From Aureibaculum sp. 2308TA14-22 (GTDB lineage: Bacteria > Bacteroidota > Bacteroidia > Flavobacteriales > Flavobacteriaceae), in assembly GCF_040538665.1 (NCBI RefSeq), contig NZ_JBEWXT010000001.1, forward strand, positions 1,204,501 through 1,268,500: a DNA stretch of 64,000 nucleotides, given 5' to 3'. A model generated the notes under the pieces. It was given only the letters and a program-made list of their open reading frames with translations, was not told the origin of the DNA and did not search any database. Numbering within the stretch: position 1 is the stretch's first letter; each line of letters opens with the position of its first letter. Shown here in pieces: positions 1-64,000 of the stretch. The position numbers and the translations under genes are program-made.

Positions 1-1342
1 TCCAGATTTGGACCAAGCTTATGGATATGATTATGTTCAATGGAAAAAGTATGGAAACTCTTTGAGAATGCGTTTAGCGATGCGTTTATCTGAAGTGGCT
101 CCTGCTGTTGCCAAGCAACATTTTGAAGAAGCGGCCAATAGTGGACAAATCATTGCTACATCAGATGATGATTTTAGAATTACTGAAGCTGATGGATGGA
201 ACAATTTTGTTAATGTTCAGTCTAGACAATGGAATGATCATTATGTTACTGCTGCTTATAGAAATATAGTTGTAGGATTAGGTAGTGTAACTTCTGCGGA
301 TCAATTACCTGCATCTCAGCATGGAACTATTAAACCTGCTGGTTATATGGGTTTAAAACTTGACGATCACTTTACAATGCTTACCAATGACCCTGCCAAA
401 GGTTTCTGGTTGGATGGTTTGCCAAATACGATAGACCCAAGAGCATATAAAACCTATCCAATTCCTGGAAATCTTGAAGATGAGCAGTATAGCAATTTCC
501 CAACTTGGGGTAATAGCCATACACAAACGGAAAGAGATTTATTAGATGATGATGGAGAGGTTTTAATGACGTTGGATGGAGCCTTTACCTATAATGCATT
601 TGCTGCTGGTGACTGGGGTACTGTTGGGACTAAGAATCAATTACGTAGTAGAGGATCTTACCCTCGTTTAGGCCTTGATTTTAGAGGTTCAGGAAAGTAC
701 AAAGAGCGTGTCTTTTTCCCGTCTTGGGAAACACATTTCTTAATAGCAGAAGCTGCTGTAAGAGGTTGGAGTACACCTTTAAGCGGTAAAGATGCTTATG
801 AAGCTGGAATATCAGAAAGTTTTGCTTATTATGGACTTTCGGCACATGTAGCGACATATGTTGCGTCTGAAGATTACAATAATGCTGGTACATCAGTAAG
901 TTGGGATCATATAACAGAACCACCAGCAAGTGTAACTATGACTTATGTTGATGGTTATACAGGTGTTCCTGGAACAATAAATTATACGTATCCAGAAAAT
1001 ACAATTTATGAGGGCGGTGCGGTTAAGAACGACCGTTTAAATAAAATTATTACACAAAAGTTTATTGCAAATCAGGCGTGGTTACCACTTGAAATTTGGA
1101 ATGATCATAGAAGGTTAGGGTTGCCGTTTTTTGAAAACCCTGCGGTTGAAAACCCACTTCCTGATTTACCACAATTAAATGCTGGAAACGTAATGTCTAA
1201 TCAAGTAAACTTCTTTGGACAACGTTTAAAATATCCGTCGTCTTTTGTAAATAATATACCAGTTGGTCATGCACAAGCTGTTCAATTATTAGGAGGTGAT
1301 GACACTGTTCATACACCATTATGGTGGGCAAAGCAAAATTAA
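1..1342 (+). CDS. SusD/RagB-like outer-membrane nutrient-binding lipoprotein, 5' partial
   Basis: This is the C-terminal part (at least 446 residues) of a SusD-type glycan-binding lipoprotein. The frame is open from position 2, so the start, signal peptide and lipobox lie left of the window; the TTG at 8 is not a real start. It resembles the complete SusD-like protein at 8029-9609: both have a NSLRxRLAMR stretch, a late WxxHRRxGxP motif and a TPLWW/TRLWW end, as in the SusD_2 branch. Such proteins sit over a SusC channel and bind oligosaccharides at the cell surface. A strong terminator follows at 1375, so this gene ends its transcript. A partner susC is expected just upstream but cannot be seen. 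Confidence 0.88.
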   Translation, partial: PDLDQAYGYDYVQWKKYGNSLRMRLAMRLSEVAPAVAKQHFEEAANSGQIIATSDDDFRITEADGWNNFVNVQSRQWNDHYVTAAYRNIVVGLGSVTSADQLPASQHGTIKPAGYMGLKLDDHFTMLTNDPAKGFWLDGLPNTIDPRAYKTYPIPGNLEDEQYSNFPTWGNSHTQTERDLLDDDGEVLMTLDGAFTYNAFAAGDWGTVGTKNQLRSRGSYPRLGLDFRGSGKYKERVFFPSWETHFLIAEAAVRGWSTPLSGKDAYEAGISESFAYYGLSAHVATYVASEDYNNAGTSVSWDHITEPPASVTMTYVDGYTGVPGTINYTYPENTIYEGGAVKNDRLNKIITQKFIANQAWLPLEIWNDHRRLGLPFFENPAVENPLPDLPQLNAGNVMSNQVNFFGQRLKYPSSFVNNIPVGHAQAVQLLGGDDTVHTPLWWAKQN

Positions 1343-1374
1343 AATAATAACAACATAACATTGTTAAATTTCAA

Positions 1375-1405
1375 GGGAGGTCTATAAAAGACCTCCCTTT
1401 TTTTT
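1375..1405 (+). terminator. Rho-independent terminator after the first susD
   Basis: A perfect 9-bp stem (1375-1383 with 1389-1397, GGGAGGTCT/AGACCTCCC) with a 5-nt loop is followed by a run of eight T. It lies 32 nt after the SusD stop codon and separates it from the lipoprotein gene at 1433, which therefore needs its own promoter. A TATATTTA box at 1405-1412 could be that -7 element. Confidence 0.92.
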
Positions 1406-1432
1406 ATATTTACACTATAAAATTAAGTTACC

Positions 1433-4400
1433 GTGAAAGCAATTACATACTTTTTAATTATTAGTTCATTATTAGTCGGATGTAGTAAAAGCAGACCTTA
1501 TAAAGTTATTGCTGATAATGTAGTTAAATCTTCCAATGAAACTACACAATTTACTTTAATCCCAGTCGCAGAGTCGTCTGTAAATTTTGAAAATACTGTT
1601 AAAGAAACAGAAACACTAAATTTTTTAAACTTTTCTAATATTTATAATGGTGGTGGTGTAGCAACTGCGGATTTTAATAATGACGGTTTAGTTGATATTT
1701 ATTTTACAGCTAATCAGCAATCTAACAAGTTATACATAAATAAGGGTAATTTTAAGTTTGAAGACATTACCAAAAATGCTGGTGTTGAAGATTTGGGTGG
1801 ATGGACTACTGGAGTTTCAGTAGTAGATATTAATAATGATGGTTGGTTGGATATCTATGTAAGTAAATCAGGAGTACTGAACGATAAAACACCAAAAGAA
1901 AACAAGTTATACATTAACTTAAAGAATAACACATTTAAAGAAAGTGCCAAAGAATGGAAAGTAAATGATGCAGGTTTCAGTACACAATCCTATTTTTTGG
2001 ATTTTGATAAAGATGGAGATTTAGATATGTATTTGGTAAATCACCGTCCTGATTTTCATAATTCAGGAACATTGAATATGCGTATTGAAAAAGAATATTC
2101 AGAATTCAGTTCAGATAAGCTATACAGAAATGATGGTGATTTTTTTACTGAGATTACACACAAGGCAGGATTGGTTAACAAAGCTTGGGGTCTCAGTGCC
2201 TCAATTGGTGATTTTAATAATGACAATTGGCCAGATGTTTACGTATGTAATGATTTTTTATCACCAGATATGCTCTACATAAACAATAAGAACGGTACTT
2301 TTTCAAATCAGATACTAGACCGAATGAATCATATTTCGTTTAGCAGTATGGGGTCGGATTATGCAGATATTAACAACGATTTACTACCAGATTTATTTGT
2401 TCTTGAAATGGCTTCTGAAGACCATATTCGTAGTAAAAAGAATATGGCCACCATGAGTACCAGTAACTTTAACACTTTAGTAGAAAAAAAATACCATCAT
2501 CAATATATGGTGAATACTTTACAATTGAATAACGGTAATGGTCAGTTTAGTGAGATTGCACAAATAAGTGGTTTAGCCAAAACAGATTGGAGTTGGGCTC
2601 CGTTGTTTGCCGACTTCGATAATGACGGATTAAAAGACGTTTTTGTTACAAACGGTATTCTCAAAGACATGGGCAACCAAGATTTTAGAACCGAATTAAA
2701 TGAAAAATTCGCTCAAGACAATAAACCTAGTTTTAATGATATTACTGCATTAATGCCATCAACAAAAGTACATAACTACAGTTTTAAAAATAAAGGGGAT
2801 TACAAATTTAATAATGTTTCAGAAGATTGGGGGTTTGATGCTAAAACGCAATCAAATGGAGCAGCCTATGCTGATTTAGATAATGATGGAGATTTAGATT
2901 TGGTTATAAACAATATTAATGATATCGCTCAAATTTATAAGAATAATGATGCAAATAATTTTATTCAACTTAGATTAAAGGGCGATTCTAAAAATAAGTT
3001 TGCAATCGGAGCCAAAGCTACAATTAGCATTAATGGGAAAAAGCAATATCAAGAACTTTATACCAGTAGAGGTTTTATATCGTCGGTTCAAGACGTTATG
3101 CATTTTGGATTGGGTGAAGCCAGTGAGGTTGATAAAATAGTTATAGAATGGCCTGATAATAAAGTTACAACGTTGAATGCTATTGATGCAAATCAGATTA
3201 TTGTTATTGATAAAAAAACGGCTAAACCACAACAAAATAAAGTTGAAAAGATAGAACCTTTACTAACCCAACCAACTAATAGTGGAATTACATTTAAACA
3301 TAAAGAAAGCAAATTCAATGATTATGAAAATCAGATTTTGCTACCACATAGTCAATCGCATAACGGACCATTTATCGACAAAGCAGATGTTAATGGGGAT
3401 GGTCTAGAAGATTTTTTTGTTGGAGGTGCGGCAAATCAAGCAGGAGAACTTTATATCCAAGATAAGAATGGAAATTTTGTCAAAAAAGAATCCAAAACAT
3501 GGACAGATGATGCTAAACACGAAGATTTGGGAGTACTGTTTTTTGATGCAGATAATGATAAGGATGCAGATTTATATATAGTTAGTGGAAGTAGCGAGTT
3601 TAAAGAAGGTAGTGAACTTTTTCAAGATAGATTGTATTTAAATGATGGTGATGGAAATTATACTAAAGTCACGAATGCACTGCCCAATATAAACTCAAGT
3701 GGACAATCTGTAGCAGTTTCTGATATTGATAAAGACGGTGACTTAGATTTATTTGTAGGAGGTAGAACTATTCCAGATAAATATCCATTTGCACCAGAAT
3801 CATATATACTTATAAACGAAAATGGAAGGTTTATTAATAGAACCATTACAATTGCTCCTTTAATTTCTAATATAGGAATGGTTACCGATGCCATCTTTTC
3901 CGATTATGATACCGATGGTGATGAAGATTTGATCGTAGTCGGGGAGTGGATGCCTATAACACTATTTGAAAATGTAAACGGAAAGTTGGAGCACAAAGAA
4001 AATGAATCATTAAGAAATACCGAGGGGCTATGGTTCAGTATTGCCGGTAACGACATAGATAATGATGGCGATGTTGATTATTTTTTAGGAAATTTAGGCA
4101 AGAATACCAAATATAAGGCAAGTACAGAAAAACCTTTTCATGTTTTTTGTGATGATTTTGATAATTCTGGAACTTATGATATTGTATTGACCAGTAACTA
4201 TAAAGGAACCTTAGTGCCGTCAAGGGGTAGAGAATGCTCTTCACAACAAATGCCTTTTATTAAGGATAAATTTCCAACATTTACTTCGTTTGCCGAAGCA
4301 AGCTTAGAAGATATATATGGCGATGATAAGCTTAAAAACGCTCTCCATTATCAAGCAAAAAAATTAGAGAGTGTTTTTCTAGAAAATCTAGGGAATGGCA

Positions 4401-4732
4401 AGTTTGCAATACACCACCTTCCAAATCAGGTTCAGTTATCTCCAATAATGAGTTTTGAATTTCTTGATATTGATAATGACAATTATAAAGAAATAATTAT
4501 AGTAGGAAACCACTATAAAACTGAAGCGGAAACTGTACGATATGATGCTTCTTACGGTTCAGTTTTGTCGTATAAAAATGGAAAATTTAGTGTTAGAGAT
4601 ACTAAGAACACAGGATTTTCCAACAAAGGAAATGCAAAAAGTACTATAATAATTGACTCAAAAGATAAGAAGCAATTATTGGTTGCAAATAATAACGAAA
4701 GAATTCGAGTGTTTAATATTGATAAAAACTAA
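1433..4732 (+). CDS. FG-GAP/VCBS repeat lipoprotein with ASPIC/UnbV (CRTAC1-like) domain
   Basis: A 1099-residue exported lipoprotein with the GTG start at 1433, an N-terminal hydrophobic segment and the lipobox LLVGC (Cys17). It has many FG-GAP/VCBS beta-propeller repeats with Ca-binding-type Asp loops such as DFNNDGLVDIYF, DINNDGWLDIYV and DFDKDGDLDMYL. An ASPIC/UnbV domain lies near residues 510-590 (TSRGF and HFGLG motifs), followed by a second set of repeats. Proteins of this family often sit beside SusCD pairs in flavobacteria; their biochemical role is not settled, and surface glycan binding or scaffolding is an inference. It is a paralog of the 1126-residue protein at 9712. No catalytic motif is recognisable. 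Confidence 0.9.
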   Translation: MKAITYFLIISSLLVGCSKSRPYKVIADNVVKSSNETTQFTLIPVAESSVNFENTVKETETLNFLNFSNIYNGGGVATADFNNDGLVDIYFTANQQSNKLYINKGNFKFEDITKNAGVEDLGGWTTGVSVVDINNDGWLDIYVSKSGVLNDKTPKENKLYINLKNNTFKESAKEWKVNDAGFSTQSYFLDFDKDGDLDMYLVNHRPDFHNSGTLNMRIEKEYSEFSSDKLYRNDGDFFTEITHKAGLVNKAWGLSASIGDFNNDNWPDVYVCNDFLSPDMLYINNKNGTFSNQILDRMNHISFSSMGSDYADINNDLLPDLFVLEMASEDHIRSKKNMATMSTSNFNTLVEKKYHHQYMVNTLQLNNGNGQFSEIAQISGLAKTDWSWAPLFADFDNDGLKDVFVTNGILKDMGNQDFRTELNEKFAQDNKPSFNDITALMPSTKVHNYSFKNKGDYKFNNVSEDWGFDAKTQSNGAAYADLDNDGDLDLVINNINDIAQIYKNNDANNFIQLRLKGDSKNKFAIGAKATISINGKKQYQELYTSRGFISSVQDVMHFGLGEASEVDKIVIEWPDNKVTTLNAIDANQIIVIDKKTAKPQQNKVEKIEPLLTQPTNSGITFKHKESKFNDYENQILLPHSQSHNGPFIDKADVNGDGLEDFFVGGAANQAGELYIQDKNGNFVKKESKTWTDDAKHEDLGVLFFDADNDKDADLYIVSGSSEFKEGSELFQDRLYLNDGDGNYTKVTNALPNINSSGQSVAVSDIDKDGDLDLFVGGRTIPDKYPFAPESYILINENGRFINRTITIAPLISNIGMVTDAIFSDYDTDGDEDLIVVGEWMPITLFENVNGKLEHKENESLRNTEGLWFSIAGNDIDNDGDVDYFLGNLGKNTKYKASTEKPFHVFCDDFDNSGTYDIVLTSNYKGTLVPSRGRECSSQQMPFIKDKFPTFTSFAEASLEDIYGDDKLKNALHYQAKKLESVFLENLGNGKFAIHHLPNQVQLSPIMSFEFLDIDNDNYKEIIIVGNHYKTEAETVRYDASYGSVLSYKNGKFSVRDTKNTGFSNKGNAKSTIIIDSKDKKQLLVANNNERIRVFNIDKN

Positions 4733-4924
4733 GTTTTAGTTTTAGGATCAATGAATTATGATTATAATGATTTTATGATAACTTCAAACAATTTAACAAT
4801 ATACTGGTGATTTTTAAATTAAATAATGATTTTAGCATAAAAATATTGGATTTACCTCATCTTTTTTTAAAAAACCTCAAAACACTTTTGTCTACACAAT
4901 AATGTCGTTTAAGGAATAATTGTG

Positions 4925-4975
4925 GTCATTGGTCGAAATTAAATACTAGCGTTAATTCTTTTTTAACTATCTTTA
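4925..4975 (+). promoter_or_regulatory. Probable activator site and -7 box upstream of susC
   Basis: The 271-nt gap before susC holds the 15-mer gtcattggtcgaaat at 4925-4939 and, 28 nt later, TATCTTTA at 4968-4975, close to the Bacteroidetes -7 consensus TAnnTTTG. No TTG -33 element sits at the usual 17-23 nt spacing, so an activator bound at the 15-mer is plausible. The same 15-mer occurs at 17946-17960 with similar spacing to a -7-like box. The regulator is unknown; the two-component pair at 24810-27381 is one candidate. Confidence 0.5.
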
Positions 4976-5003
4976 AGTCTTAATAAACTCAAATAATTAA
5001 ATT

Positions 5004-8000
5004 ATGATTCAAAAATTTAGGTATTTACTAACCTTAGTTGCACTACTTTTTTTACAAGGAGTAATTGCACAAACGGTTACTGGTACGGTATCAGATGAAG
5101 CCGGTGCTCCAATTCCAGGAGCAAATGTCATCGAAAAAGGAACTTCTAACGGAACAACTACAGATTTCGATGGAAAGTACAGTATTGATGTCTCTGAAGG
5201 GGCAACATTGCAGTTCTCTTTTGTAGGTTATTCCGAAAAAGAAGTTGCAGTTAACGGCCAGACCGTTATTAATGTAACGTTGGCTGAGGGACAACAACTT
5301 GATGAAGTTGTAGTTACTGCCTTAGGTATTAAACGTGCAGAGAAAACGTTGACATACTCGCAACAAACAGTAGGAGGAGATGATTTAACAAAATCTAAGG
5401 ACATTAACTTTGTTAATGCGTTATCTGGAAAAGCTGCTGGTGTTGAAGTAAGACAGAGTAGTTCTGGTCCAGGTGGGTCTACTAAAATTCAAATTAGAGG
5501 GCATAAATCTGCAAGTGGAGATAGTTCTCCTTTATTTGTTATTGATGGTGTACCAATGGTAAACAATAGAGGCAGTCAACCTTCTGGTTGGAATGGTGTT
5601 GATGGTGGTGATGGCTTATCGGCTTTAAACCCTGATGATATTGAAAGTATGAGTGTACTAAAAGGTGCGAATGCAGCTATCTTATATGGTAGTGAAGGAG
5701 CCAATGGAGTTGTAATTATTACTACCAAAAGTGGTAAAGCAGGTGTTACAACTGTAAAAGTTAATTCATCAATGTCTGTAAGAAATATTATCGATTCAGC
5801 TGCACCAGATCTTCAATATAGATACGGTTCTGATAATGATTCTAGATATAGTTGGTCTAACACCAAAGGGGATTATGATAGTAATTTTGTTGATGATTGG
5901 TTTGAAACAGGTGTTGACTTTATTAATTCTGTTTCTATTAGTGGAGGAAATGAAAAAACACAAGCTTATTTTTCTTATGCTAATACCTCTTCTTCAGGTA
6001 TTTCTCCAAAGAATAGCTATTTAAAAAACAATTTTGCGTTTAAGGCATCTACTAAATTTTTTAAAGATAAAGTTAAAGTAACCTCAAATGTTATTCTTTC
6101 TAATGAGAACACGTCTAACCGTAATCGTGCAGGTTATTATAACAACCCTTTAACTGGGTTATATTGGTTTCCAAGAGAAAGAAACTTTGATGACTTTAAA
6201 AATAATTATAGCATGCTGGATGCAGGCAGGCAAGTAGAAGTTATGAATTGGTTTGTTTCAGATCATCACCAATCCAATCCATATTGGTTGTTAAATAAAG
6301 AAATTCAAGAAGATAGATTTAAAAGAGCTATTGCTAATTTAACTGCAGAATGGCAAATTACTGATCAATTAACATTTCAAACAAGGTTTAATATAGATTA
6401 TGCTGATAAACAATATGATGAGCGTCGACAAGCTGGAGGAAATACAACCACAGTAGCTAAAAATGGACGTTGGATTTATTCAGATTATACGGATACAAAG
6501 ACCTACATGGATGGGATTTTAAGTTATACTAATGACTTTGGAGAGGACTTTAGTGTAAATGCTTTATTAGGTGCTACTTATCAAAAAACAAATTATAGAG
6601 ATGGTGTGTCAGTTAATTCTGGTATGCAAGATAATGGTTTGTTATATGCTAATGAATTTAATTTTAATAATACAGGCCCAACTGTATTAGTAGCTTCAAC
6701 TTTAGGAAGTAGAGTTGAGAAAAATTCAGTATTTGGAAATATTGAAATTGGGTATAAGGACATGTTGTTTTTAGATTTTGCTGGTAGAAACGATTGGGCA
6801 TCAACCCTAGCTTTAACTGGGAATGAATCTTATTTTTATAACTCATTTGGTTTATCAAGTATTTTTAGTGAAATGTTTGAAATGCCTGATTGGATTAGCT
6901 TTTTAAAAGCTAGAGTCTCTTTAGCCGAATTAGCGAATGAGGTACCTTATGATATTATAAACCCTGGTAATACTATTATCGGAGGAGGTAGTGTAAGTCC
7001 GTATCAAGGAAAGCCGTTTTTTGATGCAAAACCAGAGATTATTAGTACTTGGGAAATTGGTTTAGATTGGAGAATGTTCCAAGGCAGGTTAGGTATAGAT
7101 TTCACATATTATGATATTACGAGTAAAGATCAATTTCTTAGATTTCCTATAGAATCTGCTCTATATACTTTTGAGTATATTAATGCTGGTGAAATCACTA
7201 ATAAAGGGGTTGAAATAACTTTGAGTGGTAAACCTATTGCAACTGACGATTTAACTTGGTCAACAGGATTAAATTATACTGCAAATAAGAATAAAATTGT
7301 TGAGTTATCACCTAATGCCCTTGGAAGTAGTTTAGGTGGTACTGAAGGATTTGCAGCACCTTTATTAGAAGGTGGTTCTTTTGGTGATCTTTGGGGAAGA
7401 GAATTCCTAAGAGATGATCAAGGGCGTATTATGTTAGATCCTACTGATGGGAACCCATTACGAAATGAAGAACAAGTATTATTTGGTAATGCTGAACCAG
7501 ATTTTGCTTTAGGTTGGAACAATACTGTAAATTATAAATCATGGTCTTTAAATATGCAAATTAACGGTAAGTTTGGCGGTGTGGTAGGAAGTCAATCAGA
7601 AGCTATGTTAGATGGTTTTGGTGTGTCTGAAAGATCTGCTGCAGCTAGAGACAGAGGTTTTGAAACTATTAATGCTGTACAAAATGGAACTGCAGTTACT
7701 CAAATTGATCCTTCGCTTTATTACCAAGAAGGAAATGGTATTGGAGGAAGAAATGGTATTCAAGAACCATATGTTTACGATAGAACAAGTGTAAGATTAG
7801 GTCAGCTGTCATTGTCATATAATTTTAATGTTGATAAGCATGAATGGTTAAAGAATGCTTCGCTATCGTTTATAGGAAACAATTTGTTTTTCTTTTACAA
7901 GGACGCACCGTTTGACCCAGAACTTACTAACAGTACAGGTAGAAGTCAACCAGGAATTGAAAACATTAATTTACCAGCTACTAGAACAATGGGTTTAAAT

Positions 8001-8018
8001 TTAAGCTTAACTTTTTAA
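5004..8018 (+). CDS. SusC/RagA-family TonB-linked outer-membrane receptor
   Basis: A complete 1004-residue SusC-type TonB-dependent transporter, the outer-membrane channel that imports oligosaccharides captured by its SusD lid. A signal peptide ends around residue 22 (GVIAQ). It is followed by a CarboxypepD_reg-like domain at about 24-98 (PGANV, TDFDGKYSI, FVGY), a plug domain from about 100 to 240 (DEVVVTALG; SPLFVIDGVP; ILYGSEGANGVVIITTK) and a beta barrel to the terminal Phe of LNLSLTF. Length and domain order are typical. The SusD partner starts 10 nt downstream, so the two are surely co-transcribed. The gap upstream carries a putative activator site. Confidence 0.96.
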   Translation: MIQKFRYLLTLVALLFLQGVIAQTVTGTVSDEAGAPIPGANVIEKGTSNGTTTDFDGKYSIDVSEGATLQFSFVGYSEKEVAVNGQTVINVTLAEGQQLDEVVVTALGIKRAEKTLTYSQQTVGGDDLTKSKDINFVNALSGKAAGVEVRQSSSGPGGSTKIQIRGHKSASGDSSPLFVIDGVPMVNNRGSQPSGWNGVDGGDGLSALNPDDIESMSVLKGANAAILYGSEGANGVVIITTKSGKAGVTTVKVNSSMSVRNIIDSAAPDLQYRYGSDNDSRYSWSNTKGDYDSNFVDDWFETGVDFINSVSISGGNEKTQAYFSYANTSSSGISPKNSYLKNNFAFKASTKFFKDKVKVTSNVILSNENTSNRNRAGYYNNPLTGLYWFPRERNFDDFKNNYSMLDAGRQVEVMNWFVSDHHQSNPYWLLNKEIQEDRFKRAIANLTAEWQITDQLTFQTRFNIDYADKQYDERRQAGGNTTTVAKNGRWIYSDYTDTKTYMDGILSYTNDFGEDFSVNALLGATYQKTNYRDGVSVNSGMQDNGLLYANEFNFNNTGPTVLVASTLGSRVEKNSVFGNIEIGYKDMLFLDFAGRNDWASTLALTGNESYFYNSFGLSSIFSEMFEMPDWISFLKARVSLAELANEVPYDIINPGNTIIGGGSVSPYQGKPFFDAKPEIISTWEIGLDWRMFQGRLGIDFTYYDITSKDQFLRFPIESALYTFEYINAGEITNKGVEITLSGKPIATDDLTWSTGLNYTANKNKIVELSPNALGSSLGGTEGFAAPLLEGGSFGDLWGREFLRDDQGRIMLDPTDGNPLRNEEQVLFGNAEPDFALGWNNTVNYKSWSLNMQINGKFGGVVGSQSEAMLDGFGVSERSAAARDRGFETINAVQNGTAVTQIDPSLYYQEGNGIGGRNGIQEPYVYDRTSVRLGQLSLSYNFNVDKHEWLKNASLSFIGNNLFFFYKDAPFDPELTNSTGRSQPGIENINLPATRTMGLNLSLTF

Positions 8019-8028
8019 TTTGTTAGAT

Positions 8029-9609
8029 ATGAAAAAAATAAAATATATATTAATAACAGCACTACTGTTTAGTATTGGTGCATGTACAGATGGATTTGAG
8101 GAAATAAATCAGAATCCGAATCGGATTACAAATGAGTCCCTAAAACAAGATTTTCAAATTGTGGGATCTAAATTTCGTCCTGTAATCAGTAATATTTTTG
8201 GTAGTCAAATACACCATAATTTATCGAACGAATCGTGGGCACAACATTTACAACAGCCTACAGTATTTACGGGTAATGTAAATAATACCACATATTTTAT
8301 TAGATGGAATCCTAATTGGAATAGAACCTATAATAATATCATGTCACCTACAGGACTTATTATTTTACAGGCAGAAGATGCCGATTTACCTCTTTTTGTA
8401 GAATGGGCTAAATTATTTAGAGTTATAGGGATATCTAGATTAACTGCATTTCATGGACCTGTAATTTATTCAGATTTTGGTGAGTCGGATGCAAGTTATG
8501 ATTCTGAACCAGACTTGTATAATGCTTTATTTGCCGATTTAGATGCAATACAGGCTTATTTTAATGCGAATATTGATGCTCCAGATTTAGGAGAATTTGA
8601 TACTACGTATGGAGGAGACCTATCAAAGTGGGTTAAATTTATAAATAGCTTGCGTTTACGTTTGGCCATGCGAATTTCAAAAGTGGCACCAGCTTTGGCT
8701 AAGTCACAAGGTGAAAAAGCATTAAATGATCCAGGAGGTGTAATGGTTACTAATGAAGATAATTTTAATGTGTTTTTATATGGTAATGTTTATCATCCAG
8801 TAACCATTAGTTTTGGATGGGATGATACGAGAATGGGTGCTACCATGGAATCTGTATTGGTAGGGTATAAAGATCCTAGAATTGAAAAGTTCTTTGACCC
8901 TGTTGAGGATATGTCTTTAGTTCCTGATCACCCAGATTATCCTTATAAAGGAATTAGAAGTGGGGCATCATTAGATGCGAAAGGAGATCATACACCATAT
9001 TCAAAAATTAGTTCAGATTTTAAAACGGTTATCGATAGACGATTAATGGGAGCTGCTGAAGTAGAGTTTATTAAAGCTGAAGCTGTTTTAAGAGGTTGGT
9101 CAAGCCCAGCGTTAACAACAGCACAAGAGCATTATGAAAATGGTGTTAAGAGATCTTTTGAAGAATGGGGTGCCGGTGGAGTTGATGCTTATTTAGATAA
9201 TAGTACAGATTTACCTATTGATTATGATGATATTGTTTATAACCCAGGTAGTAGAAACGATTTTGTCAATAGAATGGGAGCTACAGTTAAATGGAATGAC
9301 GCAGATTCTGATGAAATGAAATTAGAAAAAATAATGACTCAAAAATGGATTGCTGCAAGAACCAATACTATGGAAGCATGGGTTGATCATCGTAGAACAG
9401 GATATCCAAAACTACCATATATTTATGAAAATAATAGTAGTGCAGAACATGGGATTATTGGACCGAACGAATTCTTAAGAAGAGTTGTATTTACAGATGG
9501 ACAGAAAGCTAATAATGCGGCTGCAGTTGCAGCAGCTACTGCAACTATGTCAGGTCCAGATGAAATCGGCACCAGACTTTGGTGGGATACCGGAGGACCG
9601 AACTTTTAA
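8029..9609 (+). CDS. SusD/RagB-like outer-membrane lipoprotein (SusD_2 type)
   Basis: A 526-residue SusD-like glycan-binding lipoprotein paired with the preceding SusC. The ATG at 8029 is chosen over the in-frame TTG at 8020 because it directly starts the signal peptide, which ends in a GAC lipobox at about residue 17. The EINQNPNRI stretch after the lipid Cys and the WVDHRRTGYP motif near the end are typical of SusD_2 members. It is paralogous to the partial protein at the left edge, although the middle regions differ, as expected for proteins that bind different glycans. A terminator at 9631 ends the susCD transcript. Confidence 0.95.
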   Translation: MKKIKYILITALLFSIGACTDGFEEINQNPNRITNESLKQDFQIVGSKFRPVISNIFGSQIHHNLSNESWAQHLQQPTVFTGNVNNTTYFIRWNPNWNRTYNNIMSPTGLIILQAEDADLPLFVEWAKLFRVIGISRLTAFHGPVIYSDFGESDASYDSEPDLYNALFADLDAIQAYFNANIDAPDLGEFDTTYGGDLSKWVKFINSLRLRLAMRISKVAPALAKSQGEKALNDPGGVMVTNEDNFNVFLYGNVYHPVTISFGWDDTRMGATMESVLVGYKDPRIEKFFDPVEDMSLVPDHPDYPYKGIRSGASLDAKGDHTPYSKISSDFKTVIDRRLMGAAEVEFIKAEAVLRGWSSPALTTAQEHYENGVKRSFEEWGAGGVDAYLDNSTDLPIDYDDIVYNPGSRNDFVNRMGATVKWNDADSDEMKLEKIMTQKWIAARTNTMEAWVDHRRTGYPKLPYIYENNSSAEHGIIGPNEFLRRVVFTDGQKANNAAAVAAATATMSGPDEIGTRLWWDTGGPNF

Positions 9610-9630
9610 TTGAATAATTAAATTAACATA

Positions 9631-9671
9631 AAAAGAGTTGTTTTTAATCAAAAAACAACTCTTTTTTTTTT
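9631..9671 (+). terminator. Rho-independent terminator after susCD
   Basis: An 11-bp stem (9635-9645 with 9651-9661, GAGTTGTTTTT/AAAAACAACTC) with a 5-nt loop is followed by about ten T. It separates susCD from the lipoprotein gene at 9712. Confidence 0.92.
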
Positions 9672-9711
9672 ATTTTGCATAAGAATCAGATTAAATCTTA
9701 AAAAGAGTAAA

Positions 9712-12700
9712 ATGACTAATACATATAAAACTATTATCTCTAGCCTTTTAATAGCTATGTTAGTTGGTTGTAAAGAGAACCATGATAATAATACTATTTC
9801 TGAATCTAAAAGTGAAAACAAAAACACATTATTTTCTTCAGTATCTTCTGATGATTCTAATTTAACTTTTGAAAATACCCTAAAGCAAACCCGAGAAAAC
9901 AATCACATGATTAATTCTCAATTTATTTCTGGAGGTGGAGTAGCCGTTGGTGATGTGAATAATGATGGATTGGACGATATTTATTTCACAGGCAATCAAG
10001 TCAGGGACAAACTATTTTTAAATAAAGGAAATTTAAAATTTGAAGATATTTCTAATAAAGCAGGCATTACAAAAGATAATAATTGGTCAACTGGTGTTAC
10101 TTTTGTAGATATTGACAACGATGGCGACCAAGATATTTATGTTTGTAGGTTTACCTATTTGGAAAATGAAAAAAGCCCAAATCAGTTATATATAAATAAT
10201 GGAGACCTAACATTTACCGAAAAAGCAGCACCTTTCGGTTTAGACGATAAAGGCTTTTCTATCCAAGCCACTTTTTTTGATTTTGATAACGATGGACTTT
10301 TAGATGTTTACATTGTAAATCAACCCCCAAGTATTCCTAATATTGGAAACAAATTAAATCTCACCCAATTTTCAGATATTGTTTTTAGCGATAGATTATA
10401 TAAAAACCTTGGCAATGGAACGTTTGCCGATTATACTGAAAAAACAAATCTTAGAAATTTTGGATTTGGTTTGTCGGCAACAACTGGAGATTTTAATAAT
10501 GATGGTTGGCAAGATATTTACGTTTCTAATGATTTTGATGTTGCTGATCACGTTTATATAAATCAGAAAGACGGAACTTTTAAAGACGAAGTTTTAAAAG
10601 CAACAAAGCATATTTCAAATTTTAGTATGGGTAACGATGTTGCCGATTATGACAATGATGGCAATTTAGATATTATGGTTGTTGATATGGTTGCTGAAGA
10701 CCATAAGCGTATTAAAACGAACATGAGCGGCATGGCACCAGAAGAATTTTGGTCAATTGTTAATAAAGGTGGTCATTATCAATACATGTTCAATACGTTG
10801 CAAAGAAATAACGGTAATGGTACATTTAGCGAGTTAGGTCAATTAGCTGGTGTTACAAGTACAGATTGGAGTTGGGCACCTTTATTGGCTGATTTTGACA
10901 ATGACGGTTATAAAGACCTTTTTGTTACCAACGGTGTTGTAAGTAATAATCGCTATAGCGATTTGACCACAAAATATGATAAAAAAGTCGATAGTTTAAA
11001 CAAAGTAGCCCAACAAAGAGGATTAAACCCGAATACCATTATAGATGTAATGGATTTTGTGCATATGGCTCCCACAGACAAATTGCCCAATTATATCTTT
11101 AAAAATAATGGTGATTTAACATTTGACAGCAAAGTTACGGATTGGGGCATGGAAGCACCAACGCTTTCAAACGGGGCAGCCTACGCCGATTTTGACTTAG
11201 ATGGCGATTTGGATTTGGTTATAAATAATATCAACCAGACGGCATCTTTGTATAAAAATACGACTACCGAAAAAAAACTGGGAAATTATATCCGATTTAA
11301 ATTAAATGCAAATAAAGAACAATCCATTTACGGAACTACAATAACATTGTTCAATAATGATTCTTTGTTACAAGTTGTCCAGCTTACAAATTCAAGGGGA
11401 TTTATGTCAAAAAGTGAAGATGTTGTTCATTTTGGTCTGGGTAAAAATAAAAATATAGATAAAGCTACAATTAAGTGGAATGGTGGAACGATTTCTACAC
11501 TTACCAATTTAGCCATTAACAGGGTTCACGAAATAAAAATTAATGATTTAACTAAAGAGACTATAAATAAGCCTAAAGAAGCTGTTCAATTTAGTGATGT
11601 TGCTCAATCTTTAAATTTAGGACAAGCTGTTCATAAAGAAAATAAATTTGATGATTATGCCCATGAAGTATTGCTCCCACATAAAATGTCGCAATTTGGA
11701 CCCTCTTTGGCTGTTGGCGATGTTAATGGCGACAACAAGGAGGATTTCTTTTTAGGAGGTGCGGCCGGATATCCGGCCAAATTGTACCTACAAAACAATA
11801 AAGGTGCTTTTGATGAAGTGGTCAAAGGTGCATGGGTGCAAGACAAGCAAAGCGAAGATATGGGCATGGCTTTAATTGATGTTGATAATGATAACGATTT
11901 AGACCTATTTGTTGTGAGTGGGGGTAATGAATTTAAGGAAGGGAATGCCGCTTTACAGGACAGATTATACATCAATAACGGCAATGGAAAATTTACAAAA
12001 AGCAACGGACTTCCAAAATATTTGGCTAGCGGCTCATGTGTTATGCCGTTTGATTTTGACAAAGACGGCGATTTGGACCTTTTTATCGGTGGGCGGTTGA
12101 CCCCGCAAAAATATCCGCACCCAACGGACAGTTATTTGTTGGAAAATGTTGGGGGCAAATTTATAGACGCAACGGCTAAAAGAGCTTCCGGCCTGCAAGA
12201 ATTGGGTATGGTAACCGCGGCAAGTTGGACAGATTATAACAACGATGGTTTAGAAGATTTAGTCATAGTGGGAGAGTGGATGCCCGTTACACTATTTTTA
12301 CAATCCGATAAAGGTACGTTCAAGAAAGAAACCATTCCGAACACAGAAGGATGGTACTACTCCGTAAACACCGCTGATATGGATAATGATGGCGATTCGG
12401 ACATTATCGTTGGTAATCTCGGATTGAATTATAAATACAAAGCCTCAGAAAAAGAACCTTTTGAGGTTTATAGTTACGATTTTGATAGTAACGGAAGTTT
12501 GGATATTGTGCTAAGTTATTACGAACATGGAGTTGCCGTTCCTTTAAGGGGAAAAAGTTGTTCTACACAACAAATACCATCTTTAAAGGAAAAATTCCCC
12601 ACGTATGAAGAATTCGGAAGTTCTAATTTGGAAAATATTTATGGTAATTCGTTGGCCGATGCATTAAATTTAAAAGCAAAAACTTTTGCCTCGTCTTATA

Positions 12701-13092
12701 TTGAAAATAAAGGGAATGGGAATTATGATGTAAAGCCATTGCCATCTTTGGCACAAGTTTCTTCTGTAAATAGTATTTTAATAGATGATTACAATGCTGA
12801 TGGACATAAAGATTTGCTTATTTCCGGTAATTTATATGTTTCAGAAATAGAAACACCAAGAAATGATGCTGGTACAGGATTGCTTTTACATGGAGATAGT
12901 AAAGGAAATTTTTATCCTATACCTACTAATAAAAGTGGCTTTTTTGCACCAAGGGATGCTAAAGATATGAAAACAATTAGAGTTGGTGATAAAAACATCA
13001 TCTTGGTGGCCAATAACAATGATTATCTTCAGGCAATAGCGTTTACTAAACTAAACCCAAAAAAATCAAAGGAAATAGCGTCGTTAAAATAG
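9712..13092 (+). CDS. FG-GAP/VCBS repeat lipoprotein with ASPIC/UnbV (CRTAC1-like) domain, second copy
   Basis: An 1126-residue lipoprotein (lipobox MLVGC, Cys20) with the same architecture as the protein at 1433: N-terminal FG-GAP/VCBS repeats (DVNNDGLDDIYFT, DIDNDGDQDIYV, DFDNDGLLDVYI), an ASPIC/UnbV domain at about 525-600 (NSRGFMSKSEDVVHFGLG), then further repeats (DVNGDNKEDFFLGGAAG, DFDKDGDLDLFIGGR). It lies 102 nt after susD, across a terminator, so it is a separate transcriptional unit in the same module order as the first copy. The stretch at roughly 11690-12650 looks visibly richer in G+C than the ends of the gene. Function is unknown; outer-membrane glycan handling is inferred from position only. 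Confidence 0.9.
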   Translation: MTNTYKTIISSLLIAMLVGCKENHDNNTISESKSENKNTLFSSVSSDDSNLTFENTLKQTRENNHMINSQFISGGGVAVGDVNNDGLDDIYFTGNQVRDKLFLNKGNLKFEDISNKAGITKDNNWSTGVTFVDIDNDGDQDIYVCRFTYLENEKSPNQLYINNGDLTFTEKAAPFGLDDKGFSIQATFFDFDNDGLLDVYIVNQPPSIPNIGNKLNLTQFSDIVFSDRLYKNLGNGTFADYTEKTNLRNFGFGLSATTGDFNNDGWQDIYVSNDFDVADHVYINQKDGTFKDEVLKATKHISNFSMGNDVADYDNDGNLDIMVVDMVAEDHKRIKTNMSGMAPEEFWSIVNKGGHYQYMFNTLQRNNGNGTFSELGQLAGVTSTDWSWAPLLADFDNDGYKDLFVTNGVVSNNRYSDLTTKYDKKVDSLNKVAQQRGLNPNTIIDVMDFVHMAPTDKLPNYIFKNNGDLTFDSKVTDWGMEAPTLSNGAAYADFDLDGDLDLVINNINQTASLYKNTTTEKKLGNYIRFKLNANKEQSIYGTTITLFNNDSLLQVVQLTNSRGFMSKSEDVVHFGLGKNKNIDKATIKWNGGTISTLTNLAINRVHEIKINDLTKETINKPKEAVQFSDVAQSLNLGQAVHKENKFDDYAHEVLLPHKMSQFGPSLAVGDVNGDNKEDFFLGGAAGYPAKLYLQNNKGAFDEVVKGAWVQDKQSEDMGMALIDVDNDNDLDLFVVSGGNEFKEGNAALQDRLYINNGNGKFTKSNGLPKYLASGSCVMPFDFDKDGDLDLFIGGRLTPQKYPHPTDSYLLENVGGKFIDATAKRASGLQELGMVTAASWTDYNNDGLEDLVIVGEWMPVTLFLQSDKGTFKKETIPNTEGWYYSVNTADMDNDGDSDIIVGNLGLNYKYKASEKEPFEVYSYDFDSNGSLDIVLSYYEHGVAVPLRGKSCSTQQIPSLKEKFPTYEEFGSSNLENIYGNSLADALNLKAKTFASSYIENKGNGNYDVKPLPSLAQVSSVNSILIDDYNADGHKDLLISGNLYVSEIETPRNDAGTGLLLHGDSKGNFYPIPTNKSGFFAPRDAKDMKTIRVGDKNIILVANNNDYLQAIAFTKLNPKKSKEIASLK

Positions 13093-13120
13093 TACGGTTT
13101 CGGTTAAAAAAGGGCTAAGA

Positions 13121-14995
13121 TTATTTTTTAAGCTCTCCATTTAAATTAATTTCAACAGCAAAAGGATTTAGAATTTTGTCAGTTAAAATACTTACAGTTC
13201 TACGATTTAAAGCTTTGTTTTTATCAAATCCTTGTTTGATGTGCCAATTTTTCCAATTGTTTTTTACGGTTTCGATATTATATTCTGGTTTTATTTTTAC
13301 AATTACATCTTGTATAAATCCCAAGGTAACCCCATCACCTGAAGCTGGAATTTTTTCTACTTCATAATAAGATTTAAGCCCGTTAATCCATTCGTGTTCA
13401 GAAACAATTTGTTCAGGATAAAACCAAGTTTGATTCGCCCATAAATAAGGAATACCTACACCTTTTAAAATTCCTGTAGCTCCAATGCGTTGTATAGAGG
13501 CAAAAGCTTTATCCTCAGGTTTGGTATCAATAAAGGGCATTATATACGCATCACTTTTCAATAAGGCATTTTGAACTTGTCGAATAGAAATATCTTTTGG
13601 GTTTTTGTTTTCTTTAATTGCAAGTGCCGCTAAAGCTCCCGTAGCTTGTCCTATGCCTATTACTACAGGTTGCAGTCGTGTAGTACCGTTTGCAATATTA
13701 GAAACACTTATGTTTTTTTCCGCAACTAGAAAATTGTCTATGCTCTTGGGAATTAAACTTCCTAAGGGGATGTTATAACTCGGAACTTTAATATTTATAA
13801 AATCAATTTCTGGAGCATTAGCGTTTTTTTTGTGATGATGGTCAATAGGGTAATCACCAACTACAACACCGGTTTTGAATAAATTATAGTCATAAGGATT
13901 TTCTAAATGATTTACAGTTAAAAACACTTCGCCTTTTACACGTCTCGCTTCTCTATCATAAGGAATAAAAGGAAGCCTGTCTTTTGTACCAAACTCATCA
14001 GATAATCTTAAATTTTTAAATTCAAGTTCATTCTGGATATAATACACAAAGCTTAATGTGAAATTTTTAGCGTCCTGTAGCCGTTGCAACCGTTCCCCAT
14101 GTGTTAATTCAGGCCAGTTTAAGTAAAAATCATTACCGCAATTAGGCCAGTTAATCATGTATTTGTCACCAATTTTACCTTCATTCTTTTGAGAAAGTAA
14201 TGTTGGTAACTTTGCGTAGTTCAACATTTGTTGGCAGTCAGAAACTGCCCCAAACATCTCGTCTTCTTCTCTTTTACAACAGCATTCAAAATCTTTTGGG
14301 TTGTATTTTTTCGGTTTTTTTACCAATCCTTTTTTGCTTCTAATAGTACCTACATCTTGCAATATGGCAACATAAGTAAGGTCTTGAACTATGGTATTGG
14401 CTGTTTCAGGAGCGTAATTTTCATTGGTATCTTTCTTAGCATCCATTCCCAATCTAAAATCAACATCTAATATGGGTAGTAACTCTCCAATTTCCGTAGC
14501 ATCAATTAGTATTTTGGCTTTTATTGTTTTTAGTTTTCTTTTCTGCTTATAGGTAACTTTCCATAAATCCTTTTCTTTGGTTATAGTTTTATATTTAGCA
14601 TTATAAACAACATTTAAATTTTCAATTTGAGCCATGTCTTTTAATATTTTGTTGCCCACGGACGGTTCAAATAGCGTATGGCTTACCCATCCCGTGGCTA
14701 CCTTGTCGACTCCACCGTAATAATCATATAATTTTTGTCTAAACTCTCCCCAAATACCTGAAGGCATATTATGATTGCCATCAATAGCCGAAACACCTGC
14801 CGACGTAAGCATACCACCTAACCAAGATGTTGATTCAATAATTTTAACTTTTACACCCATCCTAGCTACTTGGATAGCAGCTGAAGTACCACCAGCACCT
14901 CCTCCTATAATTAAGACATCAACTTTCTCTTGAGCAAAAGTTATATTGAAACTAAAGTAAAATAGAGCCAATAAAATTAATTTTTTATGAAACAT
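13121..14995 (-). CDS. Exported FAD-dependent oxidoreductase (FAD_oxidored family)
   Basis: A 624-residue protein with a signal peptide (cleavage near FAQ, residue 22) followed directly by a Rossmann FAD-binding motif, GGGAGG at residues 31-36, and a Glu ending the second strand (KIIES). A second nucleotide-fold signature, ILIDATEIGELLP, and a late GTTRLQPVVIGIGQATGALAALA segment match the FAD_oxidored (PF12831) type. An unusual CCC triplet occurs in DFECCCKREE. Members recur in glycan-degradation loci of Bacteroidetes, where oxidation of a sugar or a cofactor role is suspected but not proven. It is the last gene of a three-gene reverse operon, 12 nt after the DUF4434 gene. Confidence 0.85.
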   Translation of the reverse strand: MFHKKLILLALFYFSFNITFAQEKVDVLIIGGGAGGTSAAIQVARMGVKVKIIESTSWLGGMLTSAGVSAIDGNHNMPSGIWGEFRQKLYDYYGGVDKVATGWVSHTLFEPSVGNKILKDMAQIENLNVVYNAKYKTITKEKDLWKVTYKQKRKLKTIKAKILIDATEIGELLPILDVDFRLGMDAKKDTNENYAPETANTIVQDLTYVAILQDVGTIRSKKGLVKKPKKYNPKDFECCCKREEDEMFGAVSDCQQMLNYAKLPTLLSQKNEGKIGDKYMINWPNCGNDFYLNWPELTHGERLQRLQDAKNFTLSFVYYIQNELEFKNLRLSDEFGTKDRLPFIPYDREARRVKGEVFLTVNHLENPYDYNLFKTGVVVGDYPIDHHHKKNANAPEIDFINIKVPSYNIPLGSLIPKSIDNFLVAEKNISVSNIANGTTRLQPVVIGIGQATGALAALAIKENKNPKDISIRQVQNALLKSDAYIMPFIDTKPEDKAFASIQRIGATGILKGVGIPYLWANQTWFYPEQIVSEHEWINGLKSYYEVEKIPASGDGVTLGFIQDVIVKIKPEYNIETVKNNWKNWHIKQGFDKNKALNRRTVSILTDKILNPFAVEINLNGELKK

Positions 14996-15007
14996 TACCT
15001 ATGTGTT

Positions 15008-15940
15008 TTATTTGATTCCAAAATATTCCAGATATCGATTATATAAATGATGTGCTTGTATATAAGCCGATTGAGGACTCATAAAATGTGAGAACTCAAA
15101 GGTAATGGCTTTTTTACAACCTGCTTTTTTAGCAGCTTCTAGTTTCAAAAGGATTTTTTCAAATTTAATGGGCATGAATTTAATGGGCATATCCCTATCA
15201 AAAGATTCGGTATTTGTCCATGATTGCAAACCGTATTTATCTGCCAATCCTTTATTTACGATTAAGTAGTTTTCCAATTCATAATAATCCACATGGCCGT
15301 CTTGAAAAGCTACAATGTCAACAGCTTCTTTTATACCATCAAATATTTCGTTCCATTCTTTTTCGTGCTGATGGATTGAAACGGTTTTTTCTTTTATCAA
15401 AGTATTTGATGTAGCTGACACCGCTTTTTCTCCATCAATCCATGGAGAAATAAGTACTGGTAATCCATTACTAATAGCTTTACACTGTTTGCCCAGTTTT
15501 GAAATTGAATCAATAGCTCCTTTTGTTTTTCTGCTGAGTTCTAGGCTTAAGTACCATCCTCCAAAACTTTTGTAATGGCCATAAGCTTTATAAACCTCTT
15601 CAATTACGTGTAAATTAATATCAATTTCATGACGCATATCTCCAGTATCCCAATATTTTCCACTATCATAAATGCCAAGGTAAAAAACCATTCCATACTT
15701 TTCTGACAACTCTAAAAACAATTTGACCAAATCTTTTGATGGTTTAAAACAATCATGTTGATTTATTAGATATTGCGATGGATAGGTTAAAAAACGTTTG
15801 TAACCAGAACGAATAAGTATAACTGTATTTATACCTATTTTTTTCATGTGGGCAAAGTCGGCATCCCATTCCTTATCGCCCCAATTTTGATGAGGAATGT
15901 CGTGACTTATTTCATCTATAAAAGTGCCTGTAATTTGCAT
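15008..15940 (-). CDS. DUF4434-type putative glycoside hydrolase
   Basis: A 310-residue protein without a signal peptide that resembles DUF4434 proteins, TIM-barrel enzymes suspected to be glycosidases. Typical features are the N-terminal MQITGTFIDEISHDIPHQNW stretch, ADFAHMKKIGINTVIL, a central GWYLSLEL and a late ITFEFSHFMSP; the Glu residues in the last two are candidate catalytic acids, an inference. Its start codon shares one base with the stop of the upstream symporter gene (TAATG), so the two are translationally coupled. The likely reading is cytoplasmic processing of a sugar brought in by that symporter. Confidence 0.75.
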   Translation of the reverse strand: MQITGTFIDEISHDIPHQNWGDKEWDADFAHMKKIGINTVILIRSGYKRFLTYPSQYLINQHDCFKPSKDLVKLFLELSEKYGMVFYLGIYDSGKYWDTGDMRHEIDINLHVIEEVYKAYGHYKSFGGWYLSLELSRKTKGAIDSISKLGKQCKAISNGLPVLISPWIDGEKAVSATSNTLIKEKTVSIHQHEKEWNEIFDGIKEAVDIVAFQDGHVDYYELENYLIVNKGLADKYGLQSWTNTESFDRDMPIKFMPIKFEKILLKLEAAKKAGCKKAITFEFSHFMSPQSAYIQAHHLYNRYLEYFGIK

Positions 15941-17772
15941 TAGTCATCTAAATTTTTAAGATTATTCCACCAGTATTTTTTCAAAAGATAGCTTGTCAAT
16001 ATCAGTATGGCACACCAAATAAGCATTTCGGTATTTTCTCTTAACATAAAGTATATCGGTATTACCACTTGTGCCATTTGCCAAACTATACCGACTACAA
16101 CATTAAACGAATCTCTTTTAAAATCTAAGTTGGGTACAAAACTGGGGTCTTCTTGCATCACCTCTTTTTTTATGGACCCCCAAAATCCCCAAGGCTTAGT
16201 TTGTTTATAAAATGTTTTTACTTGCTCTCTATTCGGCAATGGCTGCATGTACGTACCAATGATACAGCCCAACATTGAGAACGCAAAAATTATCGGAAAA
16301 ACAAAAATATCAACATAATCGGTAAAAAAGAAAAGTTTTACTGTAGATGCTATCAGCCCGAAAAGCATTCCCCAAAAATAGCCATTCCCAGTAAATCTCC
16401 ACCAAATCCATTTTAGTACATTAGCTGCCACATAGCCGCCATATAATGCAGAGCTTAACCATAGAATCAGTGTGTTTAAAGAGCCAGCGTTAAAGCCAAA
16501 AATAATACCTACCATAACTAAGCCCAAAGAAGATAAGATGCTTAACCTCACTAATCTCTTATCCGAAGCACCAGGATTTATATATTTTTTATAAATATCA
16601 TTTACAATATAAGCAGGGGCAGAGTTTACAAAAGCGGCAAAAGTTCCCATAAATGCTGCTAGAAAACCTGCCAACATCAATCCTTTCAGCCCAACTGGTA
16701 AAAACTTATTTATAGCCATAGGCAAAACCTGTTCAAAATCAAGATTATCACCCATAGCTGATAGCTCTGGCCCTAAATATACTAATGCTAGTACTGCAAA
16801 ACCAATAATCATAAAATAACGTGGGAGGTACAACACGCAAATGGTTAAAAAACTCATTTTGGCTGCTTCTGATGGTGTTCTTGTTGCCAATATTCGTTGC
16901 ATATCATAACTAGGTACTGGCCCTGCAATAGATGCAAAAATGCCTTTAAGTACCATCAGGATAAATAAAGCCCCAAAAAGCGTAAACCCATCGCTCTCAA
17001 TTTTATTGTTGACTTGCGGAAAAGGTGTTCCGTTCCAGTTGAGGTCTAATTGCCAACCAAAGAACAACTCTTTCCAGTTTTCTGGCACAATATTATTTAT
17101 TTGCCCAGCATCCACCGTATTATATGCTACAATACCTACACCAATGCAAGCAATTGTCATAATTATAAATTGCATTACTTCGGTTGCAACCACACTATGC
17201 ATCCCACCTTTTACGGTATAGAGTGAAGTGAGACCACAAATAATTAGTGCATAACTTCTAGCCGAACTCACATTATATCCAAATAAACTAAAAGACATAT
17301 CCCAAGGTAGTATTGATGTTGAATATTTACCGATGCCTTCAAAGAAGTAAGCAATAAAACCTAATACACTAATTACCGCAAATATTACAATTATTATATG
17401 CGAGAGTTTTGCTCCTTTACCATCTCCAAAACGGAAGGTAATCCATTCTGCACCTGTCATTACATTAGACCTACGCATCCAAACAGCTAGATAGACAAAT
17501 ACAAAAACTTGATTCCATACCGGCCATAACCAAGGCAACCAAGCACTTTTTAAGCCGTAAACAAATAATATTCCTACCGACCACATAGTGCCAGAAATAT
17601 CAAACATTCCAGAAGCATTGCTCAAGCCTAAGTAGTACCATTTTAATTTGTTGCCACCTAAAAAGTAGGATTCTAAATTTTTTGAAGATTTTCTGGCAAG
17701 ATAAAAACCTAACGCTAATACCCCTACAACATAAAAAAGTACAATGGCAATGTCATATGGTGATAAACTCAT
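15940..17772 (-). CDS. Sodium:solute symporter (SSS family)
   Basis: A 610-residue polytopic inner-membrane protein of the SSS family, which couples Na+ entry to uptake of sugars or other solutes. The N-terminus IAIVLFYVVGVLALGFYLARKS, the YFLGGNKLKWYYLGLSNASGMFDISG region and repeated hydrophobic helices (about 13) are typical of this family. It is the first gene of a reverse operon with the DUF4434 and FAD-oxidoreductase genes. In this setting it probably imports the mono- or oligosaccharide released by the locus; the substrate cannot be read from sequence. Confidence 0.9.
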   Translation of the reverse strand: MSLSPYDIAIVLFYVVGVLALGFYLARKSSKNLESYFLGGNKLKWYYLGLSNASGMFDISGTMWSVGILFVYGLKSAWLPWLWPVWNQVFVFVYLAVWMRRSNVMTGAEWITFRFGDGKGAKLSHIIIVIFAVISVLGFIAYFFEGIGKYSTSILPWDMSFSLFGYNVSSARSYALIICGLTSLYTVKGGMHSVVATEVMQFIIMTIACIGVGIVAYNTVDAGQINNIVPENWKELFFGWQLDLNWNGTPFPQVNNKIESDGFTLFGALFILMVLKGIFASIAGPVPSYDMQRILATRTPSEAAKMSFLTICVLYLPRYFMIIGFAVLALVYLGPELSAMGDNLDFEQVLPMAINKFLPVGLKGLMLAGFLAAFMGTFAAFVNSAPAYIVNDIYKKYINPGASDKRLVRLSILSSLGLVMVGIIFGFNAGSLNTLILWLSSALYGGYVAANVLKWIWWRFTGNGYFWGMLFGLIASTVKLFFFTDYVDIFVFPIIFAFSMLGCIIGTYMQPLPNREQVKTFYKQTKPWGFWGSIKKEVMQEDPSFVPNLDFKRDSFNVVVGIVWQMAQVVIPIYFMLRENTEMLIWCAILILTSYLLKKYWWNNLKNLDD

Positions 17773-18094
17773 AAAAGGACTGATAATTTAAAAATCAACT
17801 TTTTATTTTGCATTAAAGTGTCAGATTTTTTACTAACAACATTAAAAATTAAGTTGAAATTTAAGAATATTTAAGTGTTTTTCTAAAAAAACATACTATA
17901 TATTTATTAAATGTCTTAAAAAACGATGTTTATTGCTTCAAAATTGTCATTGGTCGAAATCTTTATTAAAAAGATTTTAAGTTGTCTACTTTTATGAAAT
18001 CAACTAAGTATTATATTTTATAGGGAAATAGCAAAAATCATAAGTTGAGTAATTTGAATTAGTATTAAAGAGTTGGAGAAGTCCAACTCTTTTT
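17773..18094. other. 322-nt intergenic region with an orphan promoter-terminator pair
   Basis: This is the only gap longer than 300 nt. I see no coding sequence in it. It contains the upstream region of the reverse symporter gene (17773-17900), the 15-mer gtcattggtcgaaat on the plus strand at 17946-17960, a -7-like box TACTTTTA at 17987-17994, and a strong hairpin terminator pointing plus at 18067-18097. No plus-strand gene lies between box and terminator. Confidence 0.8.
17946..17994 (+). promoter_or_regulatory. Orphan copy of the susC activator motif with a -7-like box
   Basis: The 15-mer gtcattggtcgaaat at 17946-17960 is identical to the one upstream of susC. It is followed after 26 nt by TACTTTTA (17987-17994), against 28 nt to TATCTTTA at susC. 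The arrangement predicts a plus-strand transcript starting near 18001. Confidence 0.45.
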
Positions 18095-18097
18095 TTA
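18001..18097 (+). ncRNA. Possible short non-coding transcript ending at an intrinsic terminator
   Basis: A transcript from the orphan promoter to the terminator would be about 95 nt and carry no ORF of note. It would end in the hairpin that also overlaps the stop codon of the convergent sulfatase gene. It could be a small RNA of the locus, or the leader and terminator left after a susC-like operon was deleted. No sequence family is recognised; this rests only on the promoter-terminator layout. Confidence 0.25.
18067..18097 (+). terminator. Intrinsic terminator, plus orientation (may act both ways)
   Basis: An 11-bp stem (18067-18077 with 18082-18092, core AGAGTTGGA/TCCAACTCT) with a GAAG loop is followed by T to 18096. 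On the minus strand, after the sulfatase stop, the U tract is only about three residues, so the plus direction is clearly favoured even though no plus-strand gene lies upstream. Confidence 0.8.
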
Positions 18098-19444
18098 TTC
18101 CCCATCAAAATAATTTGATTTTTTCGTAACGGTTTCTTTTTGCTTACTAATACTATTTTGCAATTCTTTTACAATTTCAGGGTATTTATCGGAAATATCA
18201 TGATTTTCTGAAGGGTCAATATTAACGTTGAACAAAAGAGGTAGCTTTCCTTCAAAATAATCTTTACCCGTTTGGCTATGTGTTTTTACATGTAACTTCC
18301 ATGCTCCTTTGCGAACTGCAAAAATCTCATTTTTCAATCCATAGAAAAAGAAAGGTTTATCATCATTTAACTTGGTATTGGAATTATTGAGTAGTTGTGA
18401 AAGATCATTTCCATCATTATTACTATTGGGAGGCATAGTAACCCCAGCAAGACTTAGTGTGGTAGCATAAATATCCCTAACAGTACTTGTTGTCGAGTTT
18501 AAAGCGGGTTTAGCTTTACTTGGCCAATAGATTATTCCTGGAACACGCATGCCGCCTTCCCAAGTGCTTCCCTTACCATCTCGAAACAGTCCTGATGATC
18601 CACCTTTTAGCCCTTTAATAATCCATGGACCATTGTCACTTGCAAAAAAGACAACCGTGTTTTTGTCAATTTTTAATTTTTCCAAGGTCTGGATAATTTT
18701 ACCAACGCTCCAATCTATTTCTTCAATTACATCACCATATTCACCACGCTCGGATTTGTTTTGAAAATCCTTGCCAGGATATAATGGTACATGAGGCATT
18801 GCATAAGGCAGATAGACAAAGAACTTATTTTCTTTATTTTTTTCTATAAAATCAATAGCTTTATTGGTGTACAATTTTGTGAGTTTGGTTTGGTCTGGGT
18901 TCAGTTCTAAAGTATCGTTATTATGAAATAGGGGAATGGCCGGCCATTTTGGTGGAATCATATCATTACTGTAAGGCAACCCGATATACTCGTCAAATCC
19001 ATTTTGTAATGGTAAATATTCCAATTTAGTAGAGCCCAAATGCCACTTGCCGAACATTGCCGTTTTATAGCCAACTGATTTAAGACCTTCTGCCAACGTA
19101 AATTCTTTTGGGTGAATTCCACGTTTAGACTTTGGATAAAGTACCCAATCGAATCCTGATTTTATAGGATACTTTCCTGTTAGCAGCGAATAACGACTTG
19201 CTGTACAAGCTGGTGATCCTGAATAAAAATTGGTAAGTTTTATACCATTATTGGCTATCCTATCAATATTTGGCGTTTTTATGGTAGGATGACCGTTCCC
19301 GCTCACATCTCCATACCCCATGTCATCTGGGAATAAAACAATAATATTTGGAGGTTGAGTTTCTTTAGTTTTAGGTTTTTTATTATAGGCGTAAATTAAA
19401 GCCAATATGCAAATGGGTAAAACTATTTTTTTAATATAGGGCAT
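18095..19444 (-). CDS. Type I (formylglycine) sulfatase, 449 aa
   Basis: An arylsulfatase-family hydrolase that removes sulfate esters from glycans. The activation motif CTASR starts at Cys80, with SLLTG after it; the metal-binding DD of FPDDMGYGD lies at residues 40-41, and FFASDNGP supplies later metal ligands. The N-terminal hydrophobic segment (residues 7-20) is a signal peptide or membrane anchor without a clear lipobox, so the protein acts in the periplasm or on a membrane face. The Cys must be converted to formylglycine by a maturase that is not in this window. It is reverse-oriented like the next two sulfatases but separated from them by 214 nt containing a repeat. Confidence 0.93.
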   Translation of the reverse strand: MPYIKKIVLPICILALIYAYNKKPKTKETQPPNIIVLFPDDMGYGDVSGNGHPTIKTPNIDRIANNGIKLTNFYSGSPACTASRYSLLTGKYPIKSGFDWVLYPKSKRGIHPKEFTLAEGLKSVGYKTAMFGKWHLGSTKLEYLPLQNGFDEYIGLPYSNDMIPPKWPAIPLFHNNDTLELNPDQTKLTKLYTNKAIDFIEKNKENKFFVYLPYAMPHVPLYPGKDFQNKSERGEYGDVIEEIDWSVGKIIQTLEKLKIDKNTVVFFASDNGPWIIKGLKGGSSGLFRDGKGSTWEGGMRVPGIIYWPSKAKPALNSTTSTVRDIYATTLSLAGVTMPPNSNNDGNDLSQLLNNSNTKLNDDKPFFFYGLKNEIFAVRKGAWKLHVKTHSQTGKDYFEGKLPLLFNVNIDPSENHDISDKYPEIVKELQNSISKQKETVTKKSNYFDGE

Positions 19445-19483
19445 AAGTTATTATTTTTGAGTGTTGGTTGTTTGTAATAAAAA

Positions 19484-19625
19484 CGTCATGCTGAACTCGT
19501 TTCAGCATCTTATTATTCTTTGGAATACAGTAATTTAAGAATGAGACCTTGAAATCGAAGATTCATGAATTACATTTATAAAATAATAGAAAAACATGAG
19601 TAAACGAGTTCAGGGTGACGAATCT
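19484..19625. repeat. Intergenic inverted-repeat element of the GTCATGCTGAAC type
   Basis: The gap between two sulfatase genes contains cgtcatgctgaactcg at 19484-19499, itself the start of a small hairpin (GCTGAA/TTCAGC), and at 19605-19620 the reverse-oriented cgagttcagggtgacg. The two ends flank about 105 nt of unremarkable sequence. A related element lies at 55652-55720. Repeats with this core are, from memory, frequent between flavobacterial genes; no transposase is present. Confidence 0.65.
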
Positions 19626-19658
19626 ATTATGCCACATGCCAGACCAACCATTAATTAT

Positions 19659-21227
19659 TTAATTTAAACTTAATAAATTTTGTATTTCCGGATACTTTTC
19701 ATCCGTATCTCCGAATAATTTTCGCTGTCTCTGCAATTCAATCTTCATTTCTGAGATAATGTCGGCATATTCGGGATTATCGTATGCATTGTTGTTTTCT
19801 TTGGGATCTTTTTCCAAATCATAAAATTCCCAAGCAGGTTCGGTAGTTTTTTTTGAAACCCCAGTCATATCAAGCGGTTGACCATAAAAAAGAGCCAGTT
19901 TGTAGCGATCGTTTCTAATCCCAAAATGGCTTGGTCGTACAGGGAAATGCTGCCAGTATCTGTAATAAGCTGTTTTTCTCCAGTCTTTTGGGCTATTTCC
20001 TTTTAGATTTTCCCTAAAACTTTTTCCTTGAAAAGAGGAGGGCAGCTCTACATTTGCATAATCCGCAAACAGTGAGGCAAAATCGATATTCAAAATAATA
20101 TCGTCAATGCGTTTTCCGGCGGGAATTTCCTTAGGATAACGTATCACAAATGGCATTCGTAAGGATTCTTCATAGATCAGCCGCTTATCAAAAAAGCCAT
20201 GCTCTCCTAAAAAGTAACCTTGATCAGCAGTATAAATGACAATGGTGTTTTCTGCCAAACCAGATTTTTCCAGATAGTCTAATAATCTTCCAATATTATC
20301 ATCAATAGCAGCACCGGAACGCATGAAGTCTTTTACCAATTTTTGATACGTGTGTTTTCTAGCCGCTATACTGTCCATTTCCGCTGTGCTGAACGGTAAT
20401 CCAGGATATTGACACCACCATGAATCAGGATCTTTGGTTGCCTGTTTCCAACGATAGGCTAGATTGTCTAAACTCTGACCTGTAAAACTTCTTCCGGTGG
20501 TCGCCGCACCAAAATCCAATAGCGATTCTGGCTCGGGAATGGTTTCTCCCTCATACAATTTTGCATGTCTTTCAGGAAAATCAAAAGGCTCGTGCGTCGC
20601 TTTAAAATGAGTCATTAACATAAAAGGTTTACTTTTATCTATAGTATCTAACCATTTCATTGACAAATCAGTAACTACATCAGTAGAAAATCCTTTGTGT
20701 ACATCCCACTCCTCGGATTTCTTATGGAAATTTTCTTTGGTTCTTAAAATGGGATCCCAATAACGACCCTGATCGTGTAGCACATTATAGTAATCAAATC
20801 CTGTAGGTTCTTTCTTTAAGTGCCATTTGCCAATAACCGCGGTTTGATACCCGCTACGTTTTAATATTTTAGCAATATTCACGCTATCGGGTTCTAAAGC
20901 ATCACTCAAAGTGTAAACTCCGTTTTTATTACTATAGCTGCCTGTTAAAATTGATGCTCTACTGGGCACACAAATAGAATTTGTACAAAAACTATTATTC
21001 AGTACTGTACCTTCATCCGCCAAGCGAGAAATATTTGGAGTTTGAACATAATCTTTTAATACACCCCCATAAATACCCCAAGATTGTGAAGTATGGTCAT
21101 CTGACATTATAAATAATATGTTAGGTCTTTCGTTTTCACCCAAAGTTTCGGGATTTGATTGTTTTTTATTACAAGAAAGTAATATTACCACTATTAAAAG
21201 TGATGTAATTGTTTTTAAATATTTCAT
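19659..21227 (-). CDS. Type I sulfatase, lipoprotein, 522 aa
   Basis: A formylglycine-dependent sulfatase with activation motif CVPSR (Cys86 from the chosen start), metal-binding SDDHTSQSWG and a late TADQGYFLGEHGFFDKR segment resembling iduronate- and choline-sulfatase-like members. The ATG at 21227 is preferred over the TTG at 21236 because it lies 1 nt after the stop of the upstream sulfatase gene and leads straight into the signal peptide. Lipobox ILLSC (Cys19) makes it a lipoprotein. It forms an operon with the gene at 21229-23070. Exact substrate is not readable. Confidence 0.93.
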   Translation of the reverse strand: MKYLKTITSLLIVVILLSCNKKQSNPETLGENERPNILFIMSDDHTSQSWGIYGGVLKDYVQTPNISRLADEGTVLNNSFCTNSICVPSRASILTGSYSNKNGVYTLSDALEPDSVNIAKILKRSGYQTAVIGKWHLKKEPTGFDYYNVLHDQGRYWDPILRTKENFHKKSEEWDVHKGFSTDVVTDLSMKWLDTIDKSKPFMLMTHFKATHEPFDFPERHAKLYEGETIPEPESLLDFGAATTGRSFTGQSLDNLAYRWKQATKDPDSWWCQYPGLPFSTAEMDSIAARKHTYQKLVKDFMRSGAAIDDNIGRLLDYLEKSGLAENTIVIYTADQGYFLGEHGFFDKRLIYEESLRMPFVIRYPKEIPAGKRIDDIILNIDFASLFADYANVELPSSFQGKSFRENLKGNSPKDWRKTAYYRYWQHFPVRPSHFGIRNDRYKLALFYGQPLDMTGVSKKTTEPAWEFYDLEKDPKENNNAYDNPEYADIISEMKIELQRQRKLFGDTDEKYPEIQNLLSLN

Positions 21228-21228
21228 C

Positions 21229-23070
21229 TTAATCAATTATTATTTCATCTATAAACACCCAAGCACTACTGCCTGCACCTTCATGGTTTGGCGGACATTT
21301 GCCTATGTTTTTTATACTGACTTTTAAATATCTAGTTTTTAACGGTTTCTCTAAGCTAAATTTTCCTTTAAACGTATTTTTGTTGCTTGTTTTATTTTCG
21401 TCTTTCAAGTTATTTTGTTTTCCAAAATCTTTTCCATTTGATGAAGAGCTGACCGTAACTTGTTCGGGTTTAAAAATCCAATTGCCCATATTCTGTAAAT
21501 AGCCACATGAAATTTTTTTAATTTTTTGAACTTTCTTTAGGTCGATAATAAATTCGAGATCTTTACCTTCTTGACCAATCCATTGTCCCGAGCTAAAATC
21601 GAGATAGCCTCTTTTTCCATCAGTTAATACTTCTATATTTTTATAGTTGGAATGTAAAGGAAGTAAATTTTCAATTTTTGAATTTACTGCCAGATGATTT
21701 AATTTTTTCATTTTTTTTGGAACATCCTCAGTCGATCCATATTCCCATTCAACATATTTTTTAATTAATTTATCTACAATTTCAGGATATTTTGATGCCA
21801 AATTGGTCATTTCCGATACATCCTCATCTAAATTAGATAAAAACAAAGCATCTTGTTCTAAATCTAATTCCCCCTTATGTGAGGTGTCTTTGGGATAAGC
21901 GATCAATTTCCATTTTCCATCTCGTACCACCCATTGGTTGCCGTATTTCCAAAATGCGGAGGTTCGTGGTGATTTTTGTTGTGTATCCAATAACATAGAA
22001 GATAAATCAATACCATCTGTAGGTGGTTTTTTGTTTTCCAATCCACATAGATTAGTCAATGTTGGCATCCAATCCGTATTTAATAAAAATTCATTATTGA
22101 CTTTATTTTCAGGAAGGTTTCCTTTCCAGCTGATGATTGTAGGTAATCTGATTCCGCCTTCAAATAAACTGCTTTTTGCCCCGCGATACGGTCCAGAACT
22201 TCCGCCACCGTTAAAAGCACGTACCTCAGTAGAATAACCATTATCGGACTGATAAACGATAATTGTATCGTCTCGTAAACCTAATTTCTCAAGTTGGTCA
22301 ATAAGCATTCCTATACGTTCATCAATGGTAGAAATAAATGCACCATAGTCCGATCTTGGAAATGGAACGCCTTTATCTGCATAAAATCTTTGCCATTTTT
22401 CAGTCGGTTGATATGGATAGTGCGGCATATTGATGGCATAGTATAAAAAGAATGGGTCTTTTTGGTTTTTATCGACAAATGCATTCACTTTTTCTGCCAT
22501 CAGATCAGGAAAGTACTTTCCGTTATGATAGACTTCCTCACCGTTTTCATGCAAATCGTGAATATTAGGCCCTTCCCAAAAGAAAAAGTGGGAATAATTG
22601 TCTATGCAACCACGTAAATGTCCAAAGGAATACTCAAACCCCTGATTATTGGGGCTACTTTCTGTACTCATGCCCAAATGCCATTTACCAACATGACCTG
22701 TTTTATAACCATCGTCTTTAAAAAGTTCTGCCATGGTGTATTGAGCATCGGGTAGACCGTCTTTTGCTTGAATATTTGCCGAGGTATTACCAGGAACACC
22801 CGCTCTTTCCGGATAATTCCCGGTCAATAAAGATGCCCGGGAAGGAGCACAAACGGGAGCCGCTACATAGGCTTGGGTAAATCGGATGCCATCCGAAGCA
22901 AGCTTGTCAATGTTTGGCGTAAAAATGTCATCAGCTCCATAACAACCTAAATCGCCAGCTCCTTGATCATCGGTATAGATTACGATTACATTAGGTTTTT
23001 TAGCATTTTGTGCAGTTAATAAGTTGAATCCTAGAAAAATGAGTATAAAATGGAAAATTGTTTTGTTCAT
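21229..23070 (-). CDS. Type I sulfatase with C-terminal discoidin-like domain, 613 aa
   Basis: A sulfatase with activation motif CAPSR (Cys74), the N-terminal YTDDQGAGDLGCYG metal site and VYQSDNGYS downstream. The ATG at 23070 is chosen because it begins a clean signal peptide ending at LLTAQ; extension to 23172 would add 34 residues without support. Past about residue 480 the protein has an extra domain of some 130 residues (FIIDLKKVQKIKKI, WIFKPEQVTVSSS, RYLKVSIKN) resembling F5/8 type C (discoidin) carbohydrate-binding modules, so it may be tethered to its glycan. It is the first gene of a two-gene reverse operon and is divergent from the sulfatase at 23254. Confidence 0.92.
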   Translation of the reverse strand: MNKTIFHFILIFLGFNLLTAQNAKKPNVIVIYTDDQGAGDLGCYGADDIFTPNIDKLASDGIRFTQAYVAAPVCAPSRASLLTGNYPERAGVPGNTSANIQAKDGLPDAQYTMAELFKDDGYKTGHVGKWHLGMSTESSPNNQGFEYSFGHLRGCIDNYSHFFFWEGPNIHDLHENGEEVYHNGKYFPDLMAEKVNAFVDKNQKDPFFLYYAINMPHYPYQPTEKWQRFYADKGVPFPRSDYGAFISTIDERIGMLIDQLEKLGLRDDTIIVYQSDNGYSTEVRAFNGGGSSGPYRGAKSSLFEGGIRLPTIISWKGNLPENKVNNEFLLNTDWMPTLTNLCGLENKKPPTDGIDLSSMLLDTQQKSPRTSAFWKYGNQWVVRDGKWKLIAYPKDTSHKGELDLEQDALFLSNLDEDVSEMTNLASKYPEIVDKLIKKYVEWEYGSTEDVPKKMKKLNHLAVNSKIENLLPLHSNYKNIEVLTDGKRGYLDFSSGQWIGQEGKDLEFIIDLKKVQKIKKISCGYLQNMGNWIFKPEQVTVSSSSNGKDFGKQNNLKDENKTSNKNTFKGKFSLEKPLKTRYLKVSIKNIGKCPPNHEGAGSSAWVFIDEIIID

Positions 23071-23253
23071 GTTATTGTAATGACCTCTAAAATAACTATA
23101 AATTTTAAAAACGATGTGTTTTTTTAGCCAATAGCTTATTAAAACTAGATAAACGACATAAATAAGCAACAATTTAAATTAATCTTCTTTTATAATTTTA
23201 GAATTGTCAATATTGAATTATATTTAACCTTTCATCAAAAAAATCAATCTGAC

Positions 23254-24777
23254 ATGTCCAAGTTTAGTGTACAAATAATATTTTTTTTAGTATTTATAAT
23301 AAGTGTATTCTCTTGTAAGGAGAAAGAAAAAAAAGTAGAGCCTAAAAAACAACCCAACATTATAGTTATTTATGCCGATGATTTGGGTTTTGGCGATGTA
23401 AGTGCATACGGAAGTACGGTCTTAAAGACACCTAATATAGACCGAATTGCCAATGAAGGTATTAAGTTTATGAATGGTTACGCAGCTTCGCCAACGTGTA
23501 CACCAAGCAGGTACGCTTTGTTATCCGGTAATTATCCGTTTAAAAAAACAGATGCTAGGGTTTTACGCGGTAATGCCCCTTTAATTTTTGATACAAGCAA
23601 ACAAACCTTGCCCTCTATATTGAGGGACGCAGGATATACCACTGGCGTAGTTGGAAAATGGCATTTGGGGCTGGGCAACGAAAACATGGACTGGAACGGT
23701 GAAATCAAACCCGGACCTTTGGAAATCGGTTTTGATGAATCGTTTATTATGGCTTCAACTAATGATAGGGTGCCATCGGTGTATGTAAAAAATCATCGTA
23801 TTGACGGATTGGATCCCAACGATCCAATAGAAGTGAGTTATACCAAAAATTTTGAAGGAGAACCTACAGGGAAAGAGAATCCGGAATTGTTGAAAATACA
23901 TCCCAGTCATGGACACAACATGAGCATACATAATGGAATTTCACGTATCGGCTATATGCGTGGCGGTAAATCGGCATTATTTAAAGATGAAGAAATGTCA
24001 GATGATTTTTTAAGAGAATCTAAAGCCTTTATCGACAGAAATAAAGAAAATCCGTTCTTTTTATTTTACAGTTTGCATCAACCGCATGTGCCGCGAGTAC
24101 CTCACCCTCGATTTGTTGGTAAAACAAGTTTAGGTCCACGAGGCGATGTAATCGTTGAAGCCGATTGGGCAGTGGGGCAACTGTTGGATTATTTGGACGA
24201 ATTAAACCTTTCGGAAAACACCATTGTTATTTTTTCTAGTGATAACGGCCCTGTTTTGGACGATGGATATAAAACCGATGCTGTTGAAAAAAATGGAGAC
24301 CATACTCCCGCAGGAAAACTAAGAGGAGGGAAATACAGCCTTTTTGATGCCGGAACCCATGTGCCGTTTATGGTCATGTGGAAAGGGACGGTAGCTCCAG
24401 GCGTTTCCAATGCTTTAGTCTCGCAAATGGATTTACCTGCTTCTTTTGCTGCCTTTACGGGACAAAAAAACACCACAGACGACAGTCAAAACGTAATTGA
24501 TGCGTTGCTGGGCAAATCCGATAAAGGTCGTGAGAGCTTGATTTTAGGTAGAGCTAACGGCATTTCAATCCGCCAAAGCGATTGGATTTTGATTCCACCG
24601 CATAAAGGACCGAAAAACACAGGAAAATTTACAAATATTGAAACAGGTAGAGATACTATTTATCAATTATATAATGTAAAAGAAGATATTGGACAGCAAA
24701 ACAATATTGCTGAAAAGCATCCTGAAAAAGTAAAGGAGTTAATAGAGTTAATAGAGAAAATTAAAGGAGAGAAATAA
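23254..24777 (+). CDS. Type I sulfatase, arylsulfatase-like lipoprotein, 507 aa
   Basis: A formylglycine sulfatase with activation motif CTPSR (Cys82) followed by YALLSGNYP, metal-binding YADDLGFGDVS, and FSSDNGPVLDDGY further on. Lipobox SVFSC (Cys21) predicts a lipoprotein. It is the only forward sulfatase and is divergent from the other three; a TATATTTA box at 23219-23226 is a possible -7 element. A histidine kinase gene starts 32 nt downstream, so sulfatase and sensor may be co-transcribed, which would tie the regulator to this locus. Confidence 0.93.
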   Translation: MSKFSVQIIFFLVFIISVFSCKEKEKKVEPKKQPNIIVIYADDLGFGDVSAYGSTVLKTPNIDRIANEGIKFMNGYAASPTCTPSRYALLSGNYPFKKTDARVLRGNAPLIFDTSKQTLPSILRDAGYTTGVVGKWHLGLGNENMDWNGEIKPGPLEIGFDESFIMASTNDRVPSVYVKNHRIDGLDPNDPIEVSYTKNFEGEPTGKENPELLKIHPSHGHNMSIHNGISRIGYMRGGKSALFKDEEMSDDFLRESKAFIDRNKENPFFLFYSLHQPHVPRVPHPRFVGKTSLGPRGDVIVEADWAVGQLLDYLDELNLSENTIVIFSSDNGPVLDDGYKTDAVEKNGDHTPAGKLRGGKYSLFDAGTHVPFMVMWKGTVAPGVSNALVSQMDLPASFAAFTGQKNTTDDSQNVIDALLGKSDKGRESLILGRANGISIRQSDWILIPPHKGPKNTGKFTNIETGRDTIYQLYNVKEDIGQQNNIAEKHPEKVKELIELIEKIKGEK

Positions 24778-24809
24778 AAGTGTTTTTGAGTCTATACACT
24801 TGTAAATAA

Positions 24810-26750
24810 ATGGAATTAATGCATAAACTAAAAATAGATATAATAAAATTTATTTTCTTGTTTTTGAGCATTTTATCTTGGTCTCAAAAGGATGATGACG
24901 AAAAAAAATGGTACACTGCGTTTGCTCAAACTTTTGATAGGGCACCTGATTCGCTGTACCAACAGTTGAAAGCAGCTCAAGAACTCAGTGATAAAGCTTT
25001 TTTTATTGAGGCCATTGCCAATGTTCATATAGCATTGGGCAATACGGATTCCATCAATTATTATGGCAACTATTTAGAAAACGAAGCCACAAACCATCAA
25101 AAGGATGGATTGGTCGATAATCTGTACCTATCCAAAGCATATACTATTTTAGGTAAAGGAAAAATGTTACAAGGCTTGTATGATGAGGCGATGAAGTATT
25201 ATTTACAGGGTTTGGATATTACTAAAATCACCCAAAGTCCTTATTTATATTTTACACATTCTTTGGGCTTAGCTTCAGTTTATGTACAAAATGAAGAATT
25301 TGACAAAGCTGAACCGTTATTGGATAATGCGATTGAAAACAGTACAAATACCTATTTTACAGGGTTGGCAAAAAAATATTACGGAGATATTTATTATGTA
25401 AAAAGAGACGGTACCAATAGCGAATCCTATTACGATAGTGCTTTGGTCGATTTGGAAAAAGCACCAGATAAAAAACTGGCCCTGCAAATAAAACTGAATT
25501 TGGGTACAATGGATGCAGCAAGAGACAAAATAGAATCGGCATTAAAACTATTTGAGGAGGTTAAGAACATTGCTAATAACAATAAATATTACGATCTTTA
25601 TATTGAAGCCGTGCTGCGGATAGGTGATGTTTACAAGCGACTTAAAAATTTTCAAGCTGCTCAAATGATATTGTCCACTGCTCATATAAATGCAGTAGGG
25701 TGGGATAGAATGGAGTTAGAAAAAAAAGTAATTCAAAGTCTTGTGGAATTATACCGAGACCAGGAAGATTATAAGAATGCCTATGCGTTAATGACGCAAT
25801 ATGTAGGTGTGTCAAATCGAATTATACGAGAGCAAAAAAGTAAGGAAATAAAAGAATTGGAAATTCAATATCAGACCTTACAAAAGGAAAAAGAAATCAG
25901 TACTTTACGTGAAGAACAATTGCTAAAAGAAAGTGAAATCGAAAAACAAAAGACCATCAAATATGCTTTTCTGATCGGTTTTTTAATATTGTTGATTCCC
26001 ATAACCGCTCTATTGATTGTGTATTACCAAAAATTACAGGCCCAAAGCCAACTCAATGCCCAACAAGAAGAACTCAACAAGCAAAAAGTAGGTTCATTGA
26101 TAAGAGAGCAAGAGTTAAAGTTGGTTAAAGCATCCGTTGAGGCACAGAATGAAGAACGTACCCGGATTGCAAGGGAATTGCACGATAGTATTGGCGGCAA
26201 TCTGGCCGCTATTAAATTGCAAATGAGCAACTTAAACGGTAAAGAAAATTCTAAAAACGCCATAGTTACCCAATTGGACGAGACCTATCAACAAGTCCGT
26301 GAAATATCGCATAACCTGATTCCCAGTAAATTCAGCCAAAATGCTTTTACTACTTTAATAAGTGATTATATTGATAAAGTAGATAAATCAACAGAGCAAG
26401 ACATTGTTTTTATGCCGTATCCCGAAGAAAAAATTAATGCCTTGGAAGAAAACATACAAGTCGAGGTTTTTAATATCATTCAAGAACTGTTGACCAATAC
26501 CTTGAAGTATGCTAAGGCAAAAAATGTAGAAATTCATTTGAACCTACATAATAATTCCTTACAATTGTTGTTTGAAGATAACGGTGTTGGGTTTGACCAG
26601 AACAAAACTCCAACGGGCATAGGCTTACAAAATATAAAAAGTCGTTTAGATAAACTAAATGCCCAGTTAAATATAGATTCATCAATTAACCGTGGTACAG
26701 CGGTTACCATAGAAATACCTTTAGCACATGGCACTATCAAGAACGTATAA
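24810..26750 (+). CDS. TPR-containing sensor histidine kinase (NarL/LuxR-partner type)
   Basis: A 646-residue membrane kinase. An N-terminal signal-like segment (13-26) is followed by a helical TPR-type region at about 60-340, a coiled coil, one membrane helix at 383-406, a second coiled coil, then the HisKA_3 phosphoacceptor motif RELHDSIGG (His458) and a HATPase domain (N box ELLTNTLKYAKA, DNGVGFD, GIGLQNIKSRL). The TPR region would face the periplasm. It overlaps the response-regulator gene by 23 nt, so they are a cognate pair. The signal is unknown; its position after a sulfatase suggests a link to glycan sensing, which is inference. Confidence 0.93.
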   Translation: MELMHKLKIDIIKFIFLFLSILSWSQKDDDEKKWYTAFAQTFDRAPDSLYQQLKAAQELSDKAFFIEAIANVHIALGNTDSINYYGNYLENEATNHQKDGLVDNLYLSKAYTILGKGKMLQGLYDEAMKYYLQGLDITKITQSPYLYFTHSLGLASVYVQNEEFDKAEPLLDNAIENSTNTYFTGLAKKYYGDIYYVKRDGTNSESYYDSALVDLEKAPDKKLALQIKLNLGTMDAARDKIESALKLFEEVKNIANNNKYYDLYIEAVLRIGDVYKRLKNFQAAQMILSTAHINAVGWDRMELEKKVIQSLVELYRDQEDYKNAYALMTQYVGVSNRIIREQKSKEIKELEIQYQTLQKEKEISTLREEQLLKESEIEKQKTIKYAFLIGFLILLIPITALLIVYYQKLQAQSQLNAQQEELNKQKVGSLIREQELKLVKASVEAQNEERTRIARELHDSIGGNLAAIKLQMSNLNGKENSKNAIVTQLDETYQQVREISHNLIPSKFSQNAFTTLISDYIDKVDKSTEQDIVFMPYPEEKINALEENIQVEVFNIIQELLTNTLKYAKAKNVEIHLNLHNNSLQLLFEDNGVGFDQNKTPTGIGLQNIKSRLDKLNAQLNIDSSINRGTAVTIEIPLAHGTIKNV

Positions 26751-27381
26751 ATTAATAGTAGCGGACGACCATAAAATGTTTTTGGACGGACTGCTGAGCA
26801 TTATTGGCAAGGAATCCGATTTTGAAATCGCAATGACCGCTGATAGCGGACAGAACGTCATTAAATATTTGGACAATAGCGGCGGTAAGGATATAGATTT
26901 GGTCATTACTGACATTAATATGCCTGATGTATCAGGTATTGAGCTAAACCAGCACATCAAGGATAACTTTCCGCATATAAGAACGCTAGTTGTAAGTATG
27001 CGGCACGATTCCAAGACCATACATACCCTTACCGATGCCAATGTTGACGGTTACGTACCCAAAAATGCGGACCAAAGCGAATTGATTAAAGCTATTGAGA
27101 CCATTTTAAAAGGTGAGAAATACTTTTCTGAGAGCATTAAAAAGGCTTATATGGAAAGTATGTTCAATAAAGAAAAAGATGTGATTACCACATTGACGAC
27201 CAGAGAAAAGGAAGTTTTAAAACTTATAGCCGAAGAGCATACTACCCAAGAAATTGCTGATAAACTCTTTTTAAGCAAACATACTATTGAAGGTTATCGA
27301 AAAAACCTGATTTCCAAATTGGAAGTCCGCAACCTTGCAGGACTGACGAAGTATGCCATACAGTTAGGGTTGGTGGATTAA
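26728..27381 (+). CDS. LuxR/NarL-family response regulator
   Basis: A 217-residue two-component regulator. The receiver domain spans about 6-125 with acidic pair DD at 13-14, phosphoacceptor Asp62 in VITDINMP and Lys112 in VPKNA. A LuxR-type helix-turn-helix covers about 153-215 (TREKEVLKLIAEEHTTQEIA, LSKHTIEGYRKNL). The start overlaps the kinase gene, giving tight coupling. It probably controls genes of the neighbouring glycan locus, but no binding site can be assigned to it from this sequence alone. Confidence 0.94.
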   Translation: MALSRTYKLIVADDHKMFLDGLLSIIGKESDFEIAMTADSGQNVIKYLDNSGGKDIDLVITDINMPDVSGIELNQHIKDNFPHIRTLVVSMRHDSKTIHTLTDANVDGYVPKNADQSELIKAIETILKGEKYFSESIKKAYMESMFNKEKDVITTLTTREKEVLKLIAEEHTTQEIADKLFLSKHTIEGYRKNLISKLEVRNLAGLTKYAIQLGLVD

Positions 27382-27403
27382 ATTTTAAATAAATTTCATA
27401 TTG

Positions 27404-28147
27404 ATGCTCTGGAAGAAAAAAAACAAATTACCTATTACGGAAAATGATAAAATTTGGGTTGATGAAGACCTAGATTGGTTACGCTACGAAATAGGGAAAG
27501 AAAACTTTATGGAAATTCTTACGGTTACACCTACAAAAGAGTTTTATGAAAGAGAATTTGATGGATCAGAAATAGATGCAGAATTCATTTTAAATCGAAC
27601 GATGGAATTGATGAACATTAATGATGTAGAAATAAAGCTTGATTTTTTTTCAGATGGCGTAGTTGAAATGGAGGATGGAACAACCTTAATTTCGCCCGCT
27701 GACATTCATGGTAAATGGAAAAGTACTGCAGGAACATATGAAATGAAGGATAATGAAATTGTAATTTCATTAGAAAGGCAACAATTAAAAGACCCGATAT
27801 CTTTAATAGCTACAATTTCTCATGAATTATCTCATCAAATTCTATTGGGAGAAAATCGTATTGAAGAAAATGATGAATATTTGACCGACCTAACCGCAAT
27901 AAATTACGGTTTTGGGATTTTTATTGGTAATTCGAGATTTAAATTTTCCCAATATTTATCAAACAGCGAATTTGGATGGCAATCAAGTACTCAAGGATAT
28001 TTACCTGAACAAATAATCGCTTATGCAATGGCTTGGTTATCAATTGAAAGAAATGAGGGTATAAATTATTCTAAGTTTTTAAAACCATCTTTAAAGAAAT
28101 ATTTCGAGCAAAGTTATAAATATTTAACAACTCAATTGGACAAATAG
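27404..28147 (+). CDS. Unknown protein with HELSH zinc-protease-like motif
   Basis: A 247-residue protein I do not recognise. HELSH at residues 140-144 followed by EYLTD at 158-162 fits a zincin metal site (HExxH plus a downstream acidic ligand). There is no signal peptide or membrane segment, so it should be cytoplasmic. The N-terminal half is acidic and has no obvious domain. The ATG at 27404 is preferred to the adjacent TTG at 27401. It lies 22 nt after the response regulator and could share its transcript. A peptidase role is suggested only by the motif. Confidence 0.7.
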   Translation: MLWKKKNKLPITENDKIWVDEDLDWLRYEIGKENFMEILTVTPTKEFYEREFDGSEIDAEFILNRTMELMNINDVEIKLDFFSDGVVEMEDGTTLISPADIHGKWKSTAGTYEMKDNEIVISLERQQLKDPISLIATISHELSHQILLGENRIEENDEYLTDLTAINYGFGIFIGNSRFKFSQYLSNSEFGWQSSTQGYLPEQIIAYAMAWLSIERNEGINYSKFLKPSLKKYFEQSYKYLTTQLDK

Positions 28148-28276
28148 AATAATTATAATCGTTGTCTATGGGTAGAAATAATCTTAAAAACTTTCTCAGA
28201 TTTTTTACTTTGTAGAGTCTTAGCAAACTAGGCAATCCTACTTACAGTGCAAATATTATAGTCCCTTTATTAACTT

Positions 28277-28347
28277 CCCCCAATTTACAGGGGTGTCATT
28301 TTACCCTTAACTAGTGTTTTACACCTTGCCTTTCTGACGCACTTTTG
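28277..28347 (+). promoter_or_regulatory. Cluster of operator-like palindromes with a -7-like box
   Basis: Upstream of the gene at 28382 are three linked elements: CCCC/GGGG arms (277-280 and 290-293 of the 28-kb block), GGGT...ACCC arms (28291-28306), and the perfect palindrome GTGTTTTACAC (28314-28324). TGT begins at 28294 and again at 28315, a 21-bp spacing equal to two helical turns, and TTTAC recurs three times. CACTTTTG at 28340-28347 resembles a -7 box and lacks a spaced TTG, so activator control is plausible. The regulator is unknown. Confidence 0.4.
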
Positions 28348-28381
28348 TAATCAAATTAATAACCATTAAAAATTTATTATT

Positions 28382-28801
28382 ATGATTTACGGAATTTCAT
28401 TAGTATTGTTGAGTATCATAGCAGTACCTTCATTAATCTTATCAAAAAAGCCAAATGCGGCTGAATTATTAGCAAAAGTGGAACCCTATCAAGGTTGGAT
28501 AGGCCTTGTATTTTGTTTCTGGGGTATTTGGGGAATTATCTCTGCCTTTTTAAATATGGACTGGTTAACCTCAGCACCAATTTGGTGGATAACCTTATTA
28601 GCAGGTAGTGTTGTGGAAGCGGGACTTGGTTTTATGCTAGGTTATGGGCAAATCAACAAACTATTTTTAGGTAATAATCCTAAAGCACAAGAAAAAGCAG
28701 CAATGATTCGTGAGAAAATTGCACCAAAACAAGGAAAATTAGGCGTATTAGGCCTTATTGTCGGAGCATGGATGATCGTGGCGTCATTTATGTTTTTATA
28801 A
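28382..28801 (+). CDS. Small integral membrane protein, unknown
   Basis: A 139-residue protein with four hydrophobic segments (about 2-20, 39-57, 66-87 and 120-138) and a short charged linker (NPKAQEKAAMIREKIAPKQG). No family is recognised with confidence. It is 30 nt upstream of an exported SIMPL-like protein, so the two are probably co-transcribed. The gap before it carries an elaborate set of palindromes, which suggests specific regulation. Confidence 0.75.
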   Translation: MIYGISLVLLSIIAVPSLILSKKPNAAELLAKVEPYQGWIGLVFCFWGIWGIISAFLNMDWLTSAPIWWITLLAGSVVEAGLGFMLGYGQINKLFLGNNPKAQEKAAMIREKIAPKQGKLGVLGLIVGAWMIVASFMFL

Positions 28802-28831
28802 AATAAATTCAATAATAACATTAAAATCTAC

Positions 28832-29446
28832 ATGAAAATGAGAAAATTAATTATTGCAGTTTTAATACTGATAGCAGCAAACACTTTTGCACAAGAAAAC
28901 ACAAGTACAAAAAACACCATAAGTGTTAGTAGTAACGTAAAGTTTAAAAAAGAAGTAAAGGCTTACAGAGTCAAATTGGTTATGGGCTTAGACCAAATGG
29001 GTTACGGAAATAATGAATGCAATACCTTAGATGAGCTAAAAGAAAAATACTTTGCTAAGCTCAAAGAAAAAGGAATTGATCCAACCAAATTGGAAGAACA
29101 AAAAATTGAATACTTAAGCATGTACTATCAAAGAGAAGGTACGGTATATTATTACGAAGCAAGTACCGAAGAAGAAGTGCAAAAGGTGTTGAGTGCTAGA
29201 GTCAATGGCATAACTAACAATGGGCTGGAGTACAAAATGGAACTAGAGGATACCATTTATGACAGTTTAATTGAAAAAGCCATTGAACAAGCCAAAGACA
29301 AAGCGGAAAGAATTGCTAAGAAAGCAAATAGAAAAGTTGGGAAAATTGCTATGATTTCTGATAATTCTTATGGTAACGATGGTTGGGCATACTACTCACC
29401 AAAGGATGAATATATAAGAATAAATGTTGTGTTTGAACTATTATAA
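28832..29446 (+). CDS. Exported SIMPL-like (DUF541-like) protein
   Basis: A 204-residue protein with a signal peptide (cleavage near FAQ, residue 21). The N-terminal ISVSSNVKFKKEVKAYRVKL strand region and the C-terminal EKAIEQAKDKAERIAKKANRK helix leading into KIAMIS resemble the SIMPL/DUF541 fold, in which an Ala/Lys-rich helix precedes the last strand. Those proteins are periplasmic or envelope-associated and poorly understood. The protein at 29586 is a clear paralog lacking the signal peptide. A terminator follows at 29470. Confidence 0.7.
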   Translation: MKMRKLIIAVLILIAANTFAQENTSTKNTISVSSNVKFKKEVKAYRVKLVMGLDQMGYGNNECNTLDELKEKYFAKLKEKGIDPTKLEEQKIEYLSMYYQREGTVYYYEASTEEEVQKVLSARVNGITNNGLEYKMELEDTIYDSLIEKAIEQAKDKAERIAKKANRKVGKIAMISDNSYGNDGWAYYSPKDEYIRINVVFELL

Positions 29447-29469
29447 AATTAAAGTAGGTTAGTTGATGT

Positions 29470-29512
29470 AACCCAATCTTTAAAATGTAATGTTTTTCAG
29501 ATTGGGTTTTTT
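29470..29512 (+). terminator. Intrinsic terminator between the two SIMPL-like genes
   Basis: A 10-bp stem AACCCAATCT/AGATTGGGTT (29470-29479 with 29499-29508) closes a 19-nt loop and ends in six T. It splits the tandem paralogs into separate transcripts. Confidence 0.8.
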
Positions 29513-29585
29513 GATTCAATCATACTTTTAAAGTAAAATCTGCGTTTATTTTTAAGTTATTATCTGAAACACAACCCAAATTTAT

Positions 29586-30128
29586 ATGATGGATAAAACA
29601 ATTGAAGTAAGCGGATCTGTTAAGTTAGAGCGAAAAATTGTTAAGTATAGAGCTAAAATAAGTATAGAGGTAAACCAAAATCCTTATGGTGATGAGGAGG
29701 TTTCAGATTTGTCTGAGATTAAGAATCAATATTATTTGGCACTGGTAGAAAACGGTGTAGATGTAAATAAGTTTGAAGAAGATACTTTTGAATTTAGAAC
29801 CTATAATTATCAGGCTGAAGGAACTATGTTAAAATATGAATGTACTTCGCAAAAAGAAATTTCGCAATTGCTAGATATAAAAGTGCCAGGTATTTATGTT
29901 AACCTATTAGAGTGTAAATATGTTATTGATGATAAGCTCTATGATGAAATGACTGAAGCTGCTTTAGTTGATGCTAAAATGAGGGCGAATAATATTGCAT
30001 CAAAAATTAATAGAAAAGTAGGGCCGATAATATCTTTAACGGACAATAGAATATTAAATAATTATTGGACAACTTTTAATCCTTATGACGAATTTTTTGA
30101 ATTAAAAGTAGTTTTTGAAATGCAGTAA
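29586..30128 (+). CDS. SIMPL-like paralog without signal peptide
   Basis: A 180-residue protein that aligns along its whole length with the mature part of the protein at 28832: TIEVSGSVKLERKIVKYRAK, a central YNYQAEGTMLKYE against YYQREGTVYYYE, and a late ASKINRKVGPIISLTDN against AKKANRKVGKIAMISDN. It has no signal peptide or membrane segment and so should stay in the cytoplasm. Two ATG codons in tandem (29586 and 29589) could each start it. It is convergent with the aminotransferase gene, 10 nt apart. Function is unknown. Confidence 0.75.
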   Translation: MMDKTIEVSGSVKLERKIVKYRAKISIEVNQNPYGDEEVSDLSEIKNQYYLALVENGVDVNKFEEDTFEFRTYNYQAEGTMLKYECTSQKEISQLLDIKVPGIYVNLLECKYVIDDKLYDEMTEAALVDAKMRANNIASKINRKVGPIISLTDNRILNNYWTTFNPYDEFFELKVVFEMQ

Positions 30129-30138
30129 TAATCTACAA

Positions 30139-30948
30139 TTAGATGTCCATTTTGCGTCTTAAATAATCAGAAACCTCAGTAGTATATTTTTTCTTTCTGT
30201 ATTTAGTTACTGGCTGAATACCAACAATAGCATTAGTTAAAAATACTTCATCCGTTTTTTGAAGTTCAAAAGGAGAGATTTCCCTTTCTTCTAAGTTTAA
30301 TTCTTCATCCTTTGCAATAAATTCAATCAATTTTTTCCTGAACACACCTTTAAGACAACCTTCTGAAAGGGGAGGGGTGCTGATAGTTTTGCCCTTTACT
30401 AAAAAAATATTGGCATTTAAGGTTTCTACCACGTGCTTCTTTTCATTTAATAAAATACAATTGTCCAACCCGTTTTCATCGGCAAAAATACTGCCCACAA
30501 CGTTAAGGATTTTATTATTGGTCTTTAAGGTTGACAACGTGCCGGAATAAACATAATAATCTTTAAAAAGATCAACTTCATATTCTTTTTTTAGCGTAAC
30601 GGATAATGCTTTTGCCTCGACTAAAAAATGGATATTGTTGGTACTTGGCAAGTATAATCCACCATCTTTTCTATTTACCGTAAAACGAACTCTGGCATCC
30701 GTAAAATTGTTAGCAGAAGTTGTCTTTAAAATTTCCTGTTGAAAAAATTCCAAGGTAAAATCCATAGGAATATTCATACGTAACATTCGCATAGATGCCA
30801 TTAACCTAAAATAATGATCTTCTAAAAAAATTATTGTATTGCCTTTTACTTTTAAAGTTTCAAACAACCCGTCACCATACTTAAACGCCCTGTTATTGAT
30901 ACTTAAGGTAGGTGGGTTCTTAGAAATGTTGCCGTTATAATTTACCAT
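30139..30948 (-). CDS. Class IV PLP aminotransferase (PabC/branched-chain type)
   Basis: A 269-residue fold-type IV enzyme. FKYGDGLFETLKV at 22-34 is the hallmark N-terminal motif, Lys142 in STLKTNNK is the likely PLP Schiff-base lysine, and NIFLVKG with TPPLSEGCLKGVFR supplies the phosphate-binding region. Size and the TPP-LxGxxR pattern fit 4-amino-4-deoxychorismate lyase, D-amino-acid or branched-chain aminotransferases; sequence alone does not decide which. Monocistronic or last gene after the START-like gene, with a terminator between them. Confidence 0.85.
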   Translation of the reverse strand: MVNYNGNISKNPPTLSINNRAFKYGDGLFETLKVKGNTIIFLEDHYFRLMASMRMLRMNIPMDFTLEFFQQEILKTTSANNFTDARVRFTVNRKDGGLYLPSTNNIHFLVEAKALSVTLKKEYEVDLFKDYYVYSGTLSTLKTNNKILNVVGSIFADENGLDNCILLNEKKHVVETLNANIFLVKGKTISTPPLSEGCLKGVFRKKLIEFIAKDEELNLEEREISPFELQKTDEVFLTNAIVGIQPVTKYRKKKYTTEVSDYLRRKMDI

Positions 30949-30957
30949 TGTATTTAT

Positions 30958-30984
30958 AAAAAAAGCCTCGAAAAATCAAGGCTC
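30958..30984 (-). terminator. Intrinsic terminator after the START-like gene
   Basis: Read on the minus strand, a short AGCCT/AGGCT stem (30979-30983 with 30964-30968) is followed by seven T. It lies 31 nt past the stop of the gene at 31015 and just ahead of the aminotransferase start. Confidence 0.7.
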
Positions 30985-31014
30985 ACTATTGTTTATCACA
31001 TTAGAATTAGTTTG

Positions 31015-31401
31015 CTATGCCCCAATAGTATGTTTTAACTCAGAGATTTGATTTTCCCAAAACATTTTGCCTTCTTCAACTTCGTCTTCATCATCTGCAA
31101 AATCCGTTACTATTAAAGATACATCTGATGTTAAGGCATCGACTACTATTTTAAATTCAAAAAAAGTACTTTCTTCCTCATCAGTTAACCATTTGTATTT
31201 GATACGTTCATTAGTTTTATATGATAATCTTTTGGCTTGTTCTTCTGATCCATCCCAAATAAAAGTATAAACATCGCTTCTTGAGTTTACATTATCGGCA
31301 AACCATTCGCTTAATCCATCAGGAGTAGATAAATATTGATATAAAAATGCAGGCGAAGAGTGCATTATAAACTCTATACTATATTTTACTTTGTCTGCCA
31401 T
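31015..31401 (-). CDS. START-like / SRPBCC-fold domain protein
   Basis: A 128-residue acidic single-domain protein. The N-terminal KYSIEFIMHSSPAFLYQYLSTPDGLSEWFADNV segment is characteristic of SRPBCC ligand-binding folds related to AHSA1, and small proteins of this form are widespread in flavobacteria as START-like proteins. A hydrophobic-ligand or chaperone-related role is possible; none is established. It has its own terminator and is divergent from tRNA-Met. Confidence 0.85.
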   Translation of the reverse strand: MADKVKYSIEFIMHSSPAFLYQYLSTPDGLSEWFADNVNSRSDVYTFIWDGSEEQAKRLSYKTNERIKYKWLTDEEESTFFEFKIVVDALTSDVSLIVTDFADDEDEVEEGKMFWENQISELKHTIGA

Positions 31402-31486
31402 GGGTTCTTTTTTTCTTGGCTGAGCAATATATATATTATCTCAATTAAAAAAAACTTTTTTTGATAAAAATAATGTAAAAGAAGTA

Positions 31487-31516
31487 TTGCGACTGATAAA
31501 TTTGTTTTTATATTTG
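31487..31516 (+). promoter_or_regulatory. Promoter of tRNA-Met
   Basis: TTG at 31487-31489, a 19-nt spacer and TATATTTG at 31509-31516 followed by C match the Bacteroidetes consensus TTG-N19-TAnnTTTG fully. The tRNA begins 16 nt after the -7 box. Confidence 0.85.
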
Positions 31517-31531
31517 CAACCTTAAAAATTT

Positions 31532-31605
31532 GGCGAGGTAGCTCAGTTGGTTAGAGCGTCGGATTCATAACCCGGAGGTCGGCAGTTCAATTCTGCTCCT
31601 CGCTA
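31532..31605 (+). tRNA. tRNA-Met (anticodon CAT)
   Basis: A 74-nt cloverleaf: acceptor GGCGAGG/CCTCGCT (the first pair is G-U), D arm GCTC/GAGC, anticodon CAT at 31566-31568 in a TTCATAA loop, T arm with TTCAATT, discriminator A. The A-C mismatch closing the anticodon stem agrees with what I recall of elongator tRNA-Met in this group. CCA is not encoded. No tRNA cluster surrounds it. Confidence 0.96.
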
Positions 31606-31606
31606 C

Positions 31607-31636
31607 AAAAAAACCAAGATTTTTCTTGGTTTTTTT
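31607..31636. terminator. Bidirectional terminator between tRNA-Met and the RNA methyltransferase
   Basis: ACCAAGA/TCTTGGT stem (31613-31619 with 31624-31630) flanked by seven A on the left and seven T on the right, so it can stop both the plus-strand tRNA and the minus-strand gene whose stop codon it touches. Confidence 0.85.
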
Positions 31637-32795
31637 ATTTCATATATTTTCCTTTTTTACTGCCTTCGTACATTTCATACTTCACCAATCTACATTCTAA
31701 TTTTCCGTTATATACTTTTATTCTTTTTGAAGTTCTAAGTCCAACATTTTTTAAGCCATTTTCAAAATCGGAAGTAATTAACCAAGCATTTGTCCCCGGA
31801 TAACCGCGTTTTAAAGTGTTGCCAATTTCTTTATAAAAAACGGGAACATCAATTTCCAATCGCTCTCCATAAGGCGGATTGAATAAGATAATGGTTTTTC
31901 CTTCTAACTGTTTTTCAGTTCTAAAGAAATTTTCTTGCTCAGCAGTAATAAACTCAGCTAAATTAGCATTTTCAATATTGTCTTTAGCTTTATAAATGGC
32001 AGATGGAGCTTTGTCATATCCAATAATTTCTGAAGTAGAATTTCTAATTTTTTTTAGCAGAGAATTCTTAATAGTGTCAAACAAATTTTCATCAAAATCG
32101 CTCCATTTTTCAAAGCTAAATTCACGCCTATTAATGTTAGCGGGTATGTTATTGGCAATCATTGCAGCCTCGATTAAAATTGTACCACTACCGCACATAG
32201 GGTCTATGAAATGTTGTGTGCCATCATAACCGGTCATTAAGACCAACCCCGCTGCCAACACTTCATTAATTGGAGCAATATTTGTAGCACTTCTATACCC
32301 TCTTTTATGTAAAGAATCACCCGAACTGTCAAAAGAAACGGTACAGTCCCTATTTTGTATGTGGATGTTTATTTGTAAATCTGGATGGTCTAAATCTATA
32401 TTTGGCCGTTTACCAACTTTATCTCTAAAATAATCTACAATGGCATCTTTAGTTTTAAGAGAGACATAATGTGAATTTGTAAAATTTTCGGCATTTGCAA
32501 CGGCATCAACAGCAAATGTTTCGTTTACATCAATGTAATTATCCCATTTGATAGTTTGTATTTGTTTATACAAATCATCTTCATTATTAACTTTAAATTT
32601 TCGTATTGGTTTTAAAATTCTAACTGCTGTTCTTAATGCTAAATTGGCTTTGTACATAAAACCTTTATCGCCTACAAAAGTTACATTTCTTACTCCAATT
32701 TTGATGTCCATTGCACCTAAATTTCTCAACTCTTTAGCTAAGACTTCTTCAAAACCGTACAAGGTTTTTGCTAACATTTTAAAATTCTGATCCAT
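31635..32795 (-). CDS. THUMP-domain 23S rRNA m2G methyltransferase (RlmL N-domain type)
   Basis: A 386-residue SAM-dependent RNA methyltransferase. An N-terminal ferredoxin-like plus THUMP region (about 1-160) is followed by the methyltransferase domain with FIDPMCGSGTILIEAA (motif I) and the catalytic FNPPYGERL motif. This architecture matches the family of RlmL (guanine-2445 N2 of 23S rRNA). The ATG at 32795 is chosen because the TTG at 32816 lies inside a good minus-strand -7 box (TATTTTTG, 32821-32814). Divergent from the methyltransferase at 32886. Confidence 0.9.
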   Translation of the reverse strand: MDQNFKMLAKTLYGFEEVLAKELRNLGAMDIKIGVRNVTFVGDKGFMYKANLALRTAVRILKPIRKFKVNNEDDLYKQIQTIKWDNYIDVNETFAVDAVANAENFTNSHYVSLKTKDAIVDYFRDKVGKRPNIDLDHPDLQINIHIQNRDCTVSFDSSGDSLHKRGYRSATNIAPINEVLAAGLVLMTGYDGTQHFIDPMCGSGTILIEAAMIANNIPANINRREFSFEKWSDFDENLFDTIKNSLLKKIRNSTSEIIGYDKAPSAIYKAKDNIENANLAEFITAEQENFFRTEKQLEGKTIILFNPPYGERLEIDVPVFYKEIGNTLKRGYPGTNAWLITSDFENGLKNVGLRTSKRIKVYNGKLECRLVKYEMYEGSKKGKYMK

Positions 32796-32813
32796 TACTA
32801 TCAATTTGTGAAG

Positions 32814-32821
32814 CAAAAATA
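32814..32821 (-). promoter_or_regulatory. -7 box of the RNA methyltransferase gene
   Basis: On the minus strand the box reads TATTTTTG followed by C, a full match to TAnnTTTG. Its position 19 nt before the ATG at 32795 excludes the upstream TTG as the start. Confidence 0.6.
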
Positions 32822-32856
32822 CACTTATTATCGACAGTGAGTAAAATTTGATTTAG

Positions 32857-32864
32857 TACTTTTG
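32857..32864 (+). promoter_or_regulatory. -7 box of the methyltransferase-ZIP operon
   Basis: TACTTTTG is a full match to TAnnTTTG. It ends 21 nt before the ATG at 32886 and overlaps the TTG at 32862, which therefore cannot be the start codon. No well-spaced TTG -33 element is seen. Confidence 0.6.
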
Positions 32865-32885
32865 TGTGCATTTTTAGAAATTAAA

Positions 32886-33617
32886 ATGAGTAATAAAGAA
32901 CAAGAATGGTTTAAAGATTGGTTTGATACAAAATACTATCATATTTTATATCAAGATAGAAATGACGATGAAGCTCAAGTCTTTATGAAGTATTTGACTT
33001 CTTTTTTGCAACTAAAAAAACATAGTAAAATATTAGATCTGCCCTGCGGTAGGGGCAGACATTCGGTTTTTTTGAATCAATTGGGCTATGATGTTATTGG
33101 TGCTGATCTTTCGGGAAACAGTATTGCTTTTGCCAAACAGTTTGAAAACGAATCGTTGCACTTTGAAGTGCATGATATGCGTGACCCTTTTGAAACTAAA
33201 TTTGATGCCATTTTTAATTTGTTTACAAGTTTTGGTTATTTTGATGATGATCAAACTAATGTTCAAGTATTACAAAATTTAAAAAATGGTTTAAACAAAG
33301 GTGGGGTATTAGTAATAGACTTTATGAATGTAAACCATGTAAAGAATTTTATCGTAACTAAGGAAACAATTTCTCGAAATAATATTGATTTTAATATCAA
33401 GAGAAAAGTTGAAAATAATACCATTATTAAAGAGATTCGATTTTTTGCGGATAGTAGAGAGCATTATTACACTGAAAATATTAAGTTTTTACCTTTAGAT
33501 ACATTAAAAAGTTATTTTAACGCAGTTGGCTTAAAATTAAAATATACTTTTGGGTCTTATTTACTAGAAGATTTTGATATTGAAAGTTCTAGTAGATTAA
33601 TACTGATTTTAGAATGA
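32886..33617 (+). CDS. Class I SAM-dependent methyltransferase
   Basis: A 243-residue methyltransferase with the glycine-rich SAM motif ILDLPCGRGRHS and the downstream VIGADLSGNSI strand carrying the acidic residue that binds the ribose. An inserted all-beta segment towards the C-terminus (REHYYTENIKF) is common in this broad family of small-molecule methyltransferases. The substrate is not evident. Its stop overlaps the start of the ZIP gene by 4 nt (ATGA). Confidence 0.88.
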   Translation: MSNKEQEWFKDWFDTKYYHILYQDRNDDEAQVFMKYLTSFLQLKKHSKILDLPCGRGRHSVFLNQLGYDVIGADLSGNSIAFAKQFENESLHFEVHDMRDPFETKFDAIFNLFTSFGYFDDDQTNVQVLQNLKNGLNKGGVLVIDFMNVNHVKNFIVTKETISRNNIDFNIKRKVENNTIIKEIRFFADSREHYYTENIKFLPLDTLKSYFNAVGLKLKYTFGSYLLEDFDIESSSRLILILE

Positions 33618-34309
33618 GTTTTGTTGCCTTAATTTTATCCGTTTTAGTTGGTGTATTGGTTGTAGTTGTAATAAAACCAACTACAAAAGTTATTCAACTT
33701 TTTTTGTCGTTTAGCGGTGCATATTTGTTGTCTATTACGGTTTTACACTTATTACCTGAAGTTTTTGAAACACACCAAAAAAACATTGGAGTTTATATCC
33801 TTATAGGTATATTAATACAGACAATTCTTGAATACTTTTCAAAAGGAGCAGAGCATGGTCATATACATAGTCACTGTCATTCTCATATTAAGAATGTACC
33901 GTGGTTATTATTTTTAAGTTTATGTATTCACGCTTTTTTGGAAGGAATACCTTTAAACATGGCTCAAGATAATTTATTGTTATGGGCGATAGTTATTCAT
34001 AAAATACCTGTAACTGTAGTACTTTTTGTCTTTTTATTACAATCTACGCTTTCAAAAAAATTAATTTACACATTTATACTCTTATTTGCCCTAATGAGCC
34101 CATTGGGGCTATTATTCAGTAATACTATCTCTGTTTTTGAAAATTATCATACTGAAATAACAGGAATCATTATTGGTGTGTTCTTACATATTTCTACTGC
34201 AATTTTGTTTGAAAGTTCTCAAAATCACCAATTTAATATTAGAAAATTTATTGCTGTATTGTTGGGGTTTGCAATTGCTTTTGTTGGAACTCAGATGGGT
34301 GGGCATTGA
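33614..34309 (+). CDS. ZIP-family divalent metal transporter
   Basis: A 231-residue membrane protein with about seven to eight helices. The histidine-rich loop EHGHIHSHCHSH after helix 3 and the HAFLEGIPL motif of helix 4 (with the partner HKIPVTVVLF in helix 5) form the ZIP metal path. It would import Zn, Fe or Mn. It is translationally coupled to the preceding methyltransferase gene. Confidence 0.92.
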   Translation: MSFVALILSVLVGVLVVVVIKPTTKVIQLFLSFSGAYLLSITVLHLLPEVFETHQKNIGVYILIGILIQTILEYFSKGAEHGHIHSHCHSHIKNVPWLLFLSLCIHAFLEGIPLNMAQDNLLLWAIVIHKIPVTVVLFVFLLQSTLSKKLIYTFILLFALMSPLGLLFSNTISVFENYHTEITGIIIGVFLHISTAILFESSQNHQFNIRKFIAVLLGFAIAFVGTQMGGH

Positions 34310-34311
34310 GT

Positions 34312-34350
34312 CAGTCTTCAGTTGGCAATAGCAGTCTTCAGCAGGAGTGA
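34312..34350. repeat. Short degenerate tandem repeat
   Basis: The unit cagtcttcag occurs twice (around 34314 and 34333), 19 nt apart, within the 127-nt gap between the convergent ZIP and recQ genes. The rest of the gap shows nothing else. Confidence 0.5.
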
Positions 34351-34436
34351 ATCAAGATGACAAGACATAAGAATCAAGACACAAAAATGAGATTTTAAGT
34401 ATATTTATTTAAAACTTTTGTATTTTCAACTAACCA

Positions 34437-36629
34437 CTAATTCGCCACTTCACTAATAAATTTTATCCGCATCAGGCGTAATTCTTCTTCGTCATAATCA
34501 CCATCAAATTCATCAAGAGCTTCTTGTATTTTATCGGTTTCAGCTTCCATAAAATAGTCGTGGATTTCTTCTTGCTGCTCCTCATCCAGCAAATCGTCCA
34601 AACTGTAGTTAATGTTGATTTTGGTACCGGAATAAACAATCCGTTCCATTTCTTTGGTCAATTCGATCATGGTCAGGCCTTTAGATTTTGCAATATCAAT
34701 CAAAGGTAGTTTTCTGTCAGTATTTTGAATTATAAATAGTTTTAATGCAGAATTTGACCCGGTTGTTTTAACTATAAGATCATCTGGTCGGGTAATATCG
34801 TTTTCATCAACATAACGTTGAATTAAGGCTACAAATTCACTACCAAACTTTTTAGCTTTTCCATCACCGACACCATGTACATTAGAAAGCTCTTCAATGG
34901 TTATTGGATATTTGACAGTCATATCTTCTAATGAAGGATCTTGAAATACAGCAAATGGAGGTACACCTTTACGTTTTCCAACTTTTTTTCTCAAATCTTT
35001 TAGCATTGCCATGAGCTCTTGGTCAACACCTCCTCCAGAGGCCTTGCTATTTGTTATTATATTACTATCATCTCCATCACCATAAACATGATCTTCGCTC
35101 ATCATAAAAGAAATAGGATTTTTTATAAATTCCAATCCTCTTTTTGGAAGTTTAAGTACACCATATTGTTCTATTTCTTTGGTAATATATCCAGCTACAA
35201 GTGCTTGTCGAATCAAAGCCATCCAAAACATGGCATCTTTGTCTTTGCCAATACCAAAATAAGGTTGTTCGTCCGTTCTGCGAGACTTTAATAATGCATT
35301 TGAATTACCAACTAGCGTATTTACGACTTCCTTTGATTTGTACTCTTCTTTTGTGTCTCTTATAGTTTTCAATAGGGTTTTAAGTTCTTGTTTTGCTTCA
35401 TTTTTCTTTTTCGGATTTCTGACATTATCATCCATATCGGCACCTTCACCATTAACATCGTCAAATTCTTCACCAAAGTAGTGTAATAAAAATTTCCGTC
35501 TGGACATTGAGGTTTCGGCATATGAAACCACTTCTTGCAACAAGGCATGACCAATTTCCTGTTCCGCTACGGGTTTACCTGATAAGAATTTTTCCAGTTT
35601 TTCAATATCTTTATAAGCATAAAACGCTAAGCAATGCCCTTCACCACCATCTCTACCACCTCTACCAGTTTCTTGGTAATAACTTTCTAAACTTTTAGGA
35701 ATATCGTGATGGATTACAAAACGTACATCGGGTTTATCTATACCCATACCAAAAGCAATGGTAGCCACAACAACATCAACATCTTCCATTAAGAACATAT
35801 CTTGGTGTTTGGCTCTTGTTTTTCCGTCCAAACCAGCATGATAAGGCAGTGCTTTTATTCCATTTACTTGAAGTACTTGGGCTATTTCTTCAACTTTTTT
35901 TCTGCTCAAACAATAAATGATACCAGACTTATCCTTAAAGTTTCTAACAAACCTGATAATATCTTTTTCTACATCTTTGGTTTTGGGTCTTACCTCGTAA
36001 AATAAATTAGGTCTGTTAAACGAAGCTTTATAGGTTGTTGCATTGGTTATAGATAAATTTTTCAAAATATCCTCTTGTACCTTAGGAGTCGCGGTTGCGG
36101 TAAGACCAATAATGGGTACATTATCAATACGTTCAATAATCTTCTTTAAATTTCTATACTCTGGTCTAAAGTCATGCCCCCATTCAGAAATACAATGTGC
36201 TTCATCTATGGCAACAAAAGATATTTTTTGGGTTTTTAAAAACTCTATATACTCTTCTTTGGTCAACGATTCGGGAGCTACATATAACAATTTAGTTACG
36301 CCCGTTTTAATATCGTTCATTACTCGAGCAACATCGCCCTTATTTAAGGAAGAATTAAGCACATGTGCAATGCCCTCATCGGTAGAAATACCTCTTATAG
36401 CATCCACTTGATTTTTCATTAAAGCTATCAATGGCGAGACGACAATGGCAGTACCCTCTTGAATTAAAGCGGGTAACTGATAACACAAAGATTTTCCACC
36501 ACCTGTGGGCATAATAACAAAGACATCCTCTTTATTAATGATACTCTTTATAACTTGTTCTTGTAAACCTTTAAATTTGGAGAAACCAAAATATTGTTTT
36601 AAGGCGTCGTGTAAGTTTAAATTTGTCAC
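34437..36629 (-). CDS. recQ: ATP-dependent DNA helicase RecQ
   Basis: A 730-residue 3'-5' DNA helicase. Walker A TGGGKS lies at about 42-47, DEAH at 142-145 with the RecQ aromatic loop HCISEWGHDFRPEY, then the helicase C domain (DVVVATIAFGMGIDKPDVRF; ESYYQETGRGGRDG), an RQC winged helix and an HRDC domain (SNALLKSR region and VKYPITIEELSNVHGVGDGKAKKFG). An acidic C-terminal tail follows. The usual RQC zinc cysteines are not apparent. It is divergent from the kpsF remnant and tatC. Confidence 0.96.
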   Translation of the reverse strand: MTNLNLHDALKQYFGFSKFKGLQEQVIKSIINKEDVFVIMPTGGGKSLCYQLPALIQEGTAIVVSPLIALMKNQVDAIRGISTDEGIAHVLNSSLNKGDVARVMNDIKTGVTKLLYVAPESLTKEEYIEFLKTQKISFVAIDEAHCISEWGHDFRPEYRNLKKIIERIDNVPIIGLTATATPKVQEDILKNLSITNATTYKASFNRPNLFYEVRPKTKDVEKDIIRFVRNFKDKSGIIYCLSRKKVEEIAQVLQVNGIKALPYHAGLDGKTRAKHQDMFLMEDVDVVVATIAFGMGIDKPDVRFVIHHDIPKSLESYYQETGRGGRDGGEGHCLAFYAYKDIEKLEKFLSGKPVAEQEIGHALLQEVVSYAETSMSRRKFLLHYFGEEFDDVNGEGADMDDNVRNPKKKNEAKQELKTLLKTIRDTKEEYKSKEVVNTLVGNSNALLKSRRTDEQPYFGIGKDKDAMFWMALIRQALVAGYITKEIEQYGVLKLPKRGLEFIKNPISFMMSEDHVYGDGDDSNIITNSKASGGGVDQELMAMLKDLRKKVGKRKGVPPFAVFQDPSLEDMTVKYPITIEELSNVHGVGDGKAKKFGSEFVALIQRYVDENDITRPDDLIVKTTGSNSALKLFIIQNTDRKLPLIDIAKSKGLTMIELTKEMERIVYSGTKININYSLDDLLDEEQQEEIHDYFMEAETDKIQEALDEFDGDYDEEELRLMRIKFISEVAN

Positions 36630-36658
36630 TCTTATTATTATTTATCTATAATTTTAGA

Positions 36659-36666
36659 TACATTTG
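36659..36666 (+). promoter_or_regulatory. -7 box upstream of the kpsF remnant and tatC
   Basis: TACATTTG followed by C, a full match to TAnnTTTG, 27 nt before the ATG at 36694. No well-spaced TTG is seen. It probably survives because it now serves tatC and the genes after it. Confidence 0.55.
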
Positions 36667-36693
36667 CAACTAAAGGTACTACTTTATTTTTAT

Positions 36694-36984
36694 ATGATAA
36701 CTATTCTTGATTTGAACACAAAAAAAGACATTTTAGAATTTGCCAAACAAAGTATTGTTATTGAAAGTAAGGCGATAGCGAATTTAATAAATTTTTTGAA
36801 CAAAGATTTTGAAAACGCGGTTAAATTTATACTAAAATCAATAGGTTGGGTATTTGTTACTGGAATTCGTAAAAGTGTGACAAATATGTAAAGCAATACT
36901 ATTACACAATTATTGGTTACTGATTGCGAAAAATATTAATTAGTGGTACAATTACATGATTTATTAAAAGAAGGAATAATCTAA
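36694..36984 (+). pseudogene. kpsF: Remnant of D-arabinose-5-phosphate isomerase (KpsF/GutQ) with large internal deletion
   Basis: The frame from ATG 36694 to the stop at 36889 resembles the N-terminus of KpsF isomerases: an IxxEaxAIanL helix, then VFVTGIRKSV where functional enzymes have VTGIGKSA. Past that stop, in the same frame, codons from 36892 to 36984 read like the extreme C-terminus of the CBS-pair region: NTITQLLVTD, CEKY, stop, LVVQLHDLLKEGII, stop. About 97 codons remain of an enzyme that usually has about 320, with two in-frame stops and loss of nearly the whole SIS domain and CBS pair. The enzyme makes the Kdo precursor arabinose-5-phosphate. The ending 1 nt before tatC keeps the ancestral gene junction. 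Confidence 0.85.
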
Positions 36985-36985
36985 A

Positions 36986-37819
36986 ATGGCAAAAAAGATA
37001 AAAGGAAAAGAGCAAAACGAAATGTCTTTTTTAGATCATCTTGAAGTATTAAGATGGACTTTGGTACGCTCAACACTAGCAGTACTTATAATGAGTTCTA
37101 TCGCTTTTTTGATGAAAGGGTTTATTTTTGACGTGATTATTTTTCTTCCAAAAGACCCTCAATTTATTACGTATAGATTTTTATGTAACCTTTCTCAAAG
37201 GTTAGGTACTAATGGTTTATGTATTGATGAAATTCCTTTTATCGTGCAAAGTAGAACTATGGCTGGGCAGTTTTCTGCTCATATTTGGACCTCGATTACC
37301 GTAGGTTTTATTGCAGCGTTTCCTTTTATTTTATGGGAGATATGGAAATTTATAAAACCTGCACTTTATGCCAAGGAAAGAAAAAATGCTAGAAGTTTCA
37401 TAATTATTTCTTCCCTATTGTTCTTTTTTGGTGTTTTGTTTGGTTATTATTTAATTACACCGTTATCTATAAATTTTTTAGGGTCTTATAGAGTTTCTAT
37501 GCAAGTGGAGAATAATACTGATATAGGCTCATATATTGGTTTGCTAAGAGCTTCCGTTTTGGCAGCGGGTTTAATTTTTGAAATGCCAATTATAATCTAT
37601 TTTTTAGCGAAAATGGGCTTGGTAACACCAGAGTTTTTAAGAAAATACAGAAAGTATGCTATTGTAGTATTACTACTTTTAGCTGCTATTATTACACCGC
37701 CAGATGTTATAAGTCAATTTATTGTGGCTATACCAATGGCAATTTTATATGAAGTTAGCATATTTATTGCTAGTGTAATTGCTCGTAAAGAGAAAAAAAG
37801 AGCTGCTAAAGCACAATAA
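36986..37819 (+). CDS. tatC: Sec-independent twin-arginine translocase subunit TatC
   Basis: A 277-residue polytopic protein, the receptor of the Tat pathway that exports folded proteins. MSFLDHLEVLRWTLVRS is the conserved N-terminal motif, followed by the F-P-F helix 2 region (AAFPFILWEIWKFIKPALYAKERK), six predicted helices and the P-rich helix 5-6 loop (AAIITPPDVISQ). The long periplasmic loop after helix 1 is usual in Bacteroidetes. It follows the decayed kpsF by 1 nt. Confidence 0.96.
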   Translation: MAKKIKGKEQNEMSFLDHLEVLRWTLVRSTLAVLIMSSIAFLMKGFIFDVIIFLPKDPQFITYRFLCNLSQRLGTNGLCIDEIPFIVQSRTMAGQFSAHIWTSITVGFIAAFPFILWEIWKFIKPALYAKERKNARSFIIISSLLFFFGVLFGYYLITPLSINFLGSYRVSMQVENNTDIGSYIGLLRASVLAAGLIFEMPIIIYFLAKMGLVTPEFLRKYRKYAIVVLLLLAAIITPPDVISQFIVAIPMAILYEVSIFIASVIARKEKKRAAKAQ

Positions 37820-37841
37820 TTTTTCCTATTTTTACAATAAT

Positions 37842-38429
37842 ATGATCTCAACTGTTGAACAATATATTATTGAACACAGTAATTTTTCAGAAGAAATACT
37901 ATTTCTTAGAAAAATTATTCTTTCAACTAATCTTGAAGAAACAATTAAATGGGGAATGCCCACATACACATTAAACGGAAAAAATGTTGTGGGTATTGGA
38001 GCGTTTAAAGCTCATTTTGGCATCTGGTTTTTTAAAGGAGCTTTGTTAAAAGACAAAAGCAAAGTCTTGGTAAATGCCCAAAAAGGAAAAACCTCGGCAA
38101 TGCGGCAATGGAGATTTGAAAGAAATACCGAGATAGACCAAAATTTAGTTGAGCTTTATATTAAAGAAGCTATTGAAATAGAAAAGAAAGGATTGAAAGT
38201 TGTAGTTAAAAAGAAATCGTTATTAATTCCTGAAGAATTGACGACTGTTTTTAATGACAATGAAAAATTAGCTGAACTGTTTGAAGCTATGCCCTTGGGA
38301 AAGAAAAGAGAGTTTGCTGATTATATTTCTAACGCAAAACGCAAAGAAACTAAAACAAAAAGATTAGAGAAGATAATACCAATGATATTAAATAACATTG
38401 GATTAAATGATAAATATAAAAATTGTTGA
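37842..38429 (+). CDS. DUF1801 / YdeI-family protein
   Basis: A 195-residue soluble protein. EETIKWGMPTYTLNGKNVVGIGAFKAHFGIWFFKG is the DUF1801 core, and the C-terminal part (IPEELTTVFNDNEKLAELFEAM, KREFADYISNAKRKETKTKRLEKII) is the bacteriocin-protection YdeI/OmpD-associated helical region. The ATG at 37842 lies 22 nt after tatC; the in-frame extension to 37779 overlaps tatC and lacks support. No enzymatic role is known to me. Confidence 0.88.
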   Translation: MISTVEQYIIEHSNFSEEILFLRKIILSTNLEETIKWGMPTYTLNGKNVVGIGAFKAHFGIWFFKGALLKDKSKVLVNAQKGKTSAMRQWRFERNTEIDQNLVELYIKEAIEIEKKGLKVVVKKKSLLIPEELTTVFNDNEKLAELFEAMPLGKKREFADYISNAKRKETKTKRLEKIIPMILNNIGLNDKYKNC

Positions 38430-38438
38430 TTGTAGCTA

Positions 38439-39179
38439 ATGATTTTAAGAGCAGAAAATATTGAAAAAACATATGGTAGCCGTAAAGTTGTAAAAGGCAT
38501 TTCTATACAAGTAGAGCAAGGCGAAATTATCGGGTTACTAGGACCTAATGGAGCGGGTAAAACTACCTCTTTTTATATGATCGTGGGCATGATAAGACCC
38601 AACGAAGGTAAAATTTTCTTGGATAATGAAGATATTACCAATGACTCAATGTACAAGCGTGCTCAAAAGGGAGTAGGGTATTTGGCCCAAGAGGCTTCCG
38701 TATTTAGAAAACTGTCGGTCGAAGATAATATACTATCTGTTTTACAATTCACTAAACTTTCTAAAAAACAACAAAAAGAAAAATTGGAATCGTTAATTGA
38801 TGAATTTAGTTTAGGTCACGTAAGAAAAAACAGGGGCGATTTACTTTCTGGGGGAGAACGCAGACGGACAGAAATTGCCAGAGCCCTAGCATCTGATCCA
38901 AAATTTATCTTGTTAGATGAGCCTTTTGCTGGGGTCGATCCGATAGCCGTTGAAGATATTCAGAGTATAGTTTCGCATCTTAAAGATAGGAATATTGGTA
39001 TTTTAATTACCGATCATAACGTACAAGAAACGCTTGCAATCACCGATAAAACCTATTTAATGTTTGAAGGAGGTATTTTAAAAGAAGGTACACCACAAGA
39101 ATTAGCTGAAGACGAAATGGTCAGAAAAGTATATCTAGGCGAAAGTTTTGAACTGAAAAAAACAAAACAGAAGTTATAG
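38439..39179 (+). CDS. lptB: LPS-transport ABC ATPase LptB
   Basis: A 246-residue ABC ATPase: Walker A GPNGAGKT at 35-42, Q loop YLAQEASVF, signature LSGGE at 136-140, Walker B FILLDEP and the H-loop [11 protein letters not shown]. The [16 protein letters not shown] and [16 protein letters not shown] segments are specific to LptB, which powers lipopolysaccharide export with LptFG. It lies 9 nt after the DUF1801 gene, at the end of the tatC operon. Confidence 0.94.
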
Positions 39180-39217
39180 TTAAAATGTTATACTATTAAC
39201 TCGTTGTGCATTTTGAT

Positions 39218-39352
39218 TTTTTTATCCAAAATTCGTCAATTTGAATGCTTTGATTGACGAGAGAAGTGTATCGAGAATAGGGTTTTGGATAAAAAAGCTG
39301 TTCTCGATACGATTTTTTTCCATTCCATTAAAAAAATCACTCGAACCGACGC
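39218..39352. repeat. Nested inverted-repeat intergenic element
   Basis: Between lptB and the YHS gene two long inverted repeats interleave: ttttttatccaaaa (39218-39231) with its exact complement at 39283-39296, and gtatcgagaa (39268-39277) with ttctcgatac (39301-39310). A small cgtcaat/attgacg pair sits inside the first. The tail includes an AAAAAAATCACTCGAAC segment. I recall repeats with TTCTCGATAC and TCACTCGAAC cores as common in flavobacterial intergenic DNA. The element may also terminate lptB transcription. Confidence 0.7.
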
Positions 39353-39431
39353 TTTCTCTTAACATTTACTTCATAATGTACAACGGGTGTAAATAAAGTA
39401 TTTTTTAAACGACAAACCCAAAAAACATTAT

Positions 39432-39884
39432 ATGAAGAATCTACTCATAGTATTATTTTTGAGCATTTCTGCAACACTTTTTTCACAGCAAGAATATAAT
39501 ATAAAAAAAGGAGCCGTAGCACAAGGCTACGATGTTGTTGCCTATTTTAGCAATAAAGCGATTAAGGGAAATAAAAAGTTTGCCACTGATTATGACGGTG
39601 CAAAATTTATGTTTTCATCAGATGAAAATTTGAAATTGTTTTTAAAGAACCCAAAAAAACATGTTCCCCAATACGGCGGGTTTTGTGCTTATGCCATTGG
39701 AAAAAACGGAGAAAAAGTTTCAATAGACCCCAAAACATTTGAAATTAGAGACAGTAAACTTTATTTATTCTACAATGCTTGGGGTACAAATACATTTAAG
39801 CTGTGGAAGGATGAAGGTGCTGAAAAATTAAGAAAGCAGGCCGATAAAAATTGGGAACAAATAATAAGTGAATCAAAAGATTGA
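39432..39884 (+). CDS. Exported YHS-domain protein
   Basis: A 150-residue protein with a signal peptide ending at TLFSQQ. The mature part is a YHS domain: GYDVVAYF, AIKGNKKFATDYDGAKFMFSSDENLKLFLKNPKKHVPQYGGFCAYAI, ending in a W-rich tail. YHS domains are thought to bind metals. Monocistronic and convergent with the esterase gene at 39889, 4 nt apart. Confidence 0.9.
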   Translation: MKNLLIVLFLSISATLFSQQEYNIKKGAVAQGYDVVAYFSNKAIKGNKKFATDYDGAKFMFSSDENLKLFLKNPKKHVPQYGGFCAYAIGKNGEKVSIDPKTFEIRDSKLYLFYNAWGTNTFKLWKDEGAEKLRKQADKNWEQIISESKD

Positions 39885-39888
39885 CTTT

Positions 39889-40767
39889 TTAATTAAAATG
39901 TGCTTTTATAAATGCTCTTAATTTTACGGTTGTATCAAATAAATTTGCACCATCCCAACCATGGCCCTCACCGGCATAAATGGTAAATTCGTTGGTTACC
40001 CCCAGTTCATTTAATTTTGCGTGCATATCTGTTCCCTGTGATGAAGGTATTAACGGGTCTTCATCACCATAAAATAGAATAGTTGGTGGAGCTGATGATG
40101 TTGCTACATGATAAGGACTTACATCCTTATAAAACTGCATATTCTGCTGGAAATTGACTCCAGTAATATTTTGTATTTGAAGTGCTAACAATATGTAAGT
40201 CAATTCAGTCGCATTTATATAAGCATCATCCGTAAAATTTGTAGGGCCAACTATACTGCAAACCATATCAACCTCGTTGTTATTATCATGTGCATAACTG
40301 TAAAGCATTGACAGATGTGCACCAGCACTTGAGCCAATAAAGGCATATTGGTTAGATATTTGATATTCTTCTTTTTTGGACTTTAAGTGATTTATAACTG
40401 ACTTAATATCGTCAATTTGCATTGGGAATGGACTATTACCTTCAGATGCCAGCCTGTAATTTATATTTACAATAGCATAATCAGGTGATTCTCTTTGCAG
40501 TTCGGGTAAAAAGGCGTTCATATCATTTTTATCACCTTCAATCCAACCACCTCCATGAACCAATATAAATACTTTTGTAGATTCAGAAGTTCTTCCTTTT
40601 GGCAGATAAATATCGTATTTTTGCTGTTGATGATCTCCATAAGACACATCCTTAGATTCTGTTTTTTCTAAATTAGGTTCAGAAGTAGAATTATCATCAG
40701 TACATGAAGTAAATAAAAATAATAGTACTGAAAAAGAAAATAGTAATTGTTTAATTTGACGATTCAT
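39889..40767 (-). CDS. Alpha/beta-hydrolase lipoprotein (carboxylesterase type)
   Basis: A 292-residue lipoprotein (lipobox LFTSC, Cys22). The mature domain is an HSL-like alpha/beta hydrolase: oxyanion HGGGW at 71-75, nucleophile elbow GSSAG (Ser147), acid Asp235 or Asp237 in GDEDPLIP and His269 in GEGHGW. It probably cleaves small esters or acetyl groups at the envelope. Convergent with the YHS gene; divergent from tsaC. Confidence 0.9.
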   Translation of the reverse strand: MNRQIKQLLFSFSVLLFLFTSCTDDNSTSEPNLEKTESKDVSYGDHQQQKYDIYLPKGRTSESTKVFILVHGGGWIEGDKNDMNAFLPELQRESPDYAIVNINYRLASEGNSPFPMQIDDIKSVINHLKSKKEEYQISNQYAFIGSSAGAHLSMLYSYAHDNNNEVDMVCSIVGPTNFTDDAYINATELTYILLALQIQNITGVNFQQNMQFYKDVSPYHVATSSAPPTILFYGDEDPLIPSSQGTDMHAKLNELGVTNEFTIYAGEGHGWDGANLFDTTVKLRAFIKAHFN

Positions 40768-40780
40768 AATTTGTTTATTA

Positions 40781-41401
40781 ATGGCACAATTTATTAAAAT
40801 TTATGACGAAAACCCCAATCCAAAAGAAATCAACAAAGTTGTTGAAGTCTTAAAAAAAGGTGGTTTGGTTATTTATCCCACGGATACCATTTACGGTTTG
40901 GGATGTGATATAACAAACGCTAAAGCATTAGAAAAAATTGCAAGGATAAAGGGTATTAAATTGGCTAAAGCAAATCTATCTTTTGTTTGTAATGATTTAA
41001 GTCACCTTTCAGATTATGTTAAACAAATTAATACCGCTACGTTTAAAATACTAAAAAGAGCATTACCTGGGCCATATACTTTTATTTTACCAGGAAATAA
41101 TAATTTGCCCAAGGCATTTAAAAATAAGAAAACAGTGGGTATTAGAGTTCCTGACAATAGTATTGTCAGAGAAATTGTTAGAGAATTGGGTAACCCCATA
41201 GTATCAACTTCAATTAGAGATGATGATGATGTGATAGAATACACCACCGACCCAGAATTGATTTTTGAAAAATGGCAAAAACTTGTAGATATTGTAATTG
41301 ACGGGGGTTACGGAGATAATCAACCTTCAACGGTTATTGACTTATCACAAGATGAAATTGAAGTGGTAAGGGAAGGTAAAGGTAGTTTAGATATTCTATA
41401 G
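40781..41401 (+). CDS. tsaC: L-threonylcarbamoyladenylate synthase (TsaC/Sua5/YrdC)
   Basis: A 206-residue YrdC-domain enzyme that makes threonylcarbamoyl-AMP for the t6A37 modification of ANN-decoding tRNAs. Conserved stretches are YPTDTIYGLGCDI, the LPGPYTFILPG core, VGIRVPDN and the PSTVIDLS ending. It has no C-terminal Sua5 domain. Its 3' end overlaps the convergent membrane gene by 6 nt. Confidence 0.93.
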   Translation: MAQFIKIYDENPNPKEINKVVEVLKKGGLVIYPTDTIYGLGCDITNAKALEKIARIKGIKLAKANLSFVCNDLSHLSDYVKQINTATFKILKRALPGPYTFILPGNNNLPKAFKNKKTVGIRVPDNSIVREIVRELGNPIVSTSIRDDDDVIEYTTDPELIFEKWQKLVDIVIDGGYGDNQPSTVIDLSQDEIEVVREGKGSLDIL

Positions 41402-42019
41402 ACTATTGCCATTACTGATTAATTCCTTATAATTTTTTGTTAACTTTTTTAGTAATATTCCATACAATAATTGATAAAAAAGCCAAAACAACACGACTAC
41501 AATCAAAATTATAAACAAAGAGAGCAGCCATACTACAATCATGTTGGTGTCTTTAGGGACCTGGTTTAAGAACACATCAGATTTAAAGAAACTATAGAAT
41601 ACAACTGAACATAAAATAGGAATTAAAGCCAAATTAAACCAAATATAGTATTTAACAATCTTTCTGGTTTTTATAATATTTTGCATTAAAGCCTTAGGGT
41701 TTGCATCAGCAGAAATAGATTTATAATTCTTGTAAAAATAGTATACGAAACCTAACAGTACAACATAATAGAAACCATAAAAGCTATTAATAAATGTTGT
41801 TAAACCTAGTTTCTCTATAGTTTCGGCAGACTTTACATTACTTGTAAAAAATGAAAATACAACTGGTATTATCAATTCTAAAACGCTAATTATAAATATC
41901 CATTTTACAATAGATGATGATTTTTTATGAATAATTTTAGACAAAGACTCTTTAGACAATTTTGGTAGTACATCGCCCTGTTTTTTCCAATCCTTCTTTA
42001 ATAATTCTAATTGATCCAT
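41396..42019 (-). CDS. Membrane protein, partner of the adjacent ECF sigma factor
   Basis: A 207-residue protein with a soluble N-terminal region of about 35 residues (MDQLELLKKDWKKQ start) and four membrane helices (about 38-58, 78-98, 122-146 and 158-190). It starts 4 nt after the sigma factor gene. By position and form it is a candidate membrane anti-sigma or modulator, although no ZAS zinc motif is present; this is inference. Proteins of this layout are frequent beside ECF sigma genes in Bacteroidetes. Confidence 0.75.
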   Translation of the reverse strand: MDQLELLKKDWKKQGDVLPKLSKESLSKIIHKKSSSIVKWIFIISVLELIIPVVFSFFTSNVKSAETIEKLGLTTFINSFYGFYYVVLLGFVYYFYKNYKSISADANPKALMQNIIKTRKIVKYYIWFNLALIPILCSVVFYSFFKSDVFLNQVPKDTNMIVVWLLSLFIILIVVVLFWLFYQLLYGILLKKLTKNYKELISNGNSL

Positions 42020-42023
42020 AGTG

Positions 42024-42518
42024 TTAAGGATTAAGTATGTTTTTTAATTTAGTTTTTACTCTATTCATTTTTACCCTTGCATTTACTTCACTAATACCCA
42101 TCATTTGAGAAATTTCCTTATAGTTTTTATCTTCTAGATAGAGAAGCACCAGTGCTTTGTCAATATCAGATAATTGATAGATGGCTTTATACAATAGTTT
42201 TAATTGCTCTTCTTCTGTATCATCGTAATCAACGGATTCAATTTTAAATAAAACAGAATCAAAATTTTGTGTTTTAATTGAGCGTTTAGATTTTCTATAT
42301 AAAGTAATAGCTGTGTTCAGAGCAACTCTGTACATCCAAGTACTAAATTTAGAATCGCCCCTAAATTTTGGATAGGCTTTCCAGAGTTGAATGCTAATTT
42401 CTTGAAACAAATCATTATGAGCATCTTTATTGTTGGTATAAATTCTACATACCTTATGCACTATATTCTGATTCTCTTCCAAATCTGAAATAAATTTATG
42501 CTCTAACGCTTTGTTCAC
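42024..42518 (-). CDS. ECF-type RNA polymerase sigma-70 factor
   Basis: A 164-residue sigma factor with region 2 (LFQEISIQLWKAYPKFRGDSKFSTWMYRVALNTA) and region 4 helix-turn-helix (YKEISQMMGISEVNARVKMNRVKTKLK). No region 3 is present, as usual for the ECF group. It is the first gene of a two-gene reverse operon and is divergent from the MerR regulator of the carotenoid block. Confidence 0.94.
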   Translation of the reverse strand: MNKALEHKFISDLEENQNIVHKVCRIYTNNKDAHNDLFQEISIQLWKAYPKFRGDSKFSTWMYRVALNTAITLYRKSKRSIKTQNFDSVLFKIESVDYDDTEEEQLKLLYKAIYQLSDIDKALVLLYLEDKNYKEISQMMGISEVNARVKMNRVKTKLKNILNP

Positions 42519-42617
42519 AGTATGGTTAATTTCATTTTGTTAGTAGTTCTAACTTATACTTTGTTACAATTAATTGATAAAATTATCATGTTTTTTATAA
42601 ATAATTAAAAAAAAATG

Positions 42618-42654
42618 TATATTTGTTTAAATATTATCCAACTATGTTAAACAA
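42618..42654 (+). promoter_or_regulatory. Promoter and operator of the MerR/CarH-like gene
   Basis: TATATTTG (42618-42625) is a full -7 match. The inverted repeat TTGTTTAA (42623-42630) - 16 nt - TTAAACAA (42647-42654) begins inside the box and ends inside the first codons of the gene. The same half-sites with the same 16-nt spacer lie at the crtI promoter. A protein bound here would block transcription, so autorepression is likely. Confidence 0.75.
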
Positions 42655-43546
42655 TATTAAAACCAAATTCTCTATAAAGGATCTAGAGAATTTTACTGGT
42701 ATTAAGCCACATACCATTAGAATCTGGGAAAAGCGATACAACCTGCTTGAACCTTCAAGAACGGATACCAATATAAGGTATTATGACGAGCATAACTTTG
42801 TAAAGTTATTGAATATTAACTTGCTATATAACAATGGGTTTAAGATTTCCAAAATTGCTGAATTTTCTGAAGAAGCTTTGTTGTTGAAAGCTAAGGAAAT
42901 TATTTCTGATAAGGCATTAGAGGACGGAGCAATCAATTCTTTTAAGTTGGCAATGCTTAATTTTAATGCGGTTTTGTTTAATGATGCCTACAATAAATTA
43001 CTAGCTGAGAAGTCATTCAGACAGATATTTGTAGAAGTTTTTATTCCTTTTTTAGATCTTATAGGGTTTTTATGGCAAAGTAAATCCATAAAACCCATTC
43101 ATGAGCATTTTATCTCAAATTTAATAATGCAAAAATTGCATTCAAATATTGAGCGTAATCAAGCATCAAATTTTGTTCAAAGCGATAAAACTTTTGTATT
43201 GTATTTACCTATGAACGAAATACATGAATTGGGACTTTTATTTTTACATTATGAATTAACCATACGTGGCTATCATTCTATTTATTTAGGGCAAAATATT
43301 GACATTGAATCAGTTGAAGATGTTAAAAAACTATACGCCAAAGTACATTTTATCTCCTATTTTACGGTATCACCAAGTGAAAACGACCTAGATAGTTATA
43401 TCGAAAAGGTATATAAAGATTTGATAGATAATACGGAAAATAAATTCTGGTTTTTGGGTAAAAGAGCTATTCAATATAAGGGTGAAATTCCTTATTCAGG
43501 AATCAAAGCTGTAACTTCTCTTGAAAAAGTTTTGAAAATTATTTAG
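42644..43546 (+). CDS. MerR-family B12-type light-responsive regulator (CarH/LitR-like)
   Basis: A 300-residue regulator. A MerR winged helix occupies about 9-75 (FSIKDLENFTGIKPHTIRIWEKRYNLLEPSRT). It is followed by a helical-bundle cap with the Wx9EH signature (Trp144, Glu154-His155) and a Rossmann B12-binding fold with ExHxxG (Glu192, His194, Gly197). These are the adenosylcobalamin signatures of CarH/LitR photoreceptors, which release DNA in light. The ATG at 42644 is preferred because the upstream in-frame start falls in the -7 box. It directly precedes the carotenoid operon and shares an operator with it. Light sensing is inferred from the conserved residues. Confidence 0.9.
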   Translation: MLNNIKTKFSIKDLENFTGIKPHTIRIWEKRYNLLEPSRTDTNIRYYDEHNFVKLLNINLLYNNGFKISKIAEFSEEALLLKAKEIISDKALEDGAINSFKLAMLNFNAVLFNDAYNKLLAEKSFRQIFVEVFIPFLDLIGFLWQSKSIKPIHEHFISNLIMQKLHSNIERNQASNFVQSDKTFVLYLPMNEIHELGLLFLHYELTIRGYHSIYLGQNIDIESVEDVKKLYAKVHFISYFTVSPSENDLDSYIEKVYKDLIDNTENKFWFLGKRAIQYKGEIPYSGIKAVTSLEKVLKII

Positions 43547-43592
43547 CTATTATTTTATTTTTGTTTAATAATTTATTACTTTTGTTAAACAA
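43532..43592 (+). promoter_or_regulatory. Promoter and operator of the carotenoid-photolyase operon
   Basis: TTG (43532-43534), a 21-nt spacer and TATTTTTG (43556-43563) form a good promoter; its upstream part lies in the end of the regulator gene. The inverted repeat TTGTTTAA (43561-43568) - 16 nt - TTAAACAA (43585-43592) overlaps the -7 box and ends just before the ATG at 43594, the same geometry as at the regulator gene. Confidence 0.8.
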
Positions 43593-43593
43593 A

Positions 43594-45075
43594 ATGAAAA
43601 ACACCATAATTATAATCGGTTCTGGCTTTTCTTCACTTGCCGCTTCTTGCTACCTTTCTCAAGCCGGGTACAAGGTCACTTTACTTGAAAAAAATAGCAA
43701 CATTGGTGGTAGAGCACGTGTTTTTAAAAAAGATGGCTTTAAATTTGATATGGGTCCATCTTGGTATTGGATGCCTGATGTTTTTGAAAGTTTTTTTAAT
43801 GATTTTGATAAGAAAGCATCCGATTATTATGATTTAGAAAAATTAAGCCCTGCTTATCAGGTATATTTTGGTAAATCTGATAGCCTTGAAATAGCTGATA
43901 ACCTAACTGATATAAAAAAGACTTTTGAACAAATTGAGCCGGGCAGTGCTAAGTACCTTCAAGAATTTATTGATTCTGCAAAATTTAATTATGATGTTGC
44001 CATTAAAGATTTGGTTTACAGACCAGGAAATTCAATAGCCGAACTTATCACTCCAGTAACCATTAAAAGAGTAAATCAATTTTTCACAAGTATTAGAAAG
44101 CAGGTTAGGAAAAAGATAAAAAACAATAAACTTATTCAAATACTTGAATTTCCAGTACTATTTTTAGGAGCAAAACCAAGTAACACCCCATCCTTTTATA
44201 ATTTTATGAATTATGCTGATTTTGGTTTAGGGACATGGCATCCTAAAGGAGGTATGTATGAAGTAATTAAAGCTATGGGGAGTTTAGCGACAAATTTAGG
44301 GGTAGAAATTTTAACTGGAAAAAATGTCTCAAAAATTGTTGTTGAAAATTTTAAAACAATTGGAGTTCAGGCCGATAATACTTTATTTGAGGCTGATGTA
44401 GTTCTTAGCGGAGCAGATTATCATCATACCGAAACATTATTAGACAATCAATACAGACAGTATTCAGAAAGTTATTGGAATAAGAAAGTTTTTGCTCCTT
44501 CCTCACTACTATTTTATGTTGGTTTTGATAAAAAAATAGAGAATGTGTCACACCATACATTGTTTTTCGATTCTGATTTTGATAAACATGCTGTCGAAAT
44601 TTATGATAAACCATCATGGCCTAAAGAACCATTATTCTATGGTAATTTTCCTAGTGTAACTGATAATTCTTTTGCACCAAAAAATAAAGAAGCAGGTTTT
44701 TTTCTAATCCCAATTGCTCCAGGAATTAAGGATACACAAGAAATACGTGAAAACTATTTTAATCATATCATGGAAAGGTTTGAAAATCTCACCAATCAAA
44801 AAGTTAAAGAACACATATTATTTAAAGAATCTTATTGTATAAAAGATTTTATAGAAGATTATAATTCATACAAAGGTAATGCCTACGGTTTAGCAAATAT
44901 TTTAACGCAAACCGCATTTTTACGCCCAAAAATAAAAAGTAAAAAAGTTGATAATCTTTTTTTTACGGGTCAATTAACCGTTCCGGGACCAGGTGTGCCA
45001 CCATCACTAATTTCAGGTAAAATAGCGGCTAGTTTAATTCAAAAGCATTTTCCCAAAAGAGAAAATAATAATTAG
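43594..45075 (+). CDS. crtI: Phytoene desaturase CrtI
   Basis: A 493-residue FAD-dependent desaturase that converts phytoene to lycopene. The dinucleotide motif IIIIGSGFSSLAASCYLSQAG is at the N-terminus, GGRARVFKKDGFKFDMGPSWYW follows, and the C-terminus has the CrtI signature TGQLTVPGPGVPPSLISGKIAA. GSGFSS replaces the usual GxGxxG with Ser at the last position, common in flavobacterial CrtI as I recall. The ATG at 43594 is set by the promoter and operator just upstream. It is the first gene of a run of closely spaced genes to 51602. Confidence 0.95.
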   Translation: MKNTIIIIGSGFSSLAASCYLSQAGYKVTLLEKNSNIGGRARVFKKDGFKFDMGPSWYWMPDVFESFFNDFDKKASDYYDLEKLSPAYQVYFGKSDSLEIADNLTDIKKTFEQIEPGSAKYLQEFIDSAKFNYDVAIKDLVYRPGNSIAELITPVTIKRVNQFFTSIRKQVRKKIKNNKLIQILEFPVLFLGAKPSNTPSFYNFMNYADFGLGTWHPKGGMYEVIKAMGSLATNLGVEILTGKNVSKIVVENFKTIGVQADNTLFEADVVLSGADYHHTETLLDNQYRQYSESYWNKKVFAPSSLLFYVGFDKKIENVSHHTLFFDSDFDKHAVEIYDKPSWPKEPLFYGNFPSVTDNSFAPKNKEAGFFLIPIAPGIKDTQEIRENYFNHIMERFENLTNQKVKEHILFKESYCIKDFIEDYNSYKGNAYGLANILTQTAFLRPKIKSKKVDNLFFTGQLTVPGPGVPPSLISGKIAASLIQKHFPKRENNN

Positions 45076-45078
45076 AAT

Positions 45079-45921
45079 ATGAAGCAACAATTATATCATA
45101 AAGTATCTAAAGATTGCAGTAAGTTGGTCACAAAAGCTTACAGCACTTCTTTTACGTTAGCGGTAAAGATGCTGGCTCCATCAATAAGAGATGCCATTTA
45201 CAGTATCTATGGTTTTGTACGTTTTGCTGACGAAATCGTAGATACATTTCATGACTACGACAAGTCACATTTATTGGCTGAATTTGAAAAAGACTATTAT
45301 AAGGCATACCAAGAGGGTATAAGCTTAAACCCAATACTTAATGCATTTCAATTAACCGTAAAAAAGTATAATATTGATGATGATTTAGTGCAGTCTTTTT
45401 TAAAAAGTATGAAATGGGATTTGGAAAAAACAGATTACACTAAAGAGGAATATGAAGCGTATATTTATGGTTCGGCCGACGTGGTAGGGCTCATGTGTTT
45501 GAAAGTATTTGTAAATGGAAACTTAAAAAAATACAACGAACTTAAAGAATCTGCCATGATGCTAGGTTCGGCATTTCAAAAAGTTAACTTTTTGAGAGAT
45601 TTAAAAGATGATCTTGAAGTGTTAAATAGATCTTATTTTCCGAATGTTCATTTTGAAAATTTAGATTTTGAAGCAAAACAAAAAATAATTAAAGAAATAG
45701 ACGAAGATTTCAGCGTAGCATATAAAGGTATTTTAAATTTGCCGAAAGAAGCAAAATTCGGTGTTTACACAGCGTATATTTATTACAAAACCTTGTTGAA
45801 TAAACTCAAAAGAACACCCTCTGAACAAATTTTAAATACGAGAATCAGGGTGTCTAACCCTCGTAAAATAAGTCTATTGGCTAAATCTTTTGTAACTTAC
45901 AAATTAAATTTAATTAGATAA
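45079..45921 (+). CDS. crtB: Phytoene synthase CrtB
   Basis: A 280-residue squalene/phytoene synthase that condenses two geranylgeranyl diphosphates. The first Asp-rich motif DEIVD is at 51-55 after FVRFA, and the second region reads FQKVNFLRDLKDDLEVLNRSYFP. It starts 3 nt after crtI and its stop shares a base with the crtZ start (TAATG). Confidence 0.95.
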   Translation: MKQQLYHKVSKDCSKLVTKAYSTSFTLAVKMLAPSIRDAIYSIYGFVRFADEIVDTFHDYDKSHLLAEFEKDYYKAYQEGISLNPILNAFQLTVKKYNIDDDLVQSFLKSMKWDLEKTDYTKEEYEAYIYGSADVVGLMCLKVFVNGNLKKYNELKESAMMLGSAFQKVNFLRDLKDDLEVLNRSYFPNVHFENLDFEAKQKIIKEIDEDFSVAYKGILNLPKEAKFGVYTAYIYYKTLLNKLKRTPSEQILNTRIRVSNPRKISLLAKSFVTYKLNLIR

Positions 45922-46370
45922 TGATGGTACTTTTATATATAGCGATTACATTGTTAACTTTTGTGTGTATGGAAGCCGTAACTTGGTTAACTCATAGATT
46001 TGTTATGCATGGCTTTATGTGGTATTTTCATGAAGATCATCATCAACCTAAATATCAAAACACTTTTGAAAGAAATGATATTTTCTTTGTCATTTTTGCT
46101 ATACCGAGCATATTACTTTTTTATTTTGGAGTTGATGGCGGAGTAAATTATTTATTCTTTATTGGATTAGGGGTTTTACTATATGGTATTTCATATTTCT
46201 TGGTGCATGATGTGCTGATACACCAGCGATTTAAGTGGTTTAAGAAAACTAAAAATAAATACCTAATAGGGTTGAGAAAAGCACATAAAGTGCATCATAA
46301 ACATTTAGGAAAAGAAGATGGTGAATGCTTTGGTATGTTGTTTGTCCCATTTAAATATTTTAAGATATAA
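45921..46370 (+). CDS. crtZ: Beta-carotene hydroxylase CrtZ
   Basis: A 149-residue membrane di-iron hydroxylase of the fatty-acid hydroxylase superfamily that adds 3-hydroxyls to beta-carotene, giving zeaxanthin. The histidine clusters HRFVMHG, HEDHHQP, HDVLIHQR and HKVHHKH are all present. About four membrane helices. Overlaps crtB by 1 nt and is followed immediately by the cyclase gene. Confidence 0.94.
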   Translation: MMVLLYIAITLLTFVCMEAVTWLTHRFVMHGFMWYFHEDHHQPKYQNTFERNDIFFVIFAIPSILLFYFGVDGGVNYLFFIGLGVLLYGISYFLVHDVLIHQRFKWFKKTKNKYLIGLRKAHKVHHKHLGKEDGECFGMLFVPFKYFKI

Positions 46371-47072
46371 ATGTCGCTCTACCTCATATTAAATTTAGCT
46401 TCATTAAGTATTCCACTTTTATACAGTTTTGAAAAAAAGAGAATGCATTACATACAATGGTGGAAAGAAGTTTTTTTATCCATAATAATCGTAGCTACTT
46501 TTTTTATAATTTGGGATATTATTTTTACTGAAAATGGTGTTTGGGGCTTTAACGATAATTATTTGGTTGGCATTGACATATTGGGTTTACCTATTGAAGA
46601 ATGGTTGTTCTTTATCTGCATTCCTTACGCAAGTATTTTTATCCATTATGCTTTTCAATATTTTTTTCCGAACATCTCATTATCAATAAAGGTATCTAAT
46701 TTTATTACTGTTAGCTTAGTTTTACTATTGTTAATAGTGGCAATTCTAAATTTTGATAAAGCCTATACTTTTTATAATTATATATTTTTAGCTTCACTTT
46801 TAATATACGCCTACATTACTAAAAATAAGCAGTTGCCTATTTTTTATATTACGTTTTTAATAATTCTAATTCCTTTTTTTATAGTCAACGGAATCCTTAC
46901 TGGAAGTTTTATTGAAGATCCGGTAGTATGGTATGACAATAGCGAAAATTTAGGAGTCAGATTAGGCACAATTCCCATAGAAGATGCAGGTTATGCTTTT
47001 ACAATGCTTTTTGGGAGTATTATACTAATAGAGAAATTTAAAGCATCATCATTATTTTCAAAAAAAAAATAA
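46371..47072 (+). CDS. Lycopene cyclase, CrtYcd-type fused membrane form
   Basis: A 233-residue protein with about seven hydrophobic helices made of two similar halves, each with the PxE(E/D) signature of heterodimeric cyclases: PIEE at 74-77 and PIED at 202-205. This is the CrtYc-CrtYd fusion found in Bacteroidetes, unrelated to the flavoprotein CrtY. It should cyclise lycopene to beta-carotene, the substrate of CrtZ, although the gene order places it after crtZ. Starts directly after the crtZ stop. Confidence 0.9.
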   Translation: MSLYLILNLASLSIPLLYSFEKKRMHYIQWWKEVFLSIIIVATFFIIWDIIFTENGVWGFNDNYLVGIDILGLPIEEWLFFICIPYASIFIHYAFQYFFPNISLSIKVSNFITVSLVLLLLIVAILNFDKAYTFYNYIFLASLLIYAYITKNKQLPIFYITFLIILIPFFIVNGILTGSFIEDPVVWYDNSENLGVRLGTIPIEDAGYAFTMLFGSIILIEKFKASSLFSKKK

Positions 47073-47081
47073 AGCACAGGT

Positions 47082-48503
47082 ATGAAAATATTAATAACAG
47101 GAACTACAGGATATATTGGCAAACGGTTAATTCCACAGTTATTGGAATTAAATCATAGTCTTGTCTGTTGTGTTAGAGATATTGGCAGAGTACCAGAAGT
47201 GGTAAAAAACAATAAAAACATATCTTTAATTGAAGTAGATTTTTTAAAGGAAGACACGCTTCAAAAAATACCCAAAGATATAGACATAGCTTATTATTTA
47301 ATTCATTCTATGTCCTCAACATCCAAATCCTTTGAAAAATTAGAATATAAATGTGCTATAAATTTTAAACATTATATTGAGGATACTGCAGTTAAACAAG
47401 TTATTTATCTAAGTGGAATTGTAAATGACGATAGTTTATCAAAACATCTAGCTTCTAGAAAACAAGTAGAAGAAACTTTAAAGTCTGATACCTATGCCTT
47501 AACCACTTTTAGAGCTGGTATAATAGTAGGTAGTGGTAGTGCATCATTTGAAATTATTAGGGATTTAGTTGAAAAACTCCCATTGATGATTGTTCCGAAA
47601 TGGGTAAAAACAAAATCGCAATATATTGCCATAAGAGATGTGTTAGCGTTTCTTTCAAGAGCAATAGACAAGTCAGAATTGTATAATAAGTCTTACGATA
47701 TTTTTGGACCAGAAGTACTTTCTTACAAAGAAATGATGTTGCAGTTTGCTGAAGTTAGAAAGTTTAAACGCTATATATATTCTGTTCCGGTCATGACTCC
47801 TAAATTATCATCATACTGGCTGTATTTTATTACCGCTACATCTTATAAATTGGCAACAAGCTTGGTTGACAGTATGAAAGTAGAGGTTATTGGAAAGTCA
47901 AGCAACATAAATGAAATAGTAGGTGTCAGTCCTATTACATATAAAGAGGCGGTACAAAAAGCTTTTATAAAAATTGAGCAAAATAGTAGCATTTCTAGCT
48001 GGAAAGACTCTTTTGTTAGTGGTAGATTCAATAAAAAATTATCGCAGTATATTGAAATTCCACAATACGGCTGTTTTAAGGATATAAAAAAAAGACAAAT
48101 AATAAATGAATCAAAAACGATAAAAAAAATTTGGTCAATAGGCGGTGAAAATGGATGGTACTATGGAAATATGTTATGGAAAATAAGAGGACATCTAGAT
48201 AAAGTTGCAGGTGGCATTGGCCTAAGACGTGGAAGAACCCATCCATCAAAATTAAGTGCTGGAGATTCTCTCGATTTTTGGCGGGTATTATATGCTGATA
48301 AAAAAGAAAAACGGTTGTTATTATTTGCGGAAATGAAGCTTCCAGGTGAGGCATGGTTAGAGTTTACCATTGTCAAAAACATTTTATATCAAAGAGCTGT
48401 TTTTAGACCCAAAGGCTTGTTAGGAAGACTGTATTGGTATAGCGTTTGGCCATTTCACGGGTTAATATTTAATGGTATGATTAATAAATTGGTTAAAGCT
48501 TAA
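47082..48503 (+). CDS. SDR-type NAD(P)-binding protein with DUF2867 domain
   Basis: A 473-residue protein. The N-terminal extended SDR/NmrA fold shows TGTTGYIGKRLIPQLLE and the YLSGIVNDDSLSKHLASRKQVEE region. From about residue 325 a DUF2867 domain follows (GWYYGNMLWKIRGHLDKVAGGIGLRRGR, AEMKLPGEAWLEF). The two-part architecture is known; substrate is not. Its place between the cyclase and a short SDR gene suggests a role in pigment modification or photo-oxidative response, an inference. Confidence 0.88.
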   Translation: MKILITGTTGYIGKRLIPQLLELNHSLVCCVRDIGRVPEVVKNNKNISLIEVDFLKEDTLQKIPKDIDIAYYLIHSMSSTSKSFEKLEYKCAINFKHYIEDTAVKQVIYLSGIVNDDSLSKHLASRKQVEETLKSDTYALTTFRAGIIVGSGSASFEIIRDLVEKLPLMIVPKWVKTKSQYIAIRDVLAFLSRAIDKSELYNKSYDIFGPEVLSYKEMMLQFAEVRKFKRYIYSVPVMTPKLSSYWLYFITATSYKLATSLVDSMKVEVIGKSSNINEIVGVSPITYKEAVQKAFIKIEQNSSISSWKDSFVSGRFNKKLSQYIEIPQYGCFKDIKKRQIINESKTIKKIWSIGGENGWYYGNMLWKIRGHLDKVAGGIGLRRGRTHPSKLSAGDSLDFWRVLYADKKEKRLLLFAEMKLPGEAWLEFTIVKNILYQRAVFRPKGLLGRLYWYSVWPFHGLIFNGMINKLVKA

Positions 48504-48519
48504 TTAATAAAATAGGTAC

Positions 48520-49203
48520 ATGAAAAAAATAATAATTATTGGAGGAAGCAAAGGTATTGGTAAAGCTATTCTACAAACTTTACTAGAAAAGTCTGAAGTT
48601 ATAAATATAAGTAGAACACCTTCTGACGTTAATCATAAAAATTTAAGTCAATACCAATGCAATGTGTTAGAAGATGAATTGCCAAAAATAGCGGAAGTAG
48701 ATTCTTTAATTTATTGCCCAGGGAGTATCAATCTAAAACCAATTTCAAGATTGAATTTAGAAGATTTTAAAGATGACTTTAATATTAATGTTTTAGGTGC
48801 AGTACGCGTTATTAAAAAGTATTTGCCTCAATTAAAAAAAGGAAATAATCCTTCGGTATTGCTTTTTAGTACAGTAGCAGTAAAATTGGGTATGCCTTTT
48901 CATGCCAGTATTGCAGTAGCTAAGGGTGGAGTAGAAGGGCTCGTGAAATCGTTAGCGGCCGAGTTAGCACCAACTGTAAGGGTAAATGCTATAGCTCCTA
49001 CGGTTACTGATACAGGTTTGGCTGATAAGCTATTACGTAATGATAAAATGAAAGAAAAAATGATTGATAGACATCCATTGAAAAAGTACTTAAACCCACA
49101 AGAAGTTGCAGATATGGCTGAATTTTTAATATCAGATAAGACCGCTTCAATATCTGGGCAAATTTTTGAAATGGATTGCGGCATAGTCTCGCTTAAAATT
49201 TAA
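48520..49203 (+). CDS. Short-chain dehydrogenase/reductase
   Basis: A 227-residue classical-type SDR with IIGGSKGIGKAI at the cofactor site and a catalytic region LLFSTVAVKLGMPFHASIAVAKGGVEGL, in which the Lys is kept (AKGG) but the usual YxxxK Tyr is replaced (SIAVAK). The missing Tyr makes ordinary SDR catalysis doubtful. The C-terminal SGQIFEMDCG is typical of the family. Part of the same operon; substrate unknown. Confidence 0.88.
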   Translation: MKKIIIIGGSKGIGKAILQTLLEKSEVINISRTPSDVNHKNLSQYQCNVLEDELPKIAEVDSLIYCPGSINLKPISRLNLEDFKDDFNINVLGAVRVIKKYLPQLKKGNNPSVLLFSTVAVKLGMPFHASIAVAKGGVEGLVKSLAAELAPTVRVNAIAPTVTDTGLADKLLRNDKMKEKMIDRHPLKKYLNPQEVADMAEFLISDKTASISGQIFEMDCGIVSLKI

Positions 49204-49206
49204 ATT

Positions 49207-49668
49207 ATGAAGTACAGTTTAATAGTAGTCGTCTTTTTAGTTATCAACTTTGGAGCCTTGGCCATTGGAAGTTGGTTAATGGATAATGGCCCCCAAACAG
49301 ATTGGTATTTAAGTTTAAATAAAGCACCATGGACACCACCAGGATGGGTTTTTGGAGCGGCTTGGACAACAATAATGATTTGTTTTTCAATATATATGGC
49401 ACAACTATACAGCAATGATAAATCGTTCATGGTAATAGCTTTATTTATAGTACAAGTAGTTTTGAACGTCAGTTGGAATTTTGTGTTTTTCAATCAGCAT
49501 AACGCCGGTTTTGCACTCATAATAATAATCTCACTAACACTTTTATTGATATACTTTCTAATTGGTTTTTATGACCAAATGAAATTGATAAGTTTATTAC
49601 TAGTTCCTTATGTTTTATGGCTTTTAATTGCCACATCACTCAATTATTATGTTTATGCAAATAACTAA
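49207..49668 (+). CDS. tspO: TspO/MBR-family tryptophan-rich sensory protein
   Basis: A 153-residue five-helix membrane protein. KAPWTPPGWVFGAAWT is the WxPPGWVFxxxW signature, and VVLNVSWNFVFFNQHNAGFALI is the conserved helix 3-4 region. TspO proteins bind porphyrins and other tetrapyrroles and respond to light and oxygen in other bacteria, which fits its place in a carotenoid-photolyase operon. Starts 3 nt after the SDR gene. Confidence 0.95.
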   Translation: MKYSLIVVVFLVINFGALAIGSWLMDNGPQTDWYLSLNKAPWTPPGWVFGAAWTTIMICFSIYMAQLYSNDKSFMVIALFIVQVVLNVSWNFVFFNQHNAGFALIIIISLTLLLIYFLIGFYDQMKLISLLLVPYVLWLLIATSLNYYVYANN

Positions 49669-49678
49669 ATGAAATAGT

Positions 49679-49849
49679 ATGTTCAACTTATTTAAGAAAA
49701 AATCAGAAGTAGAAAAGTTAAATGATAAGTATAAAAAGCTTTTAGCAGAATCACATCGTTTATCTACAACCAACCGAAAAGCGAGTGATACAAAATACGC
49801 AGAAGCAGATAAAATTTTAAAACAAATTGAAGCTTTAAAAAATAAATAA
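49679..49849 (+). CDS. Small charged coiled-coil protein (Lacal_2735-like)
   Basis: A 56-residue ORF in the gap between tspO and the SRPBCC gene: it starts MFNLFKKKSEVEKL and ends KQIEALKNK. It is strongly charged and helical, with an LSTTNRKASDTKYAEA core that I recall from a family of tiny flavobacterial proteins called Lacal_2735. The stop abuts the next ATG exactly and tspO ends 10 nt upstream, so it lies squarely within the operon. Function is unknown. Confidence 0.85.
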   Translation: MFNLFKKKSEVEKLNDKYKKLLAESHRLSTTNRKASDTKYAEADKILKQIEALKNK

Positions 49850-50320
49850 ATGGCATTTTATCAATTACATAAAGAGCAGAAAATCAATTGTACCATTGAT
49901 GAAATTTGGGATTTTATTTCGTCACCTGCCAATCTTAAGGAAATAACTCCAGATTATATGGGTTTTGATATAACGTCTCAAAACCTTCCTGAAAAAATGT
50001 ATGAAGGTATGATTATATCATACAAAGTAAGCCCGTTGTTGGGTATTAAAACTACTTGGGTAACTGAAATAACGCATGTTAGGGATAAGCACTATTTTGT
50101 TGATGAACAACGTGTTGGCCCTTATGCATTATGGCATCATCAACATATTATAGAGCCCATTGAAGATGGCGTTTTAATGAAAGATATTGTTAGCTACCAA
50201 CCACCATTTGGGTTGCTGGGAGCGATTGCCAATAGTTTGATTATAAAAAACAAGTTAAAAGAGATATTTGATTACAGAACTAAAGCTGTTGAACGAAAAT
50301 TCGGAATTTATGACGAATAA
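49850..50320 (+). CDS. SRPBCC-family (ligand-binding) protein
   Basis: A 156-residue protein with a polyketide-cyclase/SRPBCC pattern: IDEIWDFISSPANLKEITPDYMGF, TWVTEITHVRDKHYFVDEQRVGPYALWHHQHIIEP and the helix after GLLGAIANSLIIKNKLKEIFDYR. Such folds bind hydrophobic ligands. Proteins of this type are often next to photolyase genes, as here. It overlaps the photolyase start by 11 nt. Confidence 0.88.
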   Translation: MAFYQLHKEQKINCTIDEIWDFISSPANLKEITPDYMGFDITSQNLPEKMYEGMIISYKVSPLLGIKTTWVTEITHVRDKHYFVDEQRVGPYALWHHQHIIEPIEDGVLMKDIVSYQPPFGLLGAIANSLIIKNKLKEIFDYRTKAVERKFGIYDE

Positions 50321-51602
50321 CGAGATTTCAATTTTTTGGTTTAGACGTGATTTACGCTTAGAGGATAATGTAGCTTTAAATACTGCCTTAGAGAGTGGAT
50401 TGCCTGTACTACCTATTTTTATTTTTGATGATGATATTTTAGAAGATTTACCAAAAAATGATGCAAGGGTAACTTTTATTTATGATTCATTGAAGAATAT
50501 TCATTTACGACTTAAAAAGAAAAATAGTTCTTTATCTATTAAAAAAGGGAAGACTTTTGAAGTGTGGACAGAGCTAATATCAGAATTTAACGTAAAAAAA
50601 GTTTTTTTCAATAGGGATTATGAACCTTATGCCATTCAAAGAGATAAAGAAATCAGCACATTATTAAAATCAAACTCAATTGAAGTTTCTGATTATAAAG
50701 ATCAGGTTATCTTTGAACAGAATGAGATTGTAAAGGCAGACGAAAATCCTTACACCGTTTATACACCTTATAAAAATAAGTGGTTAGAAAAATTTAAACC
50801 GGAAAAATTGATACTAGCTAATAGTGAAAAAGTACAGTGGAATCAATTCTATACTTACGAAACGCTTTTCCCAAAGTTGGAGAGTATTGGTTTTAAAAGG
50901 AGCAAGCAAAAAGTGTATTCTCCTGATTTAAGCGTCGTATCAGAGTACGATAAATACCGTGATTTTCCTGCTGAAAACGGAACTTCATATTTATCACCTC
51001 ACTTAAGATTTGGCACTGTAAGTATCAGAAAATTAGTAAAATTAGCTTTAGAAAAAAATGCTACTTTTTTAAGTGAATTAATTTGGCGTGAGTTTTTTAT
51101 GCAGATACTATTCCACTTTCCTAAAGTGATAACCAATAACTTTAAATCAAAATATGATGGTATAAAGTGGAGAGACAATCAAGCTGATTTTAAACGCTGG
51201 TGCAATGGTACAACGGGTTATCCTTTGGTAGATGCTGGTATGCGTGAACTTAACGAAACCGGTTATATGCACAATAGGGTACGAATGGTTACTGCCAGTT
51301 TTTTATGTAAACATTTATTGATTGATTGGAAATGGGGCGAGGCCTATTTTGCCGAAAAATTGTTAGATTATGAATTATCATCTAATAACGGTAATTGGCA
51401 ATGGGCAGCAGGTACAGGCTGTGATGCCGCACCGTATTTCAGGATTTTCAATCCCACCACGCAATTAAAAAAGTTTGATAAGGATTTAAAATATACAAGA
51501 AAATGGATTCCCGAATTCGACTTTGGCTATCCAGAACCTATGGTTGACCACAAATTTGCTAGAGAAAGAGCGTTATCGGGTTATAAGATAGGGTTACAAT
51601 AA
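50310..51602 (+). CDS. DNA photolyase/cryptochrome (class I type)
   Basis: A 430-residue photolyase that repairs UV pyrimidine dimers with blue light. ISIFWFRRDLRLEDN starts the antenna-binding alpha/beta domain; the FAD domain shows SPHLRFGTVSIR, ELIWREFFMQIL, RWCNGTTGYPLVDAGMREL and the NNGNWQWAAGTGCDAAPYFRIFNP signature. The ATG at 50310 gives the standard N-terminus; the longer frame from 50268 lies within the SRPBCC gene. Last gene of the light-regulated operon; a hairpin follows. Confidence 0.94.
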   Translation: MTNNEISIFWFRRDLRLEDNVALNTALESGLPVLPIFIFDDDILEDLPKNDARVTFIYDSLKNIHLRLKKKNSSLSIKKGKTFEVWTELISEFNVKKVFFNRDYEPYAIQRDKEISTLLKSNSIEVSDYKDQVIFEQNEIVKADENPYTVYTPYKNKWLEKFKPEKLILANSEKVQWNQFYTYETLFPKLESIGFKRSKQKVYSPDLSVVSEYDKYRDFPAENGTSYLSPHLRFGTVSIRKLVKLALEKNATFLSELIWREFFMQILFHFPKVITNNFKSKYDGIKWRDNQADFKRWCNGTTGYPLVDAGMRELNETGYMHNRVRMVTASFLCKHLLIDWKWGEAYFAEKLLDYELSSNNGNWQWAAGTGCDAAPYFRIFNPTTQLKKFDKDLKYTRKWIPEFDFGYPEPMVDHKFARERALSGYKIGLQ

Positions 51603-51659
51603 AAAAGGTTAGAGGTACAAGTTACTAGTTATTTCCTGCAAGATATAAACATGCTTTAG

Positions 51660-51678
51660 TCCTTCCCTTGGGGAAGGA
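51660..51678. terminator. Hairpin between convergent genes, repeat-like
   Basis: An 8-bp stem tccttccc/gggaagga (51660-51667 with 51671-51678) with a 3-nt loop lies between the photolyase and the convergent lipoprotein gene. There is no T run, so termination is uncertain. The sequence resembles CCTTCCC-GGGAAGG repeats I recall from other flavobacterial intergenic regions. Confidence 0.45.
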
Positions 51679-51690
51679 TTTAGGATGGGC

Positions 51691-52359
51691 TTATACAGAC
51701 CCCTCAGAAATCAACTTCTCAATTTTACCATCGTCCCTAATTTTATATTGCGTTTGAATAGTTTTGGTTAAAACCTGCTTTTCATCCTCGGGATCAAAAC
51801 AAGATTCGTTATCTACAATAGTAATTTTATAAGTTGTGTCAATAGCAAATTGTCTATCCCAACTACAATCGTAATTTATGCCACCAGCCACTATTAGCTT
51901 ATCGATTACGTTGTGATTTTCATCAAAGGTTTGGATTTCAAAATAGGGTAGGGTCTCGGCTTCTTCCGTGTTTTGATAGGTAAAAATTAAAACTTTTACA
52001 TTATCAATATCTGGTAAACGTTCATAAAAGAAACCTTTTCCAATAAAAGGGTAGTTTTTACTTTCCATAATCATTAATTCTTCATCGTTTGAAAAAGTAG
52101 TAGAATCTGAAAAGTAGGTATTTAACTTGGCATCTTTATCAATCTTATTTCTAGTTTCAAAAGCTTCCAAGGTATAATGGTAATCAAAAACAGAGTCTTT
52201 ATCAAAAGAAAAGGCATACGGTAAATTTTGTACGGTAATACTATCAAAATCGTTTATAGAAATTAAGTCTTTAACCTTTGTATCTGTTGCATTTTGTTTT
52301 TTACAAGCAGTAAAGGCTGAAACAACAGTGATAATTGCAATAAGACTTTTTTTAAGCAT
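51691..52359 (-). CDS. Lipoprotein of unknown function
   Basis: A 222-residue protein with a signal peptide and lipobox AFTAC (Cys19). The mature part is acidic, with no motif I recognise and no obvious repeats; YFEIQTFDENHNVIDKLIVAG resembles a beta-sheet-rich domain. It is 37 nt downstream of fabV on the same strand but unlikely to be functionally tied to it. Function is not assigned. Confidence 0.8.
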   Translation of the reverse strand: MLKKSLIAIITVVSAFTACKKQNATDTKVKDLISINDFDSITVQNLPYAFSFDKDSVFDYHYTLEAFETRNKIDKDAKLNTYFSDSTTFSNDEELMIMESKNYPFIGKGFFYERLPDIDNVKVLIFTYQNTEEAETLPYFEIQTFDENHNVIDKLIVAGGINYDCSWDRQFAIDTTYKITIVDNESCFDPEDEKQVLTKTIQTQYKIRDDGKIEKLISEGSV

Positions 52360-52396
52360 ATTTTCTTTTTTGTTGGAAAAATTATAGGCTGATATT

Positions 52397-53584
52397 CTAT
52401 TGCAACCCTGGAATTTCTACCATTTCATCGGTTTCTTTATCATAATCTATCGTGTCAAAGTTAAAGCCAAATAGATTAAAAAATTCATCACGATACCCTT
52501 TTAAATCACCAATATCAGGTAACGTTTCTGTGGTAGCTTGTTGCCATAATTTCGCTACTTTTTCTTGAACATCCGCACGCATTTCCCAATCGTCTATTCG
52601 TATTCTTCCTTCGGAATCTGTGGGAACTTCATCAAGATACAAGCGTTCTTTATACAATCTATAAATCTGCTCAATACACCCTTCTTGAACCCCTTCTGCT
52701 TTCATTACTTTATACAATAAGGAAATATATAACGGAATTACGGGAATGGCAGAACTCGATTGAGTTACCAAAGCCTTGTTTACGGAAACGTAGGCTTTCC
52801 CGGTTATGTCTTTTAAGCGATCTGATATTTTAAAAGCAGTAGCTTCCAAATGATCTTTTGCCATACCAATAGTTCCTTTTCTATACACAGGTTCGGTTAA
52901 TTTAGGACCAATATATGAATAGGCTATGGTATTGAAACCCTCGGCCAATACATCTTCTTGTTGCAATTTATCAATCCATCGTTGCCAGTCATCACCGCCC
53001 ATTACGGTTATTGTATTTTCAATATCTTCATCTGTACAAGCCTCTATCGATATTTCTTTTACCTCACCAGTATGAAAATCAACTGTTTTATTAGTATATG
53101 AATTTCCGATAGGTTTTAACGTCGATTTATACCGAACTCCAGTATCTGGATGAGTTCGCACGGGAGAAGCCAAACTGTAAATTACCGAGTCGATTTTACC
53201 CAAATCTTTTTTAATAAGTTGTGCGGTTTGCTCTTTAATTTCATTGGAAAAGGCATCACCATTGATACTTTTAGCATATAAACCTGCCGCATGAGCTTGT
53301 TTCTCAAAAGCGGCGGTATTGTACCAACCCGATGATGCTGTTCTGCCTTCTGCGGGTGGTTTTTCAAAAAATACACCAATGGTTGATGCGTTAGCACCAA
53401 AGGCACTAGTTATACGAGATGCTAAACCAAAACCTGTTGATGCACCAATGACTAGTACATTTTTTGCACCGTCAATTTTAGGTTGAGCTTTTATATAGTC
53501 AATTTGGTTTTGTACATTTTTTGCACAGCCATCTGGATGGGCTGTTACACATATAAATCCGCGAGTTCTGGGTTGTATTATCAT
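52397..53584 (-). CDS. fabV: Trans-2-enoyl-CoA/ACP reductase FabV
   Basis: A 395-residue NADH-dependent enoyl reductase that completes each round of fatty-acid elongation. The N-terminus MIIQPRTRGFICVTAHPDGC is the FabV signature, the cofactor site is GASTGFG at 47-53, and the active site has the Y-x8-K spacing that defines FabV (Tyr234, Lys243). Length fits the family. FabV enzymes tolerate triclosan compared with FabI. Confidence 0.96.
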   Translation of the reverse strand: MIIQPRTRGFICVTAHPDGCAKNVQNQIDYIKAQPKIDGAKNVLVIGASTGFGLASRITSAFGANASTIGVFFEKPPAEGRTASSGWYNTAAFEKQAHAAGLYAKSINGDAFSNEIKEQTAQLIKKDLGKIDSVIYSLASPVRTHPDTGVRYKSTLKPIGNSYTNKTVDFHTGEVKEISIEACTDEDIENTITVMGGDDWQRWIDKLQQEDVLAEGFNTIAYSYIGPKLTEPVYRKGTIGMAKDHLEATAFKISDRLKDITGKAYVSVNKALVTQSSSAIPVIPLYISLLYKVMKAEGVQEGCIEQIYRLYKERLYLDEVPTDSEGRIRIDDWEMRADVQEKVAKLWQQATTETLPDIGDLKGYRDEFFNLFGFNFDTIDYDKETDEMVEIPGLQ

Positions 53585-53632
53585 TGTTGTTTGGTTTTTT
53601 TATTCAAAGTTGTAATTTCCCTTTAAAAACAT

Positions 53633-54274
53633 CTAAAACTTTTGTTCAAATAAAAACATTTCTAGAGCGTCACTTTCAATATCGTTTTGCCTTGAAATAT
53701 TATGGATTAAATTGTTATAAATTTGATAATGTTTAAATTTTGAAGAGGGATATACTTCAATTATTTCAGCTATCTCGGGTGTTGATGTTAATAATATCAA
53801 TGATTTTGCAACCCTAATATCGTATATTAAAAAATAATCATTAAGCCCGAGAGCCCTAGTTGCGAAATACATTATTTTAGAAATATAACTTACATTTAAT
53901 CCTTTGATTTGTTTTAAAGTATTATATGCATTCTCCAATTCATTTTTTTGAATATAAGAAAATGAATTGATAATTAGTTCATGATTTGCTAATGTATCAA
54001 GATATTTGTTAGTTCTATAAGTGCCATATCCTGTATCTGCAAAACCCCAGATCATTGTTAATAAAAAGGGTTTTTCCCACAACCTCCCATTTTCGTAAAA
54101 TTCCTTAAAAGCATCTATTATATCTTTTCTAGAAATATCAATATTTTCAAAGTCTGTTATATAATGCTTATAGGTTGGATTAAGTTTTTTCCATTTTTCC
54201 GTATTATATTTAAATTTTGACTGATTAAACGGTTCTAGTACTCTAATCTGTTCAATATATTTAGATATATTCAT
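53633..54274 (-). CDS. Possible OGG-fold DNA-glycosylase-like protein
   Basis: A 213-residue protein without signal or membrane segments. The stretch GLNVSYISKIMYFATRALGLNDYFLIYDIRVAKSL resembles the helix-hairpin-helix and catalytic region of 8-oxoguanine glycosylase-fold proteins: Lys of YISK and Asp of IYDIRV would take the positions of catalytic Lys and Asp. The assignment is by pattern only and is tentative. It lies between fabV and purA on the same strand, 21 nt upstream-side from purA's stop, is AT-richer than its neighbours to the eye, and may be an acquired gene. Confidence 0.6.
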   Translation of the reverse strand: MNISKYIEQIRVLEPFNQSKFKYNTEKWKKLNPTYKHYITDFENIDISRKDIIDAFKEFYENGRLWEKPFLLTMIWGFADTGYGTYRTNKYLDTLANHELIINSFSYIQKNELENAYNTLKQIKGLNVSYISKIMYFATRALGLNDYFLIYDIRVAKSLILLTSTPEIAEIIEVYPSSKFKHYQIYNNLIHNISRQNDIESDALEMFLFEQKF

Positions 54275-54295
54275 AAGAAATATACTTTCAAATAC

Positions 54296-55564
54296 CTATC
54301 TAAATATAGTCTGCTTCCTATCCGGCCCAACTGAAACAATTTTAATAGGTACTTGCAGTTCTTTTTCAATAAAATCGATATAATCAATTAAGTTTTTGGG
54401 TAATTGGTCGGCATTTTCCATTTTGGTTAAATCTTCGTCCCAGCCTTTAAATTCAGTATAGTTTACACTTACATTTTCTGGTTCAATATTATAGGGTAAA
54501 TGAGTTATCTCATTTCCTTTATAGGTATAAGAAGTACATACTTTTAAGGTTTTAAAACCAGACAGTACATCGCCCTTCATCATATTCAATTGGGTAACAC
54601 CATTTATTTGTACAGCATATTTTAGAGCTACTAAATCTAACCATCCGCAACGACGTGGTCGTCCTGTGGTTGCTCCAAATTCGTGACCTACTTTAGCCAT
54701 TGTTTCACCGTCTTTATCAAACAGTTCGGTAGGGAAGGGACCAGAACCTACTCGGGTAGTATAGGCTTTGAAAATTCCAAAAACCTCACCAATTTTATTT
54801 GGGGCAACACCTAATCCTGTACAGGCTCCTGCTGCTGTTGTATTTGAAGACGTTACAAACGGATACGTGCCAAAATCAATATCTAGCAAAGACCCTTGAG
54901 CTCCTTCTGCTAAAATAGTTTTATTGTTTTGCATGGCATCAAACAGATATTCTTCACTATCAATAAAGGTAAGTTCTTTTAAAACTTCTACAGCTTTACA
55001 GAACTGCTTTTCTAATTCTTTAAGGTCAAATTGAATATCAACATCAAAATAGTTAAGCATTTTTAGGTGTTTCTCTGTCAATGCTTTGTATTTGTCTTTC
55101 CAATCATCCAATTCCAAATCGCCCACACGCATTCCGTTTCTTCCGGTCTTGTCCATGTAAGTTGGACCAATTCCTTTTAGAGTAGAACCAATTTTGGCTT
55201 TTCCTTTAGAAGTCTCAGAAGCGGCATCTAATAATCGATGTGTTGGTAAAATCAAATGGGCTTTACGTGATATTAATAATTTCGATTTAAAATCGATGTT
55301 ATAAGGTGAAAGATTCTCCAATTCTTTTTGAAAAATTACGGGATCGATAACTACCCCGTTACCCACAATATTTATAGCCTTGTCATGAAAAATTCCTGAC
55401 GGAATAGTATGTAATACATGTTTGTTTCCATCAAAAATTAGAGTGTGCCCAGCATTTGGCCCACCTTGAAAACGTGCTATGATATCGTAATTTTTGGTAA
55501 GTACATCTACAATTTTACCTTTACCTTCATCGCCCCATTGTAAGCCGAGTAATAAATCTACCAT
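54296..55564 (-). CDS. purA: Adenylosuccinate synthetase PurA
   Basis: A 422-residue GTP-dependent enzyme that joins IMP and aspartate in AMP synthesis. GDEGKGK at 11-17 is the GTP loop, GPNAGHT follows in the catalytic region, TSSNTTAAGACTGLG and the GRPRRCGWLDLVAL stretch are diagnostic. Standard length. Downstream of fur with a 171-nt repeat-bearing gap. Confidence 0.97.
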   Translation of the reverse strand: MVDLLLGLQWGDEGKGKIVDVLTKNYDIIARFQGGPNAGHTLIFDGNKHVLHTIPSGIFHDKAINIVGNGVVIDPVIFQKELENLSPYNIDFKSKLLISRKAHLILPTHRLLDAASETSKGKAKIGSTLKGIGPTYMDKTGRNGMRVGDLELDDWKDKYKALTEKHLKMLNYFDVDIQFDLKELEKQFCKAVEVLKELTFIDSEEYLFDAMQNNKTILAEGAQGSLLDIDFGTYPFVTSSNTTAAGACTGLGVAPNKIGEVFGIFKAYTTRVGSGPFPTELFDKDGETMAKVGHEFGATTGRPRRCGWLDLVALKYAVQINGVTQLNMMKGDVLSGFKTLKVCTSYTYKGNEITHLPYNIEPENVSVNYTEFKGWDEDLTKMENADQLPKNLIDYIDFIEKELQVPIKIVSVGPDRKQTIFR

Positions 55565-55651
55565 TATTTTATTATTTGTTATTCCGAGGCACGAGGAATC
55601 TTTTTAACTCTAACGGCCTCATTATTAGTTATCTATTGTTATTTATTTATC

Positions 55652-55720
55652 CGTCACTCTGAACTTGATTCAGAGTCACATCCGATTGATGTGTGATGCT
55701 GAAACGAGTTCAGCATGACG
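55652..55720. repeat. Intergenic inverted-repeat element, second copy
   Basis: In the purA-fur gap cgtcactctgaacttg (55652-55667) and, inverted, gaaacgagttcagcatgacg (55701-55720) face each other; each also folds on itself (CTCTGAA/TTCAGAG and ATGCTGAA/TTCAGCAT). The end sequence matches the element at 19484-19625, here with a shorter spacer. A gaggcacgaggaatc segment at about 55584 is another repeat type I recall from flavobacteria. Confidence 0.65.
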
Positions 55721-55735
55721 AATGCTTAAAAGTTA

Positions 55736-56194
55736 TTATTTCTTCTTCTTTGTTTTAGTCTTATTTCTTTCCCCATAAAAGTAAAGCGAATGCTTATTTA
55801 CTTTAATATCAAAAACTTCTTCAATTGTTTTTTTAATCGTTTGGATTCTTGGATCGCAAAATTCAATTACTTCACCTGTATCTGTTAAAATTATATGATC
55901 GTGTTGTCTATCAAAATACGATTTTTCGTAATGAGCTTGGTTTTGACCAAACTGATGACGACGAACCAAACCGCATTCTAACAATAGCTCTATAGTATTG
56001 TATAGTGTAGCTCTACTGACACGATAATTTTGGTTTTTCATATAGATATAGAGCGATTCGATATCAAAATGATCGTTATGATCATAGATTTCTTGAAGAA
56101 TAGCATAACGCTCAGGTGTTTTTCTATGGTTGTTTTCTTCTAAAAAATTAGTAAAAACACTTTTTACAATTTCTTGATTTTTAGAATTATCCAT
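55736..56194 (-). CDS. Fur-family metal-dependent transcriptional regulator
   Basis: A 152-residue regulator with the Fur winged helix ([57 protein letters not shown]) and the metal-binding [15 protein letters not shown] segment. The CxxC pairs of the structural zinc site are absent. A lysine-rich tail ends the protein. Fur, PerR or Zur specificity is not readable. A -7 box TAAATTTG lies upstream on the minus strand (56224-56217). Confidence 0.93.
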
Positions 56195-56216
56195 ATCTAT
56201 TTTATGATTAAAGAAG

Positions 56217-56224
56217 CAAATTTA
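56217..56224 (-). promoter_or_regulatory. -7 box of the Fur-family gene
   Basis: On the minus strand TAAATTTG followed by C, a full TAnnTTTG match 22 nt before the start codon. No well-spaced TTG is seen. Confidence 0.5.
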
Positions 56225-56284
56225 CGGTTTAAAAACAAGTATTTCTTAGTCCGTTTATTAAAAAGTTTAACAACTTTTGAACAC

Positions 56285-58504
56285 CTACTTGTTTAGGCGT
56301 TGTATTTTATCTATTCCTTCAATTTTTTTTAATTTGGCCATCAATTTTTTAAGTTGTTCATTGTTTTTTATGCCAACTGTTATTTGACCCGAAAAGACAC
56401 TCTGTCCACCAGAAATATTAATATTATAAATATTAACGTTCATATTACTTGAAATAACTTGTGTAACTTCATTGATTAAACCCATGTGGTCAATACCCGT
56501 TAATTTAAGCAACACTTTATGCTCTTGTTGAGTAGAATCTATCCACTTAGCGGTAATAACCCTATAAGCAAATTGTGATTGCATACTAATGGCATTGGGG
56601 CAGTTCTGCTTGTGTACTTTAATTCCGTCGGAAACGGTAACAAAACCAAAGACCTTATCACCAGGAATGGGGTTGCAACACTGAGCTAATTTATATTCTA
56701 ATTTTTCTTCATCTTTACCAAAAACAAGTAGGTCATATTTATCTGTTAATTCATCAGTTTTGTTATTAACAACTTTTTTATCTCCTCTTTTAATTGTGTT
56801 TTTAAAGAATTTATAAATAGCATTGTTGCGTTGGCCTACAAAATTTTTAAGTTGTTGATTGTCTATTGCTCCATTACCAAATCTAAAAAAGAGATCATGA
56901 CTCGTTTTTAATTTAAAGTAACTAACCAATTCATTGATTGTCTTTTCATTAAAAGGGATTTTTAAATGTCTTAATTTACGTGTCAAAGCAGCTTTACCTT
57001 CATCAGCAATAAGTTTTTGATCCTCTTTTAAGGCGGCTTTTATTTTTGATTTTGCTCGGGCTGTTTGAACAAAATCCAACCAACTTAACTTTGGTTTCTG
57101 ACTACTTGAAGTAATAATTTGAACTTGATCACCACTATTTAAGGTATGACTTAACGGAACTAGTTTACCATTTACTTTAGCTCCTCTACATGTCATACCT
57201 ACATCAGTATGTATGGCATAAGCAAAATCTAACGGTGTAGCTCCTTTTGGTAATGATTTAATATCCCCTTGAGGTGTGAAAATGTAGATTTCCTTGGCAT
57301 ATAAATTCATTTTGAATTGCTCTACAAAATCAACGGCATTTACATCAGGATTTTCTAAAGTTTCTTTTAATTTATTTAACCAGTTTTCTAGTCCACTTTC
57401 TTTTTCATTACCATGTTTATATTTAAAATGAGCTGCATATCCTTTTTCAGCAATTTCATCCATCCGTTGTGAGCGAATCTGAACTTCAACCCACCGTCCT
57501 TTAGGTCCCATTACCGTAATATGTAGCGATTCATATCCTGTAGATTTTGGTTGAGAAATCCAGTCACGTAAACGATTTGGGTTAGGATTAAAACTATCGG
57601 TTATGATGGAATAAATTTTCCAAGCATTAAATTTTTCATCAGCCAATTCTGAGGTATAAATAATCCGAATAGCAAACTTGTCATATATTTCTTCAAAAGA
57701 AACCCCTTGATTCAGCATTTTTTTTCGAATGGAATAAATGGATTTTGTTCTCCCTTTTATTACATAATCAAAATTTTCCTTGTCTAAGGTTTTTTCAACA
57801 CTTTGGGTAAAAGTTTTAATATATTCCTCTTGTTGTTCTTTGCTCTCTTTAATTTTGGTAAGAATATCATTGTAAACTTCTGGCTCGGTATACTTTAAGC
57901 CCAGATCTTCTAATTCTGTTTTGATGTTATATAGCCCTAATCTATGGGCCAACGGTGCGTAGATATATAAGGTTTCTGATGAAATTTTTATCTGCTTATG
58001 ATGCGGCATGGCATCCATAGTTTGCATATTGTGCAGACGGTCGGCAATTTTTATTAGAATAACCCGAACATCATCATTTAAAGTTAAGAGCATTTTTCTG
58101 AAATTCTCTGCCTGTATAGAGACTTCTTGATCTTTATTTAATCGTGATATTTTGGTTAGACCGTTTACAATTTTGGCAACCGTTTCACCAAACAAACCTT
58201 CAATATCTTCAAAAGTATAATCGTCCGAATCTTCAACAACATCATGGAGCAAAGCACACATAATCGACGTTACACCCAAACCAATTTCATTGGCAACGAT
58301 AGAAGCTACTGCAATAGGGTGGTAAATATAAGGTTCGCCCGTTTTTCTACGTTGGTCTTTATGTGCATCAACCGCCACATCAAATGCCTTACGGATCATT
58401 TCTTTATCTTTTTTAGATAAGGTTTGATACGTGGCATGCAACATTTCTTTATAGCGTTTCGCTATTTCTTTATTTTCATCTTCTAGGGTAGCCGTATATG
58501 CCAT
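56285..58504 (-). CDS. RelA/SpoT-type bifunctional (p)ppGpp synthetase/hydrolase
   Basis: A 739-residue stringent-response enzyme. The HD hydrolase domain is intact (His48 region, YHPIAVASIV, HDVVED at about 87-92, ILIKIADRLHNMQTM). The synthetase domain follows (IKGRTKSIYSIRKKM, YDKFAIRIIY, DWISQPKSTGYESLHITV), then TGS (IYIFTPQGDIKSLPKGATPLDFAYAIHTDVG), a CCNPIPGDKV conserved-Cys region and a C-terminal ACT domain. Both activities should be present. Confidence 0.96.
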   Translation of the reverse strand: MAYTATLEDENKEIAKRYKEMLHATYQTLSKKDKEMIRKAFDVAVDAHKDQRRKTGEPYIYHPIAVASIVANEIGLGVTSIMCALLHDVVEDSDDYTFEDIEGLFGETVAKIVNGLTKISRLNKDQEVSIQAENFRKMLLTLNDDVRVILIKIADRLHNMQTMDAMPHHKQIKISSETLYIYAPLAHRLGLYNIKTELEDLGLKYTEPEVYNDILTKIKESKEQQEEYIKTFTQSVEKTLDKENFDYVIKGRTKSIYSIRKKMLNQGVSFEEIYDKFAIRIIYTSELADEKFNAWKIYSIITDSFNPNPNRLRDWISQPKSTGYESLHITVMGPKGRWVEVQIRSQRMDEIAEKGYAAHFKYKHGNEKESGLENWLNKLKETLENPDVNAVDFVEQFKMNLYAKEIYIFTPQGDIKSLPKGATPLDFAYAIHTDVGMTCRGAKVNGKLVPLSHTLNSGDQVQIITSSSQKPKLSWLDFVQTARAKSKIKAALKEDQKLIADEGKAALTRKLRHLKIPFNEKTINELVSYFKLKTSHDLFFRFGNGAIDNQQLKNFVGQRNNAIYKFFKNTIKRGDKKVVNNKTDELTDKYDLLVFGKDEEKLEYKLAQCCNPIPGDKVFGFVTVSDGIKVHKQNCPNAISMQSQFAYRVITAKWIDSTQQEHKVLLKLTGIDHMGLINEVTQVISSNMNVNIYNINISGGQSVFSGQITVGIKNNEQLKKLMAKLKKIEGIDKIQRLNK

Positions 58505-58611
58505 AGAATAAAAGTAATCTAAAGATTTTTATTGAGCAAGTTTTTTTAATAGTGGTTAGTCTTTAGAGAGTAGAGGTTAGTGGAAATAAGTTTTCTGACC
58601 ACTAGACAGAA

Positions 58612-59139
58612 TTATTTTTTGATATTCTCAGTAATATATTTTAATACTGTATTTCCATCTTTAAGTACTTTTAAAGCTTCTTGATTCCCATCCAGATCTT
58701 TTCTTCCTTTATGTTTTTGGTATTTGATAAATTCGTTGACAAAATAATATCGACTTTCATAAGCCTCAAATCCTTTAAAATTTTTATAACCTGTTTGCTC
58801 ATCACTTTCTGTAAAATATTCAAAACTTTCAAAAGCAAAAATCAACTTATTATTTAAAAAATACCACTCAGTAGCAAGTTGGCCTTTATCCGTAATGCTA
58901 ATAGCAATTACTCTATTAACTGAATCATTGTATGTATGTGCTGTAATATTTGTAGCCGATGTTTGTGTTTGCCGTAATGGTTCTTTAGTCAGAAAAAAAT
59001 AGGTTTTGTCTTTGGTGTCATAAATCTGTGAGGTGTTGGTTTTAATTTTATCTACCACAGTAGCATCTCCAATACTAAGTTCTTGGCAAAGTGTGTTGAG
59101 GCTATAACAAACTGAAAAGAATAATAACAAGTATTTCAT
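58612..59139 (-). CDS. Exported protein of unknown function
   Basis: A 175-residue protein with a signal peptide (cleavage near SLNTLCQ, residues 14-20). The mature part is beta-rich in appearance (IAISITDKGQLATEWYFLNNKLIFAFESFEYF) with no recognised motif. Its start overlaps the stop of the upstream lipoprotein gene by 4 nt (ATGA), so both are made together. Confidence 0.8.
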   Translation of the reverse strand: MKYLLLFFSVCYSLNTLCQELSIGDATVVDKIKTNTSQIYDTKDKTYFFLTKEPLRQTQTSATNITAHTYNDSVNRVIAISITDKGQLATEWYFLNNKLIFAFESFEYFTESDEQTGYKNFKGFEAYESRYYFVNEFIKYQKHKGRKDLDGNQEALKVLKDGNTVLKYITENIKK

Positions 59140-60317
59140 GATTTTTTAGAGTTTTTGAATGATTTTATTTTTTTATATTCTAAAGAATCGATTTGATTTA
59201 AAATCATAGGAAATCGTATATGAGATTCTCTTATTTCTTCAGAATTAAGATTGAAATTATCTCTATACTTAATATCATATTTTTTTATTAAATAATCATG
59301 TCTAAGATCATATATGGCATTAGTAACAACTTCATTAAAACTAATAAAATCTTGATATGTTGAATTATTAGTGATATAATAGAAAAAACCTATTTGTTTG
59401 TTAGGTATTTGTTTAGATTTTATCAATTCGGTAAGTTGATTTAATTTATAACTTTTGCCGTTTATTTTTATATTACTTCTATCAATATAAATTAATAAAA
59501 GCTCTCCTGTAAACATATTTATTGTAAAAGGTGGTGGTGGAGGCCTTAACGGGTTATCAGCAGTATTGTATTTCTTGTAATCCAATTCCGTTATAGGGTT
59601 TAATCTTGCTGATAATAGATTAACTTTCTCATACGATTCTGATTTTAGATAGTAATAAACTTTTGAATATCCTGCTAATCTTAATTGCTTACGTATAAGG
59701 TTAACATCAGACATTTTTACATTTTTATCAATAATTAAGGATACCCTATTAATGTGTAATGAACTTTCAAATCTGTCCGAATAGTTACCTTTTTGACGCA
59801 ATAGAATGTGGTATTTTGAATTAACCATAACTGTTGTGTCTAAAAAATTAGAAACCAGTTCGTTGTTAAGATAACTCAGGTATAATGGGTTTTTAAAATA
59901 ACTAGATTGTCCAACAATTCTTTTTATGCCTTTACCGATTGGTAGTTTTATTCTTAAGTTTTTATCATTTAAATAATCAAAAATAAAGTTAGCAGCTTCA
60001 GGTTTTTTTAATGTAATAATTAAACTGTCAGCATCACTATCAATTGTCGTAAGTTCATTTTTATTCACTTCTATTTTAAAAATGCCATATAGTGTAGTAG
60101 AATTAATATCATGAATTTGATTACCTTTACGTACATATGCAATTGTGTCACTAAAAATAGAAAATAAATCTATAAATTTTCCATTTTCAAATTTAATTAG
60201 AGCTGGAACTCTATCTTTATCAAATTTAAAGCTACCATGCCAATACCCATCTAATTCAGTATTGTTAGCACATCTAACAAAAAGTATTGCTAAGAAAACA
60301 AGAGAAATGTTTTTCAT
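59136..60317 (-). CDS. Lipoprotein of unknown function with ExbD-like segments
   Basis: A 393-residue protein with lipobox LFVRC (Cys16). Residues 20-110 look like a small lipocalin-type or lipid-binding beta domain (LDGYWHGSFKF). Two later stretches, ESSLHINRVSLIIDKNVKMSDVNLIRKQLRLAGYSKVYYYL and LLIYIDRSNIKINGKSYKLNQLTELI, recall the periplasmic fold of ExbD/TolR, but there is no membrane helix other than the signal. The resemblance is by eye only. Coupled to the gene at 58612. Confidence 0.75.
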   Translation of the reverse strand: MKNISLVFLAILFVRCANNTELDGYWHGSFKFDKDRVPALIKFENGKFIDLFSIFSDTIAYVRKGNQIHDINSTTLYGIFKIEVNKNELTTIDSDADSLIITLKKPEAANFIFDYLNDKNLRIKLPIGKGIKRIVGQSSYFKNPLYLSYLNNELVSNFLDTTVMVNSKYHILLRQKGNYSDRFESSLHINRVSLIIDKNVKMSDVNLIRKQLRLAGYSKVYYYLKSESYEKVNLLSARLNPITELDYKKYNTADNPLRPPPPPFTINMFTGELLLIYIDRSNIKINGKSYKLNQLTELIKSKQIPNKQIGFFYYITNNSTYQDFISFNEVVTNAIYDLRHDYLIKKYDIKYRDNFNLNSEEIRESHIRFPMILNQIDSLEYKKIKSFKNSKKS

Positions 60318-60357
60318 AGATTAAATATAGTACAAAAAGCTAGAATAGAAAAGACCT

Positions 60358-61587
60358 CTACATCATCGCCTTAACCCGCTGCAACAACGTGGGGTGGGAG
60401 TAGTGCATAAAAACATAAGCCTTATGAGGTGTTAAATTACTCAGACTGTTTTTTGACAGCTTTTTTAATGCGGTTATTAAGGGTTTTGCTCCAAAATAGG
60501 ATTTAGCGTAATCATCGGCTTGGTATTCAAATTTTCTTGAAAAAATATTCATTACGAGTCCAGTAATTTCAGAAATGGGACTGTACAATACGCCAAAAGC
60601 AATTAAACCAATATGAAAACTGGGTTCGGAAACCGATAGGGCATTGGCTAATAACTTACTATCAATAAAAAAGGATAAAATGTATAAGGTCAATCCGGTC
60701 AATAGGATAGAACTTACCATATTAAAAACGACATGCTTTTTTTTGTAATGTCCCACTTCGTGAGCCAATACAGCAACGATTTCATCAGTTTCCAAATCGT
60801 TGATTAAGGTATCGTACAATACGATACGTTTCTTTTTGCCAAACCCTGTAAAATAGGCATTTGCTTTGGTGGAGCGTTTGGAGCCGTCAATCACAAAAAT
60901 CTTATCAAGGCTGAACCCAACTTTTTGGGCAAAGCTTTCTAATGCTGTTTTTAACTCGCCCTCTTCCAACGAACTTTGTTTGTTGAACAGTGGAACAATC
61001 AACGTAGAATAAAATAAGGTCATAAAAATGGAAAAAGCAGCTATAAACACCCAAGTGTAGATCCAGAAATTCTTACCTGTTTGTTGGTAAAACCAAACAA
61101 TCAATGCTAAAATTCCGCCACCAACGATAATTGTTAATAACCATCCTTTAATTTTATCGGTAAAGAAGAGTTTTCTTGTTGTTTTGTTAAACCCGTACTT
61201 TTCTTCAATTACAAAAGTCTTGTAGTAGGAGAGTGGTGTGGTTAAAATATCACTACCTAGCATAATAATTCCGAAAAACAAAAGTGTTATTACAATTTTA
61301 TTATCGCTCAAACTTCTCGCCAATTGATCTACATAAGCAAAACCATCAAAAAAGAAAAAAGCTAAGGTCAATAAAAAGGAAAAAACTCCCGTAATGCTTG
61401 AAAATTTAAAATTCTCTTTTTTGTAGGCTTGTGATTTGGTATATTCCTTTTCATCATAAACATCATCCAATAAAGGTGGAATGGCATCATCAAAATGCTT
61501 AGCGTTTAAATAATCCAAGTATTTATCAACGATAAAATTGATTACCAATATGCCGATAATAATATAAAATAATTGCTGTGGCGTCAT
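60358..61587 (-). CDS. M48-family (Ste24/CAAX protease 1-like) membrane metalloprotease
   Basis: A 409-residue inner-membrane protease. The zinc motif HEVGH is at 276-280 with the third ligand Glu in FEYQADDYA; an N-terminal CAAX-protease extension with several helices (about 5-25, 65-85, 98-118, 150-170 and 175-200) precedes it, and two helices follow. Family enzymes degrade or process membrane proteins. It starts 4 nt after the NlpC/P60 gene's partner region ends, in the same reverse run. Confidence 0.94.
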   Translation of the reverse strand: MTPQQLFYIIIGILVINFIVDKYLDYLNAKHFDDAIPPLLDDVYDEKEYTKSQAYKKENFKFSSITGVFSFLLTLAFFFFDGFAYVDQLARSLSDNKIVITLLFFGIIMLGSDILTTPLSYYKTFVIEEKYGFNKTTRKLFFTDKIKGWLLTIIVGGGILALIVWFYQQTGKNFWIYTWVFIAAFSIFMTLFYSTLIVPLFNKQSSLEEGELKTALESFAQKVGFSLDKIFVIDGSKRSTKANAYFTGFGKKKRIVLYDTLINDLETDEIVAVLAHEVGHYKKKHVVFNMVSSILLTGLTLYILSFFIDSKLLANALSVSEPSFHIGLIAFGVLYSPISEITGLVMNIFSRKFEYQADDYAKSYFGAKPLITALKKLSKNSLSNLTPHKAYVFMHYSHPTLLQRVKAMM

Positions 61588-61591
61588 TATG

Positions 61592-62050
61592 TTAATAGAT
61601 TAAAATACGTTTGGCATAACGAAATTTCTTTTTCCAATAGACATTATCCAAATCAGACTTCATAATACCTTTAGTAGTTGAGCTGTGCATAAATTTGTTA
61701 TCTCCTGCATAAATTCCTACATGTCTATACTTTCTAGAAGGTCTAAAAAAAACCAAATCACCAGGTTTTAATCTGTGTTTTGATACTTTTCTGCCCATTT
61801 TTGCTATTTCTTTTGTGGTTCTGGGCAATTGGGTTTTTAATCCATCTTTATATACTTTACCAACGAAACCAGAACAATCAAATCCACGTCTATCTGTACC
61901 ACCATATTTATAGGGAATACCTTTATACAATTGATATTGCTTTTCCAGTTCTGACTCCACTTTGGCAACCGCAGCTGCCTTTTTAGAAGCCCCACAGCTG
62001 GTTAATGCGATTGCGATAAGGAAAATAAAAGCAATTTGAATTTTTCTCAT
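61592..62050 (-). CDS. NlpC/P60-family (C40) lipoprotein peptidase
   Basis: A 152-residue lipoprotein (lipobox ALTSC, Cys19) with a C40 catalytic domain: Cys59 in FDCSGFV and the His of RHVGIYAG, with a downstream polar third residue near FMHSST. Such enzymes cut stem peptides of peptidoglycan. It overlaps the upstream methyltransferase gene by 4 nt (ATGA) and is followed after 4 nt by the M48 protease gene. Confidence 0.93.
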   Translation of the reverse strand: MRKIQIAFIFLIAIALTSCGASKKAAAVAKVESELEKQYQLYKGIPYKYGGTDRRGFDCSGFVGKVYKDGLKTQLPRTTKEIAKMGRKVSKHRLKPGDLVFFRPSRKYRHVGIYAGDNKFMHSSTTKGIMKSDLDNVYWKKKFRYAKRILIY

Positions 62051-62835
62051 AAAAAATTACGTTGTCTTTTCGCTTCAAAAATAAGAATTGCAGCGGAAAC
62101 AGAAACATTTAATGAATCTATTTGCCCTTGCATTGGTATTATAATATTTTGAGTAGAATTCTTTAGCCATTCTTCGCTCAACCCAGTTGCTTCTGTACCT
62201 ACAACTATGGCAGATTTTTTAGTATAATCTAATGCTTGATATTGTTTTGAGGCAGTTAAAGCCGCACAATAAATGTTAATGTTATGCTGTTTAAGGAACT
62301 TAATAATTTCAGAAGTTGAACCTGTAGCAATTTGATTGGTAAAAACACACCCGACACTAGATCTGATAATATTGGGATTGTAAATATCCGTCTTAGGATT
62401 AGCAATCAAAACAGCATCAACATTGGCGGCATCTGCAGTTCGCAATAATGCTCCTATGTTTCCTGGCTTTTCGGGAGCTTCTGCAACTAAAATTAAAGGG
62501 TTTATTGATTTTATATTTAACGATTGCAAATCAAAATTTTTACTTTCTGCAATGGCAATTATGCCTTCAGTAGAGTCACGTTGGGCAATTTTTTGATAAA
62601 CTTGCTTACTTATTTTGATTATTTCAGTTTGATAGCTTTCGAGATTATCATAGTCATAAATTTCATCACAATACAAAACTTGTAGCAATTGATAATTTCC
62701 TTTTATTGCTAATGAAATTTCACGTTTGCCTTCAATAACAAAGTGTCCCGTATTTTTTCTAACACGGGACTTATTTTGTAATTGTAAAATTTCTTTTATA
62801 AAGCTATTATGTACGCTAGTAATTTCTTTGTGCAA
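62047..62835 (-). CDS. TrmH/SpoU-family RNA 2'-O-methyltransferase
   Basis: A 262-residue SPOUT enzyme. An N-terminal substrate-binding L30e-like part (ITSVHNSFIKEILQLQNKSRVRKNTGHFVIEGKREI) precedes the knotted domain with LVAEAPEKPGNIGALLRTADAANVDAVLI, VVGTEATGLSEEWL and IPMQGQIDSLNVSVSAAILIFE. The only possible start is TTG at 62835, because a stop lies two codons upstream and no ATG precedes the conserved region. Target nucleotide is unknown. Confidence 0.93.
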   Translation of the reverse strand: MHKEITSVHNSFIKEILQLQNKSRVRKNTGHFVIEGKREISLAIKGNYQLLQVLYCDEIYDYDNLESYQTEIIKISKQVYQKIAQRDSTEGIIAIAESKNFDLQSLNIKSINPLILVAEAPEKPGNIGALLRTADAANVDAVLIANPKTDIYNPNIIRSSVGCVFTNQIATGSTSEIIKFLKQHNINIYCAALTASKQYQALDYTKKSAIVVGTEATGLSEEWLKNSTQNIIIPMQGQIDSLNVSVSAAILIFEAKRQRNFL

Positions 62836-62871
62836 TTTTTACTGTTTTACCAAGTGAGTATACTCACCTTT

Positions 62872-64000
62872 CTATTTGGAATATTTCTTACTATACCGTT
62901 TCCACAATTCTGTTTGATGCGTTTCTAAACTAACCATTCTGCCATCGATAAAAGCATGTGTAAGTTGATTGGTACGCATATCTAATGCATCGCCCTCACT
63001 GATAAACAAGGTGGCACTTTTGCCTACCTCCAATGTGCCATAATCAGCATCAATACCTAATATTTTAGCTGTATTACTAGTTATTAACTGTAGTGCTTTT
63101 TCTTTATCGAGTCCTTGGCCTACAACTTGTCCCGCATAAAAGGGTAGATTCCTATTGTTCATTCTTTCCATTCGACCTGTGCCTTCAAGTCCTACTAAAA
63201 TTCCCGCATCGGTCAATAATTTAGGGAGCTTATAAGGCAAATCGTAATCATCATCATTATTATCCGGCAAACTCTGGGTACGTTGAATCAAAACAGGAAT
63301 ATTGTGCTTTTTTAAAATAGCAATGGTTTTATTAGCTTGATAGCCACCAACCAATACTACATGTTTAACGCCCATTTCTTTAGCAAAAGTAATACCATCG
63401 GTAATTTCACGAGCATCATCAGCATTAATGTATAGTTTTTTTGAGCCGTCAAACAAACCTAAAGTGGCTTCATAAGGTAAGTTTTTAGGTGATTTACTTC
63501 CTAACGTATACGTTTTAGCTCCTAATAAAAACTGCTTGATTTCATCAACTTGCTTTCCGTAATTTTTATTTGGTTTTATACCTGGATCTTCACCCAACCA
63601 CCATCTTCCTCTAGAAAAACTGCTAGGCCAATTCAAATGAATACCATCATCAATTTTAACAGCAGCATCTTCCCAATTCCAGGCATCTAATTGTACTATG
63701 GAAGATGTGCCAGAAATTCTACCACCTGTAGGTGCAACCTGAGCTAATAATATACCGTTCGGACGCATGCTTTCTACTACTTTAGATTCAGCGTTATAAG
63801 CAATTAAACTACGCACATGGGGAATGATACCACCAATTTCAGCTTGGTCAACCGATGCTTTAACCGCATCAATTTCCCCTAATCCCAATGTAGAATTAGG
63901 TACAATAAAACCTGGATACACATGCTTACCTTTGGCATCAATAATTTTACCGTTAATATTACTTGTAGTAGCTTTTTCAATTGTAGTGATCTTACCATTT
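62872..64000 (-). CDS. Amidohydrolase (imidazolonepropionase-like), N-terminus beyond the window
   Basis: The C-terminal 376 or so residues of an amidohydrolase. The frame is open to the right edge (NGKIT..., IIDAKGKHVYPGF), so the GTG at 63921 is internal. GKHVYPGFIVPNSTLG is the strand region that normally carries HxH metal ligands, but here reads VPNS, so the metal site is altered; GLEGTGRME and ITSNTAKILGIDADYGTLEVGKSATLFI complete the family pattern. Loss of the first His pair, if real, points to a structural or non-hydrolytic variant. Confidence 0.85.
   Translation of the reverse strand, partial: NGKITTIEKATTSNINGKIIDAKGKHVYPGFIVPNSTLGLGEIDAVKASVDQAEIGGIIPHVRSLIAYNAESKVVESMRPNGILLAQVAPTGGRISGTSSIVQLDAWNWEDAAVKIDDGIHLNWPSSFSRGRWWLGEDPGIKPNKNYGKQVDEIKQFLLGAKTYTLGSKSPKNLPYEATLGLFDGSKKLYINADDAREITDGITFAKEMGVKHVVLVGGYQANKTIAILKKHNIPVLIQRTQSLPDNNDDDYDLPYKLPKLLTDAGILVGLEGTGRMERMNNRNLPFYAGQVVGQGLDKEKALQLITSNTAKILGIDADYGTLEVGKSATLFISEGDALDMRTNQLTHAFIDGRMVSLETHQTELWKRYSKKYSK

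Follow-up and report, generated by a model that had tools for sequence, protein, structure and literature searches.

The inverted repeat TTGTTTAA-N16-TTAAACAA is, on comparative evidence, almost certainly the operator of the CarH-like MerR regulator encoded beside it in Aureibaculum sp. 2308TA14-22. In the analysed window (64,000 nucleotides, contig positions 1204501-1268500 of the source genome), this 32-bp element is found at the promoter of the regulator gene itself and at that of a gene run extending from crtI to a DNA photolyase. We propose that the regulator probably represses both promoters in the dark and releases them in the light by means of adenosylcobalamin (AdoCbl). Operator, owner and targets are supported by computation, and from the sequence data we infer the use of AdoCbl, the role of light, the sign of control and the oligomeric state.

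Two operator copies in the window

Exact matches to the pattern occur at two places only in the window (Table 1), and, as a preliminary description of this DNA had stated, both are perfect inverted repeats with the same half-sites and the same 16-nt spacer. They are real and far beyond chance: the exact operator appeared in 0 of 100 dinucleotide-preserving shuffles of the window, about 0.0004 exact sites would be expected from base composition in the window and 0.022 in a genome, and the third-best N16 place in the window, at position 52294, has three mismatches. The right half-site touches the start codon at both genes, as had also been reported, yet on opposite sides of the ATG. At the regulator gene it directly follows ATG 42644-42646 and lies within the gene, and at crtI it ends one base ahead of ATG 43594.

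Table 1. Features of the regulator and crtI-to-photolyase region (window positions)
Feature	Position	Strand	Remarks
ECF sigma gene	42024-42518		divergent from regulator
-7 box TATATTTG of regulator gene	42618..42625	+	overlaps left half-site; same position in 48/55 sequences
Operator O1, TTGTTTAA-N16-TTAAACAA	42623..42654	+	regulator gene; spans from -7 box into coding sequence
CarH-like MerR regulator, 300 aa	42644..43546	+	MerR HTH, B12-binding_2 helical bundle, divergent B12 Rossmann-like C-terminus
Operator O2, TTGTTTAA-N16-TTAAACAA	43561..43592	+	at crtI
-7 box TACTTTTG of crtI	43577..43584	+	abuts right half-site; 40/42 sequences
crtI, phytoene desaturase	43594..45075	+	NF058655 CrtID, above cut-off
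crtB, phytoene synthase	45079..45921	+	SQS_PSY
Putative carotenoid hydroxylase	45921..46370	+	no Pfam or NCBIfam match
Lycopene cyclase	46371..47072	+	
NAD-binding epimerase-like and DUF2867 protein	47082..48503	+	
Short-chain dehydrogenase	48520..49203	+	
TspO/MBR protein	49207..49668	+	
Protein ahead of photolyase	49850..50320	+	no Pfam match
DNA photolyase	50268..51602	+	last gene of presumed crtI operon

Within the run, we take the putative hydroxylase gene to be crtZ, from its position, and the product encoded ahead of the photolyase is presumably an SRPBCC-like protein. A small open reading frame (49679-49849) between the TspO and SRPBCC-like genes makes the run contiguous. Elsewhere, similar DUF2867 genes have an operator of their own (L094, L107, L112, L009 and L010; likeness judged by eye), as do similar SRPBCC units (L086, L106, L109, L067 and L138). 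A separate operator for the window's photolyase unit was considered and rejected, the best place in 49668-49855 having five mismatches. Inclusion of the divergent ECF sigma gene in the circuit is likewise not supported: a close relative occurs only in L008-L011 (three Aureibaculum loci and L011) among 78 loci. Its product is 27% identical to the operator-linked ECF factor of other families, and no operator with fewer than four mismatches was found in 42500-42625.

The regulator protein

The start at ATG 42644 agrees with that of the relatives, which begin MNN or MLNN. The best PDB matches, covering residues 9-224, are Thermus CarH 5c8d (E 4.9e-8) and 3whp (E 4e-8), the latter titled probable transcriptional regulator, which we take to be a Thermus CarH sequence as well. 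In an alignment of 79 rows, the R, W, E and R of the RxWExRY recognition helix are each present in 76 of 76 rows with letters at those positions. For the C-terminal motifs (n=75; L052, L054 and L083, whose frame was lost at an upstream stop, and the contig-edge fragment L084 have no letters there), the signatures that had been noted in the window's regulator are near-invariant: W-x9-EH at residues 144-155 (W144 74/75, E154 75/75, H155 70/75) and ExHxxG at residues 192-197 (E 75/75, H194 74/75, G 73/75). The L081 homologue has lost the Trp and both His, and hence the pocket. Of the homologues in other families, all 14 that are long enough to read keep W, EH and ExH, as does that of the window (fragment L143 left out).

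Other positions depart from the classic pattern. The residue after the Trp, which corresponds to His132 of Thermus CarH, is Gln in 69/75 and His in 1/75; the Ser of the SxT motif is replaced by Tyr in 69/75, with the Thr kept in 73/75; and in the GG motif the first Gly is universal (75/75) and the second is lost, mostly to R, S or K. The remainder of the classic B12 motif (x41 SxT/V x22-27 GG) is thus not kept in full. In a Pfam survey of an alignment of 49 among the 74 homologues listed, a MerR domain (PF13411/PF00376) was recognised in 49/49 and the helical bundle (PF02607) in 48/49. The B12 Rossmann domain (PF02310) was recognised in 1/49 and falls below Pfam detection in 48/49, although a C-terminus with ExHxxG is present. 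The regulator scores 56.1 bits against the NCBIfam CarH equivalog NF052513 (cut-off 400). The tandem 11-bp direct-repeat operator that is a CarH trait is not found here either; the subsite fits but the arrangement is inverted. As it departs from CarH in the B12 motif taken as a whole, in its family-model score and in the layout of its operator, the regulator should not be filed as CarH proper, although it likely works like CarH with respect to light and AdoCbl.

Enrichment and spacing across Flavobacteriaceae and the class

Among 149 family genomes, 97 carry the exact N16 pattern, with 203 sites in all, and the reversed control yielded 3. The N15 variant gave 5 sites (reversed control 5) and the N17 variant 11 (reversed control 0), three of which (G119, G077 and G087) adjoin the regulator gene. 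The half-sites are nearly palindromic and might be taken for direct repeats. In the same genomes, the half-site was found as a tandem 11-bp direct repeat 11 times, counting both strands (reversed control 4), with 7 of the 11 in a genome that has no regulator (G023). The direct-repeat reading was rejected because tandem repeats are not enriched and only the inverted N16 arrangement is. The N15, N17, direct-repeat and all reversed-control counts were summed by eye from tables. In a set of 1.49 Mb made up of the window and 78 related loci, inverted half-sites occurred once with N14, once with N15, 31 times with N16 and 4 times with N17, and all other orientations at most twice at every spacer up to 40; this set was fetched via the regulator gene and is biased to regulator targets, whereas the genome-wide set is free of that bias. 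Class-wide, 150 of 395 genomes carry an exact site, and the reversed control matched once in each of 5 genomes. With up to two mismatches allowed, the window's genome yields 29 matches versus 25 for the reversed control, so weaker sites are uncallable by sequence alone.

No published description of the operator was found in the open literature, subscription papers lying mostly outside the search. The string TTGTTTAA does occur in PMC6692529, within a listed gene fragment, and the accessible part of a review gave no Bacteroidota operator (PMC9614035).

Orthologous promoters and a codon footprint

We examined regulator-crtI neighbour pairs with usable sequence (n=68, window included), allowing up to two mismatches at crtI, up to three at the regulator gene, and spacers of N14-N17. 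A site was found at crtI in 44/68 pairs (0.4% of shuffled windows), at the regulator gene in 66/68 (63 at up to two mismatches; 6.1% of shuffled windows) and at one or both promoters in 67/68 (6.5% of shuffled windows). With a limit of two mismatches at both promoters, 65/68 pairs still have a site. The preliminary description had named absence of the repeat from orthologous promoters as grounds for dismissing the idea; this check did not dismiss it, only a single pair, L043, having no site at either promoter. In 23 of the 24 pairs in which crtI has no site of its own, the regulator gene has one, and the median gap between the two genes is 36.5 in pairs of this kind versus 52.5 elsewhere; one operator may therefore serve both genes.

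Selection on the DNA word itself is visible in codon usage. Among 75 usable regulator genes, 50 begin [M/L]NN by our reading. The first Asn codon, which lies under the operator, is AAC in 50/50 of these, the second in 10/50, and the remaining Asn codons of these genes in 293/1128 (26%; p 1e-28). Since amino-acid constraint cannot prefer AAC over AAT, the DNA word must be under selection.

Each arm of the operator is an 11-bp CarH-type subsite: TTGTTAAACAA fits the consensus nnnnTnnACAn. The two subsites are inverted, with ACA pointing outward, and 21 bp apart centre to centre, which places both on the same side of the helix, two turns apart. In the regulator promoters the consensus letters are fixed (T26 1.00, A29 1.00, C30 0.98, A31 1.00). 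Of the n positions, 27 changes (G 0.80), where the start codon forces changes, and A28 stays fixed.

Promoter geometry

The -7 box of Bacteroidota promoters is TAnnTTTG, the form used in the preliminary description as well. At regulator promoters the box begins 5 bp ahead of the operator in 48/55 sequences, window included, and at crtI promoters TAnnTTTG begins at operator position 17 in 40/42. A box 5 bp ahead of the crtI operator occurs in 3/42 sequences; the window has one (TATTTTTG, 43556-43563), at a position that is not conserved, and it was rejected as the crtI -7 box on that account. The earlier claim that at both genes the -7 box contains the start of the left half-site thus holds for the regulator gene and fails for crtI, whose box adjoins the right half-site. 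Similarly, the operator architecture that had been called identical is the same in half-sites and spacer, but the placement of the -7 box differs between the two genes. The crtI operator ends 0-3 nt ahead of the aligned start in 36/42 sequences, and the crtI message should consequently be nearly leaderless. A protein on either operator would cover the -7 box and the start site, which suggests repression by occlusion. The shuffles behind the promoter-position and regulator-crtI pair comparisons preserve base composition only.

Operator targets elsewhere

The window's genome has two further exact sites outside the window, one ahead of a TetR (TetR_C_23)-ABC1 kinase-flavin reductase operon (L005:7137-10220) and one ahead of the gene for a protein of 865 aa that has five FAS1 domains; a site with one mismatch precedes the gene for a 326-aa FAS1 protein. 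Operators precede FAS1 proteins at L006:6732-7777 and L006:15707-18370. At L006:6732-7777, L089, L090, L091 and L096, the site lies between the FAS1 gene and a divergent gene that we take, by its look, to be mnmA/trmU. A like tetR gene is preceded by the site in Lutibacter (L016, L029, L047, L058 and L064) and Arenibacter (L032) loci; these tetR genes and the DUF2867 proteins of L094, L107 and L112 were recognised by eye.

Targets were surveyed at one site per genome, in 29 family loci among 97 and 30 class loci among 150 site-bearing genomes. The family loci comprise crtI (9), FAS1 proteins (5), photolyase units (3), DUF2867 proteins (3), the regulator (1), a flavin reductase (1) and seven others with no obvious light link. 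The half-site pair is accordingly present in related genomes near crtI, merR and photolyase genes, the three kinds of target that the preliminary description had proposed to search. In the class loci, which represent eight other families, the operator precedes an ECF sigma gene in 15, a DUF4397 protein gene in 5, crtI in 2, a regulator gene in 2, pterin synthesis genes (PTPS-FolE or FolE) in 2, an SRPBCC unit in 1 and a rhodopsin gene in 1, with 2 lacking an assignment. The ECF genes other than those of L119 and L148 were assigned by tblastn to L119, and DUF4397 in L125 and L131 by tblastn to L122. ECF genes preceded by the operator (L119-L148, e.g. L119:1501-2060) often lie near CarH-like, photolyase, FolE or crt genes, and a light-induced sigma cascade is likely in these families. 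At L144:1501-2342 an exact operator ends 48 bp ahead of a bacteriorhodopsin-like gene (PF01036), which suggests that rhodopsin is under the same control in that one lineage. An exact operator at L110:1501-1532 lies between two divergent genes, by their look presumably those of endonuclease III and a Bcp-type peroxidase, plausible photo-oxidative damage genes.

Discussion

Earlier work on this DNA had assigned the repeat to the adjacent regulator as its operator, positioned so that both the regulator gene and the crtI-to-photolyase run could be repressed. Both proposals are upheld by co-occurrence with the regulator gene, by presence at orthologous promoters and by the synonymous-codon footprint. 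With regulator presence called at E<=1e-10, exact sites occur in 95/120 regulator-bearing family genomes versus 2/29 without the regulator (Fisher 3.5e-13). This leaves 25/120 regulator-bearing genomes lacking an exact site; 9/120 have distant regulator homologues only (31-39% identity), and 2 of these 9 have sites. The site could instead belong to another regulator, the likeliest candidate being the TetR-family protein, with the CarH-like gene merely one of its targets. In the window's genome and several relatives the tetR gene is indeed preceded by the site, and the sole two regulator-less genomes with sites, G079 (81% complete) and G147 (73% complete), which are two of the three genomes with TetR and no regulator, both encode the TetR. 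G079 has five exact sites and about 610 contigs, and its regulator gene, which was not found, may fall in a gap. Co-occurrence nevertheless leads us to reject TetR as the owner: sites are found in 23 of 28 genomes that have the regulator and no TetR (42 sites) and in 0 of 26 that have neither, genomes without regulator or TetR being assigned by exclusion (9 and 34, respectively, absent from the search listings). Ownership by TetR is further countered by the site at the regulator gene's own promoter, by the match of the half-site to the CarH consensus, and by the proximity of a MerR homologue, no more than 1.5 kb from the site, in 15 of the 30 loci of other families; we regard it as highly improbable. 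Hardly more credible is an activator in the light state that, like a classical MerR protein, would bind between -33 and -7 at crtI and distort and activate the promoter. The crtI operator does extend over the spacer that precedes the -7 box and stops shortly beyond the box, and classical MerR proteins bind near that position. At the regulator gene, however, the same operator extends downstream from the -7 box, a position at which such activation is implausible, and the CarH and class II LitR proteins described in the studies consulted are repressors (PMC9304148, PMC9758184).

A stronger objection concerns the cofactor. The regulator may own the operator and still be independent of B12, its C-terminal domain being degenerate and light reaching it via a partner, or another stress being sensed. 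We consider this unlikely, though well within reach. It would account for the divergent Rossmann domain, the Tyr in place of Ser, the lost second Gly of GG and the Gln in place of His132, and class II LitR with its short LOV protein provides a precedent for light sensing via a partner (PMC9758184). In two 99% complete genomes, G064 and G008, whose regulators have the signature residues, no adenosyltransferase (PF01923 or PF02572) was found, which counts against strict AdoCbl dependence unless the cofactor is imported. Against independence from B12, the Trp, the Glu-His pair and the lower-ligand His are near-invariant, including in the class-wide homologues, and PF01923 is commoner with the regulator (116/120 versus 21/29 genomes; Fisher 2.4e-4), a comparison confounded by genome reduction and incompleteness. 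The window's genome encodes one PF01923 cobalamin adenosyltransferase, and none of its three PF02310 matches lies in the regulator. Residues W131, E141, H142 and H177 have been described as key to AdoCbl binding, and at the His132 position SasPcob has Gln, while CtMerR (Arg) is light-responsive without bis-His ligation (PMC11796333). The H132A variant of Thermus CarH was mostly tetrameric in light, an earlier report having found disassembly (PMC10442372). Taken together, these data suggest that Gln at this position is compatible with a light response but implies a different final step. Use of AdoCbl and a light response by the regulator are predicted as likely.

Based on these considerations, we propose the following hypothetical mechanism, in which (i) in the dark, a dimer or tetramer of the regulator with AdoCbl bound would bridge both subsites of the operator, at the regulator gene as well as ahead of the crtI-to-photolyase run, covering the -7 box and start site and blocking RNA polymerase; (ii) in the light, the Co-C bond would be broken and the oligomer would loosen; (iii) after release, carotenoid, photolyase and other photoprotection genes would be expressed, with autoregulation resupplying the repressor. 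Beyond the window, the TetR-ABC1-flavin reductase operon and two FAS1-protein genes would use the same operator. Dark repression and light release are likely on this evidence. The role assigned to light is suggested by the carotenoid, photolyase, pterin and rhodopsin genes among the targets, and upon illumination the switch probably allows genes for protection from the sun to be expressed.

The proposed system shares features with several known light regulators and differs from each. In LitR-LitS of Streptomyces and CarQ of Myxococcus, an ECF sigma gene is under light control; the operator ahead of ECF genes in other families resembles these cascades, whereas in Flavobacteriaceae it lies at crtI and other structural genes. 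With myxobacterial CarH/CarA it has in common the control of carotenoid promoters by plastic operators. The inverted repeats proposed for CarA have been suggested to be readable as direct repeats, whereas those described here are inverted with strict spacing, and direct repeats are unenriched. The class I LitR CarH proteins of Thermus thermophilus and Bacillus megaterium are alike in their MerR HTH with an RxWERRY-type helix, four-helix bundle, W-x9-EH and ExHxxG motifs, crt adjacency and 11-bp subsite. The present regulator is unlike them in lacking the His132 equivalent and in its altered SxT and GG. Characterised CarH proteins bind 11-bp repeats of the form nnnnTnnACAn in tandem, three or four direct repeats making up a class I operator (PMC9304148), in contrast to the two inverted subsites found here. 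Class II LitR of Pseudomonas (PplR/PmlR) is similar in having photolyase and folE in its light regulon and two subsites with a fixed spacer, but its sites are TGTACA-N12-TGTACA, it has only the helical-bundle B12 domain, and a LOV partner senses light (PMC9758184).

We hypothesise, at roughly even odds, that Bacteroidota possess their own class of LitR/CarH photoreceptor repressor. It would be marked by inverted CarH subsites and a B12 pocket that has Tyr, a lost Gly and no bis-His trap. Its light regulon would take in carotenoids, photolyase, pterin cofactor synthesis, rhodopsin and FAS1/DUF4397 surface proteins, with an ECF cascade outside Flavobacteriaceae. Such a repressor would be the missing light regulator of flavobacterial pigmentation. 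In one Chryseobacterium, pigmentation and crt genes are reported to be light-induced, and the authors, who could find neither car nor lit genes, put forward the idea of a new regulator (PMC7064467). Published mining of B12 photoreceptors began from IPR006158 (PMC11796333) and may have missed these proteins, since 48 of the 49 surveyed homologues have no Pfam B12-binding match. The system would offer a test case for CarH-like light responses that dispense with the bis-His step, and another for the way in which a single DNA-binding domain and a single subsite can serve both tandem and inverted operators. For a large group of pigmented bacteria, our analysis provides a candidate regulator, a letter-exact operator and a list of targets.
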